Source: Falsiroseomonas stagni DSM 19981
Lineage (GTDB): Bacteria > Pseudomonadota > Alphaproteobacteria > Acetobacterales > Acetobacteraceae
Assembly: GCF_900114315.1 (NCBI RefSeq)
Contig: NZ_FOSQ01000015.1
Location: 1-64,000, forward strand
DNA: 64,000 nucleotides
Direction: 5' to 3'
Shown: in pieces, positions 1 to 64,000 of the stretch
How the letters are laid out: every line of letters starts with the position of its first letter
Position numbering within the stretch: the stretch's first letter is position 1
Notes under the pieces: model-generated
What the model was told of the DNA's origin: nothing
The model's database searches: none
The model's input: the letters and a program-made list of their open reading frames with translations, nothing else
Translations under genes and position numbers: made by a program

Positions 1-80
1 ATGCCTGGAACGCCCTCATCAACGATCCAAGCCGCATCACCTCCATCGCCACCCGCGACTACGCACAGGTCAACCGTTGA
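1..80 (+). CDS. C-terminal end of an unrecognised, probably phage-derived protein
   Basis: A frame open from the left edge (codons starting at base 3) ends in TGA at 78-80 and encodes 25 visible residues, including AWNALINDPSRITSIATRDY. The segment sits directly before the degraded lysis genes and reads in the same direction, so it is probably the tail end of a late phage structural or tail-associated gene. That is inferred from position; the fragment is too short to assign a family. Its start lies outside the window. Confidence 0.4.
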   Translation, partial: AWNALINDPSRITSIATRDYAQVNR

Positions 81-90
81 GGGCGTTGGT

Positions 91-395
91 ATGAGTGCCA
101 CCGCACCGCCGAACCCCGATGACCGGGGCCCTGGCAGTTGGACAAGCGAGTCCCCATCGCCCTCATCCTGGCGGTCGCCGTACAGACCGCCGGCATGGTG
201 TGGTGGGCCGGGCGGCTATCCGTCAGGGTGGACCAGCACGCCGCCATGATCGCTGACCTTCGCCTGGCCGACACGGCGCAGATGATGGATAGCCGCCGCA
301 TCTCGGGCGCGCTTGCGTGGATGGACGAGCGACTGAAGGCGCATGCCGAGACCCTGAACGATATCAAGAACGCGATCGCCCGGCAGGAGCGCTGA
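91..395 (+). pseudogene. Frameshifted small membrane protein of a phage lysis module
   Basis: An ATG at 91 opens a frame reading MSATAPPNPDDRGP. The neighbouring frame then continues as WQLDKRVPIALILAVAVQTA, one hydrophobic membrane segment, and a charged helical tail ending IARQER at 395. Joined, the two parts make a protein of about 100 residues with a short N-terminal tail, one membrane helix and a likely coiled coil, a shape usual for small phage lysis accessory proteins. The switch of frame lies in the G/C run near 122-133 and fits a one-base deletion. The only intact start for the second part alone is TTG at 138 with a poor ribosome site. It could therefore be a shorter working gene, a decayed gene or a sequencing error. 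Function is inferred from shape and neighbours. Confidence 0.5.
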
Positions 396-406
396 AGGAG
401 GCTGGC

Positions 407-724
407 ATGGACTGGACCGACCTGGGTAACGCTACGCTGGTGCTGATGGCGCTGACGGTCGCCGCGCGGGCGCTGGTGCCGGTGGCGATCGAGGTGCTGC
501 GTGAGCGGTTGCTGGCGAGCCGCAACGCCCGTGTGGCGGCGGCGGAGACGGTGGCGGCGTAGATTGCCCGCGGCCTGGTGCCCGACCTGGCTGCCGGCGT
601 GACCGTGCTGCGGGACAGGCTGCCTGCCACGATGGCGGCGCTGGGGCACCCGCCGCCGGACGTGCTGCAGGGAATCATCCTCAAGGCCGGAGCGGCGGCC
701 ACCGGCGGGAGCGCGCGGCCATGA
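407..724 (+). pseudogene. Holin-like small phage protein interrupted by an in-frame amber codon
   Basis: ATG 407 has an ideal ribosome site (AAGGAGG at 395-401). The frame gives MDWTDLGNATLVLMALTVAA, a hydrophobic segment, and then stops at TAG 560-562 after 51 residues. The same frame continues without interruption as IARGLVPDLAAGVTVLRDRL and on to TGA at 722-724, which overlaps the ATG of the endolysin gene. The overlap shows that the ancestral gene ran to 724 (105 codons). A single C-to-T change (CAG glutamine to TAG) explains the stop. A small membrane protein just before an endolysin suggests a holin or lysis accessory protein; no family was recognised with certainty. Confidence 0.55.
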
Positions 725-1281
725 CCAACCTGTTCGAGGCGACCATGGCGCGGGTGGCCCTGATGGAAAGGGGATACTCGAACGACCCGACCGACCGCGG
801 CGGCGAGACCAACCACGGCATCACGATCGCGGTGGCGCGAGCCTTCGGGTACCGCGGCGCCATGCGGGAGATGGCCAGGGCGGAGGCGATGGAGATTTAC
901 CGCGCCCGGTACTGGACCCAGCCGGCCTTCGACCGAATTGAGCCCATCAGCCCCGAGGTCGCGGGGTGGCTGCTGGATTGCGGGCTCAACATGGGCCAGG
1001 CCGCGGCCGGGACGATCCGGCAGCGGGTGCTGAACGCCCTGAATGACCGGGGCGCTCTACCCCGACCTCACCCCGGACGGCCAGTGCGGGGCGATGATCC
1101 GGGCGGCGCTTCAGGCGTTGCTGTCCCGCCGGCGGAGCGAGGGGCAGGCGCTCCTGCCGCGAATCCTGACAGCGCTCCAGGCGGCCCGGTACATCGGCGT
1201 CATGGAGGCCGATGGCAGCCGGGAAAAGCATGGGTGGGGCTGGATGCGGCAGGTCTTCACGTGCGGGCGTCGGGCCGATAA
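721..1281 (+). pseudogene. Phage endolysin, GH108 family, frameshifted
   Basis: The N-terminal part carries the GH108 lysozyme signature: LMERGYSNDP then DRGGETNHGIT, with the likely catalytic Glu at residue 16. These muramidases cleave peptidoglycan during phage release. After residue ~110 (ALNDRGA) the reading frame is lost. The expected C-terminal peptidoglycan-binding half continues one base over from about 1043: ALYPDLTPDG, then AALQALLSRR, then a GWMRQVF ending near 1259. A one-base insertion in the GGGG run at about 1048-1051 accounts for this. Neither frame gives a complete enzyme and the second runs on without a normal stop into the tRNA region. Assignment to GH108 is firm for the N-terminus; inactivity is inferred. 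Confidence 0.75.
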
Positions 1282-1355
1282 CTACCCTCGTGCCGAACCC
1301 GCATGCACCAACCGTCAGCCAAATTGCCAGAAAACGACGGTTGCCCGCGTGGTAG

Positions 1356-1442
<87 letters not shown>

Positions 1443-1596
1443 AGGAGGCGTCGTTCAGCGAGAGGCGATTTACGGGCCGGGGACGGGGGCGTCAAGCGGG
1501 GGGGGTGCGACAAGTTGTGGACTGTTTCCGATGCTTGGCGGGGCAGGGGAGCCCCCATATGGTCCGGCACGGATTTCCCTGACGGAGTGACGGATC

Positions 1597-2541
1597 ATGC
1601 GCACGGCGGATCGCAAGGTGGCGACGGTGTTCGGCGGCGCCGGTTTCATCGGACGCTACGTGGTGCAGCGCCTGGCGTCGCAGGACTACATCGTCCGCAT
1701 CGCGGGGCGGGACCCGCTGGCGGCGCGCTTCCTCTGCACCCAGGGCCGGGTCGGCCAGATCGTGCCGCTGCGCGCCGCGGTGACGGATGCCGCCGCGGTG
1801 GCCCGCGCGGTGGAAGGCGCCGATGTGGTGGTGAACCTGGTCGGCATCCTGCACGGGGATTTCGACACGGTGCAGGCCAAGGGGCCGGGCATCGTCGCGC
1901 AAGCCGCGGCGGCGGCGGGGGTGCGGCGGCTGGTCCATGTCTCCGCCATCGGCGCCGATGCGGCCAGCGACAGCCTCTATGCCAGCAGCAAGGGGCGGGG
2001 GGAGGCCGCGCTGCGCGCCGCCTTCCCGGCGGCGACCATCCTGCGGCCGTCCGTGATCTTCGGGGCCGAGGACAATTTCTTCAATCGATTCGCCGGCATG
2101 GCGCGGCTGCTGCCCTTCATGCCCGTCGTCTCCGGCGACACGAAGTTCCAGCCGGTCTTCGTGGGCGATGTCGCCGATGCTGTCATGGCGGCGGTGGAGC
2201 GCGAGGACGCCGCCGGCCGCACCTATGAACTCGGCGGGCCGCGGGTGATGAGCATGCGCGACGTGCTGCGCTTCATCCTGGATACGACGCGGCGGACCAA
2301 GCGGATGGTGGACATGCCGATGGGGCTGATGGGCTTCCAGGCCCGCCTGCTGGAGAAGCTGCCCAACCCCGCCGTGACCACGGACCAGTTGAAGCTGCTT
2401 GGCCGCGACAATGTGGTGGGGCAGGGGATGCCCGGCCTTGCCGATCTCGGCATTGCCCCGACCTCGGTGGAGGCGGTGGTGCCGGGCTATCTGCGGCGGT
2501 TCCGCCCGGGCGGCGGGCGGCGTGACCTGGCGGCGGCCTGA
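1597..2541 (+). CDS. NDUFA9-family (complex I associated) NAD(P)-binding protein
   Basis: This 314-residue protein starts with a Rossmann dinucleotide motif, VFGGAGFIGRYVVQRL (residues ~10-25), and continues as an atypical short-chain dehydrogenase with VHVSAIGAD and YASSKGRGE, which provides a partly conserved SxnYxxxK. The sequence resembles the bacterial relatives of the mitochondrial complex I accessory subunit NDUFA9/39 kDa, common in Alphaproteobacteria, where they bind a nucleotide and are thought to support respiratory complex assembly or sterol/quinone-type chemistry. It stands alone between the tRNA and gltD. A purine-rich stretch (GACGGAGTGACGG) precedes the ATG. Family is confident, physiological role is not. 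Confidence 0.85.
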   Translation: MRTADRKVATVFGGAGFIGRYVVQRLASQDYIVRIAGRDPLAARFLCTQGRVGQIVPLRAAVTDAAAVARAVEGADVVVNLVGILHGDFDTVQAKGPGIVAQAAAAAGVRRLVHVSAIGADAASDSLYASSKGRGEAALRAAFPAATILRPSVIFGAEDNFFNRFAGMARLLPFMPVVSGDTKFQPVFVGDVADAVMAAVEREDAAGRTYELGGPRVMSMRDVLRFILDTTRRTKRMVDMPMGLMGFQARLLEKLPNPAVTTDQLKLLGRDNVVGQGMPGLADLGIAPTSVEAVVPGYLRRFRPGGGRRDLAAA

Positions 2542-2616
2542 GGATGGGGCCGCAGCGGACCTGATTATCGCCTCCTTCGCCCCGGTGGTTGAGGGGGTGA
2601 ATTGGATCAGTGGAAA

Positions 2617-2644
2617 TTGGGTCAGCAATGCTACCTTATTAATG
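2617..2644 (+). promoter_or_regulatory. Possible promoter for gltD-gltB
   Basis: In the 213-bp gap before gltD there is an unusually AT-rich patch. TTGGGT (2617-2622), 16 bases, then TTAATG (2639-2644) resemble -35 and -10 elements. It is the only such patch in the gap. Suggestive by eye only. Confidence 0.3.
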
Positions 2645-2754
2645 CATTTCGGACTCGCGTCCTGGTTTTCAGTGCGGTAGAGGGGCCACACGCGGTGCCC
2701 GGGGGATGGGAGGGGGCCGCGTGCCTCGTCTCGCCCCAAGGGAGCGTCGCCACC

Positions 2755-4194
2755 ATGGCCGACCGGATGCTGCAGTTCGTGCGCCTCGACCAACGCCTGC
2801 CGGAAAAGCGGAAGGCGGATCTGCGACGCGAGGATTTCGACGAGATCTACAAGGCCTTCGATCCCGAAGGCGCCAAGACGCAGGCCAGCCGCTGCAGCCA
2901 GTGCGGCGTGCCCTTCTGCTCCGTCCACTGCCCGCTGAACAACAACATCCCGGACTGGCTGAAGCTGACCGCGGAAGGGCGGCTGGAGGAGGCCTATGAG
3001 GTCGCCTCCGCCACCAACACCTTCCCGGAGATCTGCGGCCGCATCTGCCCGCAGGATCGCCTCTGCGAAGGCAACTGCGTGATTGAGAAGGACTTCGGCA
3101 GCGTCACCATCGGGTCGGTCGAGAAGTACATCACCGACACCGCCTGGGAGAATGGCTGGGTCAAGGCGCCGATTCCGCGCCGCGAACTGGCGCAGAGCGT
3201 CGGCATCATCGGCGCCGGCCCCGGCGGCCTGGCGGCGGCGGAGCGGCTGCGCATGCGCGGCTACCAGGTCCATGTCTACGACCGCTACGACCGCGTCGGC
3301 GGCCTGATGATCTACGGCATCCCCAACTTCAAGCTGGAGAAGGAGGTGGTGCTGCGCCGCTGGAAGCAGTTCGAGGAAGGCGGCATCCACTTCCACCTGA
3401 ACGTCGCCGTCGGCAAGGACATCACGCTGGCGGAACTCCGCGAGAAGCATGACGCGGTGCTGGTCGCGACCGGCGTCTACAAGGCGCGCGACATGGCCGC
3501 CCCCGGCATTGGGCTCGATGGCATCGTGCCGGCGCTGGACTACCTGACCGCGTCGAACCGCGCGGGCCTCGGCGAAGTCGTGCCCGCCATGGAAAGCGGC
3601 GCGCTGAACGCGTCCGGCAAGCGCGTGGTCGTCATCGGCGGCGGCGACACCGCCATGGATTGCGTCCGCACCGCGGTGCGCCAGGGGGCGACCTCCGTCA
3701 CCTGCCTCTATCGCCGCGACAAGGCCAACATGCCGGGCTCCATGCGCGAAGTGCACCATGCCGAGGAAGAGGGCGTGACCTTCGAATGGCTCGGCGCGCC
3801 GGAAGCCTTCCTGGGCGATGGCAAGGTCGATGGCGTGCGCGCGCATCGCATGCATCTCGGCCTGCCCGACGCCTCTGGCCGCCAGCAGGTGGAACCGATT
3901 CCCGGCAGCAGCTTCACCATGCCGGCCGATCTGGTCATCATGGCGCTGGGCTTCGACCCCGAGGACCTGCCCAAGGCCTTCGAGGAGCCGGCCCTGCCCG
4001 TGACGCGCTGGGGCACGCTGAAGGTGAACCACCGCACCATGATGACGGACCTGCCCGGCGTCTTCGCCGCGGGCGACATCGTGCGCGGGGCGTCGCTGGT
4101 GGTCTGGGCGATCCGCGATGGGCGCGACGCGGCGGAATACATGCACAACTACATCCAGCAGAAGACCGCGGCGCTCGCCGTGGCGGCGGAGTGA
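2755..4194 (+). CDS. gltD: Glutamate synthase [NADPH] small (beta) subunit
   Basis: The 479-residue protein supplies electrons from NADPH, through FAD and iron-sulfur clusters, to the large subunit for making glutamate from glutamine and 2-oxoglutarate. Two cysteine groups near the N-terminus (C47, C50, C55, C59 and C94, C98, C104, C108) are the [4Fe-4S] ligands. GAGPGG at 153-158 is the FAD motif, and IGGGDTAMDC near residue 300 the NADPH motif. ATG 2755 was chosen over upstream in-frame codons because MADRMLQFVRLDQ matches the usual N-terminus and AAGGGAG lies just before it. gltB follows five bases after the stop, a classic gltD-gltB pair. Confidence 0.97.
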   Translation: MADRMLQFVRLDQRLPEKRKADLRREDFDEIYKAFDPEGAKTQASRCSQCGVPFCSVHCPLNNNIPDWLKLTAEGRLEEAYEVASATNTFPEICGRICPQDRLCEGNCVIEKDFGSVTIGSVEKYITDTAWENGWVKAPIPRRELAQSVGIIGAGPGGLAAAERLRMRGYQVHVYDRYDRVGGLMIYGIPNFKLEKEVVLRRWKQFEEGGIHFHLNVAVGKDITLAELREKHDAVLVATGVYKARDMAAPGIGLDGIVPALDYLTASNRAGLGEVVPAMESGALNASGKRVVVIGGGDTAMDCVRTAVRQGATSVTCLYRRDKANMPGSMREVHHAEEEGVTFEWLGAPEAFLGDGKVDGVRAHRMHLGLPDASGRQQVEPIPGSSFTMPADLVIMALGFDPEDLPKAFEEPALPVTRWGTLKVNHRTMMTDLPGVFAAGDIVRGASLVVWAIRDGRDAAEYMHNYIQQKTAALAVAAE

Positions 4195-4199
4195 TCCCC

Positions 4200-7100
4200 A
4201 TGGACAACGGGTTCGAGACCGGCGCGCAGTTCGCCGAAGGCTACAAGGCCAACCTGGCCACGCTGCGGGACGCCCATGTCGACCTGACCGAGCATGACGC
4301 CTGCGGCGTCGGCCTGGTGGCGGCGCTGGATGGCAAGGCGCGGCGGGATGTCGTGCAGGCCGGCATCGATGCGCTGAAGGCGGTGTGGCACCGCGGCGCG
4401 GTGGATGCCGATGGCAAGACCGGCGACGGCGCCGGCATCCATATCGAGATTCCCCAGGACTTCTTCACGGAAGTCGTGCAGCGCGGTGGCGATGCCGTGC
4501 GGCCGGGGCGCATCGCGGTCGGCATGGTGTTCCTGCCGAAGACCGACCTCGGCGCGCAGGAACGCTGCCGCCAGATCGTCGAGACCGAGATCCTGAACGC
4601 CGGCTACAACATCTATTCCTGGCGCCAGGTGCCGATCGACGTGTCCTGCATCGGCGAGAAGGCCAATGCGACGCGGCCAGAGATCGAGCAGATCCTGCTG
4701 TGGAACCCGCGTGGCGTCGATGACGACACCTATGAGCGGGACCTCTACGTCATCCGCCGGCGGATCGAGAAGCAGGCCATCGCGGCGCAGATTCCGGAGC
4801 TGTACCTGTGCTCCCTGTCCTGCCGCTCGATCATCTACAAGGGCATGTTCCTGGCGGAGAACCTGACGGATTTCTTCCCGGACCTGAACGACACGCGCTT
4901 CGTCAGCCGCTTCGCCATCTATCACCAGCGCTATTCCACCAACACCTTCCCCACCTGGCGCCTGGCCCAGCCCTTCCGCACGCTGGCCCATAACGGTGAG
5001 ATCAACACCGTCCACGGCAACATCAACTGGATGAAGAGCCACGAGACGCGGCTCGCCCATCCCCTGCTCGATGCCTACATGGACGATCTGAAGCCGATCG
5101 TGCAGGCGGGCGGGTCGGACACCGCGACGCTCGACAATGTGTTCGAGCTGCTGGTGCGCGGCGGGCGCGATGCGCCGATGGCCAAGGCGATGCTGATCCC
5201 GGAAAGCCTCGGCAACAACGCGACGATGCCGGAGGCGCACCGGGAGTTCTTCCTCTACTGCAACGCGGTGATGGAGCCCTGGGACGGCCCGGCGGCGATC
5301 GCGGCGACGGACGGCAAGTGGGCGATCGGAGGGCTGGACCGCAACGGCCTGCGCCCGATGCGCTACACCATCACCACCGACAACATGCTGGTCACGGGGT
5401 CCGAGACCGGCATGGTGAAGATCGCGGAGGACCGCATCATCGCCAAGGGCCGCGTCGGACCCGGGCAGTGCGTCGCCGTCGATCTCTCGACCGGCCGATT
5501 CTATGGCGACACGGAGCTGAAGGACGCGCTGTCCGCCCGCAAGCCCTTCGGTGACTGGACGCGCCGCACCACGCGCATCGACGGCATCGTCAAGGCCGGC
5601 GCCGATGAGCAGGCGGAATGGAGCGGCGAGGCGCTGCGCCGCCGCCAGCTGGCCGTCGGCTACACGCTGGAGGAGTTGGAGACGATCCTGCACCCGATGG
5701 TGGAGGAGGCGAGCGAGGCCGTGGGCTCCATGGGCGACGACACGCCCATCGCCGTGCTGTCCGGCCAGTATCGCGGCCTGCACCATTATTTCCGGCAATC
5801 CTTCAGCCAGGTGACCAACCCGCCGATCGACAGCCTGCGTGAGACGCGGGTGATGTCGCTGAAGACGCGGCTCGGCAATCTCGGGAACATCCTCGATGAG
5901 GACCCGACCCAGTGCGACATGCTGATGCTGGACAGCCCCGTGCTGTCCAATGCGGAATTCGCCGCGATGCGCGCCTATATGGGCGCCACCGTCTGCACCG
6001 TGGACGCGACCTTCCCGGTGTCCGAAGGCGAACAGGGGCTGCGCCGCGCGATCGAGCGCATCCGGCGGGAGGCCGAGGAAGGCGTGCGAAGCGGCTGCGC
6101 GCATGTGATCCTCTCCGATGAGGCGCAGGGGCCCGAGCGCGCGGCCATCCCGATGATCCTGGCGGTCGGCGGCGTGCACACGCATCTCGTGCGCCATTCG
6201 CTGCGGACCTTCACCTCCGTCAATGTGCGCTGCGCGGAATCCATCGACGTCCACTACATCGCCGTGCTGATCGGCGCGGGTGCGACGACGGTGAATGCCT
6301 ATCTCGCGCAGGAAAGCATCGCGGACCGGCACCGCCGCGGGCTGTTCGGCAGCCTGTCGCTGAAGGATTGCGTCGCCCGCTACAAGAAGGCGGTGGACAA
6401 GGGTCTGCTGAAGGTGATGTCCAAGATGGGCATCTCCGTCATCAGCTCCTATCGCGGCGGCATGAACTTCGAGGCCATCGGCCTGTCCCGCGCGCTCGTC
6501 GCCGAATTCTTCCCGGGCATCGCCAGCCGCATTTCCGGCATCGGCCTGTCCGGCATCGCGCGCCGCGTGCTGGCGCTGCATGCCAAGGCCTGGGACGCGG
6601 ATGCGGTGACGCTGCCGGTCGGCGGCCTCTACAAGCTGCGGAAGCGCGGCGAGAACCACGCCTTCGACGGCAGCCTGATCCACACGCTGCAGAAGGCTGT
6701 CGAGACGGACAGCTACCAGACCTTCAAGCGCTACACGGATGGCGTGCGGAAGCTGCCGCCGGTGGCGCTGCGGGACCTGCTGGATTTCCGCGCCGATGGC
6801 CGCACGCCGGTGTCCCTGGAGGAAGTCGAGAGCATCACGGAGATCCGCAAGCGCCTGGTGGCGCCCGGCATCTCCCTCGGTGCGCTGAGCCCGGAGGCGC
6901 ATGAGACGCTCTCCATCGCCATGAACCGTATCGGCGCGCGGTCCGACAGCGGCGAGGGTGGCGAGGATCCCGCCCGCGCGAAGCCGCGGCGCAATGGCGA
7001 CAACGCCAATTCCGCGATCAAGCAGATCGCCTCGGGCCGCTTCGGCGTCACGGCCGAATACCTGAACAACTGCAAGGAGATCGAGATCAAGGTCGCGCAG

Positions 7101-8741
7101 GGCGCCAAGCCTGGTGAGGGCGGGCAGTTGCCCGGCTTCAAGGTGACGGAGCTCATCGCCAAGCTGCGGCATTCCACGCCGGGCGTGATGCTGATCTCGC
7201 CGCCGCCGCACCACGACATCTACTCGATCGAGGATCTGGCGCAGCTCATCTACGATTTGAAGCAGATCAACCCCGAAGCGACGGTCTGCGTGAAGCTGGT
7301 GGCGCGCAGCGGCATCGGCACCATCGCGGCGGGCGTGGCCAAGGCGAAGGCGGATGCGATCCTGGTGTCCGGCCATTCCGGCGGCACGGGGGCGTCGCCC
7401 GTCTCCTCCATCAAGCATGCGGGCCTGCCGTGGGAGATGGGGCTTTCCGAAACCCACCAGGTGCTGATGCTGAACAGGCTTCGCCACCGCGTGAAGCTGC
7501 GCACCGATGGCGGCCTCAAGACGGGGCGGGACGTGGTGATCGCGGCCATGCTGGGCGCCGAGGAATTCGGCATCGGCACGGCGAGCCTCGTTGCCATGGG
7601 CTGCATCATGGTGCGGCAGTGCCATTCCAACACCTGCCCGGTCGGCGTCTGCACGCAGGATGACGCGCTCCGCCAGAAGTTCACCGGCACGCCGGAGAAG
7701 GTCATCAACCTCTTCTCCTTCGTGGCGGAGGAGGTGCGGGAAATCCTGGCCAGCCTCGGCTTCCGCAAGCTGACCGACGTGATCGGCCGCACCGACCTGC
7801 TGCGCCAGGTGTCGCGCGGTTCCGATGACCTCGACGACCTCGACCTCAACCCCCTCCTGGTCAAGGCGGATGCGGGCGCCCACGCCGCCTATTGCACCAT
7901 GGAAGGCCGGAACGAGGTGCCGGAGACGCTCGACGCCGACATGATCCGCGATGCCGCGGCGCTGTTCGAGCGTGGCGAGAAGATGCAGCTGGCCTACAAC
8001 ATCCGGAACACGCATCGCGCCATCGGCACGAAGATCTCCTCCAAGATCGTGCGCAAGTTCGGGATGGAGGGGCTGCAGCGCGGGCACCTGACCGTGCGGC
8101 TGCGCGGTTCCGCCGGCCAGTCGCTGGGCGCCTTCGCTGTGAAGGGCCTCAAGCTGGAAGTCTTCGGCGACGCCAATGACTATGTCGGCAAGGGCCTGTC
8201 GGGCGGCACCATCGTGGTGCGGCCGGCGCCGTCCTCCTCGCTCGTGTGGCGGGAGAACACGATCATCGGCAATACCTGCCTCTACGGCGCGACCGGTGGC
8301 GCGCTGTTCGCGGCGGGCCAGGCGGGCGAACGCTTCGCCGTGCGCAATTCCGGCGCGCTGGCGGTGGTGGAAGGCTGCGGCGCCAACGGGGCCGAGTACA
8401 TGACGGGCGGCTGCGTCGTCATCCTCGGTGCCGTGGGCGACAATTTCGGCGCCGGCTTCACCGGCGGCATGGCCTTCCTCTACGACGCCGACAACACCTT
8501 CGAGAAGCGCGTGAACCCGGAGACGCTGCTGTGGCAGCGCCTCGGCGGCAGCGCGCATTGGGAGGAGGTGCTGCGCGACCATGTGCAGCGCCATGTGAAG
8601 GAGACGGGCAGCCCCTTCGCCGCCCGCATCCTGAATGACTGGGCGTCGGAGCGCGGCCATTTCTGGCACATCGTACCGAAGGAATACGCGAAGTACCTGC
8701 CCAAGCCGATGACCGACGCCGCGGCCGTCGCCGCGGAGTGA
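4200..8741 (+). CDS. gltB: Glutamate synthase [NADPH] large (alpha) subunit
   Basis: This 1513-residue protein has the full domain order of the family: N-terminal class II glutamine amidotransferase, central domain, FMN-binding synthase domain and C-terminal beta-helix. The amidotransferase nucleophile is C35 in HDACGVGLV, so a 34-residue propeptide is expected to be removed, as in Azospirillum. The [3Fe-4S] ligands C1135, C1141 and C1146 lie in CIMVRQCHSNTC. It releases ammonia from glutamine and transfers it through an internal tunnel to 2-oxoglutarate. ATG 4200 lies five bases after gltD. Its TGA overlaps the GTG start of the xylanase gene. Confidence 0.97.
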   Translation: MDNGFETGAQFAEGYKANLATLRDAHVDLTEHDACGVGLVAALDGKARRDVVQAGIDALKAVWHRGAVDADGKTGDGAGIHIEIPQDFFTEVVQRGGDAVRPGRIAVGMVFLPKTDLGAQERCRQIVETEILNAGYNIYSWRQVPIDVSCIGEKANATRPEIEQILLWNPRGVDDDTYERDLYVIRRRIEKQAIAAQIPELYLCSLSCRSIIYKGMFLAENLTDFFPDLNDTRFVSRFAIYHQRYSTNTFPTWRLAQPFRTLAHNGEINTVHGNINWMKSHETRLAHPLLDAYMDDLKPIVQAGGSDTATLDNVFELLVRGGRDAPMAKAMLIPESLGNNATMPEAHREFFLYCNAVMEPWDGPAAIAATDGKWAIGGLDRNGLRPMRYTITTDNMLVTGSETGMVKIAEDRIIAKGRVGPGQCVAVDLSTGRFYGDTELKDALSARKPFGDWTRRTTRIDGIVKAGADEQAEWSGEALRRRQLAVGYTLEELETILHPMVEEASEAVGSMGDDTPIAVLSGQYRGLHHYFRQSFSQVTNPPIDSLRETRVMSLKTRLGNLGNILDEDPTQCDMLMLDSPVLSNAEFAAMRAYMGATVCTVDATFPVSEGEQGLRRAIERIRREAEEGVRSGCAHVILSDEAQGPERAAIPMILAVGGVHTHLVRHSLRTFTSVNVRCAESIDVHYIAVLIGAGATTVNAYLAQESIADRHRRGLFGSLSLKDCVARYKKAVDKGLLKVMSKMGISVISSYRGGMNFEAIGLSRALVAEFFPGIASRISGIGLSGIARRVLALHAKAWDADAVTLPVGGLYKLRKRGENHAFDGSLIHTLQKAVETDSYQTFKRYTDGVRKLPPVALRDLLDFRADGRTPVSLEEVESITEIRKRLVAPGISLGALSPEAHETLSIAMNRIGARSDSGEGGEDPARAKPRRNGDNANSAIKQIASGRFGVTAEYLNNCKEIEIKVAQGAKPGEGGQLPGFKVTELIAKLRHSTPGVMLISPPPHHDIYSIEDLAQLIYDLKQINPEATVCVKLVARSGIGTIAAGVAKAKADAILVSGHSGGTGASPVSSIKHAGLPWEMGLSETHQVLMLNRLRHRVKLRTDGGLKTGRDVVIAAMLGAEEFGIGTASLVAMGCIMVRQCHSNTCPVGVCTQDDALRQKFTGTPEKVINLFSFVAEEVREILASLGFRKLTDVIGRTDLLRQVSRGSDDLDDLDLNPLLVKADAGAHAAYCTMEGRNEVPETLDADMIRDAAALFERGEKMQLAYNIRNTHRAIGTKISSKIVRKFGMEGLQRGHLTVRLRGSAGQSLGAFAVKGLKLEVFGDANDYVGKGLSGGTIVVRPAPSSSLVWRENTIIGNTCLYGATGGALFAAGQAGERFAVRNSGALAVVEGCGANGAEYMTGGCVVILGAVGDNFGAGFTGGMAFLYDADNTFEKRVNPETLLWQRLGGSAHWEEVLRDHVQRHVKETGSPFAARILNDWASERGHFWHIVPKEYAKYLPKPMTDAAAVAAE

Positions 8742-9850
8742 TCGGCCGAAGGGCCGTCCTGGCCAGCCCCGCGCTACTCGGCGCGGGGTGTGCCAGCGCG
8801 CAGGTGCCGCCCCCGATCCCGCAGGCGGCGGCGGGGCCGGGGCTGCATGCGCGGGCCGCAGCCAAGGGGCTGATGTTCGGCGCGGCCCTCAATACCGGCC
8901 AGCTGGCGGAACCCGACACCACCGCGGCGATCCGCGCGGAATGCGGGCTGCTGGTCGCGGAATACGAGATGAAGTGGGACCAGGTGGAGCCCAGCCGGGG
9001 CGACCGGCGCTTCCGCCTGCCCGATCGCCTGATGGAATTCGCGCGCGTCAACCGCATGGCGATGCGCGGCCATACGCTGGTCTGGCATGAAAGCGATCCG
9101 CCCTGGATGGGCAGGCTCGATGCGCGGGGCCTGGCGAATGCCATGCAGGACCATATCGAGGCGACGGTCGGCCGCTGGCGCGGGCGCGTCGGCACCTGGG
9201 ACGTGGTGAACGAAGCCGTGCGGGCGGAGGATGGGCGCGTCGACTGGCTGCGCCGCACCCGGATGCTGGAGGTTCTGGGTCCCGACTACATCCCCGCCGC
9301 CTTCCGCGCTGCCCGCACCGCCGACCCGGCCGCGCGGCTGGCCTATAATGATTTCGGCTGCGAACACGCCACCGTCGCCGCACGGCGCAAGCGCATGGGC
9401 GTGCTCGCCCTGCTGCGCGGGCTGAAGCGCGCCGGCGCGCCGCTGGATGTGCTGGGTGTGCAGGCGCATCTCCAGGCCGGGCAGCCCTTCGCGGCCGATG
9501 AATGGCAGGATTTCCTCTCCGATGTCGCCGAACTCGGCCTGACGATCGAGGTGACGGAACTCGACGTGAATGACCGCGCGTTGCCCGCCGACGTCGCGGC
9601 ACGGGATGCCGGCAGCGCCGATTTGGTGCGCCGCTTCCTGGAGGCGACGCTGGCCCAGCGCGCCGTCCGCGCCGTGGTCACCTGGGGCCTCAGCGACCGG
9701 CACAGCTGGGTCCATGCTGGCCGGCTGCCGGAACATCGCCGCCGCGACAGCGCCCGGGCGCGGCCCCTGCCGCTGGATGACGCGATGCGCCGCAAGCCGA
9801 TGTGGCACGCCATCGCCATCGCCCTCGACGGCGCGCCCAGCCGCGCCTGA
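8738..9850 (+). CDS. GH10 family endo-1,4-beta-xylanase, exported
   Basis: The 370-residue protein is a glycoside hydrolase family 10 retaining xylanase. WDVVNEA carries the acid/base E159 and TELDVND the nucleophile E274; GHTLVWH (111-117) is another family signature. The N-terminus, MIGRRAVLAS followed by LLGAGC, has a twin arginine and a hydrophobic stretch with a cysteine at 18, so it is exported, perhaps by Tat or as a lipoprotein. The start is GTG 8738, overlapping the gltB stop (GTGA), with no better start nearby. Coupling of a secreted polysaccharide hydrolase to glutamate synthase is odd and probably a neighbour effect rather than a shared pathway. Confidence 0.9.
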   Translation: MIGRRAVLASPALLGAGCASAQVPPPIPQAAAGPGLHARAAAKGLMFGAALNTGQLAEPDTTAAIRAECGLLVAEYEMKWDQVEPSRGDRRFRLPDRLMEFARVNRMAMRGHTLVWHESDPPWMGRLDARGLANAMQDHIEATVGRWRGRVGTWDVVNEAVRAEDGRVDWLRRTRMLEVLGPDYIPAAFRAARTADPAARLAYNDFGCEHATVAARRKRMGVLALLRGLKRAGAPLDVLGVQAHLQAGQPFAADEWQDFLSDVAELGLTIEVTELDVNDRALPADVAARDAGSADLVRRFLEATLAQRAVRAVVTWGLSDRHSWVHAGRLPEHRRRDSARARPLPLDDAMRRKPMWHAIAIALDGAPSRA

Positions 9851-9924
9851 TGAGGCGGGCTGTTGGCCCGCCGCGCCCCGCATGCGATAGGGCGTCCCAT
9901 CCCCGAACCGAAGCGCCAGCCTGC

Positions 9925-10593
9925 ATGCGGATTCTCCACCACCTCCCCCTCTCTCCCTTCTCCCGCAAGGTCCGGCTCGCCCTCGCGGAGAAGCGGATCC
10001 CCTTCGAATTGCGGGTGGAGAAGGTCTGGGAACGGCGGGAGGAATTCCTGGCGGTGAACCCGGCCTGCACGGTGCCGGTGCTGCAGGAAGCCAATGGCCT
10101 GTCGATCGTCGATTCCAGCGCGATCTGCGAATACCTGGACGAGGCCTATCCGGACATGCCGCTGCTGGGCCGCACGCTCGCGGAACGGGCGGAGGTGCGG
10201 CGCCTCGTCGCCTGGTTCGACCAGAAATTCTATGCCGAGGTCACGCGCAACCTGCTGTTCGAGAAGCAGATGAAGCGGCTGCTGGGGCGCGGCAACCCGG
10301 ATGCGGCCTCGATCCGCGCGGGTTATGCCAACCTCAAGCCGCATCTCGAATACATCGGCTGGCTGGCGGAGACGCGGGCCTGGCTGGCGGGGCCGGCGCT
10401 GAGCCTGGCGGACCTGGCCGCGGCGGCGCAGCTTTCGACGCTGGACTATATCGGGGACCTGGACTGGTCGATCTCCGACGGCGCGAAGGACTGGTACGCG
10501 CGGGTCAAGTCGCGCCCGTCCTTCCGCGGGCTGCTGGCGGACCGGGTGAGCGGCGTGACGCCGCCGCCGCATTACGCGGACCTCGATTTCTAG
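9925..10593 (+). CDS. fzlA: GST-fold protein, FzlA-like (FtsZ-binding division factor)
   Basis: This 222-residue protein has the glutathione transferase fold: thioredoxin-like N-terminal domain (MRILHHLPLSPFSRKVRLAL) and an all-helical C-terminal domain. Several features resemble Caulobacter FzlA, which binds FtsZ and activates septal wall synthesis: the KVWERREEFL segment with W35, the AEVTRNLLFEKQM region, and a C-terminal tail ending PPPHYADLDF. In FzlA the extreme C-terminus is required for signalling to the FtsW/FtsI synthase. ATG 9925 is the first ATG giving the expected N-terminus; an in-frame open stretch upstream is not conserved-looking. An ordinary GST is the alternative. Confidence 0.7.
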   Translation: MRILHHLPLSPFSRKVRLALAEKRIPFELRVEKVWERREEFLAVNPACTVPVLQEANGLSIVDSSAICEYLDEAYPDMPLLGRTLAERAEVRRLVAWFDQKFYAEVTRNLLFEKQMKRLLGRGNPDAASIRAGYANLKPHLEYIGWLAETRAWLAGPALSLADLAAAAQLSTLDYIGDLDWSISDGAKDWYARVKSRPSFRGLLADRVSGVTPPPHYADLDF

Positions 10594-10626
10594 AAACCGG
10601 GCCGGGGGGCGGACGTTTCGCCCCCC

Positions 10627-10944
10627 ATGACCCATCGCCTTCTCCTCGCCGCCATCCTTGTCCCGGGCCTCGCCCTCGCGCAGCCTGTCGCGCCGCCCCA
10701 GGCCGGTGGCCCGCCGGCCGGGCGGGTGGAGGAGATCGGGCGGGATGCCGGGCCGGCCCTGCATCCGCCCCGCACCGACAGCCCCCAGGCGGTGAACCGC
10801 GGTACGGATGGTTCGGCCGTGGGCCGCGACCAGCCCGCGGGGACGGGCACGACGCCGCAGGGCTTCCTCGGCGAGAGCACCGCCGGCGCGCGGGAACCGG
10901 CCACGCCGCCGGCGGGGGTGCCGCCGCAATCGCGGCCGGAGTGA
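10627..10944 (+). CDS. Small secreted Pro/Gly-rich protein, unknown function
   Basis: The 105-residue product starts with a typical signal peptide (MTHRLLLAAILVPGLALAQP, cleavage likely after ALA). The remainder is rich in proline, glycine and alanine (PPQAGGPPAGR, PAGTGTTPQG) with no recognisable domain and little predicted secondary structure. It lies 33 bases after the FzlA-like gene on the same strand and may be co-transcribed. No function can be assigned. Confidence 0.6.
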   Translation: MTHRLLLAAILVPGLALAQPVAPPQAGGPPAGRVEEIGRDAGPALHPPRTDSPQAVNRGTDGSAVGRDQPAGTGTTPQGFLGESTAGAREPATPPAGVPPQSRPE

Positions 10945-10961
10945 ACCTTGCCATTCCGGCG

Positions 10962-10990
10962 TTGACGCCCTGATCGCCTTGCCCTGAGTA
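10962..10990 (+). promoter_or_regulatory. Possible promoter before the 11019 gene
   Basis: TTGACG at 10962-10967 and TGAGTA at 10985-10990 are separated by 17 bases and lie 29 bases before the ATG at 11019. The -10 match is weak; judged by eye. Confidence 0.3.
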
Positions 10991-11018
10991 TTGCCGGAAA
11001 AGCAATCGAGGGTTGCGT

Positions 11019-11729
11019 ATGAGCGTCCGGGTTCTGCTCATGGTCGCTATGCTGTTGCTCTCCCCGTACGCGCAGGCGCAGGCGCCGGGTGCGATGGTGG
11101 AGGGCAGCCTGGCGGTCGGGAACAAGGTCCTGCCCCTGCCGCCCGGGTCGTGGCGGGTGCTTCACCTCGGCGTCGATGACCTGCGCACCAGCGACATGAT
11201 GGTGCCGACCCGGGTGCACCAGGCGGTGCTGGTGCAGGAACGCGCGGGCCGCGCCGCGGCGGTCATCGTCGCCCAGGCGGCGCAGGAAATCGGGGTGCAT
11301 TGGGAACCGCATGGGATCTGCCTCAACGAAGGCGCCATCGCGCGCCGTGTCGCCTCCGCCGTGCGCGCGGCCCTGGATTGCCGGGGCCTCGTGGTGGTTG
11401 CTGGCGGACGGCAGCCGGGGCTTCCGGGCTACCTGGCCGCGCTCTATGACGAAGGCCAGCGACGCGCGGGCTGGCTGCCCCCCTACTGGATCAGCAGTCA
11501 GTTCCTGATCAGCGAGACGATGCACTACCTGAATGTCGAGTACCGCGTGGCGCCATCCGCCTCCATGTCTGCGGCGACGGGCGGCGTGACCCTGACCGAG
11601 GGCGCCCGCGTTTCGCTACCGCAAGCCCTTGTCGATCAGCTTGATGGCTGGGGCGCGCGCGCCCATGCGGAACTTCGTCGCGGGCTCTATGGCCGCCAGC
11701 CCGCCACCCCGCTGCCTGCGCCCTTCTGA
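11019..11729 (+). CDS. Secreted protein of unknown function
   Basis: From ATG 11019 the product has 236 residues and begins with a signal peptide (MSVRVLLMVAMLLLSPYAQA, then QAPG), so it is exported to the periplasm. The mature part contains LPLPPGSWRVLHLG, an ICLNEGAI segment with a lone cysteine, LDCRG, and a C-terminal region with Ser/Thr-rich beta-like sequence. No family was recognised. A TTG six bases upstream could also start it. It is convergent with lrgB, the stops being three bases apart. Confidence 0.75.
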   Translation: MSVRVLLMVAMLLLSPYAQAQAPGAMVEGSLAVGNKVLPLPPGSWRVLHLGVDDLRTSDMMVPTRVHQAVLVQERAGRAAAVIVAQAAQEIGVHWEPHGICLNEGAIARRVASAVRAALDCRGLVVVAGGRQPGLPGYLAALYDEGQRRAGWLPPYWISSQFLISETMHYLNVEYRVAPSASMSAATGGVTLTEGARVSLPQALVDQLDGWGARAHAELRRGLYGRQPATPLPAPF

Positions 11730-11732
11730 GCC

Positions 11733-12452
11733 CTACCCCGCGAAGAAGCCCCAGAGCAGCGGCAGCAGCAGCGCCGTCGCCAGCGCGTTCAGCCCCATCG
11801 CCAGGCCGCTGAAGGCACCCGCGGTGGCGTTGACGCTCAGCGCCCGCGCCGTGCCGGTGCCATGCGACGCCGTGCCGATGGCGATCCCCCGTGCCCGCCA
11901 ATCCCTGACGCCCGCCCAGTCCAGCACCACCGGGCCGAGCGCCGCCCCGACGATGCCGGACAGGATCACCACCACGGCGGTCAGGCTCGGCAGGCCGCCG
12001 ATGCGTTCCGCGATGCCCATGGCGACGGGGGTGGTGACGGAACGGGGCGCCAGGCTGGCCACCACCTCCGGCGCCGCACCCAGTGCGAGCGCGATGCCGA
12101 TGCCCGCAAGGGCCGCGAAGGCGCCACCGAGGACGATGGAGGCCGTGGCGGCCAGGGCAGATCGCCGCACCAGCGCGAATTGCCGATACAGCGGCACGGC
12201 CAGCGCCACGGTGGCGGGGCCGAGCAGGAAATGGACGAATTGCGCGCCGCTGAAATAGGCGCGGTAGTCGATGCCCGCCGCCAGGAGCCCGCCCGCCAGC
12301 AACGCGACCGCGATCAGCACCGGATTCGCCAGCGGGTGACGCCCGGACCAGGCATGGATGCGCAGCGCCGCCAGCCAGGCCAGCAGCGTCGCCGTCAGTG
12401 CCGCCAAGGGCTCCTGCGCCAGGTAGACCCAGATCTCCGCCAGCGGGGTCAC
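11733..12452 (-). CDS. lrgB: LrgB/CidB family membrane protein
   Basis: The 239-residue protein is almost entirely hydrophobic with about six to seven membrane helices. It carries typical LrgB signatures: SVTTPVAMGIAERIGG near residue 137 and IGTASHGTGTARA near residue 193. LrgB/CidB proteins partner the holin-like LrgA/CidA and are linked to murein hydrolase control and, in several bacteria, to pyruvate or other small-acid transport. Its ATG overlaps the lrgA stop (ATGA), showing translational coupling. Confidence 0.9.
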   Translation of the reverse strand: MTPLAEIWVYLAQEPLAALTATLLAWLAALRIHAWSGRHPLANPVLIAVALLAGGLLAAGIDYRAYFSGAQFVHFLLGPATVALAVPLYRQFALVRRSALAATASIVLGGAFAALAGIGIALALGAAPEVVASLAPRSVTTPVAMGIAERIGGLPSLTAVVVILSGIVGAALGPVVLDWAGVRDWRARGIAIGTASHGTGTARALSVNATAGAFSGLAMGLNALATALLLPLLWGFFAG

Positions 12453-12832
12453 GGATCGTCCCTGGGGAGCGGTGCCTCCTTGGGGAGTAATGCTTCCTTG
12501 GGTAGCAAGGCCTGGGCGACCCGCCCCGTCGCGGCGATGGCGGCCAGCGTGCCGGCCAGCACGGCCAGCGACAGCGGCGCCCAGTCCCGCGCCAGCACGG
12601 GCAGGAACAGCACCACGCCGACACCCGCCGGCACGAAGAGCAGCCCGAGATTGGCGAGCAACCCATCCGCCGTGCCGCCCAGCGCCTCCGGCGCAGGCCG
12701 CCGGCGCGCGAGCAGTGCCCCGAACAGGATCACCATGCCGATCACCGGCCCTGGCACCGGCAGGGGCAGCGCGCGCACCGCGACCTCCCCGGCCAGCTGG
12801 CAGACCAGCAGCGCGGTGATCGCGCCGATCAT
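12449..12832 (-). CDS. lrgA: LrgA/CidA family holin-like membrane protein
   Basis: The 127-residue protein has four predicted membrane helices and the LrgA motif VPGPVIGMVILF (residues 26-37). The start MIGAITALLVCQLAGE at 12832 matches the family; longer in-frame extension upstream lies inside the TPR gene. It probably works with LrgB. The C-terminal tail holds a short tandem repeat, LLPKEALLPKEAPLPRD, encoded by three near-identical units at about 12465-12510, which is unusual for the family. It follows the TPR gene after ten bases. Confidence 0.88.
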   Translation of the reverse strand: MIGAITALLVCQLAGEVAVRALPLPVPGPVIGMVILFGALLARRRPAPEALGGTADGLLANLGLLFVPAGVGVVLFLPVLARDWAPLSLAVLAGTLAAIAATGRVAQALLPKEALLPKEAPLPRDDP

Positions 12833-12842
12833 GCCGTGGCGG

Positions 12843-13676
12843 TCAACGCCGGAAGGGCCCGGCCTCGTTGAGCGCCAGGTTCTGCGCGGCCAAATCCGCC
12901 GTCGGGCTGTCCGGCGCGATCTCGATCGCCCGCTCCCAGTCATCCCGCGCCCCGGCGGTGTCGCCGCGGAGCTGGCGGATGATGCCGCGTTCCAGCAGCG
13001 CCTCGGCATAGTTGGGGTCGAGGGCGAGCGCCCGGTCGATGTCCCGCGCGGCATTGTCGACGCGGTCGAGGTGCCGCCAGGCGGCGGCGCGGAACATCAG
13101 CGCCTCTGTCCGATCCGCATCGAGGGTCAGCGCGCGGTCCAGATCCTCCAGCGCCTCCCGGTAGCGGGAAAGGGAGCCGAGGGTGACGGCGCGATCCGTC
13201 AGCAGGTCCGGATCATCGGGTGAGATCGTCAGCGCCAGCGTTGCGGTCGCATAGGCGCGGCCGGCATCGCCGGCCATGAGCCAGGCCTGGGTCGCCTGGG
13301 CGAAGACCGCTGCGCGGGCGGCGTTGCCGGCGCGGGAATTGCGGGCGAGGCCCTCCAGCTGCCGCGCCGCCAGCGCGGGTTCGCCCAGCGCCAGGGTGGA
13401 GATGGCCAGGCAGTGCCGGGCACCTTCCCCGCCACCTTCGGCCTCCCAGGCCTCGGCGAAGCTGCGGGCTTCCACGGCGTCGGTGCGGGCCAGGGTCATG
13501 CAGCGCTCGCTGCGGGCGCTGCCGTCCAGCCGTGGGGGTTCCGGCGGCGTCGGCAGGACTTCCTCGGCCGTCAGGGCGGGGCTGGGGATCACCATCACCC
13601 AGGTGAACGCCCCCAGCGCCGCCAGCGCGGCGGCGGCGAAGGCGCCGAGGAGCATGGTGCGGGCGGGGCGTCGCAT
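12843..13676 (-). CDS. Membrane-anchored TPR protein
   Basis: The 277-residue product has an N-terminal membrane anchor (AFAAAALAALGAFTWVMV) followed by at least three tetratricopeptide repeats: DLLTDRAVTLGSLSRYREAL, EALMFRAAAWRHLDRVDNAA and AEALLERGIIRQLRGDTAGA, each with TPR-type small and aromatic positions. TPRs act as protein-docking surfaces. It is the first gene of an apparent TPR-lrgA-lrgB operon, so it might help assemble or regulate that membrane system, but this is inferred only from position. Confidence 0.82.
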   Translation of the reverse strand: MRRPARTMLLGAFAAAALAALGAFTWVMVIPSPALTAEEVLPTPPEPPRLDGSARSERCMTLARTDAVEARSFAEAWEAEGGGEGARHCLAISTLALGEPALAARQLEGLARNSRAGNAARAAVFAQATQAWLMAGDAGRAYATATLALTISPDDPDLLTDRAVTLGSLSRYREALEDLDRALTLDADRTEALMFRAAAWRHLDRVDNAARDIDRALALDPNYAEALLERGIIRQLRGDTAGARDDWERAIEIAPDSPTADLAAQNLALNEAGPFRR

Positions 13677-13753
13677 GGCGTGTTTCTATACCACCTTGCG
13701 CGGGACGGGAATCGTCGCGCGATACGGCCGGCGCCCCGCAACCGGCGGTGGTT

Positions 13754-14725
13754 TCAGTCCGAAACGATCCGGTGTTCCCGCACCACCTTGCCCCAGCGTT
13801 CGTATTCGCTGGCGACGAAGGCCCCGAATTCCGCGGGGGCCATGGCCCGGGGCGTCATGCCGATGCCGGCCAGCCTTTCCCGCACTCCCGGATCGGCGAG
13901 CGTGGCGGCGAGGTCCGCATTGATGCGGGCCACGATGGCGTCTGGCGTCCGCGCCGGCGCCAGCACCCCCACCCAGCTATCGGCGGAGAAGCCCGGGAAG
14001 CCCTGCTCCGCCACCGTCGGCACCGTCGGGTGGACCGGGGAGCGTTCGGCGCCGGACAGCGCCACGCCGCGCAGCGACCCGGCCGCCACATGCGGCCCGA
14101 CCGCGACGGTGGAGGTGATGACCAGCGGCACCTGCCCGCCGAGCGCCGCCTGCACGGCCGGCCCGCCGCCGCGGAAGGGGACATGGGTGAAGCGCGCGCC
14201 GGTCAGGGTCTGCAACTGCGCCATCATCAGGTGGCCGGTGGAGCCGTTGCCGATGGTGCCGTAATGCGGGCCTTCCCCGATCCGCCCCGCCGCGATGACG
14301 TCGGCCAGGGTGCGGAAGGGGGCGGAGGGATGCGCCGCCATCAGCACCGGCGCGCCGCCGATGAAGCCGACAGGCGCGAAATCCGCCAGCGTGTCGAAGG
14401 GCATGCGCGGCACCATGTGCGGGTTCACCGCATGGGTGGACAGCGCGAAGAGCAGCGTGTGGCCATCCGGCGCGCTGCGCACCACTGCCTCCGCCCCGAT
14501 CAGGCCGGAGGCGCCGCCGCGATTCTCCACCACCACCTGCCGGCCGAGCTTCTCCGACAATACCGGCGCGACCAGGCGCGCCACCGTGTCCACCGTGCCG
14601 CCGGGCGGGAAGTTCACCACGGCGCGGATCGGCCGGTCCTGGGGAAACGCTTGCGCCCGGGCGCCGGCCCAGGGCAGCGCGAGTCCCGTGGTAGCCAGGG
14701 CAAGGGCGTGGCGGCGACGAAGCAT
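13754..14725 (-). CDS. Bug/TctC family periplasmic substrate-binding protein
   Basis: The 323-residue protein starts with a Tat-like signal (MLRRRHALALATTGLALPWA, then GARAQA). It shows Bug-family signatures: PIRAVVNFPPGGTVD, VENRGGASGLIGAEAV, GTIGNGSTGHL and VPFRGGGPA. These proteins bind carboxylates and other small anions, usually for TctAB transporters; no tctA/tctB is nearby, as is common for orphan Bug proteins in proteobacteria. ATG 14725 was preferred over an upstream in-frame GTG because it gives a clean signal peptide and is preceded by AGGAAACG. Confidence 0.92.
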   Translation of the reverse strand: MLRRRHALALATTGLALPWAGARAQAFPQDRPIRAVVNFPPGGTVDTVARLVAPVLSEKLGRQVVVENRGGASGLIGAEAVVRSAPDGHTLLFALSTHAVNPHMVPRMPFDTLADFAPVGFIGGAPVLMAAHPSAPFRTLADVIAAGRIGEGPHYGTIGNGSTGHLMMAQLQTLTGARFTHVPFRGGGPAVQAALGGQVPLVITSTVAVGPHVAAGSLRGVALSGAERSPVHPTVPTVAEQGFPGFSADSWVGVLAPARTPDAIVARINADLAATLADPGVRERLAGIGMTPRAMAPAEFGAFVASEYERWGKVVREHRIVSD

Positions 14726-14843
14726 GGGGACGTTTCCTGTCTTGCTTTTAATGCCCGACCATGGAGGAAGGATCGCGGGGGCCGCAACCCCTTTGCAGCC
14801 GCGCCACCGGGGCGCACATCGGCGGGGCAGCATGGGGGATGGC

Positions 14844-15692
14844 ATGGCGGACCGGATGGTGGTGGCGGGCCTTGGCTATAGCGGGGGCGCGATCGCGGCG
14901 GAGGCGCTGGAAGCGGGCTTCGCGGTGACGGGCACGGCGCGCGACCCCGCGCGCGCGGCTCCGCCGCCCGGCGTCGCCGTGGTGGCCTTCGCCGAGGCGG
15001 GGGAGGCGATCCGCAACGCCACGCACCTGGTCATCACCGCCGCGCCGGGGGAAAGCGGGGACCCGGTCCTTGCCGTCCATGCCGCCGCCATCGCCGCGGC
15101 GCCGGCGCTGCGCTGGATCGGCTACCTCTCCACCACCGGCGTCTATGGCGATCGCGGTGGCGGCGCGGTGGATGAGGCAACGCCGCCCGCGCCTGGCCAG
15201 GATCGGTCGAAGCGCCGGCTGGTAGCGGAGGAGGCCTGGCGCTTGGCGGCCGGCGGGCGGGCGCTGGACCTGTTCCGGGTGGGGGGCATCTACGGGCCGG
15301 GGCGGTCTTCGCTGGACGAAATCCGCGCCGGCACCGCGCGCCGCGTGGTGAAGCCCGGCCACGCCTTCAGCCGCATCCACCGGGATGACATCGCACTCGC
15401 CGTGGTGGCGGCGGCGCGGCGGCCGGATGGGGTGCGGGTGCTGCACCTGGTGGATGACGAACCCGCGGCCTCCGCCGATGTGGTGACGGAAGCGGCACGG
15501 CTGCTCGGCATGGCGCCGCCGCCCGCGCTGGCCTTCGAGGATTCGGCGCCGCGCATGTCGCCCATGGCGCTGTCCTTCTGGTCGGAGAATCGCGTGGTGA
15601 CGAATGCGGCGACCAAGGCGGCACTCGGCATCGAATGGCGCTGCCCGACCTACCGGGAGGGGCTGGCCGCGATCCTGGCGGCGGGGGGGTGA
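14844..15692 (+). CDS. NAD(P)-dependent epimerase/dehydratase-like SDR protein
   Basis: The product (282 residues from ATG 14844) opens with a Rossmann motif, VVAGLGYSGGAIAAEAL, and contains YLSTTGVYGDRGG and RVGGIYGPGR, marks of the extended SDR group related to YeeD/YcjQ-type nucleoside-sugar epimerases. The usual YxxxK is not clear: the segment corresponding to it reads SKRRLVAEEAW, so chemistry is uncertain. ATG 14832 is an equally possible start; 14844 has GGGGGAT just upstream. It is divergent from the Bug protein gene. Confidence 0.8.
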   Translation: MADRMVVAGLGYSGGAIAAEALEAGFAVTGTARDPARAAPPPGVAVVAFAEAGEAIRNATHLVITAAPGESGDPVLAVHAAAIAAAPALRWIGYLSTTGVYGDRGGGAVDEATPPAPGQDRSKRRLVAEEAWRLAAGGRALDLFRVGGIYGPGRSSLDEIRAGTARRVVKPGHAFSRIHRDDIALAVVAAARRPDGVRVLHLVDDEPAASADVVTEAARLLGMAPPPALAFEDSAPRMSPMALSFWSENRVVTNAATKAALGIEWRCPTYREGLAAILAAGG

Positions 15693-15701
15693 CTGCTGGC
15701 G

Positions 15702-16040
15702 GTGCCGGGCTCGCGAGGCCATGAAACGGGTCGCCCGCCATCCTCGACGGGGAAGGCGCTGGCGCTCACCGCGCTGATCACGGCAGCCGCGGGCACCGCC
15801 GCCTTCGCCCTGACGACGCCACGCCCGGGCTTCGTCACGGAATGCCTTGACCGCTCATCCGGCTACACGCGGGAGGAGGCCCTCGACCGCTGCGAGGAGG
15901 AACTCTCCGAATGGCGGCTTGACCGGACCCTGGCCACCATGGCCGCCGTGGCCGGCGCCCTGGTCGTCATCCCAGCCGTGACCGTCACCGGCATGGCGGT
16001 TGCCGCATGGCGGCCCTGGGTCCGGCGCCGCCCGCGCTGA
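15702..16040 (+). CDS. Small two-helix membrane protein, unknown
   Basis: The 112-residue product starts at GTG 15702, nine bases after the epimerase gene. It has two hydrophobic segments (LALTALITAAAGTAAFAL and MAAVAGALVVIPAVTVTGMA) flanking a charged loop with two cysteines (TECLDR, DRCEEE), suggesting a hairpin in the membrane with a periplasmic disulfide loop. No family was recognised. It converges with the hydrolase gene, leaving 21 bases between the stops. Confidence 0.6.
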   Translation: MPGSRGHETGRPPSSTGKALALTALITAAAGTAAFALTTPRPGFVTECLDRSSGYTREEALDRCEEELSEWRLDRTLATMAAVAGALVVIPAVTVTGMAVAAWRPWVRRRPR

Positions 16041-16061
16041 CGGCAGCGCGCGAGGACGGAT

Positions 16062-16799
16062 CTACCCCGCCAGCAGGCTGTCCAGCGTCTCCGCCAGCAG
16101 GCGGAGGTCTTCGGGCCGGGACAGGCGGTGGTCGCCATCCTTGATGAGGATGACGCGCGCATCGCCCTGCGCCAGCGTGTCCAGGATGCGGATGGCGTGG
16201 CGCCAGGGAACATCAGGGTCCGCCATGCCCTGCAGGATGCGGACGGGGCAGGGCAGGTCGATGGGGGCGTCCAGCACCGACTGGCGCTTGCCGTCCTCGA
16301 TCAGCGCCCGCGTTATTGGCGTCGGCTCCCCGTACTGGCTCGGCAGCTGGATGATGCCGTCGCGCATCAGCGCCTGGCGCGCCTCCGGCGGCAAAGCGGG
16401 CCAGAGCAGCGCTTCCGTGAAATCGGGCGCCGGCGCGATGCCGATCAGGCCGGCGAGGCGCGCCGCCCGCTGACGGGCGATCAGCAGCGCGATCCAGCCG
16501 CCCATGGAGGAGCCGACCAGGATCTGCGGTCCCTCCGTCAGCGCATCGAACAGCGCCAGTGCATCGGCGGCCCATTGCCCGATGGTGCCATCCTCGAACC
16601 GCCCGTCGCTCTCCCCATGGCCGGAATAGTCGAGGCGGAGAAAGGCCTGGCCGCGCGCCGCGCAATGGTCCCGCAGGAAGATCGCCTTCGATCCCTGCAT
16701 GTCGCTGCGGAAGCCCGGCAGGAAGACCACGCCGGGACCCTTGCCCGGCAGCCGCGCCCAGGCGAGGCGGTCGTCGAGGCGGCCTGCTTCCTCCTTCAT
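16062..16799 (-). CDS. Alpha/beta hydrolase
   Basis: The 245-residue protein is an alpha/beta-hydrolase fold esterase/lipase-like enzyme. The nucleophile elbow is VGSSMGGW (Ser near residue 95), the oxyanion region is FLPGFRSDMQGSKA, and GDHRLS near the C-terminus supplies the catalytic His. DYSGHGES is also typical. The start MKEEAGRL at 16799 overlaps the stop of the upstream FAH-family gene (ATGA), so the two are co-translated and may act on the same substrate, perhaps an ester or lactone. The substrate is unknown. Confidence 0.88.
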   Translation of the reverse strand: MKEEAGRLDDRLAWARLPGKGPGVVFLPGFRSDMQGSKAIFLRDHCAARGQAFLRLDYSGHGESDGRFEDGTIGQWAADALALFDALTEGPQILVGSSMGGWIALLIARQRAARLAGLIGIAPAPDFTEALLWPALPPEARQALMRDGIIQLPSQYGEPTPITRALIEDGKRQSVLDAPIDLPCPVRILQGMADPDVPWRHAIRILDTLAQGDARVILIKDGDHRLSRPEDLRLLAETLDSLLAG

Positions 16800-17956
16800 C
16801 GGGGAAGGCCGCGCCGCGCCAGGTTGGCCATCAGCGCGCCGATGCCGAAGGTCCAGGGCGGGCATTCATCGGTGCGGTCCACCTCATTCTCCAGCGCGCC
16901 GAGACGCGGCGAGGCGATGCGCACCACGTCGCCGGGCTGGTGCGTGAAGCCCATCCCCGGCGCGCCGCGATCCTTGGTGGGGGAGAAGGGCGTGCCGAGG
17001 AACAGCACCGCGCCATCGGGATACTGGTGGTGCGGCCCGATCATCTGGCCGACGATATCGGCGGGGTCGCGGCTGATCGACCCGATGCGGCCGGATTCCG
17101 ACAATTCGAACCCGTCGCGGCCCGTGATGGTCAGGGTGATCTCGCCCTGGCGGATATCCTCCAGTGTGAAGCCGGCATCGAACAGGCGGATCAGCGGGCC
17201 GAGGGCGCAGGAGGCGTTGTTGTCCTTGGCGCGGCCGAGCAGCAGGGCCGACCGCCCCTCCACATCCCGCAGGTTCACATCATTGCCGAGTGTGGCGCCG
17301 ACGATCCTGCCGCGGCCATTCACCACCATCACCGCCTCCGGCTCCGGATTCGACCAGTGGCTGATGGGGTGCACGCCGACCTTGGCGCCGGTACCGACGG
17401 CGGACAGGACGGGCGACTTGGTGAAGATCTCCGCATCCGCGCCGATGCCGACCTCCAGGTACTGGCTCCACCAGCCCTTGGCGACCAGGGCGGCCTTGAC
17501 CGCCATGGCTTCGCGGCTGCCAGGGACCAGATTCGCCAGGTCATCGCCGATGATGGCGCGGACCTCCGCCCGCACCGCCTCCGCCTGGCTGGCATCGCCG
17601 CGGCAGCGCTCCTCGATCACGCGTTCCAGCATGGAACGGACATAGGTCACGCCCGCGGCCTTGATGGCCTGCAGGTCGATGGGCGCGACCAGGAAGGGCT
17701 GGCCGGCGTGGCGGGCGGCGTGGTGGGCGTTGGCGATGGCGGCCGGCAGGTCCAGCACCGCGGGCACGCCGCGGGCGCGGATGGCGGCGACCGGATCATC
17801 GCTGTTCAGCCAGGCGCTGGCGGTGCCGAAGGCGGGTGTCATGTCGAAGGCGGCACCGGCGAGCAGCGCGAAGACGGATGGCCCCTCCGCCGTCTGCAGG
17901 CGAAGGGCGAAGGCACCCTCCTTCCAATCGTCAGGCAGGCTTCCCGGCATGGGCAT
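16796..17956 (-). CDS. Fumarylacetoacetate hydrolase family protein
   Basis: The 386-residue product belongs to the FAH superfamily and resembles the long members that act as 2-keto-3-deoxy-sugar-acid dehydratases or hydrolases. Visible landmarks are VEGRSALLLGRAKDNNASC, YLEVGIGADAEIFTKSP, HWSNPEPEAVMVVN with the acidic metal ligands, and a C-terminal GDVVRIASPRLGALENEV. Start ATG 17956 is preceded by GGGAGAG on the coding strand; ATG 17950 is also in frame. It is divergent from a sugar-type ABC importer, which would fit sugar acid catabolism, but this is inference. Confidence 0.85.
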   Translation of the reverse strand: MPMPGSLPDDWKEGAFALRLQTAEGPSVFALLAGAAFDMTPAFGTASAWLNSDDPVAAIRARGVPAVLDLPAAIANAHHAARHAGQPFLVAPIDLQAIKAAGVTYVRSMLERVIEERCRGDASQAEAVRAEVRAIIGDDLANLVPGSREAMAVKAALVAKGWWSQYLEVGIGADAEIFTKSPVLSAVGTGAKVGVHPISHWSNPEPEAVMVVNGRGRIVGATLGNDVNLRDVEGRSALLLGRAKDNNASCALGPLIRLFDAGFTLEDIRQGEITLTITGRDGFELSESGRIGSISRDPADIVGQMIGPHHQYPDGAVLFLGTPFSPTKDRGAPGMGFTHQPGDVVRIASPRLGALENEVDRTDECPPWTFGIGALMANLARRGLPR

Positions 17957-18136
17957 GGCTGGTCTCTCCCCGTTCGGACCGAGCCTAGCCGCATCGGCGG
18001 GATGGGGAAGGGGGCGCGGCCGCGCATCGGATGGCGATACGACCCCGCCCCGCCATGGCGGGGCTTGCCCCGGCCCCCTGATTCGGCGGAGCATCCCGGC
18101 CAGACAGGCCGCTTCGAGCCTTGAGGGAGGGACCCC

Positions 18137-19474
18137 ATGACGATGATCACGCGGCGCGGCGCGCTGCTGGGTGGTGCGGGCATGCTGGCGGCGCCGGCGC
18201 TGGTCAGCCAGGTGGATGCGCAAGGCGCCTTCAACTGGCGCCGCTTCGCCGGCGAACGGATCGAGGTGAGCCTGACGGCCAACCCCCGCAGCCAGATCCT
18301 GATCCAGAACCAGCGGGAGTTCGAGGAGCTGACCGGCATCCGCGTCGGCTCCGAAGCCATCCCGGAACAGCAGCACCGGCAGAAATTCGTCATCGAATTC
18401 GCCTCCGGCCGCCCGAGCTTCGACGTCATCGGCATCAGCCTGCACGTCAACAAGCGCCAGGTCGGCCGCGCGCGCTGGACCGCCGACCTCAAGCCGATGA
18501 TCGCCGATGCGTCGCTGACCTCGCCTGATTTCGACTTCGCCGATTTCGGCGCCGGTGCGGTGGCCTATTCGACGCAGGCCGATGGGCGGATGGATACGCT
18601 GCCGGAGTTCACGGACTACTTCATCCTCTACTACAACAAGGAAATCTTCGCCCGGGCCGGCGTCCAGGTGCCGACCACCTATGACGAGATGTACGAGACC
18701 GCCAGGCGCCTGACGGATGCGCGGGCGGGCCAGGCCGGCTTCGTCGGCCGCGGCGTGCGCAACGCCAATGTCGTACTCTACACCAGCTTCCTGCTGGGCA
18801 CGCAGCAGCGGGACTGCACGGACGCCAACCAGCGCCTGCTGACGGATACGCCGGATGCCATCGCGGCCGGCGAATTCTACAAGAAGATCATGCGGGACTG
18901 CGCGCCGCAGGGCGTGGCCGGCTTCAACTGGAACGAGGCGCAGACCAGCTTCTCCCAGGGCCGGGCCGCCATGTGGCTGGATGGCGTGGGCTTCGCCGCG
19001 CCGCTGGAGGACCCGACCCGGTCCCGCGTGGCGGGCAAGGTCGGCTATGCCGTGGTGCCGCGCGGCGCGGCGCGCCACCATTGCGCGCTGTTCGGCACGG
19101 GCCTCGGCATCAGCGCCGGGTCCAATGAACGCAAGCGGGGCGCGGCGTGGCTCTATCTGCAATGGGCGCTGAACAAGCGGAACCAGCTGCGCTTCCTGAC
19201 CGCCGGCGCCGGCGCGCCGGCCCGCCAGAGCCCCTATCGCGACGAGGAAGCGATCCGCACCAGCCGCTTCGGCCGCGACTATTTCGAGACGCTGATCGCC
19301 TCCTCCCGCATCGCCCATCCGGGCCTGCCGGAGATCGTGCCCGTCACGGAATTCCGCGACACGCTGGGCACGGCGCTGACCAACACGATCGGCGGTGCCG
19401 ATGTGGCGACGGAGTTGCGCCGCGCCACGGAAGCCTTCCGCCCGATCCTTGAGCAATCCGAGCGCGCGACCTGA
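18137..19474 (+). CDS. Sugar ABC transporter substrate-binding protein
   Basis: This 445-residue extracellular solute-binding protein (family 1, MalE/UgpB type) has a Tat-type leader: MTMITRRGALLGGAGMLAAP, then ALVSQVDAQ. Conserved pieces include FEELTGIRVG, the DVIGISLHVNKR region, DYFILYYNKEIFARAG and GRAAMWLDGVGF. It delivers a carbohydrate or related solute to the two permeases encoded directly downstream (ATGA overlap with the first). A ribosome site GAGGGAGG lies before the ATG. The ligand cannot be read from sequence. Confidence 0.92.
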   Translation: MTMITRRGALLGGAGMLAAPALVSQVDAQGAFNWRRFAGERIEVSLTANPRSQILIQNQREFEELTGIRVGSEAIPEQQHRQKFVIEFASGRPSFDVIGISLHVNKRQVGRARWTADLKPMIADASLTSPDFDFADFGAGAVAYSTQADGRMDTLPEFTDYFILYYNKEIFARAGVQVPTTYDEMYETARRLTDARAGQAGFVGRGVRNANVVLYTSFLLGTQQRDCTDANQRLLTDTPDAIAAGEFYKKIMRDCAPQGVAGFNWNEAQTSFSQGRAAMWLDGVGFAAPLEDPTRSRVAGKVGYAVVPRGAARHHCALFGTGLGISAGSNERKRGAAWLYLQWALNKRNQLRFLTAGAGAPARQSPYRDEEAIRTSRFGRDYFETLIASSRIAHPGLPEIVPVTEFRDTLGTALTNTIGGADVATELRRATEAFRPILEQSERAT

Positions 19475-20415
19475 TGTCTGGCGGCACCACCATCCCCGAT
19501 GGCAAGGCGGCGGCGCTGACGGGCGCCGCCGCCGACAGGGTCCGGCGCAAGCGGGCCTATGCGCGGCACTACTGGCCCTTCGTCGTGCCCGCCGCGGTGG
19601 TGGTGGTTGCCGTCATCGTCTTCCCCTGGATCTTCACGCTCTGGATGAGCCTGAACGAATGGAAGCTGGGCTCCGGCCGCAGCTTCGTGGGCCTGGCCAA
19701 TTACGAAAGGCTGTGGGGCGACGAACGCTTCCATGGCGCGATCTGGCGCACCCTGTATTTCACCGCGCTCGCCGTGGTGATCCCGGTGGTGCTGGGTGTC
19801 GCGGCGGCGCTGGCCTTCCATCGGAGATTCCCGCTGCGCGGCCTGGCGCGGACCATCTTCATCCTGCCCATGATGGCGACGCCGGTCGCCGTCGCGCTGG
19901 TCTGGACGATGATGTTCCACCCGCAGCTCGGCGTGCTGAACTGGATCCTGTCCCAGTTCGGCATCCCGCCCAGCCTCTGGGTCTATGATGCCTCCACCGT
20001 GATCCCGACGCTGGTGATGGTGGAGGTCTGGCACTGGACGCCGCTGGTGATGCTGCTGGTGCTGGGCGGCCTGGCATCCCTGCCGGTCGATCCCTATGAG
20101 GCCGCGAAGATCGATGGCGCGACGGGCTGGCAGGCCTTCCGCTACATCACCCTGCCGCTGCTGGCGCCCTTCCTGATGGTGGCGATCATCATCCGCACCA
20201 TCGACGCCCTGAAGGCCTTCGACACCATCTACGTCATCACCCAGGGCGGGCCGGGGACGGCGAGCGAGACGATCAACATCTTCCTCTATCTGAACGCCTT
20301 CGCCTACTACAACATGGGCTATGCCAGCGCGGTGGTGGTGGTGTTCTTCATCCTCATCATCGGGCTCGCGCTGCTGCTGCTGTGGTCGCGCGAACGCTTC
20401 AAGGACGCGGCGTGA
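19474..20415 (+). CDS. Sugar ABC transporter permease (MalF/UgpA type)
   Basis: The 313-residue protein has six predicted membrane helices (for example HYWPFVVPAAVVVVAVIVF) and the cytoplasmic EAA loop EAAKIDGATGWQAFRYITLP (residues ~209-228) that docks onto the ATPase. It is the first of two permeases. Its ATG overlaps the stop of the binding-protein gene and its stop overlaps the next start, so the three proteins are translationally coupled. Confidence 0.93.
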   Translation: MSGGTTIPDGKAAALTGAAADRVRRKRAYARHYWPFVVPAAVVVVAVIVFPWIFTLWMSLNEWKLGSGRSFVGLANYERLWGDERFHGAIWRTLYFTALAVVIPVVLGVAAALAFHRRFPLRGLARTIFILPMMATPVAVALVWTMMFHPQLGVLNWILSQFGIPPSLWVYDASTVIPTLVMVEVWHWTPLVMLLVLGGLASLPVDPYEAAKIDGATGWQAFRYITLPLLAPFLMVAIIIRTIDALKAFDTIYVITQGGPGTASETINIFLYLNAFAYYNMGYASAVVVVFFILIIGLALLLLWSRERFKDAA

Positions 20416-21260
20416 TGAACGGCACCATGCGCGCCCGGCCGTGGAAGCGGCGGCTGGAGAATCTGGGCTTCGGGCTGGCGGTCCTCGCGCTGGTATCGCC
20501 GGCGGCGCTGGTCTTCCTGTGGATGCTGTCGCTGTCACTGAAGAACGAGGTCGACAACACCGCCTTCCCGCCGGTCTTCATCCCCAGCCCGCCGACGCTC
20601 GACAATTTCCGCGCGGTGTTCGAACGCAACGACTTCCTTCTGCAGGCCTGGAACAGCATCGTCGTCAGCTTCGGCGCGACCGGCATCGCGCTGCTGGTCG
20701 GCATCCCCGCGGGCTATGGCATTGCGAAAATGCGCGCCACCAAGGCGGCGGTGCTGATCCTGATCGCCCGCATCACCCCGGGGCTGTCCTACCTGATCCC
20801 CCTGTTCCTGCTGTTCCAGTGGATCGGGCTGACGGGCACGATCTGGCCCATCCTGATCACCCACCTGGTGCTGACGGTGCCGATCGCGGTCTGGGTGATG
20901 ATCGGCTTCTTCGAGGGGCTGCCGGGCGAGCTGGAGGAGGCGGCGCTGGTCGATGGCGCGACCATCTGGCAGGCCTTCCGCCACGTGGCGCTGCCGCTGG
21001 CGCGGCCCGGGATCACGGTGGCGACGATCCTCGCCTTCATCTTCTCCTGGAACAACTTCATCTTCGCCATGGTGCTGGCGGGGCGGGAGACGCGGACCCT
21101 GCCTGTCGCGGTCAACAACATGCTGACCTTCGAACAGATCAGCTGGGGCCCGCTTTCCGCCGCCGCGCTGCTGGTGACGGCGCCGGTGCTGGTTCTGACG
21201 CTGGTGGCGCAGAAGCAGATCGTGGCGGGGCTGACCCAGGGCGGCGTGAAGGGCGGCTGA
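20415..21260 (+). CDS. Sugar ABC transporter permease (MalG/UgpE type)
   Basis: The 281-residue protein has about six membrane helices and the EAA loop EEAALVDGATIWQAFRHVAL near residue 175. It is the usual second permease of CUT1-type sugar importers. ATG 20415 overlaps the preceding stop (TGATG). No ATPase gene follows; the next gene is an oxygenase, so the importer must use a MalK/UgpC-type ATPase encoded elsewhere. Confidence 0.93.
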   Translation: MNGTMRARPWKRRLENLGFGLAVLALVSPAALVFLWMLSLSLKNEVDNTAFPPVFIPSPPTLDNFRAVFERNDFLLQAWNSIVVSFGATGIALLVGIPAGYGIAKMRATKAAVLILIARITPGLSYLIPLFLLFQWIGLTGTIWPILITHLVLTVPIAVWVMIGFFEGLPGELEEAALVDGATIWQAFRHVALPLARPGITVATILAFIFSWNNFIFAMVLAGRETRTLPVAVNNMLTFEQISWGPLSAAALLVTAPVLVLTLVAQKQIVAGLTQGGVKGG

Positions 21261-21291
21261 CGGCGACGGCCGCCTGCGGCACGATGCGGGG

Positions 21292-22249
21292 ATGAACGAC
21301 ATCGTCCCCGTCATCGACATCGCCGGCCTGCGCAACCCGGACCCCAGCGCCCGTCGCGCGGTCGCCGCGGAACTCGGCGCCGCCTGCCGCGGTCCCGGCT
21401 TCTTCCTCGTCACCGGCCACGGCATCCCCGATGCCGTCACCACCGGCCTGTTCGACGCCGCCCGCGCCCTTTTCGCGCTGCCGGATGCCGACAAGCAGGC
21501 CCTGTCCATCCGCCGGTCGCCGCACAACCGCGGCTATGTCGGCCTGTCGGAGGAACAGCTGGACCCGACGAAACCGGCCGACCGGAAGGAAGCCTTCAAT
21601 GTCGGGCTCGTGATGGCACCGGACCATCCGGGAGATCCTGGCCGGCATCCCCTTCCGCGGCGTGAACCTCTGGCCCGAGGGGCGCGCCGACCTCCGCGCC
21701 GCCATTCTCGGGCATTTCGACGCGGCATGGTCGCTCGGCCGCCTGCTGCATCGCGGCTTCGCGCTGGACCTCGGGATCGAGGAGGATTTCTTCGACGCCC
21801 GGCTGGACCGGCCGCTGGCGACACTCCGCCTGCTGCACTACCCCGCCGGCAGCGGCCAGGCCGCGCCGCTCGGCGCCGGAGAACACACGGATTATGGCTG
21901 TGTCACGGTGCTGGCGACCGATGGCGTCGCGGGGCTGCAGGTGAAGCGCCGCGGCGGGGGGTGGGAGGATGTGCCGACGCTTCCCGGCGCCTTCATCTGC
22001 AACATCGGGGATTGCCTGATGCGGTGGACGAATGACGTCTATGCCTCCACCCCGCACCGCGTCCGCGCGCCGGAGGCCGAGCGTTATTCCGCCGCCTTCT
22101 TCCTGGACCCCAACCCCGATGCGGTGGTGGCCGTGCTGCCCGGCTGCACGGGGCCGGGCAACCCGCCCCGGTATACGCCGATCACCGGGGCCGCCTACCT
22201 CCGCGCGAAGCTGGACGAGACCTACGCGCATCGGCGCGAGCCAGGCTGA
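21292..22249 (+). pseudogene. 2-oxoglutarate/Fe(II) oxygenase, isopenicillin N synthase family, frameshifted
   Basis: The N-terminal half (MNDIVPVIDIAGL, FFLVTGHGIPD, NRGYVGLSEEQLD) is read from ATG 21292. The frame is lost in the CCGGGAG run at about 21628-21634, and the rest continues one base over as EILAGIPFRGVNLWPEGRAD to the stop at 22249. The catalytic elements all lie in the second half: HTDYG with the first His and the Asp of the iron triad, TPHRV with the second His, and ERYSAAF with the Arg-x-Ser for 2-oxoglutarate. Joined, the protein would be about 318 residues, the normal family length. A one-base insertion or a sequencing error explains the break. Substrate unknown. Confidence 0.8.
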
Positions 22250-22291
22250 ACCCTTCACGCGCGCGCCCGTCGGGGGTAGGAACCGCGGCTG

Positions 22292-23419
22292 ATGGCCAGC
22301 CCCCCCGCCGTGTTGCAGGTCCTCCCCGCGCTCGTCACCGGCGGCGTGGAGCGAGGCACGATCGAGATCGCGGAAGCCATCCGCGATGCGGGCCTGCGCG
22401 CCATCGTCGCCTCCCAGGGCGGGCCGATGGTGGCGGAGCTTGACGCACTCGGCATCCCGCATGTCACGCTGCCGCTGCGCGCCAAGTCGCCGGTCGCGAT
22501 CTGGCGCAATGCGGACGCGCTGGCGGCGCTGGCGCGGCGGGAAGGGGTGGCGCTGATCCATGCCCGGTCGCGCGCGCCCGCCTGGTCCGCGCTGATGGCG
22601 GCGCGGCGCATGGGGGCGGGGTTCGTCACCACCTATCACGGCGCCTACAATGAGGGCTTCCCGGGCAAGCGGCTCTACAACTCCGTCATGGCGCGCGGCG
22701 ACCGGGTGATCGCGGTCAGCCATTTCATCGCGGAACTGGTCCGCGCGCGCCATGGCGTGCCGGAGGACCGGCTGCGGGTGATCCATCGCGGCGTCGATCC
22801 CCGCCGCTTCGACCCCGATTCGGTGCCGGCGGAGCGTGTGGCCGCGCTGCGTGCCGCCTGGGGCGCGCCGGATGACCGGCCGGTGGTGCTGCTGCCCGGC
22901 CGCCTCACGCGCTGGAAGGGCCAGGCGGTGCTGATCGAGGCGATGGCCAGGCTGCCCGGCAACGCCCTGGCCGTGCTCGCCGGTGGCGGGGGAGAGGGCG
23001 AGTATCGCGCCGGCCTGGTGGCGCTGGCCCGCCAGCACGGCGTGGCGGACCGCGTCCGTATCCTCGGCCATGTCGAGGCGCTTGGCACGGCGCTGCTGGC
23101 GGCGGATGTCGTTGTCCATGCCAGCACGGATGCCGAGGCCTTCGGCCGCACGGTGATCGAGGCGCAGGCCATGGGCCGCCCGGTGGTGGCCGCCGATCTC
23201 GGCGGACCGCGGGAGACGGTGGAGGATGGCGTCACGGGCTGGCGCGTGGCCCCCGGCGATCCCGCCGCGCTGGCCGCGGCGCTGATGCGCGTGCTGGCCA
23301 TGCCGGCGGCGGAGCGTGATGGCGTGGCGCTGGCCGGGCGGGCCTCCGTGCTCGCGCGCCACACCACCGCCGCCATGCAGCGCGCCACCCTCGCGGTCTA
23401 TCGGGAATTGCTGCCGTGA
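22292..23419 (+). CDS. Glycosyltransferase family 4
   Basis: The 375-residue protein has the GT-B fold. The N-terminal half contains LPALVTGGVERGTIEIA (nucleotide-sugar loop) and YHGAYNEGFPGKRLYNS. The C-terminal half has LLPGRLTRWKGQAVLIEA and the E-x7-E motif region in STDAEAFGRTVIEAQAMGRP. GT4 enzymes transfer sugars from NDP-sugars with retention, usually in LPS, exopolysaccharide or glycolipid synthesis. It overlaps the heptosyltransferase-like gene by four bases, so the pair probably acts in LPS core assembly. Confidence 0.92.
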   Translation: MASPPAVLQVLPALVTGGVERGTIEIAEAIRDAGLRAIVASQGGPMVAELDALGIPHVTLPLRAKSPVAIWRNADALAALARREGVALIHARSRAPAWSALMAARRMGAGFVTTYHGAYNEGFPGKRLYNSVMARGDRVIAVSHFIAELVRARHGVPEDRLRVIHRGVDPRRFDPDSVPAERVAALRAAWGAPDDRPVVLLPGRLTRWKGQAVLIEAMARLPGNALAVLAGGGGEGEYRAGLVALARQHGVADRVRILGHVEALGTALLAADVVVHASTDAEAFGRTVIEAQAMGRPVVAADLGGPRETVEDGVTGWRVAPGDPAALAAALMRVLAMPAAERDGVALAGRASVLARHTTAAMQRATLAVYRELLP

Positions 23420-24348
23420 GTGCCCCTGGAACCGTGGGGCCGGTCCTCGTCATCCGCCTGGGCGCGCTCGGCGATTTCGTGCAGTCCTTCGGCCCCTTCG
23501 CCGCCATCCGGGCGCATCACCCGGCGGCGCGGATCGTGCTGCTGACGACGCCGCCCTTCGCGCCGCTGGCCCGGCGCAGCCCCTGGTTCGACGAGGTGTG
23601 GGAGGATGGACGCCCCGCCTGGACGGACCTGCCCGCCGTGCTGCGCCTGGCCCGCCGGCTGCGCGGGGCCGGCTTCGACTGGGTCTATGACCTCCAGACC
23701 TCCGGCCGGTCATCCCGCTACCGGCTGATGGTGGGGCTCGGCGCGCGGTGGTCCGGCACGGCCTGGGGCGCGTCCCACCCCCATGCCAATCCGCGGCGGA
23801 CGGTGATGCACACGCTGGAACGCCAGCGGGACCAGCTGGAAATGGCGGGTATCCACCACTTCCCCGCGCCGGCGCTGGATTGGCTGGATGCGGACCTCTC
23901 GGACTTCGCCCTGCCGCCGCGCTTCGCGCTGCTGGTGCCGGGGGCGTCGCCGCATCGCCCGGGCAAGCGCTGGCCGGCGGATCGCTTCGCCGCCTTCGCC
24001 GCCGGCTGCGGCCTGCCCTGCCTGGTGCTGGGCGGAAAGTCGGAGGCCGCGCTGGCGGCGGAGATCACCGCCGCCGCGCCCAACGCGATCGACCTCGCCG
24101 GCCGCACCAGCATCCCCCAGGTGGCGGCGCTGGCGCGGCGGGCGAGCTTCGCGCTCGGCAACGATACCGGCCCCACCCACCTGATCGCCGCCGCGGGCTG
24201 CCCGACGCTGGCGCTGTTCGGGGATGAGAGCGACCCGGCGCTCTGCGCGCCGCGCGGCCCCGCCGTGGCGGTGCTGCGCCACGCGCCCCTTTCCGCGCTG
24301 GGAGTTGAGGATGTGCGCGCGGCCATGGCGGGGCTGGTGCCCCGCTAA
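23416..24348 (+). CDS. Glycosyltransferase family 9 (heptosyltransferase-like)
   Basis: The 310-residue protein resembles ADP-heptose:LPS heptosyltransferases. Signatures are VIRLGALGDFVQSFGPF near residue 12, VPGASPHRPGKRWPADRFA in the middle, and LGNDTGPTHLIAAAGCPTLALF near residue 248, which binds the nucleotide sugar. The start is GTG 23416, overlapping the GT4 stop. The final codons (GLVPR) are the first copy of a 29-bp tandem repeat that runs into the intergenic space. Confidence 0.9.
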   Translation: MSAPGTVGPVLVIRLGALGDFVQSFGPFAAIRAHHPAARIVLLTTPPFAPLARRSPWFDEVWEDGRPAWTDLPAVLRLARRLRGAGFDWVYDLQTSGRSSRYRLMVGLGARWSGTAWGASHPHANPRRTVMHTLERQRDQLEMAGIHHFPAPALDWLDADLSDFALPPRFALLVPGASPHRPGKRWPADRFAAFAAGCGLPCLVLGGKSEAALAAEITAAAPNAIDLAGRTSIPQVAALARRASFALGNDTGPTHLIAAAGCPTLALFGDESDPALCAPRGPAVAVLRHAPLSALGVEDVRAAMAGLVPR

Positions 24349-24415
24349 CCGTCACCCCGGGGCTGGCGCCCCGCTGATCGTCCCCCCGGGGCTGGTGCCC
24401 CGCTAGCCCACCCCC
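24330..24415. repeat. Three tandem 29-bp units with hairpins between convergent genes
   Basis: Units start at 24330, 24359 and 24388. Each begins GGGGCTGGYGCCCCGCT, which can form a GGGGC/GCCCC hairpin, and is followed by a C-rich spacer. The first copy is the 3' end of the GT9 gene, the third contains the stop codon of the NYN gene on the other strand. The array may have arisen by duplication of the coding end and could act as a two-way terminator, though no T-run follows. Confidence 0.75.
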
Positions 24416-26112
24416 GCCTGGGTCCAGTTCCGCAGAGCCTCCTTCTCCGCCTCGCTCAGCGGTTCGTCCACCGCACGCACGGCGGCGACGAGCGTGGCGT
24501 AGAGCCGGCGCGCGTGCTGGGCGGCGGCGTCGGGCGCCGGTGCCTCGTTCAGCCGGGCGAAGCCGCGCAGCAGCCAGCGGAGGATGGCCGTGACCTCCCG
24601 CGCCGAGACATGCAGCCCCTGCGCGGCGGCATCGGCGGCGATGGCGGCGGCGGCGGCGGGCAGATCGGCCATCTCCAGCGGCTGCCTGGCGCCGATGGCG
24701 TTCAGGACGAAACCGATTTCCGCCGGCGCGAAGGCGGGCAGGTCCTGCGCCAGGCCCTTGTTGTCCCGCGACCCCCAGAGCAGGTCGCGCACCAGCATCG
24801 CGGCCTCCGCCATCAGCGCCTCGCGGCTTGGCGGTTCGGGTTCGGGCTCGGCGGGCGCCGGGGGTTCGGGCGCGGCTTGCGCCGGGGGTTCGGGCTCCGC
24901 CGCTGCCTGGGGCGCGGGTTCCGGTTCCGGGGCGGGCGCGGGCTCCGCGAGGACCTGGGATGGCTCGGGTTCCCGTGGGCTATCCACAGGAATCGCGGGC
25001 TCCGCCGCGATGGCCGGCGGGGTCGCCGCGGGTTCGGGCTGGGATGGCGCGGCATCCGCCGCGGCCTCGGGGGCATCCTCCGCCACCCCCGGGGTTTCGG
25101 TGGCGAGGCCGGGCTGGTCCTCCACGCCGGGCGGCAGGTCGCCGGGCGGGGGGCCGCGTTCCGGGTCGAAGACCCAGCGGCGGGATGCCGGGCCCGTCAT
25201 CAGCAGCCGGGGGTCGCGCGCCTCCTCGATCAGGGCGCCGAGCGTACCGGCGCCGGCGTAGTTGGTGCTCTTGAGGGCGGGGAGGTGGCGGCTGATCTGG
25301 CTGCCGACCTCCGTCATCCGCAGCGCGCCGGCGGGGCTGCGGGCCAGGGCCTCCCGCAGCCAGGCCAGGGCGGCGGCGCGCAGGCCGCTCAGGTCCGGCG
25401 CGCGGGCGGGCGGGGCCTCCGCCCGCACCGGCTCCGGCCGCTGGTGGTCGGGCCGGGACGGTTCGGGGCGCGTCGGTTCGGGCCGGGGCGGGGATTGCTC
25501 GACCTGCGCGATGGCGACATTGCCCATGCCGTCATGCGCGAAATCGTCGAGGCCGACCACGATGTCGGCCGCCGCCAGGTAGGCGCGCTTGGCGGTGTTC
25601 TGCGCCAGGATGGTGATGCGGCGGTCATGGGCGCGCAGCCGGGCGAGGGCCGGCAGGAAGTCGCTGTCCCCCGACAGGATGACGAATTCGTCGAAGGTGG
25701 TCTTGTGGTCCAGCGCATCCCGGATATCGAGCGCCATCTTCATGTCGGCGCTGTTCTTCAGGTAGGCGACGGGCGGGCAGTCCACGATATCGAACCCCGC
25801 CTGCACGAAATTGGCGCGGAATTCCCCGAACCAGGTCCGGTTGCGCAGATCCCGCTGCTGGCGGTAGCGCGCCACGGCGCGGCCCATCTGGAAATCATGG
25901 TAGCCGCCAGGATTGAGGTAGCAGCGCCGGATCAGCGTCCGCCGCGTGGTGGGCGCGCCATCGCCTTCCCGCCCCTCCAGCCAGGCCAACCAGGCATCGG
26001 GCCTTTCGCCGAAGGCATAGGCCGCCCGTTCATCCCACCGCAGCAACGCCATGAAGACATTGTCGAAATCAACATACAGGGCCGCCCGCGGCGGCTTGTC
26101 GGCATCAGCCAT
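24403..26112 (-). CDS. NYN-domain (LabA/DUF88-like) protein with LOTUS-like domain
   Basis: The 569-residue product starts with an NYN/PIN-like nuclease domain: AALYVDFDNVF with D15 and D17, SADMKMALD with D123, and VILSGDSDFLPAL with D148 and D151, the acidic set expected for a metal-dependent RNase. A Pro/Arg-rich linker follows (~195-220), then a region (about 222-310) that resembles an OST-HTH/LOTUS RNA-binding domain (TEVGSQISRHLPAL). A long PEPEP-type low-complexity linker leads to a helical C-terminal domain. ATG 26112 gives the conserved N-terminus; upstream in-frame sequence is intergenic. RNA cleavage or RNA quality control is the likely role. Confidence 0.8.
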   Translation of the reverse strand: MADADKPPRAALYVDFDNVFMALLRWDERAAYAFGERPDAWLAWLEGREGDGAPTTRRTLIRRCYLNPGGYHDFQMGRAVARYRQQRDLRNRTWFGEFRANFVQAGFDIVDCPPVAYLKNSADMKMALDIRDALDHKTTFDEFVILSGDSDFLPALARLRAHDRRITILAQNTAKRAYLAAADIVVGLDDFAHDGMGNVAIAQVEQSPPRPEPTRPEPSRPDHQRPEPVRAEAPPARAPDLSGLRAAALAWLREALARSPAGALRMTEVGSQISRHLPALKSTNYAGAGTLGALIEEARDPRLLMTGPASRRWVFDPERGPPPGDLPPGVEDQPGLATETPGVAEDAPEAAADAAPSQPEPAATPPAIAAEPAIPVDSPREPEPSQVLAEPAPAPEPEPAPQAAAEPEPPAQAAPEPPAPAEPEPEPPSREALMAEAAMLVRDLLWGSRDNKGLAQDLPAFAPAEIGFVLNAIGARQPLEMADLPAAAAAIAADAAAQGLHVSAREVTAILRWLLRGFARLNEAPAPDAAAQHARRLYATLVAAVRAVDEPLSEAEKEALRNWTQAGVG

Positions 26113-26449
26113 GCGAAGGTCCGACTCCGTAACGCGTCCAATGGGGGCTACCTTAACCACGGCTGGCCGCCCCGGCACCAACGCTAAGAGATCGTTTGAC
26201 AATGCTGGCGGCTGAGGGTTCGCGAGGGATTTTTCGACCCTGGCAGGAGCCGGACTTGCCGATGCTGGTTGCATCGGCAAGTTCGGCGTCATGCCGCAGG
26301 CGTGCCTCCGGCACGAGGCCAGGGGCGGAAAAGCCCAGCGAAACCGACCCGTCAGTCTTCTCAAACGGTCTTTAGCCCGCAACCTTGACGACGGCGTGCC
26401 GGGCTGGCCATGGTCCCGCCCCCTTTCACGCCTGGAGCCCGCTGCCCCC
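26113..26449. other. 337-bp divergent intergenic region between NYN gene and thrS
   Basis: No convincing gene lies here. The region should hold divergent promoters for the NYN gene and thrS. TTGACA is present at 26198-26203 but without a good -10 at the right spacing. It contains a long hairpin (26249-26287) and a second short one with CGTGCC/GGCACG arms near 26297-26311, both on the thrS side. Confidence 0.6.
26249..26287 (+). promoter_or_regulatory. 39-nt near-perfect hairpin in the thrS leader
   Basis: The arms GCCGGACTTGCCGATGC and GCATCGGCAAGTTCGGC pair over 17 positions (one G-U) around the loop TGGTT. No T-run follows, so it is not a simple terminator. It lies about 160 bases before the thrS start. 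In E. coli ThrRS represses its own translation by binding hairpins in the thrS leader that imitate tRNA; a comparable operator is one possibility, a DNA-binding site or intergenic repeat another. Confidence 0.6.
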
Positions 26450-28384
26450 ATGCCCGCGATCACCCTGCCCGACGGTTCCGTCCGCGCTTTCGACGGGCCC
26501 GTGACGGGCACGACGATCGCCGCCAGCATCGGCCCCGGCCTGGCCAAGGCGGCACTCGCCATGCAGGTGGACGGCGCGCTGCGCGACCTGTCGCACGAGA
26601 TCACGGGCGACGCCGCCGTGCGCTTCGTCACCCGCAAGGATCCCGAGGCCCTCGACCTGATCCGCCACGACACCGCCCATGTGCTGGCCGAGGCGGTACA
26701 GGAACTGTTCCCGGGCACCCAGGTGACGATCGGCCCGTCGATCGAGAACGGCTTCTACTACGACTTCTCCCGCAACCAGCCCTTCACGACGGAGGATTTC
26801 GCCGCGATCGAGGCGAAGATGCGGGAGATCGTCGCCCGCAACGCCCCCTTCCGCCGCCAGGAGGTGAGCCGGGAGGACGCGATCGCCCTGTTCGAATCGA
26901 AGGGCGAGCGCTTCAAGGTCGAGCTGATCCGGGATCTGCCGGCGTCGGAGACCATCAGCCTCTACAGCCAGGGCGACTGGGTGGACCTCTGCCGCGGCCC
27001 GCATATGCGCGGCACCGGCGATATCGGCACGGCCTTCAAGCTGATGAAGGTGGCCGGGGCCTATTGGCGGGGCGACCACCGCAATCCCGTCCTGTCCCGC
27101 ATCTACGGCACCGCCTGGCGCGACCAGAAGGAACTGGACGCCCACCTCCTCCAGATCGAGGAAGCGGAGAAGCGCGACCACCGCCGCATCGGGCGGGAAA
27201 TGAACCTGTTCCACCTGCAGGAGGAAGCGACCGGCAGCGTCTTCTGGCACCCCAAGGGCTGGAAGCTCTACCGCACGGTGGAGGATTACATGCGCCGCCG
27301 CCTGGATGACGGCGAGTACCAGGAGGTGAAGACCCCCCAGGTGCTGGACCGGAAGCTCTGGGAGCGTTCGGGCCATTGGGAGAACTACCGGAAGAACATG
27401 TTCATGGCGACGGTGGAGGACCAGGACGAGGCGCATCGCCTCCTGGCCCTCAAGCCCATGAACTGCCCCTGCCATGTGCTGATCTTCAACCAGGGCATCC
27501 GCAGCTACCGCGAATTGCCGCTGCGCATGGCCGAATTCGGCGCCTGCCACCGGTATGAGCCCTCGGGCGCGCTGCACGGCATCATGCGGGTGCGCGCCTT
27601 CACGCAGGACGATGCCCACATCTTCTGCGAGGAACACCAGATCGCGGATGAGGCGGTGCGCTTCACCGCGCTGCTCTCGCGCATCTACAAGGACCTCGGC
27701 TTCGAGAGCTTCCGGGTGAAGTTCAGCGACCGGCCCGAACAGCGCGCCGGCGATGACGGCATCTGGGACCGGGCGGAGGGCGCGCTGCATGAGGCGTGCC
27801 TCAAGGCCGGCGTGGATTACGAGATGAACCCGGGGGAGGGCGCCTTCTACGGCCCGAAGCTGGAATTCGTCCTGCGCGACGCCATCGGCCGTGACTGGCA
27901 GTGCGGCACCTTCCAGGTGGATTTCGTGCTGCCGGAGCGGCTGGACGCCGAATACGTGGCGGAGGACGGTTCGCGGAAGCGCCCCGTCATGCTGCACCGC
28001 GCCATCCTCGGCAGCTTCGAACGCTTCCTCGGCATCCTGATCGAACAGCATGCCGGGCGCTTCCCGCTCTGGCTGGCCCCCGTGCAGGTGGTGGTGGCGA
28101 CCATCGTGGACGATGCCGCCCCCTTCGCGAAGGAAGCGGCGGAGGCGCTGCGAAAGGCCGGGCTGCGGGTGGACCTCGACCTTCGGAACGAGAAGATCAA
28201 CCGCAAGGTCCCCGACCACATCGCCCAGCGCGTGCCGGTGCTGGTGGTGGTCGGGCGGCGGGAGGCGGAGGAGCGCAAGCTGGTGCTGCGCCGCCTGCCG
28301 GGGCGGGACCAGGTGGAATTGCCGCTTGCGGAGGCGGTGGCGACGCTCTCGGCCGAGGCGACGCCCCCCGATATCCGCGGCTGA
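26450..28384 (+). CDS. thrS: Threonyl-tRNA synthetase
   Basis: The 644-residue enzyme charges tRNA-Thr in the cytoplasm. It has the N-terminal TGS domain ([14 protein letters not shown]), the editing domain with [11 protein letters not shown], the class II catalytic core with the zinc ligands in [10 protein letters not shown] and later His residues, motif 2 [15 protein letters not shown], and the C-terminal anticodon-binding domain ([14 protein letters not shown]). Length is normal. ATG 26450 was chosen because it gives the family N-terminus; a longer in-frame reading upstream crosses the intergenic hairpins. infC follows on the same strand. Confidence 0.97.
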
Positions 28385-28430
28385 GCGGCATTTTTCGGCC
28401 CGGTCCGGCCCTGCCCATTAGTGCAGCGGC

Positions 28431-28459
28431 TTGCACCGGGCCCGCCCACTCGCCATAAC
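28431..28459 (+). promoter_or_regulatory. Probable promoter of infC
   Basis: TTGCAC (28431-28436), 17 bases, CATAAC (28454-28459). The -10 lies 38 bases before the proposed infC start and the local sequence is less GC-rich than its surroundings. infC could also be read through from thrS. Confidence 0.45.
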
Positions 28460-28497
28460 AATGAGACACTAGCCTTGAACAGCGACAGGAGAGCGCC

Positions 28498-29037
28498 ATA
28501 GCCCGTGGTCCAATGCCCGCCCAGATGCCGACGAGAGACGGCCCGCGGGTCAATGAGGATATCCGAGTCCCCCAGGTCCGCCTGATCGACCAGGATGGGG
28601 AGATGATCGGCGTGATGTCGGCGCGCGAGGCGCTTCTGCGCGCCTATGACGTCGGGCTCGACCTGCTCGAGATCAGCCCGAACGCCATTCCGCCGGTCTG
28701 CAAGATCCTCGACTACGGCAAGTACAAGTACGAGCAGCAGAAGAAGGCCAACGAGGCGCGCAAGCGCCAGAAGGTCGTCGAGCTGAAGGAAATCAAGGTC
28801 CGTCCGAATATCGACGACCATGATTACGGCGTGAAGATGCGCCAGATGAAGGACTTCATCGGCGAGGGTGACAAGGTGAAGGTCACGCTCCGCTTCCGCG
28901 GCCGCGAAATGGCCCACCAGGACCTCGGCCTGAAGGTGCTGGACCGGATCCGGACGGAACTGGCCGAGACGACGAAGGTCGAACAGATGCCGCGGCTCGA
29001 GAACCGGCAGATGATCATGGTCCTGGCGCCGAAGTAA
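28498..29037 (+). CDS. infC: Translation initiation factor IF-3, probable AUA start
   Basis: IF-3 binds the 30S subunit and checks start codons. The protein has the two-domain plan: [15 protein letters not shown], then the lysine-rich linker helix [18 protein letters not shown], then [14 protein letters not shown] in the C-domain. The first ATG (28513) has no ribosome site. Five codons upstream an ATA at 28498 follows AGGAGAG (28487-28493) at ideal spacing and adds the residues (M)ARGP. infC genes of other bacteria use rare AUU/AUC/AUA starts so that IF-3 represses its own translation. I therefore place the start at ATA 28498 (179 residues); ATG 28513 gives 174. Confidence 0.93.
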
Positions 29038-29060
29038 CCGGCAGCCGGCCTCTGATACGG

Positions 29061-29100
29061 GGCAAGGCCCGCGCCATCACTGGCGCGGGCCTTGCCGTTT
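29061..29100 (+). terminator. Rho-independent terminator after infC
   Basis: A perfect 15-bp stem, GGCAAGGCCCGCGCC with GGCGCGGGCCTTGCC, closes the loop ATCACT and is followed by GTTT. It starts 23 bases after the infC stop. Confidence 0.9.
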
Positions 29101-29110
29101 CCGGGGATGC

Positions 29111-29139
29111 TTGACCGGGGCGCCAATCGGCCTTAATCG
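29111..29139 (+). promoter_or_regulatory. Probable promoter of the ffh-rpsP-rimM-trmD-rplS operon
   Basis: TTGACC (29111-29116) and TAATCG (29134-29139) are 17 bases apart, immediately after the infC terminator and about 138 bases before ffh. Confidence 0.5.
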
Positions 29140-29276
29140 CACCCTCCGGTCCGCCCTGGACCTGATCGGTCGCCCCGCCTGATGCGGTGCGGCTCCGTCG
29201 CTCCGCGAAGGCTCGCGCAGCGGCGCGATTTCGTTTGGGGCGGTCTCAACGGGCTTTTAGGGGATTTCCCGCCGCG

Positions 29277-30656
29277 ATGTTCGAGGCGCTGGGCAACAGG
29301 CTGACAGGGGTTTTCGACAAGCTGCGCCGCCGTGGCGCGCTGACGGATGCCGATGTCCAGGAAGCGCTGCGCGAGGTTCGCGTGGCGTTGCTGGAAGCCG
29401 ACGTCGCCCTGCCCGTGGTGAAGGACCTCGTGACCCGCGTGCGCGAACGCGCCGTGGGGCAGGAAGTCATCCGCTCCGTCTCCCCCGCGCAGCAGGTCAT
29501 CAAGATCGTCAACGACGCGCTGGTCGAAGCGCTGGGTGGCGGCGAGGGTGACGATGGCAAGCGCGGGCTGGACCTGAACGCGCCGTCCCCGATCCCCATC
29601 CTGATGGTCGGCCTCCAGGGTTCGGGCAAGACCACCACCTCCGGCAAGATCGCGCTGCGGCTGCGGACGCGGGAGCGGAAGAAGGTGCTGCTGGCGTCGC
29701 TCGACGTGCACCGCCCGGCCGCGCAGCTTCAGTTGCAGACGCTCGCCGACCAGGCGGAGGTGACGGGCCTGCCCATCATCGCCGGCCAGACGCCGCGGCA
29801 GATCGCCGAGCGCGCGATGGATGTCGGCCGCCGAGAGCTCTACGACATCGTCATCCTCGACACCGCCGGTCGCCTGGCGATCGACGAGGCGCTGATGGCC
29901 GAGGTCGCGGACGTGAAGGCGTTCGTGAAGCCGCATGAGACGCTGCTGGTCGTCGATGCGATGACCGGCCAGGACGCGGTCAATACCGCCAAGGCGTTCC
30001 AGGAAAAGGTCGGCGTCACCGGCATCGTCATGACGCGCGTCGATGGCGATGCGCGCGGTGGCGCGGCGCTGTCCATGCGGGCCGTGACCGGCGCGCCGAT
30101 CAAGCTGCTCGGCGCCGGTGAGAAGCTGGACGCGCTGGAGGATTTCCATCCGGATCGCATCGCGAACCGGATCCTCGGCATGGGGGATATCGTCAGCCTC
30201 GTTGAGAGGGCTGCCGAGACCATCGACCAGGCGGAAGCCGAGAAGCTTGCGAAGAAGATGCAGAAGGGGTCGTTCGACCTCGAGGACTACGCATCGCAGA
30301 TCAAGCAGATCGGCAAGATGGGCTCGCTGTCCGGCATCCTCGGGATGCTGCCGGGCGTGGGCAAGATCAAGTCGCAGATCGAGAACGCCAACCTCGACCA
30401 GACCGTGCTGAAGCGCCAGGCCGCGATCATCGGATCGATGACGCCGAAGGAGCGACGCAACCCCGACCTGCTGAAGGCCTCGCGCAAGCGGCGCATCGCG
30501 GCCGGTTCCGGCACCACGGTGCAGGACGTGAACCGCCTGCTGAAGCAGTTCGACGAGATGTCCGCGATGATGAAGCGGATGAACAAGCTCGGCCAGAAGG
30601 GGCTGATGCGGGGTGGACTTGCTGCCCTCATGCCCCAAGGCCGGAGGCCGTTCTGA
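29277..30656 (+). CDS. ffh: Signal recognition particle protein Ffh
   Basis: The 459-residue SRP54-type GTPase targets nascent membrane proteins with SRP RNA and FtsY. It has the N domain ([20 protein letters not shown]), the G domain with [16 protein letters not shown] (G1), [17 protein letters not shown] (G3) and [10 protein letters not shown], and the methionine-rich M domain ([20 protein letters not shown]). ATG 29277 gives the standard N-terminus. It heads a conserved translation cluster with rpsP 55 bases downstream. Confidence 0.97.
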
Positions 30657-30711
30657 TGAACGTCCCTGGCAACCGACGACCTTTCTAGACGATCAGGAGA
30701 AGGTAACCCTC

Positions 30712-31041
30712 ATGGGCCTCAAGATTCGCCTCGCCCGCGCCGGCGCCAAGAAGCGTCCCTACTACCACATCGTGGTGGCGGACAGCCGCAGCCCGCGCGA
30801 CGGCCGCTTCATCGAGAAGCTGGGCAGCTACAACCCGATGCTGCCGTCGGACCACGCCGACCGCGTGCGCCTGTCCGCCGAGCGCATCACCTACTGGAAG
30901 TCCGTCGGCGCCCTGCCGACGGAGCGCGTGGCGAAGTTCCTGGGCCATGCCGGCCTGGCGCCGATGCCGGTGTACGCCGAGCAGCCGAAGCAGTCCGCGC
31001 CGAAGAAGAAGGCGCAGGAACGCGCCGCGGCCGGCGGCTGA
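30712..31041 (+). CDS. rpsP: 30S ribosomal protein S16
   Basis: The 109-residue protein starts [20 protein letters not shown] and contains [18 protein letters not shown], the S16 signature. The C-terminal extension rich in Lys and Ala ([14 protein letters not shown]) is usual in Alphaproteobacteria. ATG 30712 has AGGAGAAGG upstream. Order ffh-rpsP-rimM-trmD-rplS is the conserved bacterial one. Confidence 0.98.
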
Positions 31042-31062
31042 TTGCCCTAGGCGGATCGGGTC

Positions 31063-31593
31063 ATGCGGGTGCAGCGCGTGCTGGTGGGGGAGGTGGGGCG
31101 GCCGCATGGCGTGCGTGGCCTCGTGCGCCTGCATGCCTTCACCGCCGACCCTCGCGCCATCGGCAGCTATGGCCCGCTGACCGACCAGTCCGGCACCAAG
31201 GTGTTCCGCATCACGCCGCTGCCTGACGGGCTCGGCCGGATCGAGGGGGTCGCGGATCGCGACGCCGCCGCCCGGCTGACCGGCACGAAGCTGTATGTGG
31301 AACGCAGCCAATTGCCGCCGCCCTCCGACCCGGACGAGTTCTACCTCAGTGACCTCGAGGGCCTCGCGGCCTTCGCGGAGGATGGGGTGGCGATCGGCAC
31401 GGTGCGGCTGGTGGAGGATCACGGCGCGGGGCCCTTCCTCATCATCGACGGAAGCGCGGGCGAACTCCTGCTGCCTTTCACCAGGGCCTGCGTGCCGGTG
31501 GTGGATGTGGCGGGCGGGCGGATCACCGTGGTGCCGCCGGCGGAAGTGCTGGTGCGGCCCGAGGCCGGCGAAGGGCAGGGGGCGGCGGCATGA
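31063..31593 (+). CDS. rimM: 16S rRNA processing/maturation protein RimM
   Basis: The 176-residue protein has the N-terminal RimM barrel ([21 protein letters not shown]) and the C-terminal PRC-barrel ([29 protein letters not shown]). It binds S19 and helps mature the 30S head. Its stop overlaps the trmD start (ATGA), so the two are translationally coupled. Confidence 0.96.
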
Positions 31594-32372
31594 CCTGGCG
31601 GGCCACCATCCTGACGCTGTTCCCGGACATGTTTCCGGGGCCGCTCGGCCTGTCCCTGGCGGGCCGCGCGCTGCGCGAGGAACGCTGGGCGATCGAGGCG
31701 CTGGATATCCGCAGCTTCGCGACGGACCGCCACCGCACCGTGGACGACACGCCCTTCGGGGGCGGCGCGGGCATGGTGATGCGCCCGGATGTGCTGGACG
31801 TGGCCTGCGAGGCCGCGACCAGCCGCAACCCCGGCGCGCCCCTGGTCTACCTGACGCCCCGCGGGCGCCGTCTGGACCAGGCGCTGGTGCGGGAATTGGC
31901 GGCGGGGCCTGGCGTGACGGTGCTGTGCGGCCGCTATGAGGGCGTCGACCAGCGCGTGATCGAGGCCCGCGGGATGCTGGAAGTCTCGGCCGGCGATTTC
32001 GTGCTCTCCGGCGGCGAACCCGCCGCCCTGCTGATGCTCGACGCCTGCATCCGGCTGCTGCCGGGTGTCATGGGCGGCGCCGCATCGGCGGAGGAGGAGA
32101 GCCACGGCGCCGAGGGGCTGCTGGAATACCCCCACTACACGCGGCCCGCCGAATGGCAGGGCCGCAAGGTGCCGGAGGTGCTGCTCTCCGGCCACCATGC
32201 GGAGGTCGCGCGCTGGCGGCGCGCGGAAGCGGAAGCGGCGACGCGGACGCGGCGACCCGACCTCTGGGACCAACATCTTCTCCGCGCTCGCGCGGAACCC
32301 AACCCCCGCGCTAGCGCGGAAACCAAACAGGCAAAGGCGGGGCGGCTGGACGGCCACCCGGCCGCCGCCTAA
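31590..32372 (+). CDS. trmD: tRNA (guanine-N1)-methyltransferase TrmD
   Basis: The 260-residue SPOUT enzyme methylates G37 of tRNAs read by CNN codons. The trefoil-knot SAM site is seen as [33 protein letters not shown] and [30 protein letters not shown] is also diagnostic. After the normal end (TRRPDLWDQ) there is a tail of about 25 residues containing an 8-residue duplication, LRARAEPN and PRASAETK, from a 24-bp DNA repeat. The tail is unlikely to matter for catalysis. Confidence 0.97.
32282..32327 (+). repeat. In-frame 24-bp direct repeat in the 3' end of trmD
   Basis: Two copies (32282-32303 and 32306-32327) of a sequence beginning CCGCGCTNGCGCGGAA are spaced exactly 24 bases apart and so preserve the frame. 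Each copy also contains a CCGCGC/GCGCGG inverted repeat. Confidence 0.75.
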
Positions 32373-32399
32373 TTGCTTCAGACGGAAGGAACCACCCCG

Positions 32400-32780
32400 A
32401 TGAACCTGCTCCAGCAGTTCGAGGCCGCCCAGCAGGCGAAGCTCTCGGCCAACCGCACCACGCCGGAATTCGATGCGGGCGACACGCTCCGCGTCATGGT
32501 GAAGGTCGTGGAAGGGGAGCGTATCCGCACCCAGGCCTATGAAGGCGTCTGCATCGCCCGCAGCAACCGCGGCCTGAACAGCAACTTCACCGTGCGCAAG
32601 CTGTCCTATGGCGAGGGCGTGGAGCGCGTCTTCCCGCTGTTCAGCCCGAATGTCGCGGAGATCGTCGTGGTGCGCCGCGGCAAGGTGCGGCGCGCGAAGC
32701 TGTATTACCTGCGTGGCCGGACGGGCAAGTCCGCCCGCATCGAGGAGCGGGCGCGGGCGAAGGTCGAAGCCACGGCCTGA
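32400..32780 (+). CDS. rplS: 50S ribosomal protein L19
   Basis: The 126-residue protein has the L19 signatures [20 protein letters not shown] and [19 protein letters not shown], and [15 protein letters not shown] near the end. It sits at the 30S-50S interface. ATG 32400 is preceded by GGAAGGAACC. It is the last gene of the cluster and is followed by a strong terminator. Confidence 0.98.
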
Positions 32781-32797
32781 GCCAACGCCTAACCGAA

Positions 32798-32827
32798 CGC
32801 CCCGGCCCACCAGGCCGGGGCGCTTTT
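32798..32827 (+). terminator. Rho-independent terminator after rplS
   Basis: The stem CGCCCCGGCC/GGCCGGGGCG closes loop CACCA and is followed by CTTTT. It separates rplS from leuC, 20 bases before the leuC start. Confidence 0.9.
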
Positions 32828-32846
32828 GTCTTGGGGGAAATCGGGA

Positions 32847-34277
32847 ATGTCGGCCACGAAGCCGCGTACGTTGTTCGACAAGATCTGGGATGCGCATGTC
32901 GTCGAGGCGCTGCCCGACGGCACCGCGGTTCTCTACATCGACAAGCACCTCACGCATGAGGTGACGAGCCCGCAGGCCTTTGAAGGCCTCAGGCTTGCCG
33001 GCCGCAAGGTGCGCCGCCCGGATGCGACGATCGCCGTCGTGGACCACAACATCGCCACCGATGCCAGCCGCTACGGCACCATCGAGGACCCCGAGAGCCG
33101 CACGCAGGTCGAGACGCTGGAAGCCAACGTCAAGGCCTTCGGCATCCCCTACATCCCGCTGACCGACAAGCGCCAGGGCATCGTCCACGTCATCGGCCCG
33201 GAACTGGGCCTGAGCCTGCCCGGCATGACGATCGTCTGCGGCGACAGCCACACCTCCACCCATGGCGCCATGGGCGCACTGGCCTTCGGCATCGGCACGT
33301 CGGAGGTCGAGCACGTGCTCGCCACCCAGACGCTGCTGCAGAAGCCCGCGAAGAACATGCGCGTGAGGGTGGACGGCAAGCTGCCCGCGGGCTGCACCGC
33401 CAAGGACATCGTGCTGGCCATCATCGGCAAGATCGGCACCGCCGGCGGCACCGGCCATGTCATCGAATTCGCCGGCGAGGCGATCCGCGCGCTCGACATG
33501 GCGGGCCGGATGACGGTCTGCAACATGTCGATCGAGGCCGGCGCCCGTGCCGGCATGGTGGCGCCGGACCAGACCACTTTCGACTACGTGAAGGGCCGCC
33601 CCTTCGCGCCGAAGGGCGAGGCCTATGACCGCGCCGTCGCCTGGTGGAAGACCCTGCCCTCTGACGAAGGCGCCGTCTTCGACAAGGAAGTCACGCTCGA
33701 CGCTGCCACGATCGTCCCGCAGATGACCTGGGGCACGAGCCCCGAGGATGTGCTGCCGGTCACCGGCAGCGTGCCGAACCCCGCCGACATCGCGGATGAG
33801 GCGCGGCGCGCGCAGGTGCAGCGCATGGTCGACTACATGGGACTGACACCAGGCCAGAAGCTGACCGACCTCAAGGTCGATGTCGTCTTCGTGGGCTCCT
33901 GCACCAACAGCCGGATCGAGGACATCCGCGCCGCCGCCGCCATCGCGAAGGGCCGCAAGGTTGCCTCCCATGTCCGCGCGCTTGTCGTGCCGGGCTCCGG
34001 CCTGGTGAAGGAAGCGGCGGAAGCCGAGGGGCTGGACAAGATCCTGCTCGAAGCGGGCTTCGAATGGCGGGAAGCCGGGTGTTCCATGTGCCTCGGCATG
34101 AACCCGGACAAGCTGAAGCCCGGCCAGCGCAGCGCCAGCACGTCCAACCGCAACTTCGAGGGGCGCCAGGGCATGGGCGGCCGCACCCACCTCGTCTCCC
34201 CCGCCATGGCGGCGGCGGCGGCGATCGCGGGCCACTTTGTCGATGTGCGCGACTACCAGCCGAAGGAGGGCGTGTGA
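32847..34277 (+). CDS. leuC: 3-isopropylmalate dehydratase large subunit
   Basis: The 476-residue aconitase-family protein isomerises 2- to 3-isopropylmalate in leucine synthesis together with LeuD. The [4Fe-4S] ligands are C352 (GSCTNSR), C412 and C415 (AGCSMCLG). [13 protein letters not shown] and [12 protein letters not shown] are typical. ATG 32847 is preferred to a TTG upstream because it matches the family start; a purine-rich GGGGGAAATCGGG lies before it. Confidence 0.97.
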
Positions 34278-34278
34278 G

Positions 34279-34899
34279 ATGAGGGCCTTCACCACGCTCA
34301 CCGGCATCGCGGCGCCGATGCCGCTGGCCAATGTCGACACCGACAAGATCATCCCCGGCCGCTTCCTGAAGACCATCCAGCGCACGGGGCTCGGCAAGCA
34401 CCTGTTCGCGAACATGCGCTACGAGGATGACGGGTCGGAGAAGCCGGATTTCGTGCTGAACCAGGAGCCCTACCGGCAGGCGGAGATCCTGGTCGCCTAC
34501 GAGAATTTCGGCTGCGGCTCCTCGCGCGAACACGCCCCCTGGGCGCTGCTTGATTTCGGCATCCGCTGCGTCATCGCGCCCGATTTCGCGGACATCTTCC
34601 ACAACAACAGCTTCAAGAACGGCGTGCTGCCGGTGAAGCTGCCGCGGGAGATCTGCGAACAGTTGATGGAGGATGCGCGCCTCGGCGCCAATTCCCGCAT
34701 CACCATCGACCTGGAACGCCAGGTGGTGGTGCGCCCGAATGGGGAGGAGATCCCCTTCACCATCGACCCCTTCCGCCGCCATTTGCTGCTGAACGGCCTC
34801 GACGATATCGGCCAGACCATGCAGCACGCGCCCGCCATCGATGGGTTCGAGGCGAAGCAGCGCGCGGCGCAGCCCTGGCTCTACGACGCCAAGGTCTGA
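34279..34899 (+). CDS. leuD: 3-isopropylmalate dehydratase small subunit
   Basis: The 206-residue swivelling domain protein starts [20 protein letters not shown] and has [12 protein letters not shown] and the substrate loop [15 protein letters not shown]. It forms the active heterodimer with LeuC. A ribosome site (GAAGGAGG) overlaps the end of leuC and the two genes are separated by a single base. Confidence 0.97.
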
Positions 34900-34906
34900 C
34901 CATCGG

Positions 34907-34926
34907 GCGGGGGCCGCGGCCCCCGC
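34907..34926. repeat. 20-bp GC-rich palindrome between leuD and leuB
   Basis: GCGGGGGCC and GGCCCCCGC flank a two-base centre. It could form a very stable hairpin in the leuD-leuB message. No T-run follows, so full termination is unlikely; an effect on mRNA stability or partial termination is possible. Confidence 0.6.
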
Positions 34927-34959
34927 ACTTCCACGACCGTCCCCAGGACCACCGCATCC

Positions 34960-36072
34960 ATGCCCGCGAACAAGAAGCTCCTCATCCTTCCCGGCGACGG
35001 GATCGGCCCCGAGGTGATGCGCGAAGTGCGCCGCATCATCGACTGGATGGATCGCCGCCGTTCCGTGACCTTCGAGGTGAAGGAAGGTGTCGTCGGTGGC
35101 GCCGCGCTGGACGCCACCGGCAGCCCCTGCCCGGATGAGACGGTGGCCGCCGCCGCCGAAGCCGATGCCGTGCTGTTCGGCTCCGTCGGCGGGCCGAAGT
35201 GGGACAGTCTGCCCTTCGACCAGCGCCCGGAACTCGGCATCCTGCGGCTGCGCAAGGACCTTGGCCTGTTTGCCAACCTGCGTCCCGCCGTCGTGCTCGA
35301 CCCGCTCGCCGATGCCTCCGCGCTCCGCCCGGAACTGGTCCGCGGGCTCGACATCATGATCGTGCGGGAGACGACGGGCGGCATCTATTTCGGCGAGCCC
35401 CGCGGCATCCATGTGAATGAGCAGGGAAGGCGCGTCGGCATCGACACGGAAATCTATTCCGAGGACGAGATCGCCCGCGTCGCGCGCGTCGCCTTCGACA
35501 TCGCCCGCAAGCGTAGCCGCAAGCTGACCAGCGTGGAGAAGGCCAACGTCATGCAGTCCGGCCGCCTCTGGCGCGCCGTGGTCGGCGAAGTGGGCGCGGC
35601 GGAATACCCGGATGTCGAGCTGCAGCACATGTATGCCGACAATTGCGCGATGCAGCTGGCGAGCCGCCCGAAGCAGTTCGACGTCATCCTCGGCGGCAAT
35701 TTGTTCGGCGACGTGCTGTCCGACCTGGCGGCGGCGCTGACCGGCTCGCTCGGCATGCTGCCCTCCGCCACGCTCGGCGCCGTGCAGCCTTCCGGCAAGC
35801 GGCATGCGCTGTACGAACCCATCCATGGCAGCGCGCCGGACATCGCGGGCAAGGGTGTCGCCAATCCCTGCGCGCAGATCCTGTCCTTCGCCATGCTGCT
35901 GCGCCTGTCCTTCGGCATGGATGAGGATGCGAAGCTGATCGAGACGGCGGTGGAGAAGGTGCTGGCCGGTGGCCTCCGCACCGCCGACATCATGTCCACC
36001 GGCCGCGCCCGCGTCGGCACGACCGTGATGGGTGAGGCCGTGCTGCGGGAGCTGGAAAAGCTCTCGGCGTAA
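34960..36072 (+). CDS. leuB: 3-isopropylmalate dehydrogenase
   Basis: The 370-residue NAD-dependent enzyme oxidatively decarboxylates 3-isopropylmalate to 2-ketoisocaproate. It shows [14 protein letters not shown], the substrate-binding ELTGG-like [23 protein letters not shown], and the NAD site [15 protein letters not shown]. Length is normal. It completes leuC-leuD-leuB; leuA is not in the window. Confidence 0.97.
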
Positions 36073-36084
36073 AATTGGTGACAA

Positions 36085-36121
36085 GGGATGGGCGGAGGGG
36101 TTGCGCCCCCCCGCCCGTCCC
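36085..36121 (+). terminator. Hairpin after leuB, possible terminator
   Basis: GGGATGGGCGG pairs with CCGCCCGTCCC (one G-U), and inside it GGGG pairs with CCCC. The stem is strong but followed by GCTAAATC rather than a T-run, so termination efficiency is uncertain. Confidence 0.45.
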
Positions 36122-36140
36122 GCTAAATCGCCCCCCGTGC

Positions 36141-36217
36141 GGACCCGTAGCTCAATTGGATAGAGCACCAGACTACGGATCTGGGGGTTAGGAGTTCGAA
36201 TCTCTTCGGGTCCGCCA
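36141..36217 (+). tRNA. tRNA-Arg (anticodon ACG)
   Basis: Standard cloverleaf: acceptor GGACCCG/CGGGTCC, D-arm TAGCTCAATTGGATAGAGCA, anticodon stem CCAGA/TCTGG around CTACGGA (anticodon ACG, probably edited to ICG by TadA), T-arm GAGTTCGAATCTC, and encoded CCA at 36215-36217. Confidence 0.96.
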
Positions 36218-36241
36218 TCACCCACCCCTGAGTTACTGCGC

Positions 36242-36270
36242 AAGCCGCGGCATCAGCCGCGGCTTTATTC
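36242..36270 (+). terminator. Terminator downstream of tRNA-Arg
   Basis: The 10-bp stem AAGCCGCGGC/GCCGCGGCTT closes the tetraloop ATCA and runs into TATTCGTTTC. It fits transcription ending 25 bases after the tRNA. Confidence 0.8.
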
Positions 36271-36420
36271 GTTTCTGGGCCACGCGATGGCCCGGCGCGG
36301 GTAACCGCGGGACGCAGCGGGCGATACGCCAGATCAACCTGGATTGCTGTCCGGGGACCATCCCGACACGTGCCGGTTGAGCTATGCCCGCGGGGCGATC
36401 TCGGGCATTTTGGCCCCAGA

Positions 36421-37782
36421 ATGACCCCTGCCACCAACCGCGCGCCCCAAGCCGCCCTTGTTCCGGACGTTCCCGCGTTGCCGGGCGGCGGGCTGCTCGG
36501 CCATCTGGCGGCCATGGCGGCCGCACCGCACAGCTTTCCCGCCGCCGCCCTGCAGGCCCATGGCGGCCTGGTCGGCATCCGGCTCGGCCCGCGGCGCATC
36601 GTCGCTGTCGGGCGCCCCGATCTGGCGCGGGAAGTCCTGGTCACGCGCGCGGACCGCTATCCCCGCGGCCGGATCAACCGCAACCTCGGCGCGGTCATCG
36701 GCGATGGCCTGCTGGCGACGGAAGGCGAGGTCTGGCGCGCCCGCCGCCGCCGGATGCAGCCCTCCTTCCGGGCCGATCGCCTCGGCACCCTCGCCACCAC
36801 CACCGATGCGGTGATGCGGGAGACGCTGGCGGGCTGGACCGGCGCGCCCATCGATGCGGCGGAACAGGCGGGACGCATCGCCATTCGCGTCATCGGCGGC
36901 GTGCTGCTGTCGCAGCGGATCGGGGAGGGGCAGGGCAGCGCCTTCGTGGCCGCGGTGCAGGATTGCCTGGCGCAGCTCATGCGCCGCAACTGGTCGCTGC
37001 TTCGCTGGCCGCTCTGGGTGCCCGTGCCGGTCAACCGGGCCGTCAACGCCACGCGCCGCACGCTGGAAGCCTTCCTGGGCGAGGCGCTGGACCGCCGCCT
37101 CGCGGCGCCGGACGCGCAGCCCGATGACCTTCTCACCGCGCTCATCCGCGGCCGGCCCGATGACCCGCCCCTGCCGCGCCAGGCGCTGCTGAACGAACTC
37201 AAGACGCTGTTCGCCGCGGGGTTCGAGACGACGGCAACCGCCCTGACCTGGCTGATGTACCTCCTGGCCCTCCATCCGCAGGTCGCGCAGGCGCTGCGCG
37301 ACGAAGCCGCCCCGGTGCTGGGCGACCGCGCGCCCGGGCCCGCCGACCTGCCACGCCTGCCCTATGCCGCAGCGGTGGTGGAGGAGGCGATGCGCCTCTT
37401 CCCCCCGGTCTACAACATGGGCCGCGATTGCGCCGCCGATGACGATCTCGGCGGCTTCCGCATCCGCGCGGGCACCACCGTCGTCGTCTCCATCTTCGCC
37501 ATCCATCGCAGCCCCGATCTGTGGGAGGTGCCGGAGGCATTCCGCCCCGACCGCTTCCTCGGCGCCGCCGCGGCGGACCGGCGCAACCTGCTGCCCTATG
37601 CCTGGGGCCGGCACCAATGCATCGGCAACCACTTCGCCGACCTGGAACTGGTGGTGGCCCTGCTGGCCATGGTGCGGCACTGCCGGCTTGAACTGACGGA
37701 GGAGGCGCCCGTCGGCATGCGCGGCCGCACGACGCTGGCGCCGGACCGCCCCATCCGGTTGAAGGCGGTGCCCCTGGCATGA
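36421..37782 (+). CDS. Cytochrome P450
   Basis: The 453-residue haem monooxygenase has every P450 landmark: I-helix AGFETTATALTW, K-helix EEAMRLFPP with ExxR, the PERF-like PEAFRPDRFL, and the haem loop YAWGRHQCIGNHFA with C400 as thiolate ligand. The loop starts with Tyr in place of the common Phe and has His in place of Arg, both tolerated variants. No signal or reductase domain is fused, so separate redox partners are needed. ATG 36421 gives the proline-rich P450 N-terminus; an in-frame TTG lies 51 bases upstream. It is the first gene of a six-gene run and overlaps the next start by four bases. Confidence 0.94.
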   Translation: MTPATNRAPQAALVPDVPALPGGGLLGHLAAMAAAPHSFPAAALQAHGGLVGIRLGPRRIVAVGRPDLAREVLVTRADRYPRGRINRNLGAVIGDGLLATEGEVWRARRRRMQPSFRADRLGTLATTTDAVMRETLAGWTGAPIDAAEQAGRIAIRVIGGVLLSQRIGEGQGSAFVAAVQDCLAQLMRRNWSLLRWPLWVPVPVNRAVNATRRTLEAFLGEALDRRLAAPDAQPDDLLTALIRGRPDDPPLPRQALLNELKTLFAAGFETTATALTWLMYLLALHPQVAQALRDEAAPVLGDRAPGPADLPRLPYAAAVVEEAMRLFPPVYNMGRDCAADDDLGGFRIRAGTTVVVSIFAIHRSPDLWEVPEAFRPDRFLGAAAADRRNLLPYAWGRHQCIGNHFADLELVVALLAMVRHCRLELTEEAPVGMRGRTTLAPDRPIRLKAVPLA

Positions 37783-38354
37783 GGATCACGCCCCCCACCC
37801 TGGCGGGGTTCGAGGTGCTGGACACCGGCGACCCCTCCGCGATCCGGGCCTATGAACAGGCCTTCTACCGCGCCTTCGAACCCATCCGCCCGGCCGGGCT
37901 GCTGCGTCGCCTCTGGGTCTGGGACGATGCGGCGGGGCGCATCGCGGCGCCGGTGCCCTATGCGGAGCAGGTGGTCTATGTGTTGCGGGATGCGGGGGGC
38001 GAGGTGCAGCGCGGGCTCGCCGTGAACCTGGCGCTCCGCACCGTGCAGGCCGCACGCTTCGGCTTCACCCTGCCCGCGGAGCCCGGAATCGCGGAGATGC
38101 TGACCTTCTTCTCGGCCGGCCCGCGCGACCTGCGCGGCGCGCTGCGCTTCCGTCGCGCCTGCTACGCGGATCTGCGCGCCCGCGGCCTGCGCTACGGCTA
38201 CGGCACCGCCCGCCGCCGCCCGCTGGCGGCCTATGGCCGCTTCGGGACGGAGGTCACGCAGGAACGCTGGCTGGATGGGGAGGCGCGCTACCTGCTGCGC
38301 TTCGACTTCACGGCGGATTTCTCCCAGCCCCGGGGGCAGGGCGCGGGCGGATGA
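37779..38354 (+). CDS. Unrecognised 191-residue protein in the P450-exporter operon
   Basis: No family was recognised with confidence. It is soluble, Arg-rich, without signal peptide or membrane segment. Patterns such as YEQAFYRAFEPIRPAGLL, RRACYADLRARGLRYGYG and LAAYGRFGTEVTQERW loosely recall GNAT-fold acyltransferases, where a Y/F-rich segment near the C-terminus lines the acyl pocket. Both ends overlap neighbours (ATGA with the P450 gene and with the adaptor gene), so it is made stoichiometrically with them and probably takes part in the same pathway. Confidence 0.7.
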   Translation: MRITPPTLAGFEVLDTGDPSAIRAYEQAFYRAFEPIRPAGLLRRLWVWDDAAGRIAAPVPYAEQVVYVLRDAGGEVQRGLAVNLALRTVQAARFGFTLPAEPGIAEMLTFFSAGPRDLRGALRFRRACYADLRARGLRYGYGTARRRPLAAYGRFGTEVTQERWLDGEARYLLRFDFTADFSQPRGQGAGG

Positions 38355-39388
38355 CCGCGCCGCCTCCCCCGCGCCGCCCCCTGCTGCTGGTGCTGGCCGC
38401 GGTGGTGGTGGCGGGCGCGATGGTCCTGGCCCAGGGCGAAGGGCCCGCCCCCGCCGCCCAGCCCAGCCCCCAGCCCGCCGCCGCCAGCCTGGTCGCCCGC
38501 GGGCGGATCGAGCCGGAAGGGCGCGTCATCGCCCTGCATGGCCCCTTCCGCAGCGTGCTCGGCCGCGTGCTGGTGCAGGAAGGCGATGACATCGCCGCCG
38601 GCCAGGTCGTCGCGCTGCTCGATACCCATGCGGTGGCGGCGGCGCAGGCGGAGGCCGCGCGCGCGCGCCTCGCCTTGGCGCTGGCCGAGGAAGCGCAGGT
38701 CGCCGCCCCGGCCAAGCCCGGCGTGATCCTCGCCCAGCGGGCCCTGGTCCGGGCGCGGGAGGCGGAGCTGACCCTCGCGCGGCAGGAACACGCCCGCGTC
38801 GTCACGCTTCGCGCCACCAGCATCGCCACCCAGGCCACGCTGGAACAGCGCCAGGCGGAGCTGGACCGCGCGGAGGCCGCCTTGCGCCAGGCGGAAGCCG
38901 AACTCCGCGCGCTCAGCGAGGTGCGGCAGGAGGATCGCCTCGCCGCCGCCGCCCGCACCGCCGTGCAGCGCGCCGCGGTGGCGGAGGCCGAGGCCGAGCT
39001 GGCCCGCGCCAGCATCCGCGCCCCCTTCGCCGGGACGGTGCTGGCGCTGCTGCGCCGGGGCGGGGAGAGCATCGGGGATGAAGGCATCCTCCAGATGGCC
39101 GCGCTCGACCGCCTGGTGGTGGTGGCGGAGGTGGAGGAGGCCGATGCGCCGCGCATCCTCCCCGGCCAGGCCGCCCGCATCACGGGCCGGGTGCTGGCCG
39201 CGCCGGTGGAAGGCCGGGTCGAACGCGTCGGCCGCCAGGTCATGCGCCAGCGCCGCACGAGTTCGGACGTGCTGGTCGGCCGCGATGCCCGGATCGTCGA
39301 GGTCACGATCAGCCCCCTCGGCGCGCTGCCGCCGGTGGTGGGGGCGGAGGTGGAGGTGCGGCTGCCGCTCGCGCCGCCGCGCCCATGA
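38351..39388 (+). CDS. HlyD/DevB-type periplasmic adaptor of an ABC exporter
   Basis: The 345-residue membrane-fusion protein has one N-terminal membrane helix (LLLVLAAVVVAGAMVLA), a lipoyl-like half-domain around GRVLVQEGDDIAAGQVVALLD, a long Ala/Arg/Glu-rich coiled coil (about 95-215), then the second half SIRAPFAGTVLALLRRGGES and a beta-barrel region. The match is to DevB, the adaptor of the heterocyst glycolipid exporter DevBCA. It would link the inner-membrane permease to an outer-membrane channel such as TolC, which is not encoded here. Confidence 0.88.
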   Translation: MTAPPPPRRPLLLVLAAVVVAGAMVLAQGEGPAPAAQPSPQPAAASLVARGRIEPEGRVIALHGPFRSVLGRVLVQEGDDIAAGQVVALLDTHAVAAAQAEAARARLALALAEEAQVAAPAKPGVILAQRALVRAREAELTLARQEHARVVTLRATSIATQATLEQRQAELDRAEAALRQAEAELRALSEVRQEDRLAAAARTAVQRAAVAEAEAELARASIRAPFAGTVLALLRRGGESIGDEGILQMAALDRLVVVAEVEEADAPRILPGQAARITGRVLAAPVEGRVERVGRQVMRQRRTSSDVLVGRDARIVEVTISPLGALPPVVGAEVEVRLPLAPPRP

Positions 39389-39398
39389 AGGCGCCGAG

Positions 39399-40586
39399 GT
39401 GACGGAATTGGCGCGCTTCGCCGCCCTGCTGGCCTTCCGCCAGCTGCGCTACCGGGCGCTGGCTTCCCTCGCCGCGCTGGCCGGCGTTGCCGTCGCGGTC
39501 ATGCTGATGCTGGTGCAGGTGGGTTTCCGGAACGGGCTGTATGACAGCGCGCTGGCCCTGCCGCGGGCGCTGGCGGCGGATCTGGTGCTGGTCAGCCCGG
39601 GCTATCGCGCGCTCACCTTCTCCCCCCCCTGGTTCCCGCGCGCGGCGCTGCGCGATGCCGCGGGGGTCGCGGGGGTGGCCGAAACCGCCAGCCTCTACGC
39701 CTATAGCGGCCAGGTCCGCAGCCCGGAGACGGGGGGCAACCTCTCCGTCTGGCTGCTCGGCATCGACCCCGCCGCCCGGGTGCTCGACCTGCCGGGCCTG
39801 GCCGAGGCGCAGCGAGCCCTCTCCGTGCCGGAGACCGCCTTCCTGGACCGGCTGTCGCGGCAGGAATTCCGTGGCGTGGTGGCGCGGGTGGCGGAAGCCG
39901 GCTTCGTCCGCCTGCCGGTCTATGCGCCGACGGCGGATCTCGCGCCGGTGCTCTCCCTGCGGGGCCTCTTCACCCTCGGCCCCTCCTTCACCATCGACGG
40001 CACCCTGTTGATGAGCGACCTGACGCTCCATGCCACGCTCGGCGTGCCGCTGGACCGCGTCTCGATCGGGCTGGTGCGGCTGGAGCCGGGGGTGGCGGCG
40101 GCGCCCGTGGCGGTGGCGATCGCCGCGCGGCTGGATGGCCGGGCGCGGGTGATGACCCGGGCGGATTACCTGGCGGAGGAACGGCGCTTCTACGCCAGCC
40201 GCACGCCGATCGGCGTGATCTTCAATGTGGGGCTGCTGGTCGGCGTCGCGGTGGGCGTGGTCTTCATCCTCCAGGTGCTGAACGGCCTCGTGGATGCCAA
40301 CCTGCCGGACTATGCGGTGCTGCTGGCGCAGGGCTACCGCCCGGCCTTCCTGGCGGCGGTGGTGGCGCAGGCGGCGGTCGCCATCGCGTTGCTCACCTAT
40401 CTGCCGGCGCTCGGCCTTGCCCTTGCCGTCACCGGCGCGGCGGCGGAGGTCACGCGCCTGCCGATCGGCCTGCACGGGTCGGACATGACCATGGTGCTGG
40501 CCCTCAGCCTCGCCATGGCGGTGGTGGCCGCGGGGATGGCGGTGCTGCGCCTGCGTCGCGCCGATCCGCTGGAACTGTTCGGATGA
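39399..40586 (+). CDS. DevC-type ABC exporter permease (MacB/FtsX superfamily)
   Basis: The 395-residue protein has four predicted membrane segments with a large periplasmic domain between the first and second (about residues 45-265), the layout of DevC/MacB permeases. The first helix is ASLAALAGVAVAVMLMLVQV; the last three lie in the C-terminal 130 residues (IFNVGLLVGVAVGVVFIL onwards), ending RRADPLELFG, typical of the FtsX family. The start is GTG 39399 behind GAAGG; ATG 39385 upstream is not usable because it stops after five codons. It overlaps the ATPase start. Confidence 0.88.
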   Translation: MTELARFAALLAFRQLRYRALASLAALAGVAVAVMLMLVQVGFRNGLYDSALALPRALAADLVLVSPGYRALTFSPPWFPRAALRDAAGVAGVAETASLYAYSGQVRSPETGGNLSVWLLGIDPAARVLDLPGLAEAQRALSVPETAFLDRLSRQEFRGVVARVAEAGFVRLPVYAPTADLAPVLSLRGLFTLGPSFTIDGTLLMSDLTLHATLGVPLDRVSIGLVRLEPGVAAAPVAVAIAARLDGRARVMTRADYLAEERRFYASRTPIGVIFNVGLLVGVAVGVVFILQVLNGLVDANLPDYAVLLAQGYRPAFLAAVVAQAAVAIALLTYLPALGLALAVTGAAAEVTRLPIGLHGSDMTMVLALSLAMAVVAAGMAVLRLRRADPLELFG

Positions 40587-41275
40587 AGGCGCCGCTGGCC
40601 GAACTCCGCGATGTCAGCCACGGCTTCGGCCGCGGGGCGCAGCGCCGCGCCGTGCTGCGGGGCATCACGCTCGACCTGCGCGCGGGGGATTTCGTCGCCC
40701 TCACCGGTCCCTCGGGATCGGGCAAGACCACGCTCCTGACCTTGCTGGGCGCGCTGCGCGTGCCGGAGGAAGGCGACCTTCGCCTGCTGGGCCAGGATGT
40801 CCGCGGGCTGGAGGCGAAGGCGCTGGGCGCGCTGCGTCGGCGCATCGGCTTCGTCTTCCAGCGCCATCACCTGCTGCGGTCCTTGAGCGTGCTGGAGAAT
40901 GTGGAAGCCGCGCTGCATGGCCAGCCCGATGCCGATCGCGCGCGGGACCGCGCGGCGGCGCTGGCCATGCTGGAGGCGGTCGGCCTTGGCGGGCGTGGCG
41001 GCGATTCCACCGCGCTTCTGTCGGGCGGCGAACAGCAGCGCGTGGCGGTGGCACGGGCGCTGGTGCGGCGGCCATCGCTGGTGCTGGCGGATGAACCCAC
41101 CGCCTCCCTCGATGGCACCAGCGGCCGCGCCGTCGTCACGCTGCTCGCGGCGCTCACGCGCGGCCGGGATTGCGCGGTGGTGATGGGAACGCATGACGAG
41201 CGCTGCCTCGACCTGGTGACGCGGCGGCTGCACATGGAGGATGGCGTGCTGAAGCAGACGGAACAGGCGGCATGA
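40583..41275 (+). CDS. DevA/LolD-type ABC exporter ATPase
   Basis: The 230-residue ATPase has Walker A GPSGSGKTT (residues ~43-51), Q-loop FVFQRHHLLRSL, signature LSGGEQQRVAVARAL, Walker B LVLADEPTASLD and the H-loop MGTHDERC. It belongs to the LolD/MacB/DevA subfamily that drives mechanotransmission-type exporters with four-helix permeases. ATGA overlaps bind it to both neighbours. Confidence 0.94.
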   Translation: MKAPLAELRDVSHGFGRGAQRRAVLRGITLDLRAGDFVALTGPSGSGKTTLLTLLGALRVPEEGDLRLLGQDVRGLEAKALGALRRRIGFVFQRHHLLRSLSVLENVEAALHGQPDADRARDRAAALAMLEAVGLGGRGGDSTALLSGGEQQRVAVARALVRRPSLVLADEPTASLDGTSGRAVVTLLAALTRGRDCAVVMGTHDERCLDLVTRRLHMEDGVLKQTEQAA

Positions 41276-42066
41276 CCGCGGCGCCCGACTTCACGGAACG
41301 GCCCTGGCCGCCGCTGCGCGACCTCATCCTCGGCATGTTGTCGCTGCATCGACCGCTGACCTTCCACGGCATGATCGAGGCGGATGTCACCCGCATCATG
41401 GACGGGCTGGCGACGCTGCGGCGGCAGGACCGGCAGGCGGTGTCGCTGCATGCCGTGCTGGTGGAAGCGGTGGGCTTCGCGGCGGCCCGCAACCCGGGGG
41501 TGCTGACCTTCCGCCACGGGAAGAAGCTGGTGGCCTTCCGCGACGCCGATGTGGCGACGGTGGTGGACCGCAAGCAGCCCGATGGCACCCGCCTGCCCAT
41601 GGGCCTGACCATCCGCGCCGCGCAGACCAAGGATGTGATGACGATCCATGCGGAGTTGCGCGCCGCGCTGAAGGGCGACCTGACGCAGACGGAGGAGGTG
41701 AAGCGCCGCCGCCGCCTGCTGCGCCTGCCGAAGCCGCTGCGCGCGCTGGTGCTGCGGCGGATCGCGGCGGACCCGCATCTGCTGCGCCGCGTCCAGGGCA
41801 CGATCGGGCTGACCAGCCTGCAGCGCCCGGGCCTCGATTTCCGCATGGTCGCCTTCCCGCCCAATCCCTTCACCGTCTCCATCGCGGTGGGCGGGATCGA
41901 GACGCGCCCCGCGGTGGCGGGCGGGGCGCCGCGGCGCGTGCTGTCGCTGGGCGGCGCGATGGATCACGCGGTGATCGACGGCGCCGCGCTGGCGCGCTTC
42001 TGCATCACGCTGCAGCAGCGCCTGGCGGATGCGGAGGGGATGGCCGGGCTGCTGGAGGCGCGCTGA
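41272..42066 (+). CDS. Stand-alone E2/CAT-fold acyltransferase-like protein
   Basis: The 264-residue protein resembles the catalytic domain of 2-oxoacid dehydrogenase E2 components and chloramphenicol acetyltransferase. The family's active-site segment is present as MDHAVIDGAALARF, with H232 and the downstream Asp-Gly. No lipoyl or peripheral-subunit domain is present, so it is not a normal dehydrogenase E2. Inside the exporter operon it could acylate the exported compound. A 20-residue Arg-rich insertion (KRRRRLLRLPKPLRALVLRR) near residue 145 is unusual and might bind membrane or acidic partners. Confidence 0.75.
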   Translation: MTAAPDFTERPWPPLRDLILGMLSLHRPLTFHGMIEADVTRIMDGLATLRRQDRQAVSLHAVLVEAVGFAAARNPGVLTFRHGKKLVAFRDADVATVVDRKQPDGTRLPMGLTIRAAQTKDVMTIHAELRAALKGDLTQTEEVKRRRRLLRLPKPLRALVLRRIAADPHLLRRVQGTIGLTSLQRPGLDFRMVAFPPNPFTVSIAVGGIETRPAVAGGAPRRVLSLGGAMDHAVIDGAALARFCITLQQRLADAEGMAGLLEAR

Positions 42067-42073
42067 CGCGCCG

Positions 42074-42763
42074 TCAGCCCGGCACGCCGGGGTGCTTCAT
42101 CAACCCGCCATGGCGCAGCGCCACATGGTCGAACAGCGCGCGGTCCTCCCGCGTGACCTCCAGCAGCAATTCGCAGGTGCTGCTGTCCAGGTTGATGCGG
42201 CCCTGGCCGGCGGTCACGTTCTCCCGCTCCACCCGGCCCGGCGCCACGCCCAGCCAGCGATGCAGAAGGGCGGATACGTCATCGACCCGCGCCGTGGTGC
42301 CGACCAGGGCGTAGCAGCCCTCCAGGATCGGGATCGCCTCCTTCGCCGTCCCGGCGCCGGTCAGTTGCCGGCAGGCTTCCGCGGGCAGGGCCTGGGCCGA
42401 TTCCCGGATGAATTCGGCGAACCCCCGGTCACGGAATTCGGCATGCAGCGGGTGGTCCCGCCAGGTGGCCATGTAGTTGAAGGCGGAGAGCAGGCGCGCC
42501 ACGGGGTCCCGCAGCAGGGTGACGAAGCGGGCATCGGGCCGGGCGCGTTCCAGCGCCTCGTTCACCGTGACATGGCCGCTGACCAGCGCCTGGCCCGCCA
42601 CCTGGTCCGGCGCCATGGCGAGGAAGGCGGCGTGCTCCACCTCATCGCCGATGCGCAGCACGCGGTCGGGCGGCAGCGCCCTGGCCAGGGCGGCGTGCAG
42701 GGCGAAGCCGCCGGTCTTTGGCAGGTGGATGAAGACCACCTGCGCCGGGGTGGGACGGATCAA
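42074..42763 (-). CDS. Sulfotransferase family 2-like protein
   Basis: The 229-residue protein has the PAPS-binding elements of membrane-type sulfotransferases: VFIHLPKTGG with K16 (5'-phosphosulfate loop) and LLRDPVARLLSAFNYMA near residue 95 (3'-phosphate loop). It would transfer sulfate to a carbohydrate or lipid. The start is TTG 42763, inside the stop of the upstream BcsB-like gene (TTGA overlap), which places the PAPS loop at the expected distance from the N-terminus. It is convergent with the acyltransferase gene, with seven bases between the stops. Confidence 0.78.
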   Translation of the reverse strand: MIRPTPAQVVFIHLPKTGGFALHAALARALPPDRVLRIGDEVEHAAFLAMAPDQVAGQALVSGHVTVNEALERARPDARFVTLLRDPVARLLSAFNYMATWRDHPLHAEFRDRGFAEFIRESAQALPAEACRQLTGAGTAKEAIPILEGCYALVGTTARVDDVSALLHRWLGVAPGRVERENVTAGQGRINLDSSTCELLLEVTREDRALFDHVALRHGGLMKHPGVPG

Positions 42764-44769
42764 GCCTCGGCCTCCCGCCGTGGATGGAGGAAGGCATGGA
42801 CCACCAGGGCGAAGCCCAGCACCCAGAGCACGGCCAGCACATAGGGCCGCCAGACCAGGATGGCGGAGCGTTCGGCCTGGGCTGTCCCCGGCATCGCGGG
42901 GGCAGGGGCGGCGGGGGCAGGGGCGGCGGGGTTGGGCGCCTCGGCATAGGCCAGCCGGACTTCCGGCACGGGCGCGGCGCTGGACCAGGCGAGGGCCACG
43001 CCCTGCCCATCCAGCAGCGCCACATCGCCCCGTTCCAGCCGCGGCGCCGCGGCGGGCAGCGCGGGCATCAGCGTCGGCAGCCGCAGCCAGAGGCCCGGGC
43101 GGTCCCCCTCCGCCACCACCGATTGGGCGGCGATCATGCGCTGCGCGCCTTCCAGGTCCAGCAGGGGCCTGCCGTCCCGGTCCGACAGGGTCAGCCGCCC
43201 CGCATCGAAGCGCAGCGCGGGCTGGCTGCCCGCCGGCGGTTCCGCCGTGATGGCGATGAAGGGGCCTGTGGGGCGCGGGGGGGCCGTGCCCTCCCGCACC
43301 GAGACGGTGATGGGCGCGGCGGCGGGCACCAGGCCGCGCAGCAGCCACAGCACGGGGTTCAGCGTCTCCGCCACCGGTCCCCCCTCCGGTGCGTCCAGGA
43401 TCACCTCCACCCCGCCGGCGAAGCGGCTGGGCAGGCCGAGGAAGTCGCGCGAAGGTGGCGCGGGGGAAAGCCGGAGCAGGCTGTCCGGCAGCAACTGCGC
43501 CACGCCGCCCGGCCCCGGGCGCTGCAGCGTCACCACCAGCCGGTTGTCGAGCCGCAGCAGGGCGGGCGGGATGGGAAGGCTGATGCGGGCCGGGCTGCCC
43601 TCCGCCAGCGCCGCGCTGCCCAGCATCGTGTCGTTCAGCACCGCCGTCGCGATGCTGCGCCCGGCGGTGTCGGGGGTGCGCATGAAGGCGAGGTCGATGG
43701 AGGAGGGCATCCCGCCCCCCGGCAGGTCCCGCAGCGCGAATTCCAGCGCCCAGCCCGGTGCCGCGCCTTCCTGCGGCAGCGTGGCGCCGCGCAGCGCGGC
43801 GAAGGGCAGGGCGGCGAAGGGCAGGGCGGCCGTCGCTTCCTCCGGCGCGCGGGCATCCCGCACGCCGAGGGTCGGCGCCGCCGCCGCATCCCGCCACGGC
43901 CCGTCCAGCAGCCCCGCCGCGCGTTCGGGCTGCGGCCCGCCCAGCGCCAGCGCCGGCATTCCGTCCAGGTCCAGCACCGCCGCGCCGGAAGGGCCGAGCC
44001 CCACCACCACCGCGCCGGTGGTCCAGAGCCGTTGTCCCGCCGGCCCGCGTTCGATGACAGGCGGCGCGCCGGAGCCGATCCGCACCTCCCGCCCCGACCC
44101 CGCGAGCGCCAGGCCGATGCGCAGCGCCGCCGCGGCTTCCGTCGCCGGCAGCGGGCCGGGACGGGTCAGCACCTGGGTCTGCCGCGGCAGCAGGCGGAAC
44201 AGGGTGGCGACGGAGGGTGCCATGCCGTCCGGCAGCAGCAGCGCCAGGTGGCTGTCCGCCCGCAAGGTCGCCAGCGCGCCGCCGGCCTGGTCCACCAGCC
44301 GCAGGCCGAGGCGCAGCGCCGCGCCGTCCCGCGCCAGGTCCTCCGCCGGGATGGGCAGGTCGATGGTCAGGCGCGTCTCGCCTTCCGCGAAGGCGCGGCT
44401 GGCCAGCACCCGTCCATTGGCCCAGACCTCGACCGCCTGGCGGCCGGCGAAGGGGGCGACGAGGTCGAAGCCCAGGCTGGCGCGGGCGGCCAGGCCCGGC
44501 ATGTCCCGCGGCATGGCGAAGGCCACTTCCCGCCCCGCGGTGCCGAAGGCGAGACCGGCCTCCAGCCCGAGTTCATCCAGCCCGATGCGGCGTTCCAGCG
44601 GCGGCGGCGCCACGGGAAGGGGCGCCGGCAGGGGCTGGGTGGCGACCGGCGGGCGCGGCGCGGGGCGGGCCGGGCGCTGCTGCGCCTCCGCCGCCAGCGG
44701 CAGCAGCAGAAGCGCGGCGACGACCAGGCAGCGACCGGCGGCAGGGGCAGAGGGGCGATGGGGGCGCAC
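42760..44769 (-). CDS. BcsB-like periplasmic protein, anchored at the C-terminus
   Basis: The 669-residue product has a signal peptide (CLVVAALLLLPLAAEAQQ), a proline-rich stretch, a large beta-rich periplasmic part and a single membrane helix at the C-terminus (YVLAVLWVLGFALVVHAFL). This layout and pieces such as MPRDMPGLAARASLGFDLVA and RLDNRLVVTLQRPGP match BcsB, the periplasmic partner of cellulose synthase, but similarity by eye is modest and no bcsA is nearby. A direct repeat, ALPFAALPFAALRG, lies near residue 317. The start is GTG 44769 behind GAGGATCC. A related polysaccharide synthase subunit is the main alternative. Confidence 0.55.
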   Translation of the reverse strand: MRPHRPSAPAAGRCLVVAALLLLPLAAEAQQRPARPAPRPPVATQPLPAPLPVAPPPLERRIGLDELGLEAGLAFGTAGREVAFAMPRDMPGLAARASLGFDLVAPFAGRQAVEVWANGRVLASRAFAEGETRLTIDLPIPAEDLARDGAALRLGLRLVDQAGGALATLRADSHLALLLPDGMAPSVATLFRLLPRQTQVLTRPGPLPATEAAAALRIGLALAGSGREVRIGSGAPPVIERGPAGQRLWTTGAVVVGLGPSGAAVLDLDGMPALALGGPQPERAAGLLDGPWRDAAAAPTLGVRDARAPEEATAALPFAALPFAALRGATLPQEGAAPGWALEFALRDLPGGGMPSSIDLAFMRTPDTAGRSIATAVLNDTMLGSAALAEGSPARISLPIPPALLRLDNRLVVTLQRPGPGGVAQLLPDSLLRLSPAPPSRDFLGLPSRFAGGVEVILDAPEGGPVAETLNPVLWLLRGLVPAAAPITVSVREGTAPPRPTGPFIAITAEPPAGSQPALRFDAGRLTLSDRDGRPLLDLEGAQRMIAAQSVVAEGDRPGLWLRLPTLMPALPAAAPRLERGDVALLDGQGVALAWSSAAPVPEVRLAYAEAPNPAAPAPAAPAPAMPGTAQAERSAILVWRPYVLAVLWVLGFALVVHAFLHPRREAEA

Positions 44770-44889
44770 GGATCCTCGGTGTCGTCGCGGGCAGGCGGTG
44801 GCGCAAGGCGCCAGCAGCGGGGAGGCCGCCTCCGGTTGTGCGCCACGGACTATTCCACCCCGGCGCCGCCCCCCGCAAGGTCGCCCGGT

Positions 44890-45990
44890 TCAATACCCCC
44901 GATGCGGCTCCGCCAGCAGGGGGAAGGCGGAATGCACATGCGGCATCGTGACCGGCGCCACCGGATGCAGCATGGATCGATCCGCCTGCGCGAAGCTGGC
45001 GGCGCCGAGCAGGCCGAGGCAGGTTTGCACCTCATCCTCCAGCAGTTCCAGCACGCGCCGCACGCCATCCTGCCCCGCCGCCGCCAGGCCGTAGCAGTAG
45101 AGCCGCCCGATGCCGACCAGTTCGGCGCCGAGGATGATGGCCTTCACCAGATCCGTGCCCCGGCTGATGCCGCCATCCATCCACACTCGCGCGCGGCCGC
45201 CCACGGCCTCCACCACCTCCGGCAGCACGGCCAGCGACCCGCGCCCATGGTCCAGCTGCCGGCCGCCGTGGTTGGAGACGTAGACGACATCGATCCCGTG
45301 CTCGACGGCCATCACCGCATCCTCCGCGGTGCCGATGCCCTTGAGGATCAGCTTGACGTTCGGATGGGCGGCGCGGACGCGCGCGATATCGGCCCAGGAC
45401 AGGGCGGCCTGGTGGTTCATCCCCTCGCTTCGCGCCCGCCAGTGCTTGACGAAGCGCTTGGCGATGTCGCGTTCGCGGCGGCTGTAATGGGCGGTGTCGA
45501 CCGTGATGGCGAAGGCATCGTAGCCGCTGTCCATCGCCCGCTTGATGTGGCTGTCGATGAAGTCCGGCCCGCCGCGGACATAGAGCTGGAAGATCTTCGG
45601 CCCGTCCGGGTTCGCGGCGGCGGAGCCCTCCAGCCCCGGCTCCGTCACGCTGCTGACGATGATCGGCACCCCGAAGGCCGAAGCCGCCCGCCCCGCCGTC
45701 GCGGCGCCACCCGGATCGAAGCTGTCGAGCGAGCCCACAGGCGCGAGCGCCACCGGCAGCCGGATGCGCCGCTTGCCGAGGAAATCGCCGGTACAGTCCA
45801 CCGTGCTGACATCCCGCAGCACCCGTGGCCGGAAGGCCCAGGCATCGAGCGAGGCGCGGTTGCGCTGCATCGTCGTCTCGGTCTCGGTCGCGCCGACGAG
45901 GTAGTCCCAGATATTGGCGTTGAGGCGGATCTTCGCGCCCTTCACCAGTTCATGCAGCGTCTGGAAACGTTCCTGACCTTCGGCCGACAT
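44890..45990 (-). CDS. FMN-dependent alpha-hydroxy-acid dehydrogenase
   Basis: The 366-residue TIM-barrel enzyme belongs to the lactate oxidase/glycolate oxidase/LldD family. FMN- and substrate-binding pieces include PVALAPVGSLD, FQLYVRGG, KLILKGIGTAEDA with the Lys, and VSNHGGRQLDHG with the catalytic His, followed by VWMDGGISRGTDLVKAIILGA. It oxidises an L-2-hydroxyacid; the exact substrate cannot be told. The N-terminal residues lack a membrane anchor. It is transcribed in the same direction as the glycogen genes upstream (54-base gap) but is probably unrelated. Confidence 0.9.
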   Translation of the reverse strand: MSAEGQERFQTLHELVKGAKIRLNANIWDYLVGATETETTMQRNRASLDAWAFRPRVLRDVSTVDCTGDFLGKRRIRLPVALAPVGSLDSFDPGGAATAGRAASAFGVPIIVSSVTEPGLEGSAAANPDGPKIFQLYVRGGPDFIDSHIKRAMDSGYDAFAITVDTAHYSRRERDIAKRFVKHWRARSEGMNHQAALSWADIARVRAAHPNVKLILKGIGTAEDAVMAVEHGIDVVYVSNHGGRQLDHGRGSLAVLPEVVEAVGGRARVWMDGGISRGTDLVKAIILGAELVGIGRLYCYGLAAAGQDGVRRVLELLEDEVQTCLGLLGAASFAQADRSMLHPVAPVTMPHVHSAFPLLAEPHRGY

Positions 45991-46044
45991 CGCGCGATCC
46001 CTCCCCCGTGATTCCGGCAGTGTGCAACGGGGGTGAGGCGGGGC

Positions 46045-49000
46045 CTAGCCGGGGCGGGCGCCGCGCAGGGTTGCAAGGATCGACTGCGCGCGCGGCAGCG
46101 CCGCCAGCTGCGCGACGGGCACGGGCAGGCGGCGGCGCCAGTTCGGGCGTTCGCGGTCGGTGCCGGGCAGGTTCACGGCAATGCTCTCGCCGGCCAGATC
46201 CTCCGCCTGCACCAGCATCAGGGCGGAAGGCGTGCGCGCCACCAGCGCGTGGATCGCGGCGGCCAGGGCATCATCCATCGGGCCATCCGGCCCCGCGCCC
46301 GCCGGCAGCAGCGCCTCCGCCGCCAGCAGCGTGCAGAGCGCGGCGCGGTCTGCTGCGCGGGCCGCGCGCTCCGCCTCCGGATCGGCGAGCAGCCCCAGGC
46401 CTTCCCGTTCATCGAGGTCCGCGCCGGTCCAGAAACCCGCCAGCGTTGCCAGATCATGCGTCGCGACGCAGGCGGCGGCGCGCGGCGGGTAGTGCGCGGG
46501 GGGCTTGAAGCGCGCGCCCTCCTTCTCGAACCACAGCACGCGGTAGGACAGCACATCGGCGGATTGCAGCGCCTGGCCGATCCCCTCCGGCACCGTGCCG
46601 AGGTCCTCCCCCACCACCAGGCAGCGCGCGCGGGTGCTTTCCAAGGCGAGCTGGCCGAGCATGTCGGCGAAGGGATAGGCGAGGTAGGCGCCCTCCGACC
46701 CGCGGGCACCCTCCGGCACCAGGAACAGGCGCCGCAGGCCGAGCACATGGTCCACCCGCAGCGCCGCGGCGTGGCGCATATTGGCCCGGATCAGCCCGGC
46801 GAAGGCGGCGTGGCCGGTTTCCATCGCGTGGCGCGGATCGGGCGGTGGCAGGGCCCAGACCTGCCCCTCCGCGCTGAAGGGATCGGGCGGCGCGCCGACG
46901 GAGAAGCCGGGCAGGAAGCGCGCATCGCCGGACCAGATCTCCGCCCCGTCCGGTGCGGCCCCCACGGCGAGGTCGCGGTAGAGCCCGGCCCCGGCGCGCC
47001 CGGCTTCCGCCAGTTGCTCATCCGCCAGGCGCTGGCAGAAGGCGGCGAAGCCCACGGCATCGGCGTGGCGCGCGGCGAAATCCGCGATGCCGCTGTCATC
47101 GCCATGGCTGAGCCCGGCGGGCCAGCGCCGCGCATCGGTGTGGCCCTGCTGTTCCGCGATGGCGACGTAGGTGCAGAACCGCGCCAGCGCGCTGCCCGGC
47201 GCGGGCAGGTCGCCGCGCGGCCCGGCTTCCCAGGCCGCGCGCAGCACGGCGCGCTTGGCGGTCCAGACCGCCGCGTGATCCACGCTGGCACCCGCCGCCA
47301 GCCCGCCCAGCGCGTGGCCGCCCGGCAATGCGGAGACACTGATAAAGATCGGGTCGAGGAAGCGGCGGTCGCTGGGGTGGTAGGGGCTGGCCCGGCTGCG
47401 ATCGATGGGCGAGAGCGCGTGCGGCGGGCTGAGGCCCAGCAGCGCCGCCCCCTGGTCCCGCGCCACCCGCGCCAGTTCCGCCACCGCGCTGAAATCCCCG
47501 ATCCCCTGGTCTGCCGCGCCGCGCAGCGCATAGATCTGGGCGGCGATGCCGAAGCGCGGCCGGTCCAGCAGCGGCGGCAGGAAGCAGCGCGCGGGTGCCA
47601 CGGTCAGCAGGCAGCGCCGATCCGGCGCGGCCTCATCGAACAGGACATGCCGCCCTTCCGGCAGCGGCGGCAGCGCCACCAGGCGGTCCGCGGCGGCGGA
47701 GCCATCGGGGCGCGTCAGGCGCCGCGTCTCCCCGGCCTCCGGCGGCACCGCCACGCGATGCTCGCTGCCATCCTCGCAGGCGATGCGGAGCATCACCGGG
47801 CGGTGTGCCAGCGCCATCGGCAGCGTGTCGCCGGCGCGCAGGGTGACGGAAGCCGGCAGCGCCCGCGCCGCGGAGAGCCGCGCCAGGCTGTCGCGCCGCT
47901 CCGCCGTGCTGCCCGCGGGCAGGCCCATGGCCTGGAGCAGCGCGCGGAGCGTCTCCGCCGGCACCTCATGCCGCTGGCCCGAAATCTCGTGCCAGACCGG
48001 AGCGATGCCCGCCGCGCGGGCCAGCCGCGCCAGCAGCGCGGGGTCGTCGCCGGGGGCGGGGGCGCGGCGCGCTTCCTCCGCCAGCAGCAGCACGGCGCGG
48101 GCCGGCAGCACCCCGGGCAGGGATGTCGCCGCCGGCGCGCTGCTGTCGGCCAGCAGGCGCCACGCATGGCCGGGGCGGGGAGGCGGCAGGGCGAGCGGCA
48201 CGGCGTCGCCGGCATTCAGCGCCACCAGGCAACGATCGCCCCAGCTGTGCAGCACCGCGACCAGCGCGCGGCAATCGCCGTCATTCCAGCGATCCATCGG
48301 CGCGCCATCCGGCCGCAGCCAGGCGACATCCGGCACGCCATCCGCATCCGCCGCCCCGGTCAGCGCCGCGCCGTCATGCAGCGCGGGATGGGCGATCCGC
48401 GCCGCCACCAGCCGCCGGGTGAAGTCGATCAGCCCCGCATCCGCGCCAGCCCAGTCGAACCAGGTCGTCGCGTTGTCCTGCGCATAGGCGTTGTTGTTGC
48501 CGCCCTGGCTGCGCCCGGCCTCATCCCCCATCGCCAGCATCGGCATGCCGCGCGCCAGCAGCAGCGTCGCCAGCAGCGCCCGCGCATCGGCCTGGCGGCG
48601 CGCGATGATGCCGGCGTCATCGCTCGGCCCCTCCGCGCCACCGTTCCAGGATTTGTTGTCGTCGGTGCCGTCGCGGTTGTCCTCGCCATTCCCGTGGTTG
48701 CGCTTGGCGGTGAAGCTGACGAGGTCGCGCAGCGTGAAGCCATCATGCGCCGTCACGAAGTTGACGCTGTCCGCCAGAGACCGCCCGCGGAACGCATCGG
48801 CGGAACCGGCGATGCGCGTCGCAAGCCGCCCCACCATGCCGCCATCGCCGCGCCAGAAGCGGCGCACATCGTCACGGAAGCGATCGTTCCATTCGCCCCA
48901 GCCCGGGGGAAAACGCCCGAGTTGATAGCCGTCCCGGCCGATGTCCCAGGGCTCCGCGATGATCAGCAGGTCGCGCAGCACGGGGTCCTGGCGCATGGCC

Positions 49001-50058
49001 TGGATCATCGGCGCATCGGCATCGAAGCCATGCTCCCGCCGCGCCAGCGTCGTCGCCAGGTCCAGGCGGAAGCCATCCAGCCCCGCCTGCTGCGCCCAGT
49101 GCCGCAGCGCATCCATCGCCAGGCGCAGCCCCCAGGGCCGGTCCAGCGCCAGCGCGTTCCCGCAGCCCGCATCATCCACGTAGCGTCGCGGGTCATCGCC
49201 GCGCAGCCGGTGGAAGGCCGCGTTCCCCAGCCCCTTCAGCGACAGAGTGGGGCCGAGGTGATCGCCTTCCCCGCTGTGGTTCAGCACCACATCCAGCACC
49301 ACCGCGATGCCCGCCGCCTGCAAGGCCGCGACGGCGGCGCGGACCTCCGCCATGCCGCCCGGCGCCAGCTTCGGATCGGGCGCCAGCAGCGCCACCGGGT
49401 TGTAGCCCCAGTGGTTGGTCAGCCCCAGCGGCGGCAAATGCCTCTCATCGATCCAGGCCGCCGCCGGCATCACCTCCACGCAGGTCACGCCGAGGCCGCG
49501 CAGGTGCTCGATGGCGGCGGGATGGCCGAGCCCCGCGAAGGTGCCGCGGATCGGGCCCGGCACGCCGGGATGGACGGCGGTGAAGCCCTTCACATGCAAT
49601 TCGTAGATCACCTGCGGCCCGCGCGGCGCGCGGCGGCGGAGGGGCGGCAACGGCGCCGTCAGCACCGCCTTCGGCATGAAGGGCGCGCTGTCTGCATCGT
49701 CCGGCGTCTCCGCCGTGTCGAACAGGGCGGGGTGCAGCGCGAAGCGCCGGTCCAGCGCCACCGCCCAGGGATCGACGAGCAGTTTTCGCGGGTTGAACCG
49801 ATGGCCATGCCAGGGCTGGAACGGCCCCTCCACCCGCAGGCCGTAGCGTGTGCCGGGGGTGATCCCGGCGACATGGCCGTGATGCACATCGCCGGTCCGG
49901 CCCGGCAGGCGGATGCGTGCGATTTCCCTGTCGGCATCGTCGAAGACGCAGACGAACACCGCCTCCGCCCCCGGCGCGGGATAGGCGAAATTCGCCCCCG
50001 TCGCGTCGGGCGTCGCGCCGAGCGGCTCGTGAAAACCCGCGCTGGCCTCAGCCTGCAT
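46045..50058 (-). CDS. Fused glycogen debranching enzyme GlgX and 4-alpha-glucanotransferase MalQ
   Basis: This 1337-residue protein joins two full-length enzymes. Residues 1 to about 670 are GlgX (GH13): a CBM48 start (YPAPGAEAVFVCVFDDAD), GFRLDLATT with the nucleophile Asp, LIIAEPWD with the acid Glu, and VTAHDGFTLRD. Residues from about 672 are MalQ (GH77): QIYALRGAADQGIGDF, ALRVDHVLGL with the nucleophile, VVGEDLGTVP and VATHDLATLAGFW. GlgX removes alpha-1,6 branches after phosphorylase trimming and MalQ rearranges the released maltodextrins. ATG 50058 overlaps the glgA end by 11 bases. No internal stop or ribosome site separates the halves. Confidence 0.92.
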   Translation of the reverse strand: MQAEASAGFHEPLGATPDATGANFAYPAPGAEAVFVCVFDDADREIARIRLPGRTGDVHHGHVAGITPGTRYGLRVEGPFQPWHGHRFNPRKLLVDPWAVALDRRFALHPALFDTAETPDDADSAPFMPKAVLTAPLPPLRRRAPRGPQVIYELHVKGFTAVHPGVPGPIRGTFAGLGHPAAIEHLRGLGVTCVEVMPAAAWIDERHLPPLGLTNHWGYNPVALLAPDPKLAPGGMAEVRAAVAALQAAGIAVVLDVVLNHSGEGDHLGPTLSLKGLGNAAFHRLRGDDPRRYVDDAGCGNALALDRPWGLRLAMDALRHWAQQAGLDGFRLDLATTLARREHGFDADAPMIQAMRQDPVLRDLLIIAEPWDIGRDGYQLGRFPPGWGEWNDRFRDDVRRFWRGDGGMVGRLATRIAGSADAFRGRSLADSVNFVTAHDGFTLRDLVSFTAKRNHGNGEDNRDGTDDNKSWNGGAEGPSDDAGIIARRQADARALLATLLLARGMPMLAMGDEAGRSQGGNNNAYAQDNATTWFDWAGADAGLIDFTRRLVAARIAHPALHDGAALTGAADADGVPDVAWLRPDGAPMDRWNDGDCRALVAVLHSWGDRCLVALNAGDAVPLALPPPRPGHAWRLLADSSAPAATSLPGVLPARAVLLLAEEARRAPAPGDDPALLARLARAAGIAPVWHEISGQRHEVPAETLRALLQAMGLPAGSTAERRDSLARLSAARALPASVTLRAGDTLPMALAHRPVMLRIACEDGSEHRVAVPPEAGETRRLTRPDGSAAADRLVALPPLPEGRHVLFDEAAPDRRCLLTVAPARCFLPPLLDRPRFGIAAQIYALRGAADQGIGDFSAVAELARVARDQGAALLGLSPPHALSPIDRSRASPYHPSDRRFLDPIFISVSALPGGHALGGLAAGASVDHAAVWTAKRAVLRAAWEAGPRGDLPAPGSALARFCTYVAIAEQQGHTDARRWPAGLSHGDDSGIADFAARHADAVGFAAFCQRLADEQLAEAGRAGAGLYRDLAVGAAPDGAEIWSGDARFLPGFSVGAPPDPFSAEGQVWALPPPDPRHAMETGHAAFAGLIRANMRHAAALRVDHVLGLRRLFLVPEGARGSEGAYLAYPFADMLGQLALESTRARCLVVGEDLGTVPEGIGQALQSADVLSYRVLWFEKEGARFKPPAHYPPRAAACVATHDLATLAGFWTGADLDEREGLGLLADPEAERAARAADRAALCTLLAAEALLPAGAGPDGPMDDALAAAIHALVARTPSALMLVQAEDLAGESIAVNLPGTDRERPNWRRRLPVPVAQLAALPRAQSILATLRGARPG

Positions 50059-51490
50059 CGGCGATGGCGTCGCGATACAGCGTGGCGTAGCGCTTCGCGG
50101 ATCGGGTCCAGGACACATCGGTGGCCAGCGCATTCGCCTGCAGCCGGGCGAAGCCGTCGCGGTCCCGCCACAGCCCGGCCATGCGCCACACCGCGGCTTC
50201 CAGCATCTCCCGCTGCACCGGGGAGAAATGCACGCCCGTGCCCACGCCCTGCGCCAGCGCCATCTCATTCGCATCGACGACGGTGTCGGACAGCCCGCCG
50301 ACATGGGCCACCAGCGGCACCGCGCCGTAGCGCAGCGCGCAGAGCTGGGCGAGGCCGCAGGGCTCGAACCGGCTCGGCACCAGCACGACATCGGCGCCGC
50401 CATAGATCAGCCGGGCCAGGCCCTCATCATAGCCGATCTCGGCGCCGATCCGGCCGGGATGCGCCCAGGCCGCGCCCCGCGCGCCATCCTCGATGCCCCG
50501 TTCCCCGCTGCCGAGCAGCGCGAGCTGCGCGCCGCATCCGAGGATGGCGGGGATGGCGCCCAGGATCAGGTCCACGCCCTTCTGCCAGGTCAGCCTTCCC
50601 ACGAAGCCCATCAGCAGCGCGTCCGGGTCTTCCGCGAGCCCGAGCCGCCGTTGCAGCGCCGCCTTGTTGGCGGCCCGCCCTTCCAGCGCCTCGGCGGAAA
50701 AATTCGCGACGAGGTGGCGGTCCTTCGCCGGGTCCCACTCCACCGTGTCGATGCCGTTCAGGATGCCGGAGACCGCGCCCGCGCGGCCGCGCAGCAGCCC
50801 GTCCAGCCCCATGCCGGCCTCCGGCGTGCGGATCTCCGCGGCATAGCTGGGGGAGACGGTGGTGATGCGGTCCGCGTACCAGAGGCCCGATTTGAGAAAA
50901 CCGACGGTGCCGAAATACTCCAGCCCCTCCACCGACAGCGCCTGCGGCGGCAGGCCGAGGCGCGGGAAGAGGTCGAGCGGGAATTTCCCCTGGAAGGCCA
51001 GGTTGTGGACGGTGAAGACGGAGGGCACGCGCTTCGCGCCGAAGCGGAGATAGGCTGGCGCGAGCCCCGCCTGCCAGTCATGCGCATGGACGACATCGAA
51101 GGCCACGTTGCGCACGCCGCCCGTCGCCAGCAGCGCCGCCATGGCGCCGAGGGCGGCGAAGCGGATGCCGTTGTCGCCCCATTCCCCGCCATGCGGCGCG
51201 AGATACGGGTTGCCCGGCCTGGCGAAGAGATGCGGCGCGTCGATGGCGATGATGTCGAGGCCCGCGGCCTCCCCGCGCTGCAACCGCGCGGGGCCGCCGA
51301 AGAGGTCATCGATCCGCCGCAGGGCCCGCCCGCCGCCCAGCGCCGCCATCACGGCGGGATAGCCCGGCAACAGGGTCGTGACCTTCACCCCCTCCGCCGC
51401 CAGCGCCGCCGGCAGCGCGCCGGCGACATCGGCCAGCCCACCGGTCTTCACCAGCGGCACGCATTCCGACGCGACGGAGAGAACCTTCAT
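50048..51490 (-). CDS. glgA: Glycogen synthase
   Basis: The 480-residue GT5 enzyme extends alpha-1,4-glucan from ADP-glucose. It shows KTGGLADVAGALP with K15 for ADP-glucose binding, VHAHDWQAGL, FTVHNLAFQGKFP, and the C-terminal FVGRLTWQKGVDLI and PSRFEPCGLAQLCALRYG. Length is normal. It follows glgC after 54 bases and overlaps the glgX-malQ fusion gene. Confidence 0.97.
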   Translation of the reverse strand: MKVLSVASECVPLVKTGGLADVAGALPAALAAEGVKVTTLLPGYPAVMAALGGGRALRRIDDLFGGPARLQRGEAAGLDIIAIDAPHLFARPGNPYLAPHGGEWGDNGIRFAALGAMAALLATGGVRNVAFDVVHAHDWQAGLAPAYLRFGAKRVPSVFTVHNLAFQGKFPLDLFPRLGLPPQALSVEGLEYFGTVGFLKSGLWYADRITTVSPSYAAEIRTPEAGMGLDGLLRGRAGAVSGILNGIDTVEWDPAKDRHLVANFSAEALEGRAANKAALQRRLGLAEDPDALLMGFVGRLTWQKGVDLILGAIPAILGCGAQLALLGSGERGIEDGARGAAWAHPGRIGAEIGYDEGLARLIYGGADVVLVPSRFEPCGLAQLCALRYGAVPLVAHVGGLSDTVVDANEMALAQGVGTGVHFSPVQREMLEAAVWRMAGLWRDRDGFARLQANALATDVSWTRSAKRYATLYRDAIADAG

Positions 51491-51544
51491 TCTATGCCCT
51501 CAAATGCCGGGCGCCCGCATCACTGTCCCTGCGCCCGTGGTCGC

Positions 51545-52816
51545 TCACGGCGCGATGCGGTCCAGCATCGCCTGGGTGATGAGGCAGATGCCCTTTTCCG
51601 TGCGGCGGAAGCGCTTCGCGTCCTCCACCGGATCCTCGCCGACGACCATGCCCTCGGGGATCTTCACGCCGCGGTCCACCACGACATTGGTCAGCCGCGC
51701 GCCGCGCCCGACATCGACATAGGGCAGGATCACCGCGCCATCGATCTTGGCGAAGCTGTGCAGGTGCACGCCCGTGAACATCAGCGACTTTCGCGCCATG
51801 GCGCCGGAGACGATGCAGCCGCCCGACACCAGCGAGGCGATCGCCTCGCCACGGCGTCCGTCCAGGTCATGCACGAACTTCGCCGGCGGCGTGACCTCCG
51901 CATAGGTCCAGATGGGCCAGTCCCGGTCATAGAGGTCGAGTTCCGGCACCACGTCGGTGAGGTCGATATTCGCCTCCCAATAGGCATCGACCGTGCCGAC
52001 ATCGCGCCAATAGGGCTTCGATTCCGCGCGGGACCGCACGCAGGACCGCTCGAACCGATGCGCCACGGCTTTCCCGTGCTTCACCAGGTACGGGATGATG
52101 TCATGCCCGAAATCACGCTGCGACTGCGGGTCCGCCGCATCGCGCCGCAACTGGTCGAACAGGAACTTCGTCTCGAACACGTAGATGCCCATGGAGGCGA
52201 GGGCCAGGTCCTCCCGCCCCGGAATGCCGGGCGGGTCCTTGGGCTTCTCCATGAAGGCGACGATGCGGCCATCCGGGTCCACATGCATCACGCCGAAGCC
52301 GCGCGCATCCAGGCGCGGCACCGCGATGCAGCCGACCGTCACGTCGGCGCCGGATTCCACATGCTGCTGCAGCATGTGTTCGTAATCCTGCTTGTAGATG
52401 TGGTCGCCGGCCAGGATCACCATGTGGCGCGGCGCCAGATCCTCGATGATGTCGATGTTCTGGTACACGGCGTCGGCGGTGCCGAGGTACCAGTTCGCGC
52501 CATCGCCACGCTGGCTGGCGGGCAGGATGTCGAAGGTCTCGTTCCGCTCCGGCCGCAGGAAGTTCCAGCCGCGCTGGAGGTGGCGGATCAGGCTGTGCGC
52601 CTTGTACTGCGTGGCCACCGCCAGGCGCCGGATGCCGGAATTCATGGCGTTGGAGAGCGCGAAGTCGATGATCCGCGACTTGCCGCCGAAATAGACCGCG
52701 GGCTTGGCGCGCCGGTCCGTGAGTTCCATGAGGCGCGAGCCCCGTCCGCCCGCCAGCACGAAGGCCATCGCCGTCCGCGCCAGGGGCGCACTCGCCTGGG
52801 TCCTGCTAGTCGGCAT
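51545..52816 (-). CDS. glgC: Glucose-1-phosphate adenylyltransferase (ADP-glucose pyrophosphorylase)
   Basis: The 423-residue enzyme makes ADP-glucose and is normally the regulated step of glycogen synthesis. The nucleotidyltransferase site reads [20 protein letters not shown] and the catalytic Asp lies in [16 protein letters not shown]-like FMEKPKDPP and the C-terminal left-handed beta-helix ([16 protein letters not shown]) are present. ATG 52816 overlaps the glgB end by 11 bases. Confidence 0.97.
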
Positions 52817-55055
52817 CGCTCTCCCCCTTCTCGTCCGCCGGCGCCTCTTCCGCGGGCTCCGGACCCTCCGCCATTAGCCAGATGGTGCCGAGCGGCGGCA
52901 CCGTCACCGTGGCGGAAGCGGGAAAGCCCTGGAAGGCCCCGCGTTCCGCCACCACGCCCCCCATATTGCCGACACCTGACCCGCCATAGACGGCGGCATC
53001 GGTGTTCAGCACTTCACGCCAGGCGCCCGCGCGCGGCAGGCCGAAGCGGATGCCGGCATGCGGCACCGGCGTCATGTTGCAGATCATTGCCACCGGTGCG
53101 CCACCCTCTCCGTCGAAGCGGAGCCAGGAAAAGATCGATCGCGCCTCGTCATCCGCATTGATCCAGCGAAATCCCTCGGGCTCCGCATCCCTGGCGTGCA
53201 GGGCTGGTGTCGACCGGTACAGAAGGTTGAGGTCGCGGACCAGGGTCTGCACGCCCTGGTGGGGGGCGTATTGCAGCAGCCACCAGTCGATCTCTCGCGC
53301 CTCCGACCATTCGCGCCATTGCGCGATCTCGCCGCCCATGAAGAGCAGCTTCTTGCCGGGATGCGCCCACATCATTGCGTAGTAGGCGCGCAAGGTCGCG
53401 AATCGCTGCCAGTCGTCGCCGGGCAGGCGTCCCAGCAGCGATCCCTTGCCGTGCACCACCTCGTCATGGCTCAGCGGCAGCACGAAATCCTCGGTGAAGG
53501 CGTACATCATCCCGAAGGTGATGAGGTCATGGTGCCAGCGGCGGTGGATGGGATCGATCGCCAGGTACCGCAGCGTGTCGTTCATCCACCCCATGTTCCA
53601 CTTGAAGCGGAAGCCGAGGCCGCCTTCCCCCGTGGGGCGCGACACGCCGGGCCAGGAGGTCGCCTCCTCCGCCACCATCACCGCGCCGGGATGTTCCTCC
53701 TCCACCAGCGCGTTCACCTGGCGGAGGAACGCCACGGCCTCATGGTTCTCGGTGCCGCCTTCGGCGTTGGGGCGCCACTCCCCCGGGGCGCGCCCGTGGT
53801 CGAGATGCACCATGGTGGAGACGGCATCGACGCGAAGCCCGTCGGCGTGGAACTCCTCCATCCAGTAGAGCGCGTTGGAGGCGAGGAAGGCCGCGACTTC
53901 CTTCCGCCCATAGTCGAACACCGCCGTGCCCCAGGCCTTGTGGAAGCCGCGCAGCGGGTCCGGGTCCTCATACAGCGTCTGCCCGTCGAAGCGCGAAAGC
54001 CCGTGCACATCCTTCGGGAAATGCGCCGGCACCCAGTCCAGCAGTACGCCGATCCCCTGCGCGTGGCAGGCGGCGACGAAGCGCTTGAGGCCCGCGGGGT
54101 CGCCGAGCCGCGCGGTCGGCGCATGCAGCCCGATCGGCTGGTAGCCCCAGCTTTCATCGAGGGGATGCTCCATCACCGGCATCAGCTCGATATGCGTGAA
54201 GCCCATCCAGGCGACGTGCGGGATCAGCGTCCCGATCAGCTCGTCCCAGGAATAGAACCGCCCATCCGGGTGCCGCCGCCAGGATGGCGCATGCACCTCA
54301 TAGATCGAGATCGCCGCGCGGCGGGATTGCGTGACGGCCCGCGCCTTCACGAAATCCTCGTCATCCCAGGGGAAGTCATCGTTGCGCGGCACGAGGGAGG
54401 CGGTGGAGGGGCGCAGCTCCGCCGCGCGGCCCAGCGGGTCCGCCTTCAGCGGCAGCACCTGGCCATCCTTCGCCAGGATCTCGTATTTGTAGGCTACGCC
54501 GGCGCCGATGCCGGGGATGAACAGCTCCCACAGCCCGCTATCCACGCGCTTGCGCATGGGATGGCAGCGGCCGTCCCAGGCGTTGAAGGCGCCGACGACG
54601 GAAACCCGCGCGGCGTTCGGCGCCCAGACAGCGAAGCGCGTACCCTCCGCCCCCTCATGCACCGTCACATGCGCGCCGAGCCGCCGGTGCACACGGCGGT
54701 GCGTGCCTTCCACCACCAGATGGTCATCGAGCGGCCCCAGCGTCTCCCCGAAGCGGTAGGGATCGTCGAAGGCCCAGACCCGCCCTTCGTGCCGCGCGCG
54801 GAGGCGATAGCCGAAGGGTGGCGCCCGGCCCGGCAGCAGCCCCTCGAAGAAGGCGCCCTGGCGGCGGGGCAGGGGGATGGCATCGCCCCCATCCCAGGGC
54901 AGCACGGCCAGGTCCTCGATATCCGGCACCAGGGCGCGGAGGACGATCCCGCCCGGTGCCGTATGGGGGCCAAGGATGGCGAAGGGGTCGCCGTGGCGTG
55001 CGGCCAGCAGGGCCTCCACCGCGTCCTGCGGTGCGCGCCACGGCTCCATGCTCAA
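52806..55055 (-). CDS. glgB: 1,4-alpha-glucan branching enzyme
   Basis: The 749-residue GH13 enzyme introduces alpha-1,6 branches. It has two N-terminal carbohydrate-binding/E-set modules, then a (beta/alpha)8 barrel with [30 protein letters not shown] (nucleophile Asp), [12 protein letters not shown] (acid Glu) and [17 protein letters not shown]-terminal acidic tail ends DEKGESDAD. It lies 18 bases after glgP. Confidence 0.97.
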
Positions 55056-55073
55056 CCCCTCACCGCTTCATGC

Positions 55074-57554
55074 TCATCGCTTCACCGGCACGTTCCAGAT
55101 CTCCTGCGCATATTCGGCGATGGTGCGGTCGGAGGAGAACCACCCCATGCTGGCGGTGTTGATCACCGCCGATGTCCACCAGGCGGCGGGGTTGCGCCAG
55201 CGTTCCGCGACGGCGCGCTGCGCGTCGAAGTAGCTGTCGAAATCCGCCGTCACCATGAAGTAGTCGCTGCCGCGGAGGTTGCCGACCAGTTCGCGGTACC
55301 GCCCGGGATCGTCGGGGGAGAAGACGCCGGCCTCGATCTGCTCCAGCGCCTCCTGCAGGCGGCGGGACTGTTCGACCGCGCGCTGGCCCTGCCAGCCCTC
55401 CCGCCGGCGCTGCTCCACTTCCGGCGTCGTCAGGCCGAAGATGAAGATGTTGTCGTCGCCGACATGTTCCTTGATCTCGACATTGGCGCCGTCCAGCGTG
55501 CCGATGGTCAGCGCGCCGTTGAGCGCGAACTTCATGTTGCCGGTGCCGGACGCCTCCATCCCCGCCGTGCTGATCTGCTCCGACAGGTCGGCGGCCGGCA
55601 CGATCACCTCGGCCAGGGAGACGTTGTAGTTCGGCAGGAAGACGATCTTCAGCAGGTTGCGCACGGTGGGGTCGCTGTTCACCACGCGCGCGACGTCATG
55701 CGCCAGCTTGATGATGAGCTTGGCGCGGTGGTAGCTGCTGGCCGCCTTGCCCGAGAAGATCTTCACCCGCGGCGCCCAGTCCCGCGTCGGCTGGCTGCGG
55801 ATCTCGTCATACAGCGCGACGGCTTCCAGCACGTTCAGCAGCTGGCGCTTGTATTCGTGGATGCGCTTGATCTGCACGTCGAAGATGGCGTCGGGGTCGA
55901 GCCGAAGCTGGAACCGATCCTTCACCAGGTCGGCCAGCGCCATCTTGTTGGCGCGCTTCACCGCGGCGAATTTCTCCTGGAACGCCTTGTCGCCGGCCAG
56001 CGGCTTCAGCTTGGCCAGCGCTTCCGGCCGGTCCAGCACCTCCGGCCCGATGGCCTCCACCAGCAGCGATGTCAGGCCCGGATTGCATTGCTGCAGCCAG
56101 CGCCGGAAGGTGATGCCGTTGGTCTTGTTGGTCAGCCGGTCCGGGAACAGCCGGTGAAAATCGGCGAAGACCGTCTGCTTCAGCAGGTCCGAATGCAGGG
56201 CGGAGACGCCATTCACCTTGTGGGAGCCGACCACCGCCAAGTGCCCCATCCGGACGCGGCGGCCATGCCCTTCCTCAATGAGCGAGACGGAGGAGAGCAG
56301 CCGCCCGTCATTCGGGTGCTTCAGCCGCACGCTGTCCAGGTGGAAGGCGTTGACCAGGTAGATCAGCTGCATGTGGCGCGGCAGCAGCCGTTCCATCAGC
56401 GGCACCGGCCAGGATTCCAGCGCCTCCGGCAGCAAGGTGTGGTTGGTGTAGCTGATCGTCTTCTGGGTGATCGGCCAGGCCTCGTCCCAGGGGATGTCGT
56501 GCAGGTCGACCAGGATGCGCAGCAGCTCCGCCACCACGATGGCGGGGTGCGTGTCGTTCAACTGGATGGAGACGCGGTCAGGCAGGGATCTCAGGTCGCC
56601 ATAGACGCGCAGATGCCGGCGGATCAGGTCCTGTAGCGCGGCGGAGGAGAAGAAGTATTCCTGCCGCAGCCGCAGCTCCTGGCCCGATGCACTTTCATCC
56701 GACGGGTAGAGCAGCTTGGAGATGCTCTCCGCCTTCACCTTGTTGGCCAGCGCGCCGACATGGTCGCCGGAGTTGAAGGCATCGAGGCGCAGCGGATCGA
56801 CGGCGCGCGCCGACCACAGCCGCAGCGTGTTCACATGCGCGCCGCGCCAGCCGACGATGGGCGTGTCATAGGCCACAGCCTGCACCGTCTCGCTCGGCTT
56901 CCACACATGCTTCACGCGGGCCTCGCTGATGGTCACGGCTTCCACCGTGCCGCCGAAGCCGATCTCATGCGCGATCTCGGGGCGGGCGAATTCCCAGGGG
57001 TTGCCGTCGTTCAGCCAATCCTCGGGATATTCCCGCTGCCAGCCATCGCGGATGATCTGGCGGAACAGCCCGTGGTCGTAGCGGATGCCGTAGCCGAAGG
57101 CGGGGATGGACAGCGTCGCCATGCTTTCCATGAAGCAGGCCGCCAGCCGCCCGAGGCCGCCATTGCCCAGCGCCGCATCAGGCTCCGCGATGCGCAGCTT
57201 CTCCAGATCCACGCCGAGCGGCTCAAGAGCCTCCCGCAGCGTCGGCAGCAGGTCCAGGTTGCTGACATTGTCGCGCAGCAGCCGGCCGATGAGGAATTCG
57301 AGGCTGAGGTAATAGACCTGCTTCGCGCCGGACTGGTAGGTGGCGCGCGTCAGGTCGATCCAGCGATCGACGATGCGGTCCCGCACCGCCAGCGCGGTGG
57401 CGATGAACCAGTCCCGGTCCCGGGCGCCGAGCCGACTCTTGCCGAGGTCATAGGTCAGCTTCCGCAGGATCACCTCGCGCAGGGCGGCGGCGTCCTCGCT
57501 TTCCCCGGGCCGGGTGGGGATGGGCGGGGCGCTCGACGTCGTCGGGGTGTCCAT
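55074..57554 (-). CDS. glgP: Glycogen/starch phosphorylase
   Basis: The 826-residue GT35 enzyme releases glucose-1-phosphate from glycogen. The pyridoxal-phosphate lysine lies in EASGTGNMKFALNGALTIG; other signatures are GNGGLGRLAACFMES and QIKRIHEYKRQLLN. ATG 57554 is preceded by AAGGAG, and upstream in-frame residues look unrelated. It is the first glg gene after glk, separated by 134 bases that contain a possible operator. Confidence 0.97.
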   Translation of the reverse strand: MDTPTTSSAPPIPTRPGESEDAAALREVILRKLTYDLGKSRLGARDRDWFIATALAVRDRIVDRWIDLTRATYQSGAKQVYYLSLEFLIGRLLRDNVSNLDLLPTLREALEPLGVDLEKLRIAEPDAALGNGGLGRLAACFMESMATLSIPAFGYGIRYDHGLFRQIIRDGWQREYPEDWLNDGNPWEFARPEIAHEIGFGGTVEAVTISEARVKHVWKPSETVQAVAYDTPIVGWRGAHVNTLRLWSARAVDPLRLDAFNSGDHVGALANKVKAESISKLLYPSDESASGQELRLRQEYFFSSAALQDLIRRHLRVYGDLRSLPDRVSIQLNDTHPAIVVAELLRILVDLHDIPWDEAWPITQKTISYTNHTLLPEALESWPVPLMERLLPRHMQLIYLVNAFHLDSVRLKHPNDGRLLSSVSLIEEGHGRRVRMGHLAVVGSHKVNGVSALHSDLLKQTVFADFHRLFPDRLTNKTNGITFRRWLQQCNPGLTSLLVEAIGPEVLDRPEALAKLKPLAGDKAFQEKFAAVKRANKMALADLVKDRFQLRLDPDAIFDVQIKRIHEYKRQLLNVLEAVALYDEIRSQPTRDWAPRVKIFSGKAASSYHRAKLIIKLAHDVARVVNSDPTVRNLLKIVFLPNYNVSLAEVIVPAADLSEQISTAGMEASGTGNMKFALNGALTIGTLDGANVEIKEHVGDDNIFIFGLTTPEVEQRRREGWQGQRAVEQSRRLQEALEQIEAGVFSPDDPGRYRELVGNLRGSDYFMVTADFDSYFDAQRAVAERWRNPAAWWTSAVINTASMGWFSSDRTIAEYAQEIWNVPVKR

Positions 57555-57611
57555 GGGCGGGTGGCTCCTTCCTGGGTGCCGAAGAGGCGATGGGTAACCC
57601 GACGCGCTGCG

Positions 57612-57627
57612 ATGCAACAATTTGCAT
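57612..57627. promoter_or_regulatory. Inverted repeat ATGCAA-N4-TTGCAT upstream of glgP
   Basis: A perfect 6+6 bp inverted repeat with spacer CAAT stands out as an AT-rich patch in GC-rich sequence, 58 bases before the glgP start. Its form suits a dimeric transcription factor, but no regulator is known for it here. Confidence 0.4.
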
Positions 57628-57688
57628 GGTCCCGCGCCGAGATCAAAGCACAGCTATAGGCACGAAGGGTTAGCTTTCTGCCACCGGC

Positions 57689-58624
57689 CTATCCGGCCCA
57701 CGCCTCCGCCAGCGCCGCCAGGCCCGGAAAGGCGGGGGCGGGATGGGTCACGATGGACAGCGGCACACCCTGCATCCAGCCCGCCATCGGGGCCTTGTCC
57801 TCGAACCGCGCCCGGAAGGCACCCCGGTCCAGCCCCGGCGCCAGGCGCGGCAGGATGCCGCCCGCCAGGAACACGCCCCCCCGCGCCCCCCAGGCCAGGG
57901 CGAGATCGCCCGCGAAGCCGGCCAGCAGGCTGAGGAACAGGCGCAGCGCCTCCGCCGCCACCGGGCATTCGCCGGCGGCGGCCACCACCGCGGCCGCGTC
58001 GCGGTCGGGGACATCGGCCCCCCGCAGCCCTGCCACCACGGCATGGAGGTTGGCGATCCCGCGGCCGGAAAGCGCTTCCTCCGCCCCCGCGCGGCCGCAG
58101 CGCGCGCGAAGCCCGGCCACCACCGCATCCTCCGCCGCATCCGCCGGCGCCAGGCCGATATGCCCCCCCTCCGTTGGTATCACCAACGGCCCTGGCAGCA
58201 GCGCGGCGCAGCCGAGCCCCGTCCCCGGCCCCAGGACCAGCATCGGCGCCGACGGGTCCGGCGTAGCGTCGCCGATCGCCACGAGGTCGGTCGGCGGCAG
58301 ATGGCGCAGGGCATGCGCCAGGGCCTGGAAATCATTCACCAGCCGGGCATGGCGCAGGCCGAAATGCGCGGCGATGGCAGCCTCGTCGAAGCGCCAGGGC
58401 GCGTTGGTCAGCCGTGCCGTGCCGGCGGAAACCGGCCCGGCCACCGCCAGCACCGCGCCCTCCACCGCCGGGCCCGGCGACAGCCGCGCCAGCGCGGCCT
58501 CCATCGCGGCCTCCGGCGTCGGGAAGCCCGCCACGGGCAGGATGACGGGCGGGCCGATCACGCCACCCGCTAGCAGGGCGAAGCGGGCATTGGTCCCGCC
58601 GATATCGGCCAGCAGCGCCCTCAT
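57689..58624 (-). CDS. glk: Glucokinase
   Basis: The 311-residue protein is of the proteobacterial Glk type. It has the phosphate loop LLADIGGTNARFALL, LVNDFQALAHAL with the catalytic Asp, LGPGTGLGCAALL and the IPTEGGHIGLAP motif. It phosphorylates free glucose released by the debranching/glucanotransferase steps, so its place ahead of glgP is logical. Confidence 0.95.
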   Translation of the reverse strand: MRALLADIGGTNARFALLAGGVIGPPVILPVAGFPTPEAAMEAALARLSPGPAVEGAVLAVAGPVSAGTARLTNAPWRFDEAAIAAHFGLRHARLVNDFQALAHALRHLPPTDLVAIGDATPDPSAPMLVLGPGTGLGCAALLPGPLVIPTEGGHIGLAPADAAEDAVVAGLRARCGRAGAEEALSGRGIANLHAVVAGLRGADVPDRDAAAVVAAAGECPVAAEALRLFLSLLAGFAGDLALAWGARGGVFLAGGILPRLAPGLDRGAFRARFEDKAPMAGWMQGVPLSIVTHPAPAFPGLAALAEAWAG

Positions 58625-58661
58625 GCCGCCTGGCCCCGCGCGGTTTCTGAGTTCCTCGGCG

Positions 58662-58982
58662 TCAGCGCGGTCTTTGCGCGAGGATATAGGCCGCCAGGTC
58701 CTGCGCCTGCCGCGCCGTCAGCCCATGGTCCGGCATGTTGGCATGAGGCAGGCGCAGATAGGTGGCGATACCCTCGGCCGTCGCGCCCCGCCGTGCCGCG
58801 ATGGTCGGGAAGGCCGGCGCGGCATCGTTGCGCCCGCCGGGCGCCTGGGCGGCGATGGTGTGGCACGCGCTGCACCATTGCCGCGCCAGCCATCGGCCAC
58901 GGTCCACCGCTTCCCCATCCGCCCACGCCGTGGCGGGCAGGGCGGCCAACATCCCCAGCCGCATGAATCGCATCGCTCGCAT
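58662..58982 (-). CDS. Small periplasmic c-type cytochrome
   Basis: The 106-residue protein has a signal peptide (MRAMRFMRLGMLAALPATAW, cleavage after ADG region), one haem site CSACH, and a likely distal Met in NMPDHGL, as in class I cytochromes c. It would carry electrons in the periplasm. ATG 58982 was chosen because GGAG sits six bases upstream; in-frame ATGs at 58994 and 58973 are alternatives. It is the same strand as glk, 37 bases upstream of it. Confidence 0.88.
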   Translation of the reverse strand: MRAMRFMRLGMLAALPATAWADGEAVDRGRWLARQWCSACHTIAAQAPGGRNDAAPAFPTIAARRGATAEGIATYLRLPHANMPDHGLTARQAQDLAAYILAQRPR

Positions 58983-59065
58983 CCCAGTCTCCATCCCGGC
59001 ACAACCGGGTGGCATCCAGGCTAGGCCAGGGCGATGCGATGCTCATTGCGCCGTATCAATCCGCG

Positions 59066-59818
59066 TCAATAGGTCGCGCGCCCGCCCGAGATGTCGAACA
59101 CCGCACCGGTCGAGAAGCTGCAATCCGCCGTGCAGAGCCAGCAGATCAGCGCCGCGATCTCCTCCACCTCCACGAAGCGGCCCATCGGGATCTTGGACAG
59201 CATGAAGGCGATGTGGGCTTCCGTCATCTGGTTGAAGATGTCGGTCTTGGCGGCCGCGGGGCAGACGCAGTTCACCAGCACGTTCTTCTGCGCCACTTCC
59301 TTGGCCAGCGACTTGGTGTAGCCGATCAGCCCCGCCTTGCTGGCGGAGTAGTGCGCGGCGTTCGGATTGCCTTCCTTGCCCGCCACCGACGCCACATTCA
59401 CCACCCGTCCCCAGCCATTGGCGATCAGGTGCGGCATCACCGCGCTCGCCACGATGAAGGGCGCGTTGAGGTTCACGTCGATCACGCGGCGCCACTGCGC
59501 CACCGGGATCTCCCAGGACGGCATGTTGCCGCCGGTGATGCCGGCATTGTTCACCAGCAGGTCGATCTTGCCGTGCGCCTTCAGCGTCCGCTGCGTGGCC
59601 TCCGCCACCGCGACCTCATCCGAGAGGTCCAGCACCTCCGCCGTCACATTGCCATCCGCCGCCAGCGCGGCGCGGCTTTCCTCGGCCTTGGCGGGGTCCA
59701 TGTCCCAGATGGAGACGCTGGCGCCCGACGCCACCATCCGCCGGGCGACGGCGAGCCCGATGCCCCGCGCGCCGCCGGTGACGATTCCGACCCGGCCCTG
59801 AAGGTCCAGCCTGTTCAT
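59066..59818 (-). CDS. Short-chain dehydrogenase/reductase (classical SDR)
   Basis: The 250-residue protein has the cofactor motif VTGGARGIGLAVA, NNAG (NNAGITGGN), Ser in NVASVAG, and YSASK (HYSASKAGLIG), so the full catalytic tetrad is present. An Asp after beta-2 (WDMD) favours NAD over NADP. ATG 59818 has GAGGGAG eight bases upstream; ATG 59824 is also in frame. It follows another SDR gene on the same strand, the pair probably forming an operon. Substrate unknown. Confidence 0.92.
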   Translation of the reverse strand: MNRLDLQGRVGIVTGGARGIGLAVARRMVASGASVSIWDMDPAKAEESRAALAADGNVTAEVLDLSDEVAVAEATQRTLKAHGKIDLLVNNAGITGGNMPSWEIPVAQWRRVIDVNLNAPFIVASAVMPHLIANGWGRVVNVASVAGKEGNPNAAHYSASKAGLIGYTKSLAKEVAQKNVLVNCVCPAAAKTDIFNQMTEAHIAFMLSKIPMGRFVEVEEIAALICWLCTADCSFSTGAVFDISGGRATY

Positions 59819-59831
59819 CGCCATTGCTCCC

Positions 59832-60575
59832 TCAGCCACGCCCGACGAAGGGCATCTTGGTGGCCATGATGGTCATGGTCAGCACATTGGTCGCCAGCGG
59901 CCAGGCCGCCATCTGCGCCACCGCCTGGCCGACATGGTCCACATCCATCAGCGGCTCCGCCTTGATGGTCCAGTCGGCCTGCGGCACGCCGCGCGCCATG
60001 CGTTCCGCCATCGGCGTCGCGGCGTTGCCGATATCGATCTGCCCGACCGCGATGTCGAAGCGCCGTCCATCCAGGTTCATGGACTTGGTCAGCCCCGTCA
60101 CCGCGTGCTTGGTGCTGGTATAGGGCGCGCTGCCCGGCCGCGGCGCATGGGCGCTGATCGATCCGTTGTTGATGATGCGCCCGCCCACCGGCGACTGCTT
60201 CGCCATCATGCGGAAGGCCGCATGGGCGCAGAGGAAGACGCCATTCAGGTTGACGTTGACCACCTTGAACCACTGCTCCGCCGTCAACTCCTCGAACGGC
60301 GTGCCGGGGACATTGTTGCCGGCATTGTTGAACAGCAGGTCCAGCCGGCCGAATTCCTTCTCGATCGTTGCGAAGGCGGCGTCGATCTGGGCGGGGTCCG
60401 TCACATCCGCCGGCACGACCAGGGTTGCGCCCTTGCACAGCCCCGCCGTCTCCTCCAGCGCATCGCGCCGGCGGCCGAGCAGCGCGACGGTCCAGCCATC
60501 GGCGGCGAGCGCGATGGAGGCGGCGCGGCCGACGCCCGATCCGGCGCCCGTCACCAAGGCGAATTTCTGGGCCAT
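59832..60575 (-). CDS. Short-chain dehydrogenase/reductase (classical SDR)
   Basis: The 247-residue protein has [25 protein letters not shown] after beta-2 (Arg-rich, suggesting NADP), [10 protein letters not shown], the Ser in [10 protein letters not shown], and [10 protein letters not shown] with Tyr and Lys. It is related to but clearly distinct from its downstream neighbour. GGGGGAAA precedes ATG 60575. It is divergent from the transglutaminase-like gene. Confidence 0.92.
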
Positions 60576-60758
60576 GCTGGTTTCCCCCTCGAGATGGTCG
60601 ATTTCGGCCCGCAGGGTGGATCGCCCGCCCCCCGCCTGTCCACCCAGGGCAGGCGCCGCGGGGTCACCATGCCGTCCATGCTGCGCTGCGGCCTTGCGGG
60701 GCGGGGCACTCCGGTGGGATAGCGAAGGAACCGTCTCCCCGCCGGATAGAACCTCCCC

Positions 60759-63700
60759 ATGAGCATCCACGCCGCGCTGACGCATCGGACGACCTACAGC
60801 TATGACCGGCTGGTCGGCATGTCGCCGCAGTTGATCAGGCTGCGCCCGGCACCCCATTGCCGGACGCCCATCCTCTCCTACTCGCTCGACATCCAGCCGA
60901 AGCCGCATTTCCTCAACTGGGTGCAGGACCCGCAGGGCAATTTCATCGCCCGCGTCGTCTTCCCTGAGCGCGTGCGGAAGTTTGAGGTGACGGTCGATCT
61001 CCTTGCCGACATGGCGACGATCAACCCCTTCGACTTCTTCGTGGAGCCGCAGGCCGAGGTCTTCCCCTTCGAATACGACCCCGTCCTCGCCCAGGAACTG
61101 GCGCCCTTCCGGCGGGTGGAGGCAGCGGGCCCGCTGCTCGACGCCTATCTCAAGGACATTCCCCGCAGCGCACCGAATACGGTCAATTACCTCGTCGACC
61201 TCAACCAGAAGCTGTCCACGGAAATCGGCTACATCGTGCGGATGGAGCCCGGTGTCTGGACGCCGGAGGAAGTCCTTTCCAACCGCAAGGGCTCCTGCCG
61301 CGACTCGGGCTGGCTGCTGGTGCAGATCCTGCGCCATCTCGGCTTCGCCGCCCGCTTCGTCTCCGGCTACCTGATCCAGCTGGTGCCGGACGTGAAGTCC
61401 GTGACCGGCCCGGTCGGCACCTCCGTCGACTTCACCGACCTGCATGCCTGGTGCGAGGTCTATGTGCCCGGCGCCGGCTGGATCGGCCTCGACCCCACCT
61501 CCGGCCTGCTGGCGGGCGAGGGCCACATCCCGCTGGCCGCGACGCCGGAGCCCGCCTCCGCCGCCCCCATCACCGGCGGGGTGGACAAGGCGGAGACCGA
61601 ATTCGGCTTCTTCATGGAAGTCCGGCGCGTGGAGGAGACGCCGCGCGTCACCAAGCCCTACACCGAGGAAGCCTGGGCGCGGATCGCCGCCCTCGGCGAA
61701 CAGGTGGACCAGGCGCTGGTCGCCGGCGATGTGCGCCTGACCGTGGGCGGGGAGCCCACCTTCGTGGCGGAGGCCGATCGCGACGCGCCGGAATGGAACA
61801 CGGAGGCGCTGGGCCCCACCAAGCGCGCCTATGCCGGGCGCCTGCTGCGCCGCCTGCAACCGCTCTGGGCGCCGGGTGCGGCGCTGACCTATGCGCAGGG
61901 CAAGTGGTATCCGGGGGAGCAGCTGCCGCGCTGGGGCCTCTATTGCCACTGGCGCGCGGATGGGCAGCCCGTCTGGACGGATCCCGCGCTGCTGGCCAGC
62001 GACGACGACAAGGGCGATGCCACGGCGCAGGACGCGGCGGAATTCGCCACCATCCTCGCCGGCCATCTCGGCATCGACCCCACGCTGCGCATCCCGGCGC
62101 ATGAGGACATCGACTACTACCTCTGGCGGGAGAAGAAGCTGCCCGCCAATGTCGTGGCGGAGGACGCGAAGCTGCGCGATCCGATGGAACGGGCGCGCCT
62201 CGCCAGGCTGTTCGGCCAGGGGCTCAATGAGGAAGTCGGCTCCGTGCTGCCGCTGCGCCGCCGCGGCGATGGCGAGGCCCGCGCCTGGGAATCCGGCAAA
62301 TGGGCGCTGCGTGAGGGGGAGCTGTTCCTCATCCCCGGCGACAGCCCGATCGGCTTCCGCCTGCCGCTGGACAGCCTGCCCTGGGCGTCCGAGGAGGCGA
62401 TCGAGGCCGAGCCCGATCCCGATCCCTTCACCCGCCGCGAACCGCTCCGCCCGCGGCGCGAATTGCCGGAAGGCCGCGCCCGCATCGTGGAGCAGACGCT
62501 GCCGGTGCCTGGGCGGGAGGAACCGGGCGTGGTCCGCACCGCGCTCTGCGTCGAAGCGCGTCGCGGCCTGATCCACTGCTTCCTGCCGCCGCTGACCCTT
62601 GCCGATGACTGGCTGGACCTGGTGGCGGCCATCGAGGCGACGGCGCGCGACACCGGCCGCAAGGTGTTCCTCGAGGGCTATCTCGCGCCGTCGGACCCGC
62701 GCCTGCTGAACTTCTCCGTCACCCCCGACCCCGGCGTGATCGAGGTGAACATCCACCCCGCCTCGGATTGGCAGGACCTCGCGACCCGCACCGAACAGCT
62801 CTACGAGGAAGCGAGACAGGTCGGGCTGGACTCCCAGAAATTCATGCTGGATGGGCGCCATGTCGGCACCGGCGGCGGCAACCACATGGTCATGGGCGCG
62901 GCGGAGGTGGCGGACAGCCCCTTCCTGCGGCGGCCGGATTTGCTGAAGTCGCTCGTCGGCTTCTGGCACAACCATCCGAGCCTGTCCTACCTGTTCAGCG
63001 GCATGTTCATCGGCCCGACCAGCCAGCATCCCCGCGTGGATGAGGCCCGCGGGGATGCGGTGCATGAGCTGGAGACGGCGCTGGCGCAGGTGCCGCCGCC
63101 CGGCGTCGATACGCCGCCCTGGATGGTGGACCGCATCTTCCGGAACCTGCTGGTGGACATGACCGGCAACACCCACCGGACGGAATTCTGCATCGACAAG
63201 ATGTACGACCCCTCCGGGCCCTCTGGCAGAAGGGGTCTGGTCGAATTCCGGGGCTTCGAGATGCCGCCGCATTGGCGCATGTCGCTGGCCCAGCAGGTTC
63301 TTCTTCGGAGTCTCGTCGCCGGCTTCTGGCAGCGTCCCTATGAGCGGAAGCTCATCAAGTGGGGCACCCGGCTGCATGACGATTTCATGCTGGAACACTA
63401 TTGCCGGCAGGATTTCGGTGATGTCCTCGCCGAACTCTCCGGCCTCGGCTTCCGGCTGGACCCCGCCTGGTTCGCCCCCCACTTCGAGTTCCGCTTCCCC
63501 AGGGTCGGTGCCATCGCGGTGCGCGGCATGGAGCTTGAACTGTGCAACGCGCTGGAACCCTGGCATGTACTGGGGGAGGAAGCGGCCGCCGGCGGCACCA
63601 CGCGCTATGTCGACAGCAGCGTGGAACGCCTGCAGGCGCGCGTCACGGGCTGGGTGGAGGAACGCTTCACCCTGTCCTGCAACGGCGTCGCCGTGCCGCT

Positions 63701-64000
63701 CCAGCCCACCGGCACCGAAGGCGAATACGTCGCCGGCGTGCGCTTCAAGGCCTGGGACCCGCCCTCCGCCCTGCACCCCACGGTGCGCGCCCAGGCGCCG
63801 CTGACCTTCGATGTCTATGATGGCTGGACGGGCCGGTCGCTCGGCGGTTGCACGCACCATGTGGCGCATCCCGGCGGGCGCAACTACCAGACCTTCCCGG
63901 TGAATGCGAACGAGGCCGAGGCCCGCCGCCGCGCCCTGTTCCTGCCGATGGGCCACACGCCCGGCCCGATGGCGCCGCCCCGCGTGGTGACCAGCCGCGC
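60759..64000 (+). CDS. Transglutaminase-like / DUF2126 protein, cut by the right edge
   Basis: The frame is open from ATG 60759 to the window end (1080 complete codons). The first ~300 residues are a bacterial transglutaminase-like module: N-terminal THRTTYSYD barrel, then catalytic C180 ([12 protein letters not shown]), H229 (DLHAWCEV) and D245 (GLDPTSGLL). The remainder is DUF2126, with [20 protein letters not shown] and [20 protein letters not shown]. Such two-part proteins usually sit near circularly permuted ATP-grasp and alpha-E proteins in a proposed peptide-modification system; none of these is visible on the left side. The family is about 1100 residues, so little is missing. Confidence 0.93.

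Follow-up and report, generated by a model that had tools for sequence, protein, structure and literature searches.

The window, that is the whole 64,000-nt stretch of Falsiroseomonas stagni DNA analysed here, carries an operon of six genes which we read as a horizontally moving biosynthesis-and-export unit for an oxidised, doubly acylated small molecule. This explanation, taken as a whole and with the mobility of the operon included, is a tentative one to which we assign a probability of roughly 0.45. It draws on the gene set and its motifs, the predicted GNAT fold of one product, the synteny, the presence or absence of the genes as a unit and the selection acting on them. The six-gene unit itself is real: its full order recurs in five further genomes and dN/dS lies between 0.10 and 0.31 across the six genes (comparison of G000 with G773), which places it beyond chance. 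Judging from these ratios, purifying selection appears to act on all six genes. The parts are of known kinds and their combination seems to be undescribed; the earlier note on this DNA knew of no described system with exactly this set, and literature searches of open-access PMC text turned up no description of the operon either.

Table 1. Features of the operon and of the region upstream of it.
Feature	Position	Strand	Basis
tRNA-Arg(acg)	36141..36217	+	ARAGORN
Terminator-like hairpin between tRNA and operon	36242..36265	+	1 found; mean of 0.2 in shuffles
Upstream element, GGTTG.GCTATGC ... GCATTTTG	36375..36413	+	conserved in all four carriers within the genus
Cytochrome P450	36421..37782	+	PF00067, E 4.4e-75, 253.7 bits (cut-off 22.8)
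191-aa protein, probable GNAT-fold acyltransferase	37779..38354	+	AlphaFold model and fold comparison; no Pfam or NCBIfam family
DevB-type periplasmic membrane-fusion protein	38351..39388	+	TIGR02971, 145.6 bits, above cut-off (129)
DevC-like permease, separate operon-bound subfamily by profile score; GTG start	39399..40586	+	TIGR01185, 233.8 bits, below cut-off (290.35)
DevA-like ABC ATPase	40583..41275	+	PF00005, 2.3e-31; TIGR02982, 251.8 bits, below cut-off (295.8)
Stand-alone E2/CAT-fold acyltransferase	41272..42066	+	PF00198, E 1.4e-12

The operon (36421-42066) is laid out as the earlier note had described it. A script check agrees that the six genes run in one direction, with four of the five junctions being 4-base ATGA overlaps and the remaining one a 10-base gap, and Pfam and NCBIfam searches back the gene types that had been named. 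The operon lies directly downstream of a tRNA-Arg gene, and the terminator-like hairpin in between suggests that it has its own promoter. The upstream element, which is partly recognisable by eye in G589, although there at another genomic site, may be this promoter region; no sigma-70 consensus was found in it. An alternative, longer P450 frame would start with GTG at 36370, but in an alignment three congeners have an ATG at the position of the one at 36421. Comparison of the locus reveals an empty site in two further congeners (G749 and G575), where leuB, the tRNA-Arg gene and a sulfotransferase gene are present and the operon is absent. No border repeat was seen: stretches of 11, 12 or 14 bases taken from the final 37 bases of the tRNA were not found again within the window.

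Carriers were found in eight genomes. Six of them (G000, G773, G1135, G1136, G589 and G243) have the full gene order, four belonging to the genus of the window, one to another genus of the family and one to another order, while two Roseococcus species, R. suduntuyensis among them, have a three-gene version consisting of the P450, 191-aa and acyltransferase genes without those of the exporter. Scattered homologues lacking conserved synteny, which the earlier note had named as an outcome that would speak against the operon, are thus not what was observed, since synteny extends to another genus and another order. In 6/8 carriers the exporter genes follow the second enzyme gene and precede the third; the groupings that would decide between their gain and their loss in Roseococcus have 54% (P450 tree) and 60% (CAT tree) support. 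An orthologue of the CAT-fold enzyme at E≤1e-30 is present in two of 240 genomes of the class (G000 and G243), both of which also carry the 191-aa gene. A scan of genome contigs with two peptide patterns returned only the two Roseococcus loci, a lower bound since the G243, G773 and G589 proteins do not conform to either pattern. In a plasmid collection, CAT homologues come from 10 records, all haloarchaea, with unrelated surroundings in the two examined, and the P450 homologues are <60% identical.

We infer the substrates, the order of reactions, the lipid nature of the product and its export from this gene content, and none of the operon's genes fixes the substrate. The three-enzyme core would be made up of the P450, a FeeM/AHL-synthase-like GNAT N-acyltransferase and the stand-alone E2/CAT-fold acyltransferase. 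The GNAT enzyme would take a fatty acyl group from acyl-ACP or acyl-CoA and link it through an amide bond to an amino acid or another small amine, and the P450 would hydroxylate the acyl chain or the head group. The histidine of the HxxxDG motif in the CAT-fold enzyme would serve the transfer of a second acyl group, plausibly onto the hydroxyl made by the P450, and DevB-DevC-DevA together with a TolC-like channel would export the product. Pfam and NCBIfam searches recognised none of the six operon proteins as an acyl carrier protein, a ligase or a redox partner, and Pfam detected no channel among them.

The 191-aa protein was called unrecognised in the earlier note, and this still holds as far as protein families are concerned: none of six family members has a Pfam match at E≤10, the window protein has no NCBIfam match at E≤1, and the family profile gave chance matches only against solved structures (best E 1.2). 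In the family, 73 positions are invariant in 8/8 sequences. The structure prediction that had been proposed as a check gives the protein a GNAT fold whose best matches include FeeM and AHL synthases (mean pLDDT 72.7, from three sequences; the other four models reach 47.8-52.6). When this model was compared using VIA-align, ten of the 14 top rows, which represent six distinct proteins, were FeeM or AHL synthases aligned over 159-164 residues; other GNATs, three distinct proteins aligned over 140-141 residues, made up the remaining four. The highest Z, though tied, is that of 5jph (14.9 vs 14.6), which is a GNAT but not a member of the FeeM/AHL group; further acetyltransferases align over 153-156 residues with a lower Z. 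On the strength of the model the protein is probably a GNAT-fold acyltransferase, perhaps of the FeeM/AHL-synthase type, and as the second enzyme of this kind it would bring the acyltransferases of the operon to two.

These matches also bear on the main rival, a detoxification cassette in which the P450 oxidises a foreign toxic compound or antibiotic, both acyltransferases (GNAT and CAT-fold) acetylate it and a MacB-like DevBCA pump expels it. We consider it unlikely, even if P450s and both acyltransferase folds are known from detoxification too. FeeM and the AHL synthases accept longer acyl donors, and the 191-aa model fits them better than it fits aminoglycoside enzymes, both in Z and in the number of residues aligned. 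The plasmid collection contained no homologue of the protein at E 1e-3. By eye, none of the genes adjoining the operon was recognised as a regulator, and a gene order that stays fixed across distant genera seems to suit a pathway better than a loosely assembled resistance set.

The P450 has the sequence FETT in its I helix (E269 T270), E322xxR325 and the haem ligand Cys400 within YAWGRHQCIG, and these residues (E269, T270, E322, R325 and C400) are invariant in 7/7 full-length orthologues. Carotenoid hydroxylases (LUT5, a carotene epsilon-monooxygenase) rank third to fifth among its solved relatives, which would suit an operon whose P450 and acyltransferases decorate a pre-made lipid (carotenoid, hopanoid or ornithine lipid) instead of building a new one. 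The genome also contains an OlsB-type gene (PF13444), so that aminolipid precursors probably exist, and another of its P450 genes overlaps a lipid A-type acyltransferase gene. Still, such decoration seems distinctly unlikely given that the best solved relatives are 3dbg and 7wzl and that inspection of the locus by eye, in the genomic settings examined, turned up no gene recognisable as one for carotenoids or hopanoids. The CAT-fold enzyme shares the PF00198 catalytic domain and the HxxxDG motif (H232xxxD236G237, invariant in 8/8) with the E2 subunits of 2-oxoacid dehydrogenases; it differs from them in that no lipoyl or E1/E3-binding domain was matched, PF00198 alone exceeding its cut-off in the 264 aa, and no E1/E3 genes were recognised by eye in the loci examined. 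Its AlphaFold model (pLDDT 38.5) was left out of the interpretation. Least probable is the synthesis of a signal, with the GNAT enzyme making an AHL-like or N-acyl amino acid compound for modification by the remaining enzymes and export by the pump: the best fold matches of the 191-aa protein include the AHL synthases RpaI, TofI, BjaI, LasI and MesI, but the protein, having no hit to any Pfam model, matches no autoinducer synthase (LuxI) family despite the alike folds, no LuxR-type regulator was recognised by eye adjoining the operon, and a set of one P450, two acyltransferases and a tripartite pump exceeds what an AHL needs.

The exporter has the same gene types and the same order, devB-devC-devA, as DevBCA-HgdD of Anabaena, as described in extracts of PMC8277102, although in the operon DevC and DevA score below the NCBIfam cut-offs and the genes are bound to three enzymes. 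With a profile of its own, the operon-type DevC reaches 698-756 bits in four of the 18 genomes searched (a set to which G1135 and G1136 do not belong), every one a full-operon carrier, against ≤228 bits for all other matches; on these scores it is a separate, operon-bound subfamily. The proposal of the earlier note that the locus oxidises, acylates and exports a perhaps lipid-like envelope compound agrees with the gene content. However, such a compound does not follow from DevBCA, given the scores below cut-off and the Anabaena paralogues that, in the same extracts, also serve drug efflux (PMC8277102). Since the exporter is missing from the Roseococcus version it is not an obligatory part, which leaves the envelope compound unproven.

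Several known systems resemble parts of the operon. According to extracts of PMC10404671, TyzA N-acylates L-Tyr/L-Phe, is encoded beside tailoring enzymes in the tyz cluster of Mycobacterium tuberculosis, and has an AlphaFold model whose nearest structures are also FeeM and BjaI; tailoring clusters headed by N-acyl amino acid synthases occur in several phyla (extracts of PMC12479983). TyzA has been expressed in Rhodococcus jostii as a host. The likeness of the tyz and nasY clusters thus lies in such an acyltransferase (FeeM and BjaI nearest, as stated for TyzA) combined with tailoring enzymes. In the excerpted accounts their partner enzymes are a ThiF-like cyclase and a nitroreductase-type oxidase, where the operon has a P450 and a CAT-fold acyltransferase together with an ABC exporter; Pfam found no ThiF-like or nitroreductase partner in the six operon proteins and none was recognised by eye among the neighbours examined. 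The 191-aa protein is predicted to be like FeeM, NasY and TyzA in fold (GNAT, FeeM/AHL among the best) without a sequence-family match. The OlsB/OlsA synthesis of aminolipids likewise proceeds by an N-acyl and then an O-acyl step, with a second enzyme of the PlsC type where the second acyltransferase of the operon is of the CAT fold (PMC11631085). The 191-aa protein does not match the PF13444 profile of OlsB in Pfam, nor did hhalign match its family to an OlsB-type profile (P-value 0.69, with a query Neff of 1.6 and one misframed profile row; 25/26 loci tried, two dropped for length, the misframed L041 retained), and the operon additionally has a P450 and an exporter. Tolyporphin clusters of cyanobacteria do combine a P450, an acyltransferase and DevB/DevC genes, but they belong to a tetrapyrrole pathway with many other genes, and extracts of the article mention no GNAT of the operon's kind (PMC8401325). 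A further precedent comes from humans, in whom the P450 CYP4F2 determines circulating N-acyl amino acid levels (extracts of PMC10318452).

A more specific proposal, which we regard as doubtful, is a new class of exported aminolipids: a new family of the FeeM/AHL-synthase fold would make an N-acyl amino acid, and hydroxylation by the P450 and O-acylation by the CAT-fold enzyme would turn it into a two-chain lipid with its own pump. If true, this would settle whether N-acyl amino acids are further acylated, which a 2024 aminolipid review treats as open, such acylation not having been reported (PMC11631085).

A predicted fold can now be assigned to a protein family that is unnamed in Pfam and NCBIfam. 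The unit is compact enough for its product to be sought directly by deletion or by transfer into a laboratory host. If our preferred reading, a mobile unit making and exporting an oxidised, doubly acylated small molecule, holds, the operon would represent a further acylated-amine route, with a P450 and a CAT-fold enzyme, beside OlsB/OlsA and NasY/ThiF/nitroreductase, and it would raise the question of what DevBCA-type pumps carry outside the cyanobacteria.

The six genes are laid out as the earlier note had described them: its gene boundaries, the ATGA overlaps at four of the five junctions and the 10-base gap at the remaining one were all borne out on re-reading. In order, the Pfam and NCBIfam domains are P450 (PF00067), no family (the 191-aa protein, with a predicted GNAT fold), a DevB-type fusion protein, a DevC-like permease, a DevA-like ATPase and PF00198, the last gene (CAT) consisting of this catalytic domain alone. 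From the hairpin and the kept upstream element, part of which can be recognised by eye in G589, a carrier from another genus, we infer that the operon probably has a promoter of its own; no sigma-70 consensus was found at the element.

Features of the operon and its upstream region
Feature	Position	Strand	Remark
Terminator-like hairpin	36242-36265		between the upstream tRNA-Arg gene and the operon
Upstream element	36375-36413		contains CTATGC and GCATTTTG; conserved in all four operon-bearing genomes of the window's genus
Six-gene operon	36421-42066	+	all six genes in one direction

The 191-aa gene is rare. It was detected in 3/150 genomes of a first family sample, 5/397 of a larger one, 2/385 of a class sample and 1/398 of a phylum sample, the sole carrier there being the window's own genome; these samples overlap. 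Within the window's genus four of 15 genomes carry it (G000, the window's own, and G773 from the larger family sample, where none of 11 other congeners gave a match, and G1135 and G1136 from locus reading), as do one of five in the genus of G589, two of 21 in that of G044 and one of two in the order of G243.

The full order P450-191aa-DevB-DevC-DevA-CAT is found in six of eight carriers, namely these four congeners, G589 and G243. The other two, Roseococcus thiosulfatophilus and R. suduntuyensis (Roseomonadaceae, Acetobacterales in the NCBI placement), have overlapping P450-191aa-CAT genes and lack the exporter genes, evidence that the enzyme trio can persist without this exporter. The P450 gene of R. 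thiosulfatophilus (L010:10546-11906, minus strand) is read as two overlapping ORFs in the assembly used, which could reflect assembly error or decay; it is whole in R. suduntuyensis.

Neighbouring genes are named by eye from translations unless a profile match is given. In the window's genus the operon is flanked by leuB/tRNA-Arg and a sulfotransferase gene; G589 has secretion-type genes around it, G243 has flagellar and tRNA-ligase genes among others, and Roseococcus has, with others, a branched-chain-type ABC importer. The congeners G749 and G575 have leuB, that tRNA-Arg and the sulfotransferase gene (in G575 found in the locus comparison and not by gene calling) grouped together and no operon; G611, a further congener in which this sulfotransferase occurs, has different genes at the site. 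Since the site is empty in G749 and G575 and the surroundings differ between carriers, the operon was gained or lost as a single block. It is real, conserved and mobile, and its marker is an unnamed GNAT family.

Near the operon, a weak sulfotransferase gene (42074-42739; PF13469 below its cut-off) adjoins that of a 669-aa protein (42760-44769, minus strand) with a signal-peptide-like start, BcsB-like by eye and matching no Pfam family at E 0.01. On the 3′ side of the operon in G243 (L017:15740-19900), cupin-like and AAA-like genes with weak Pfam matches are followed in a row by genes that by eye resemble those for PqqD, glycosyltransferases and radical-SAM enzymes, perhaps a peptide-modification cluster.

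Between G000 and G773, dN/dS is 0.10-0.31 for the six operon genes and 0.07-0.27 for four flanking genes, rough values given the counting method and high GC; against the distant G243 it is 0.38-0.61. The operon is in use. CAT orthologues at E<=1e-30 occur in two of 240 class genomes, both operon carriers (G000 and G243). The DevC of the operon forms a separate subfamily: its profile scores 698-756 bits in G000, G773, G589 and G243 and <=228 bits in all other matches among the 18 genomes searched; in this search both Roseococcus genomes showed common-type DevC only.

In the P450, ExxR, the acid-threonine pair and the haem cysteine are conserved across all seven full-length orthologues. Its nearest solved structures are 3dbg, which we take to be CYP170A1, an albaflavenone synthase, and 7wzl, followed by plant carotenoid hydroxylases; the best NCBIfam match, an albaflavenone monooxygenase model, scores far below its cut-off. 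These matches fix no substrate. The window's genome holds a second P450-acyltransferase pair, in which another P450 gene overlaps a lipid A-type acyltransferase gene (PF03279, E 2.2e-21; L003:1342-3716, G000:C27 near 168998). A third P450 gene, at L002:2-3854 (G000:C22 near 365001), overlaps one for an ATP-grasp protein (PF02655) and lies close to that of an FAD-dependent enzyme, carotenoid desaturase-like by eye.

HxxxDG is kept in 8/8 CAT orthologues. Pfam found no lipoyl or subunit-binding domain in this enzyme, so it is unlikely to be part of a complex. More distantly related proteins, with 27-33% identity, are encoded on haloarchaeal plasmids, and in the two surroundings examined (L084:5974-6765 and L085:5908-6681, about 28-30% identical) they are single genes with no E1 or E3 genes listed nearby.

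In the likeliest joint reading, the GNAT enzyme would N-acylate a presumed amine from a presumed acyl donor, the P450 would oxidise, at a putative place in the order, the CAT-fold enzyme would transfer a second acyl group from a putative donor, and DevBCA would export the product by a presumed route. Rival readings are that the genes form a detoxification set, make a signal or decorate a pre-existing lipid.

The six-gene combination was not found described in searches of open-access PMC papers, the only literature covered. Small clusters headed by N-acyl amino acid synthases have ThiF and nitroreductase partners (PMC12479983, PMC10404671), whereas none were seen at the operon loci examined; aminolipid synthesis uses OlsB-type and PlsC-type enzymes, according to a review which states that no report existed of N-acyl amino acids being acylated further (PMC11631085). 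Anabaena DevBCA is a glycolipid exporter with paralogues that include drug pumps (PMC8277102), and tolyporphin loci share with the operon P450, acyltransferase and DevB/DevC genes in a common cluster (PMC8401325). On the best reading, acylation, oxidation, second acyl transfer and export would make the operon a new variant among acyl-amide biosynthesis clusters.
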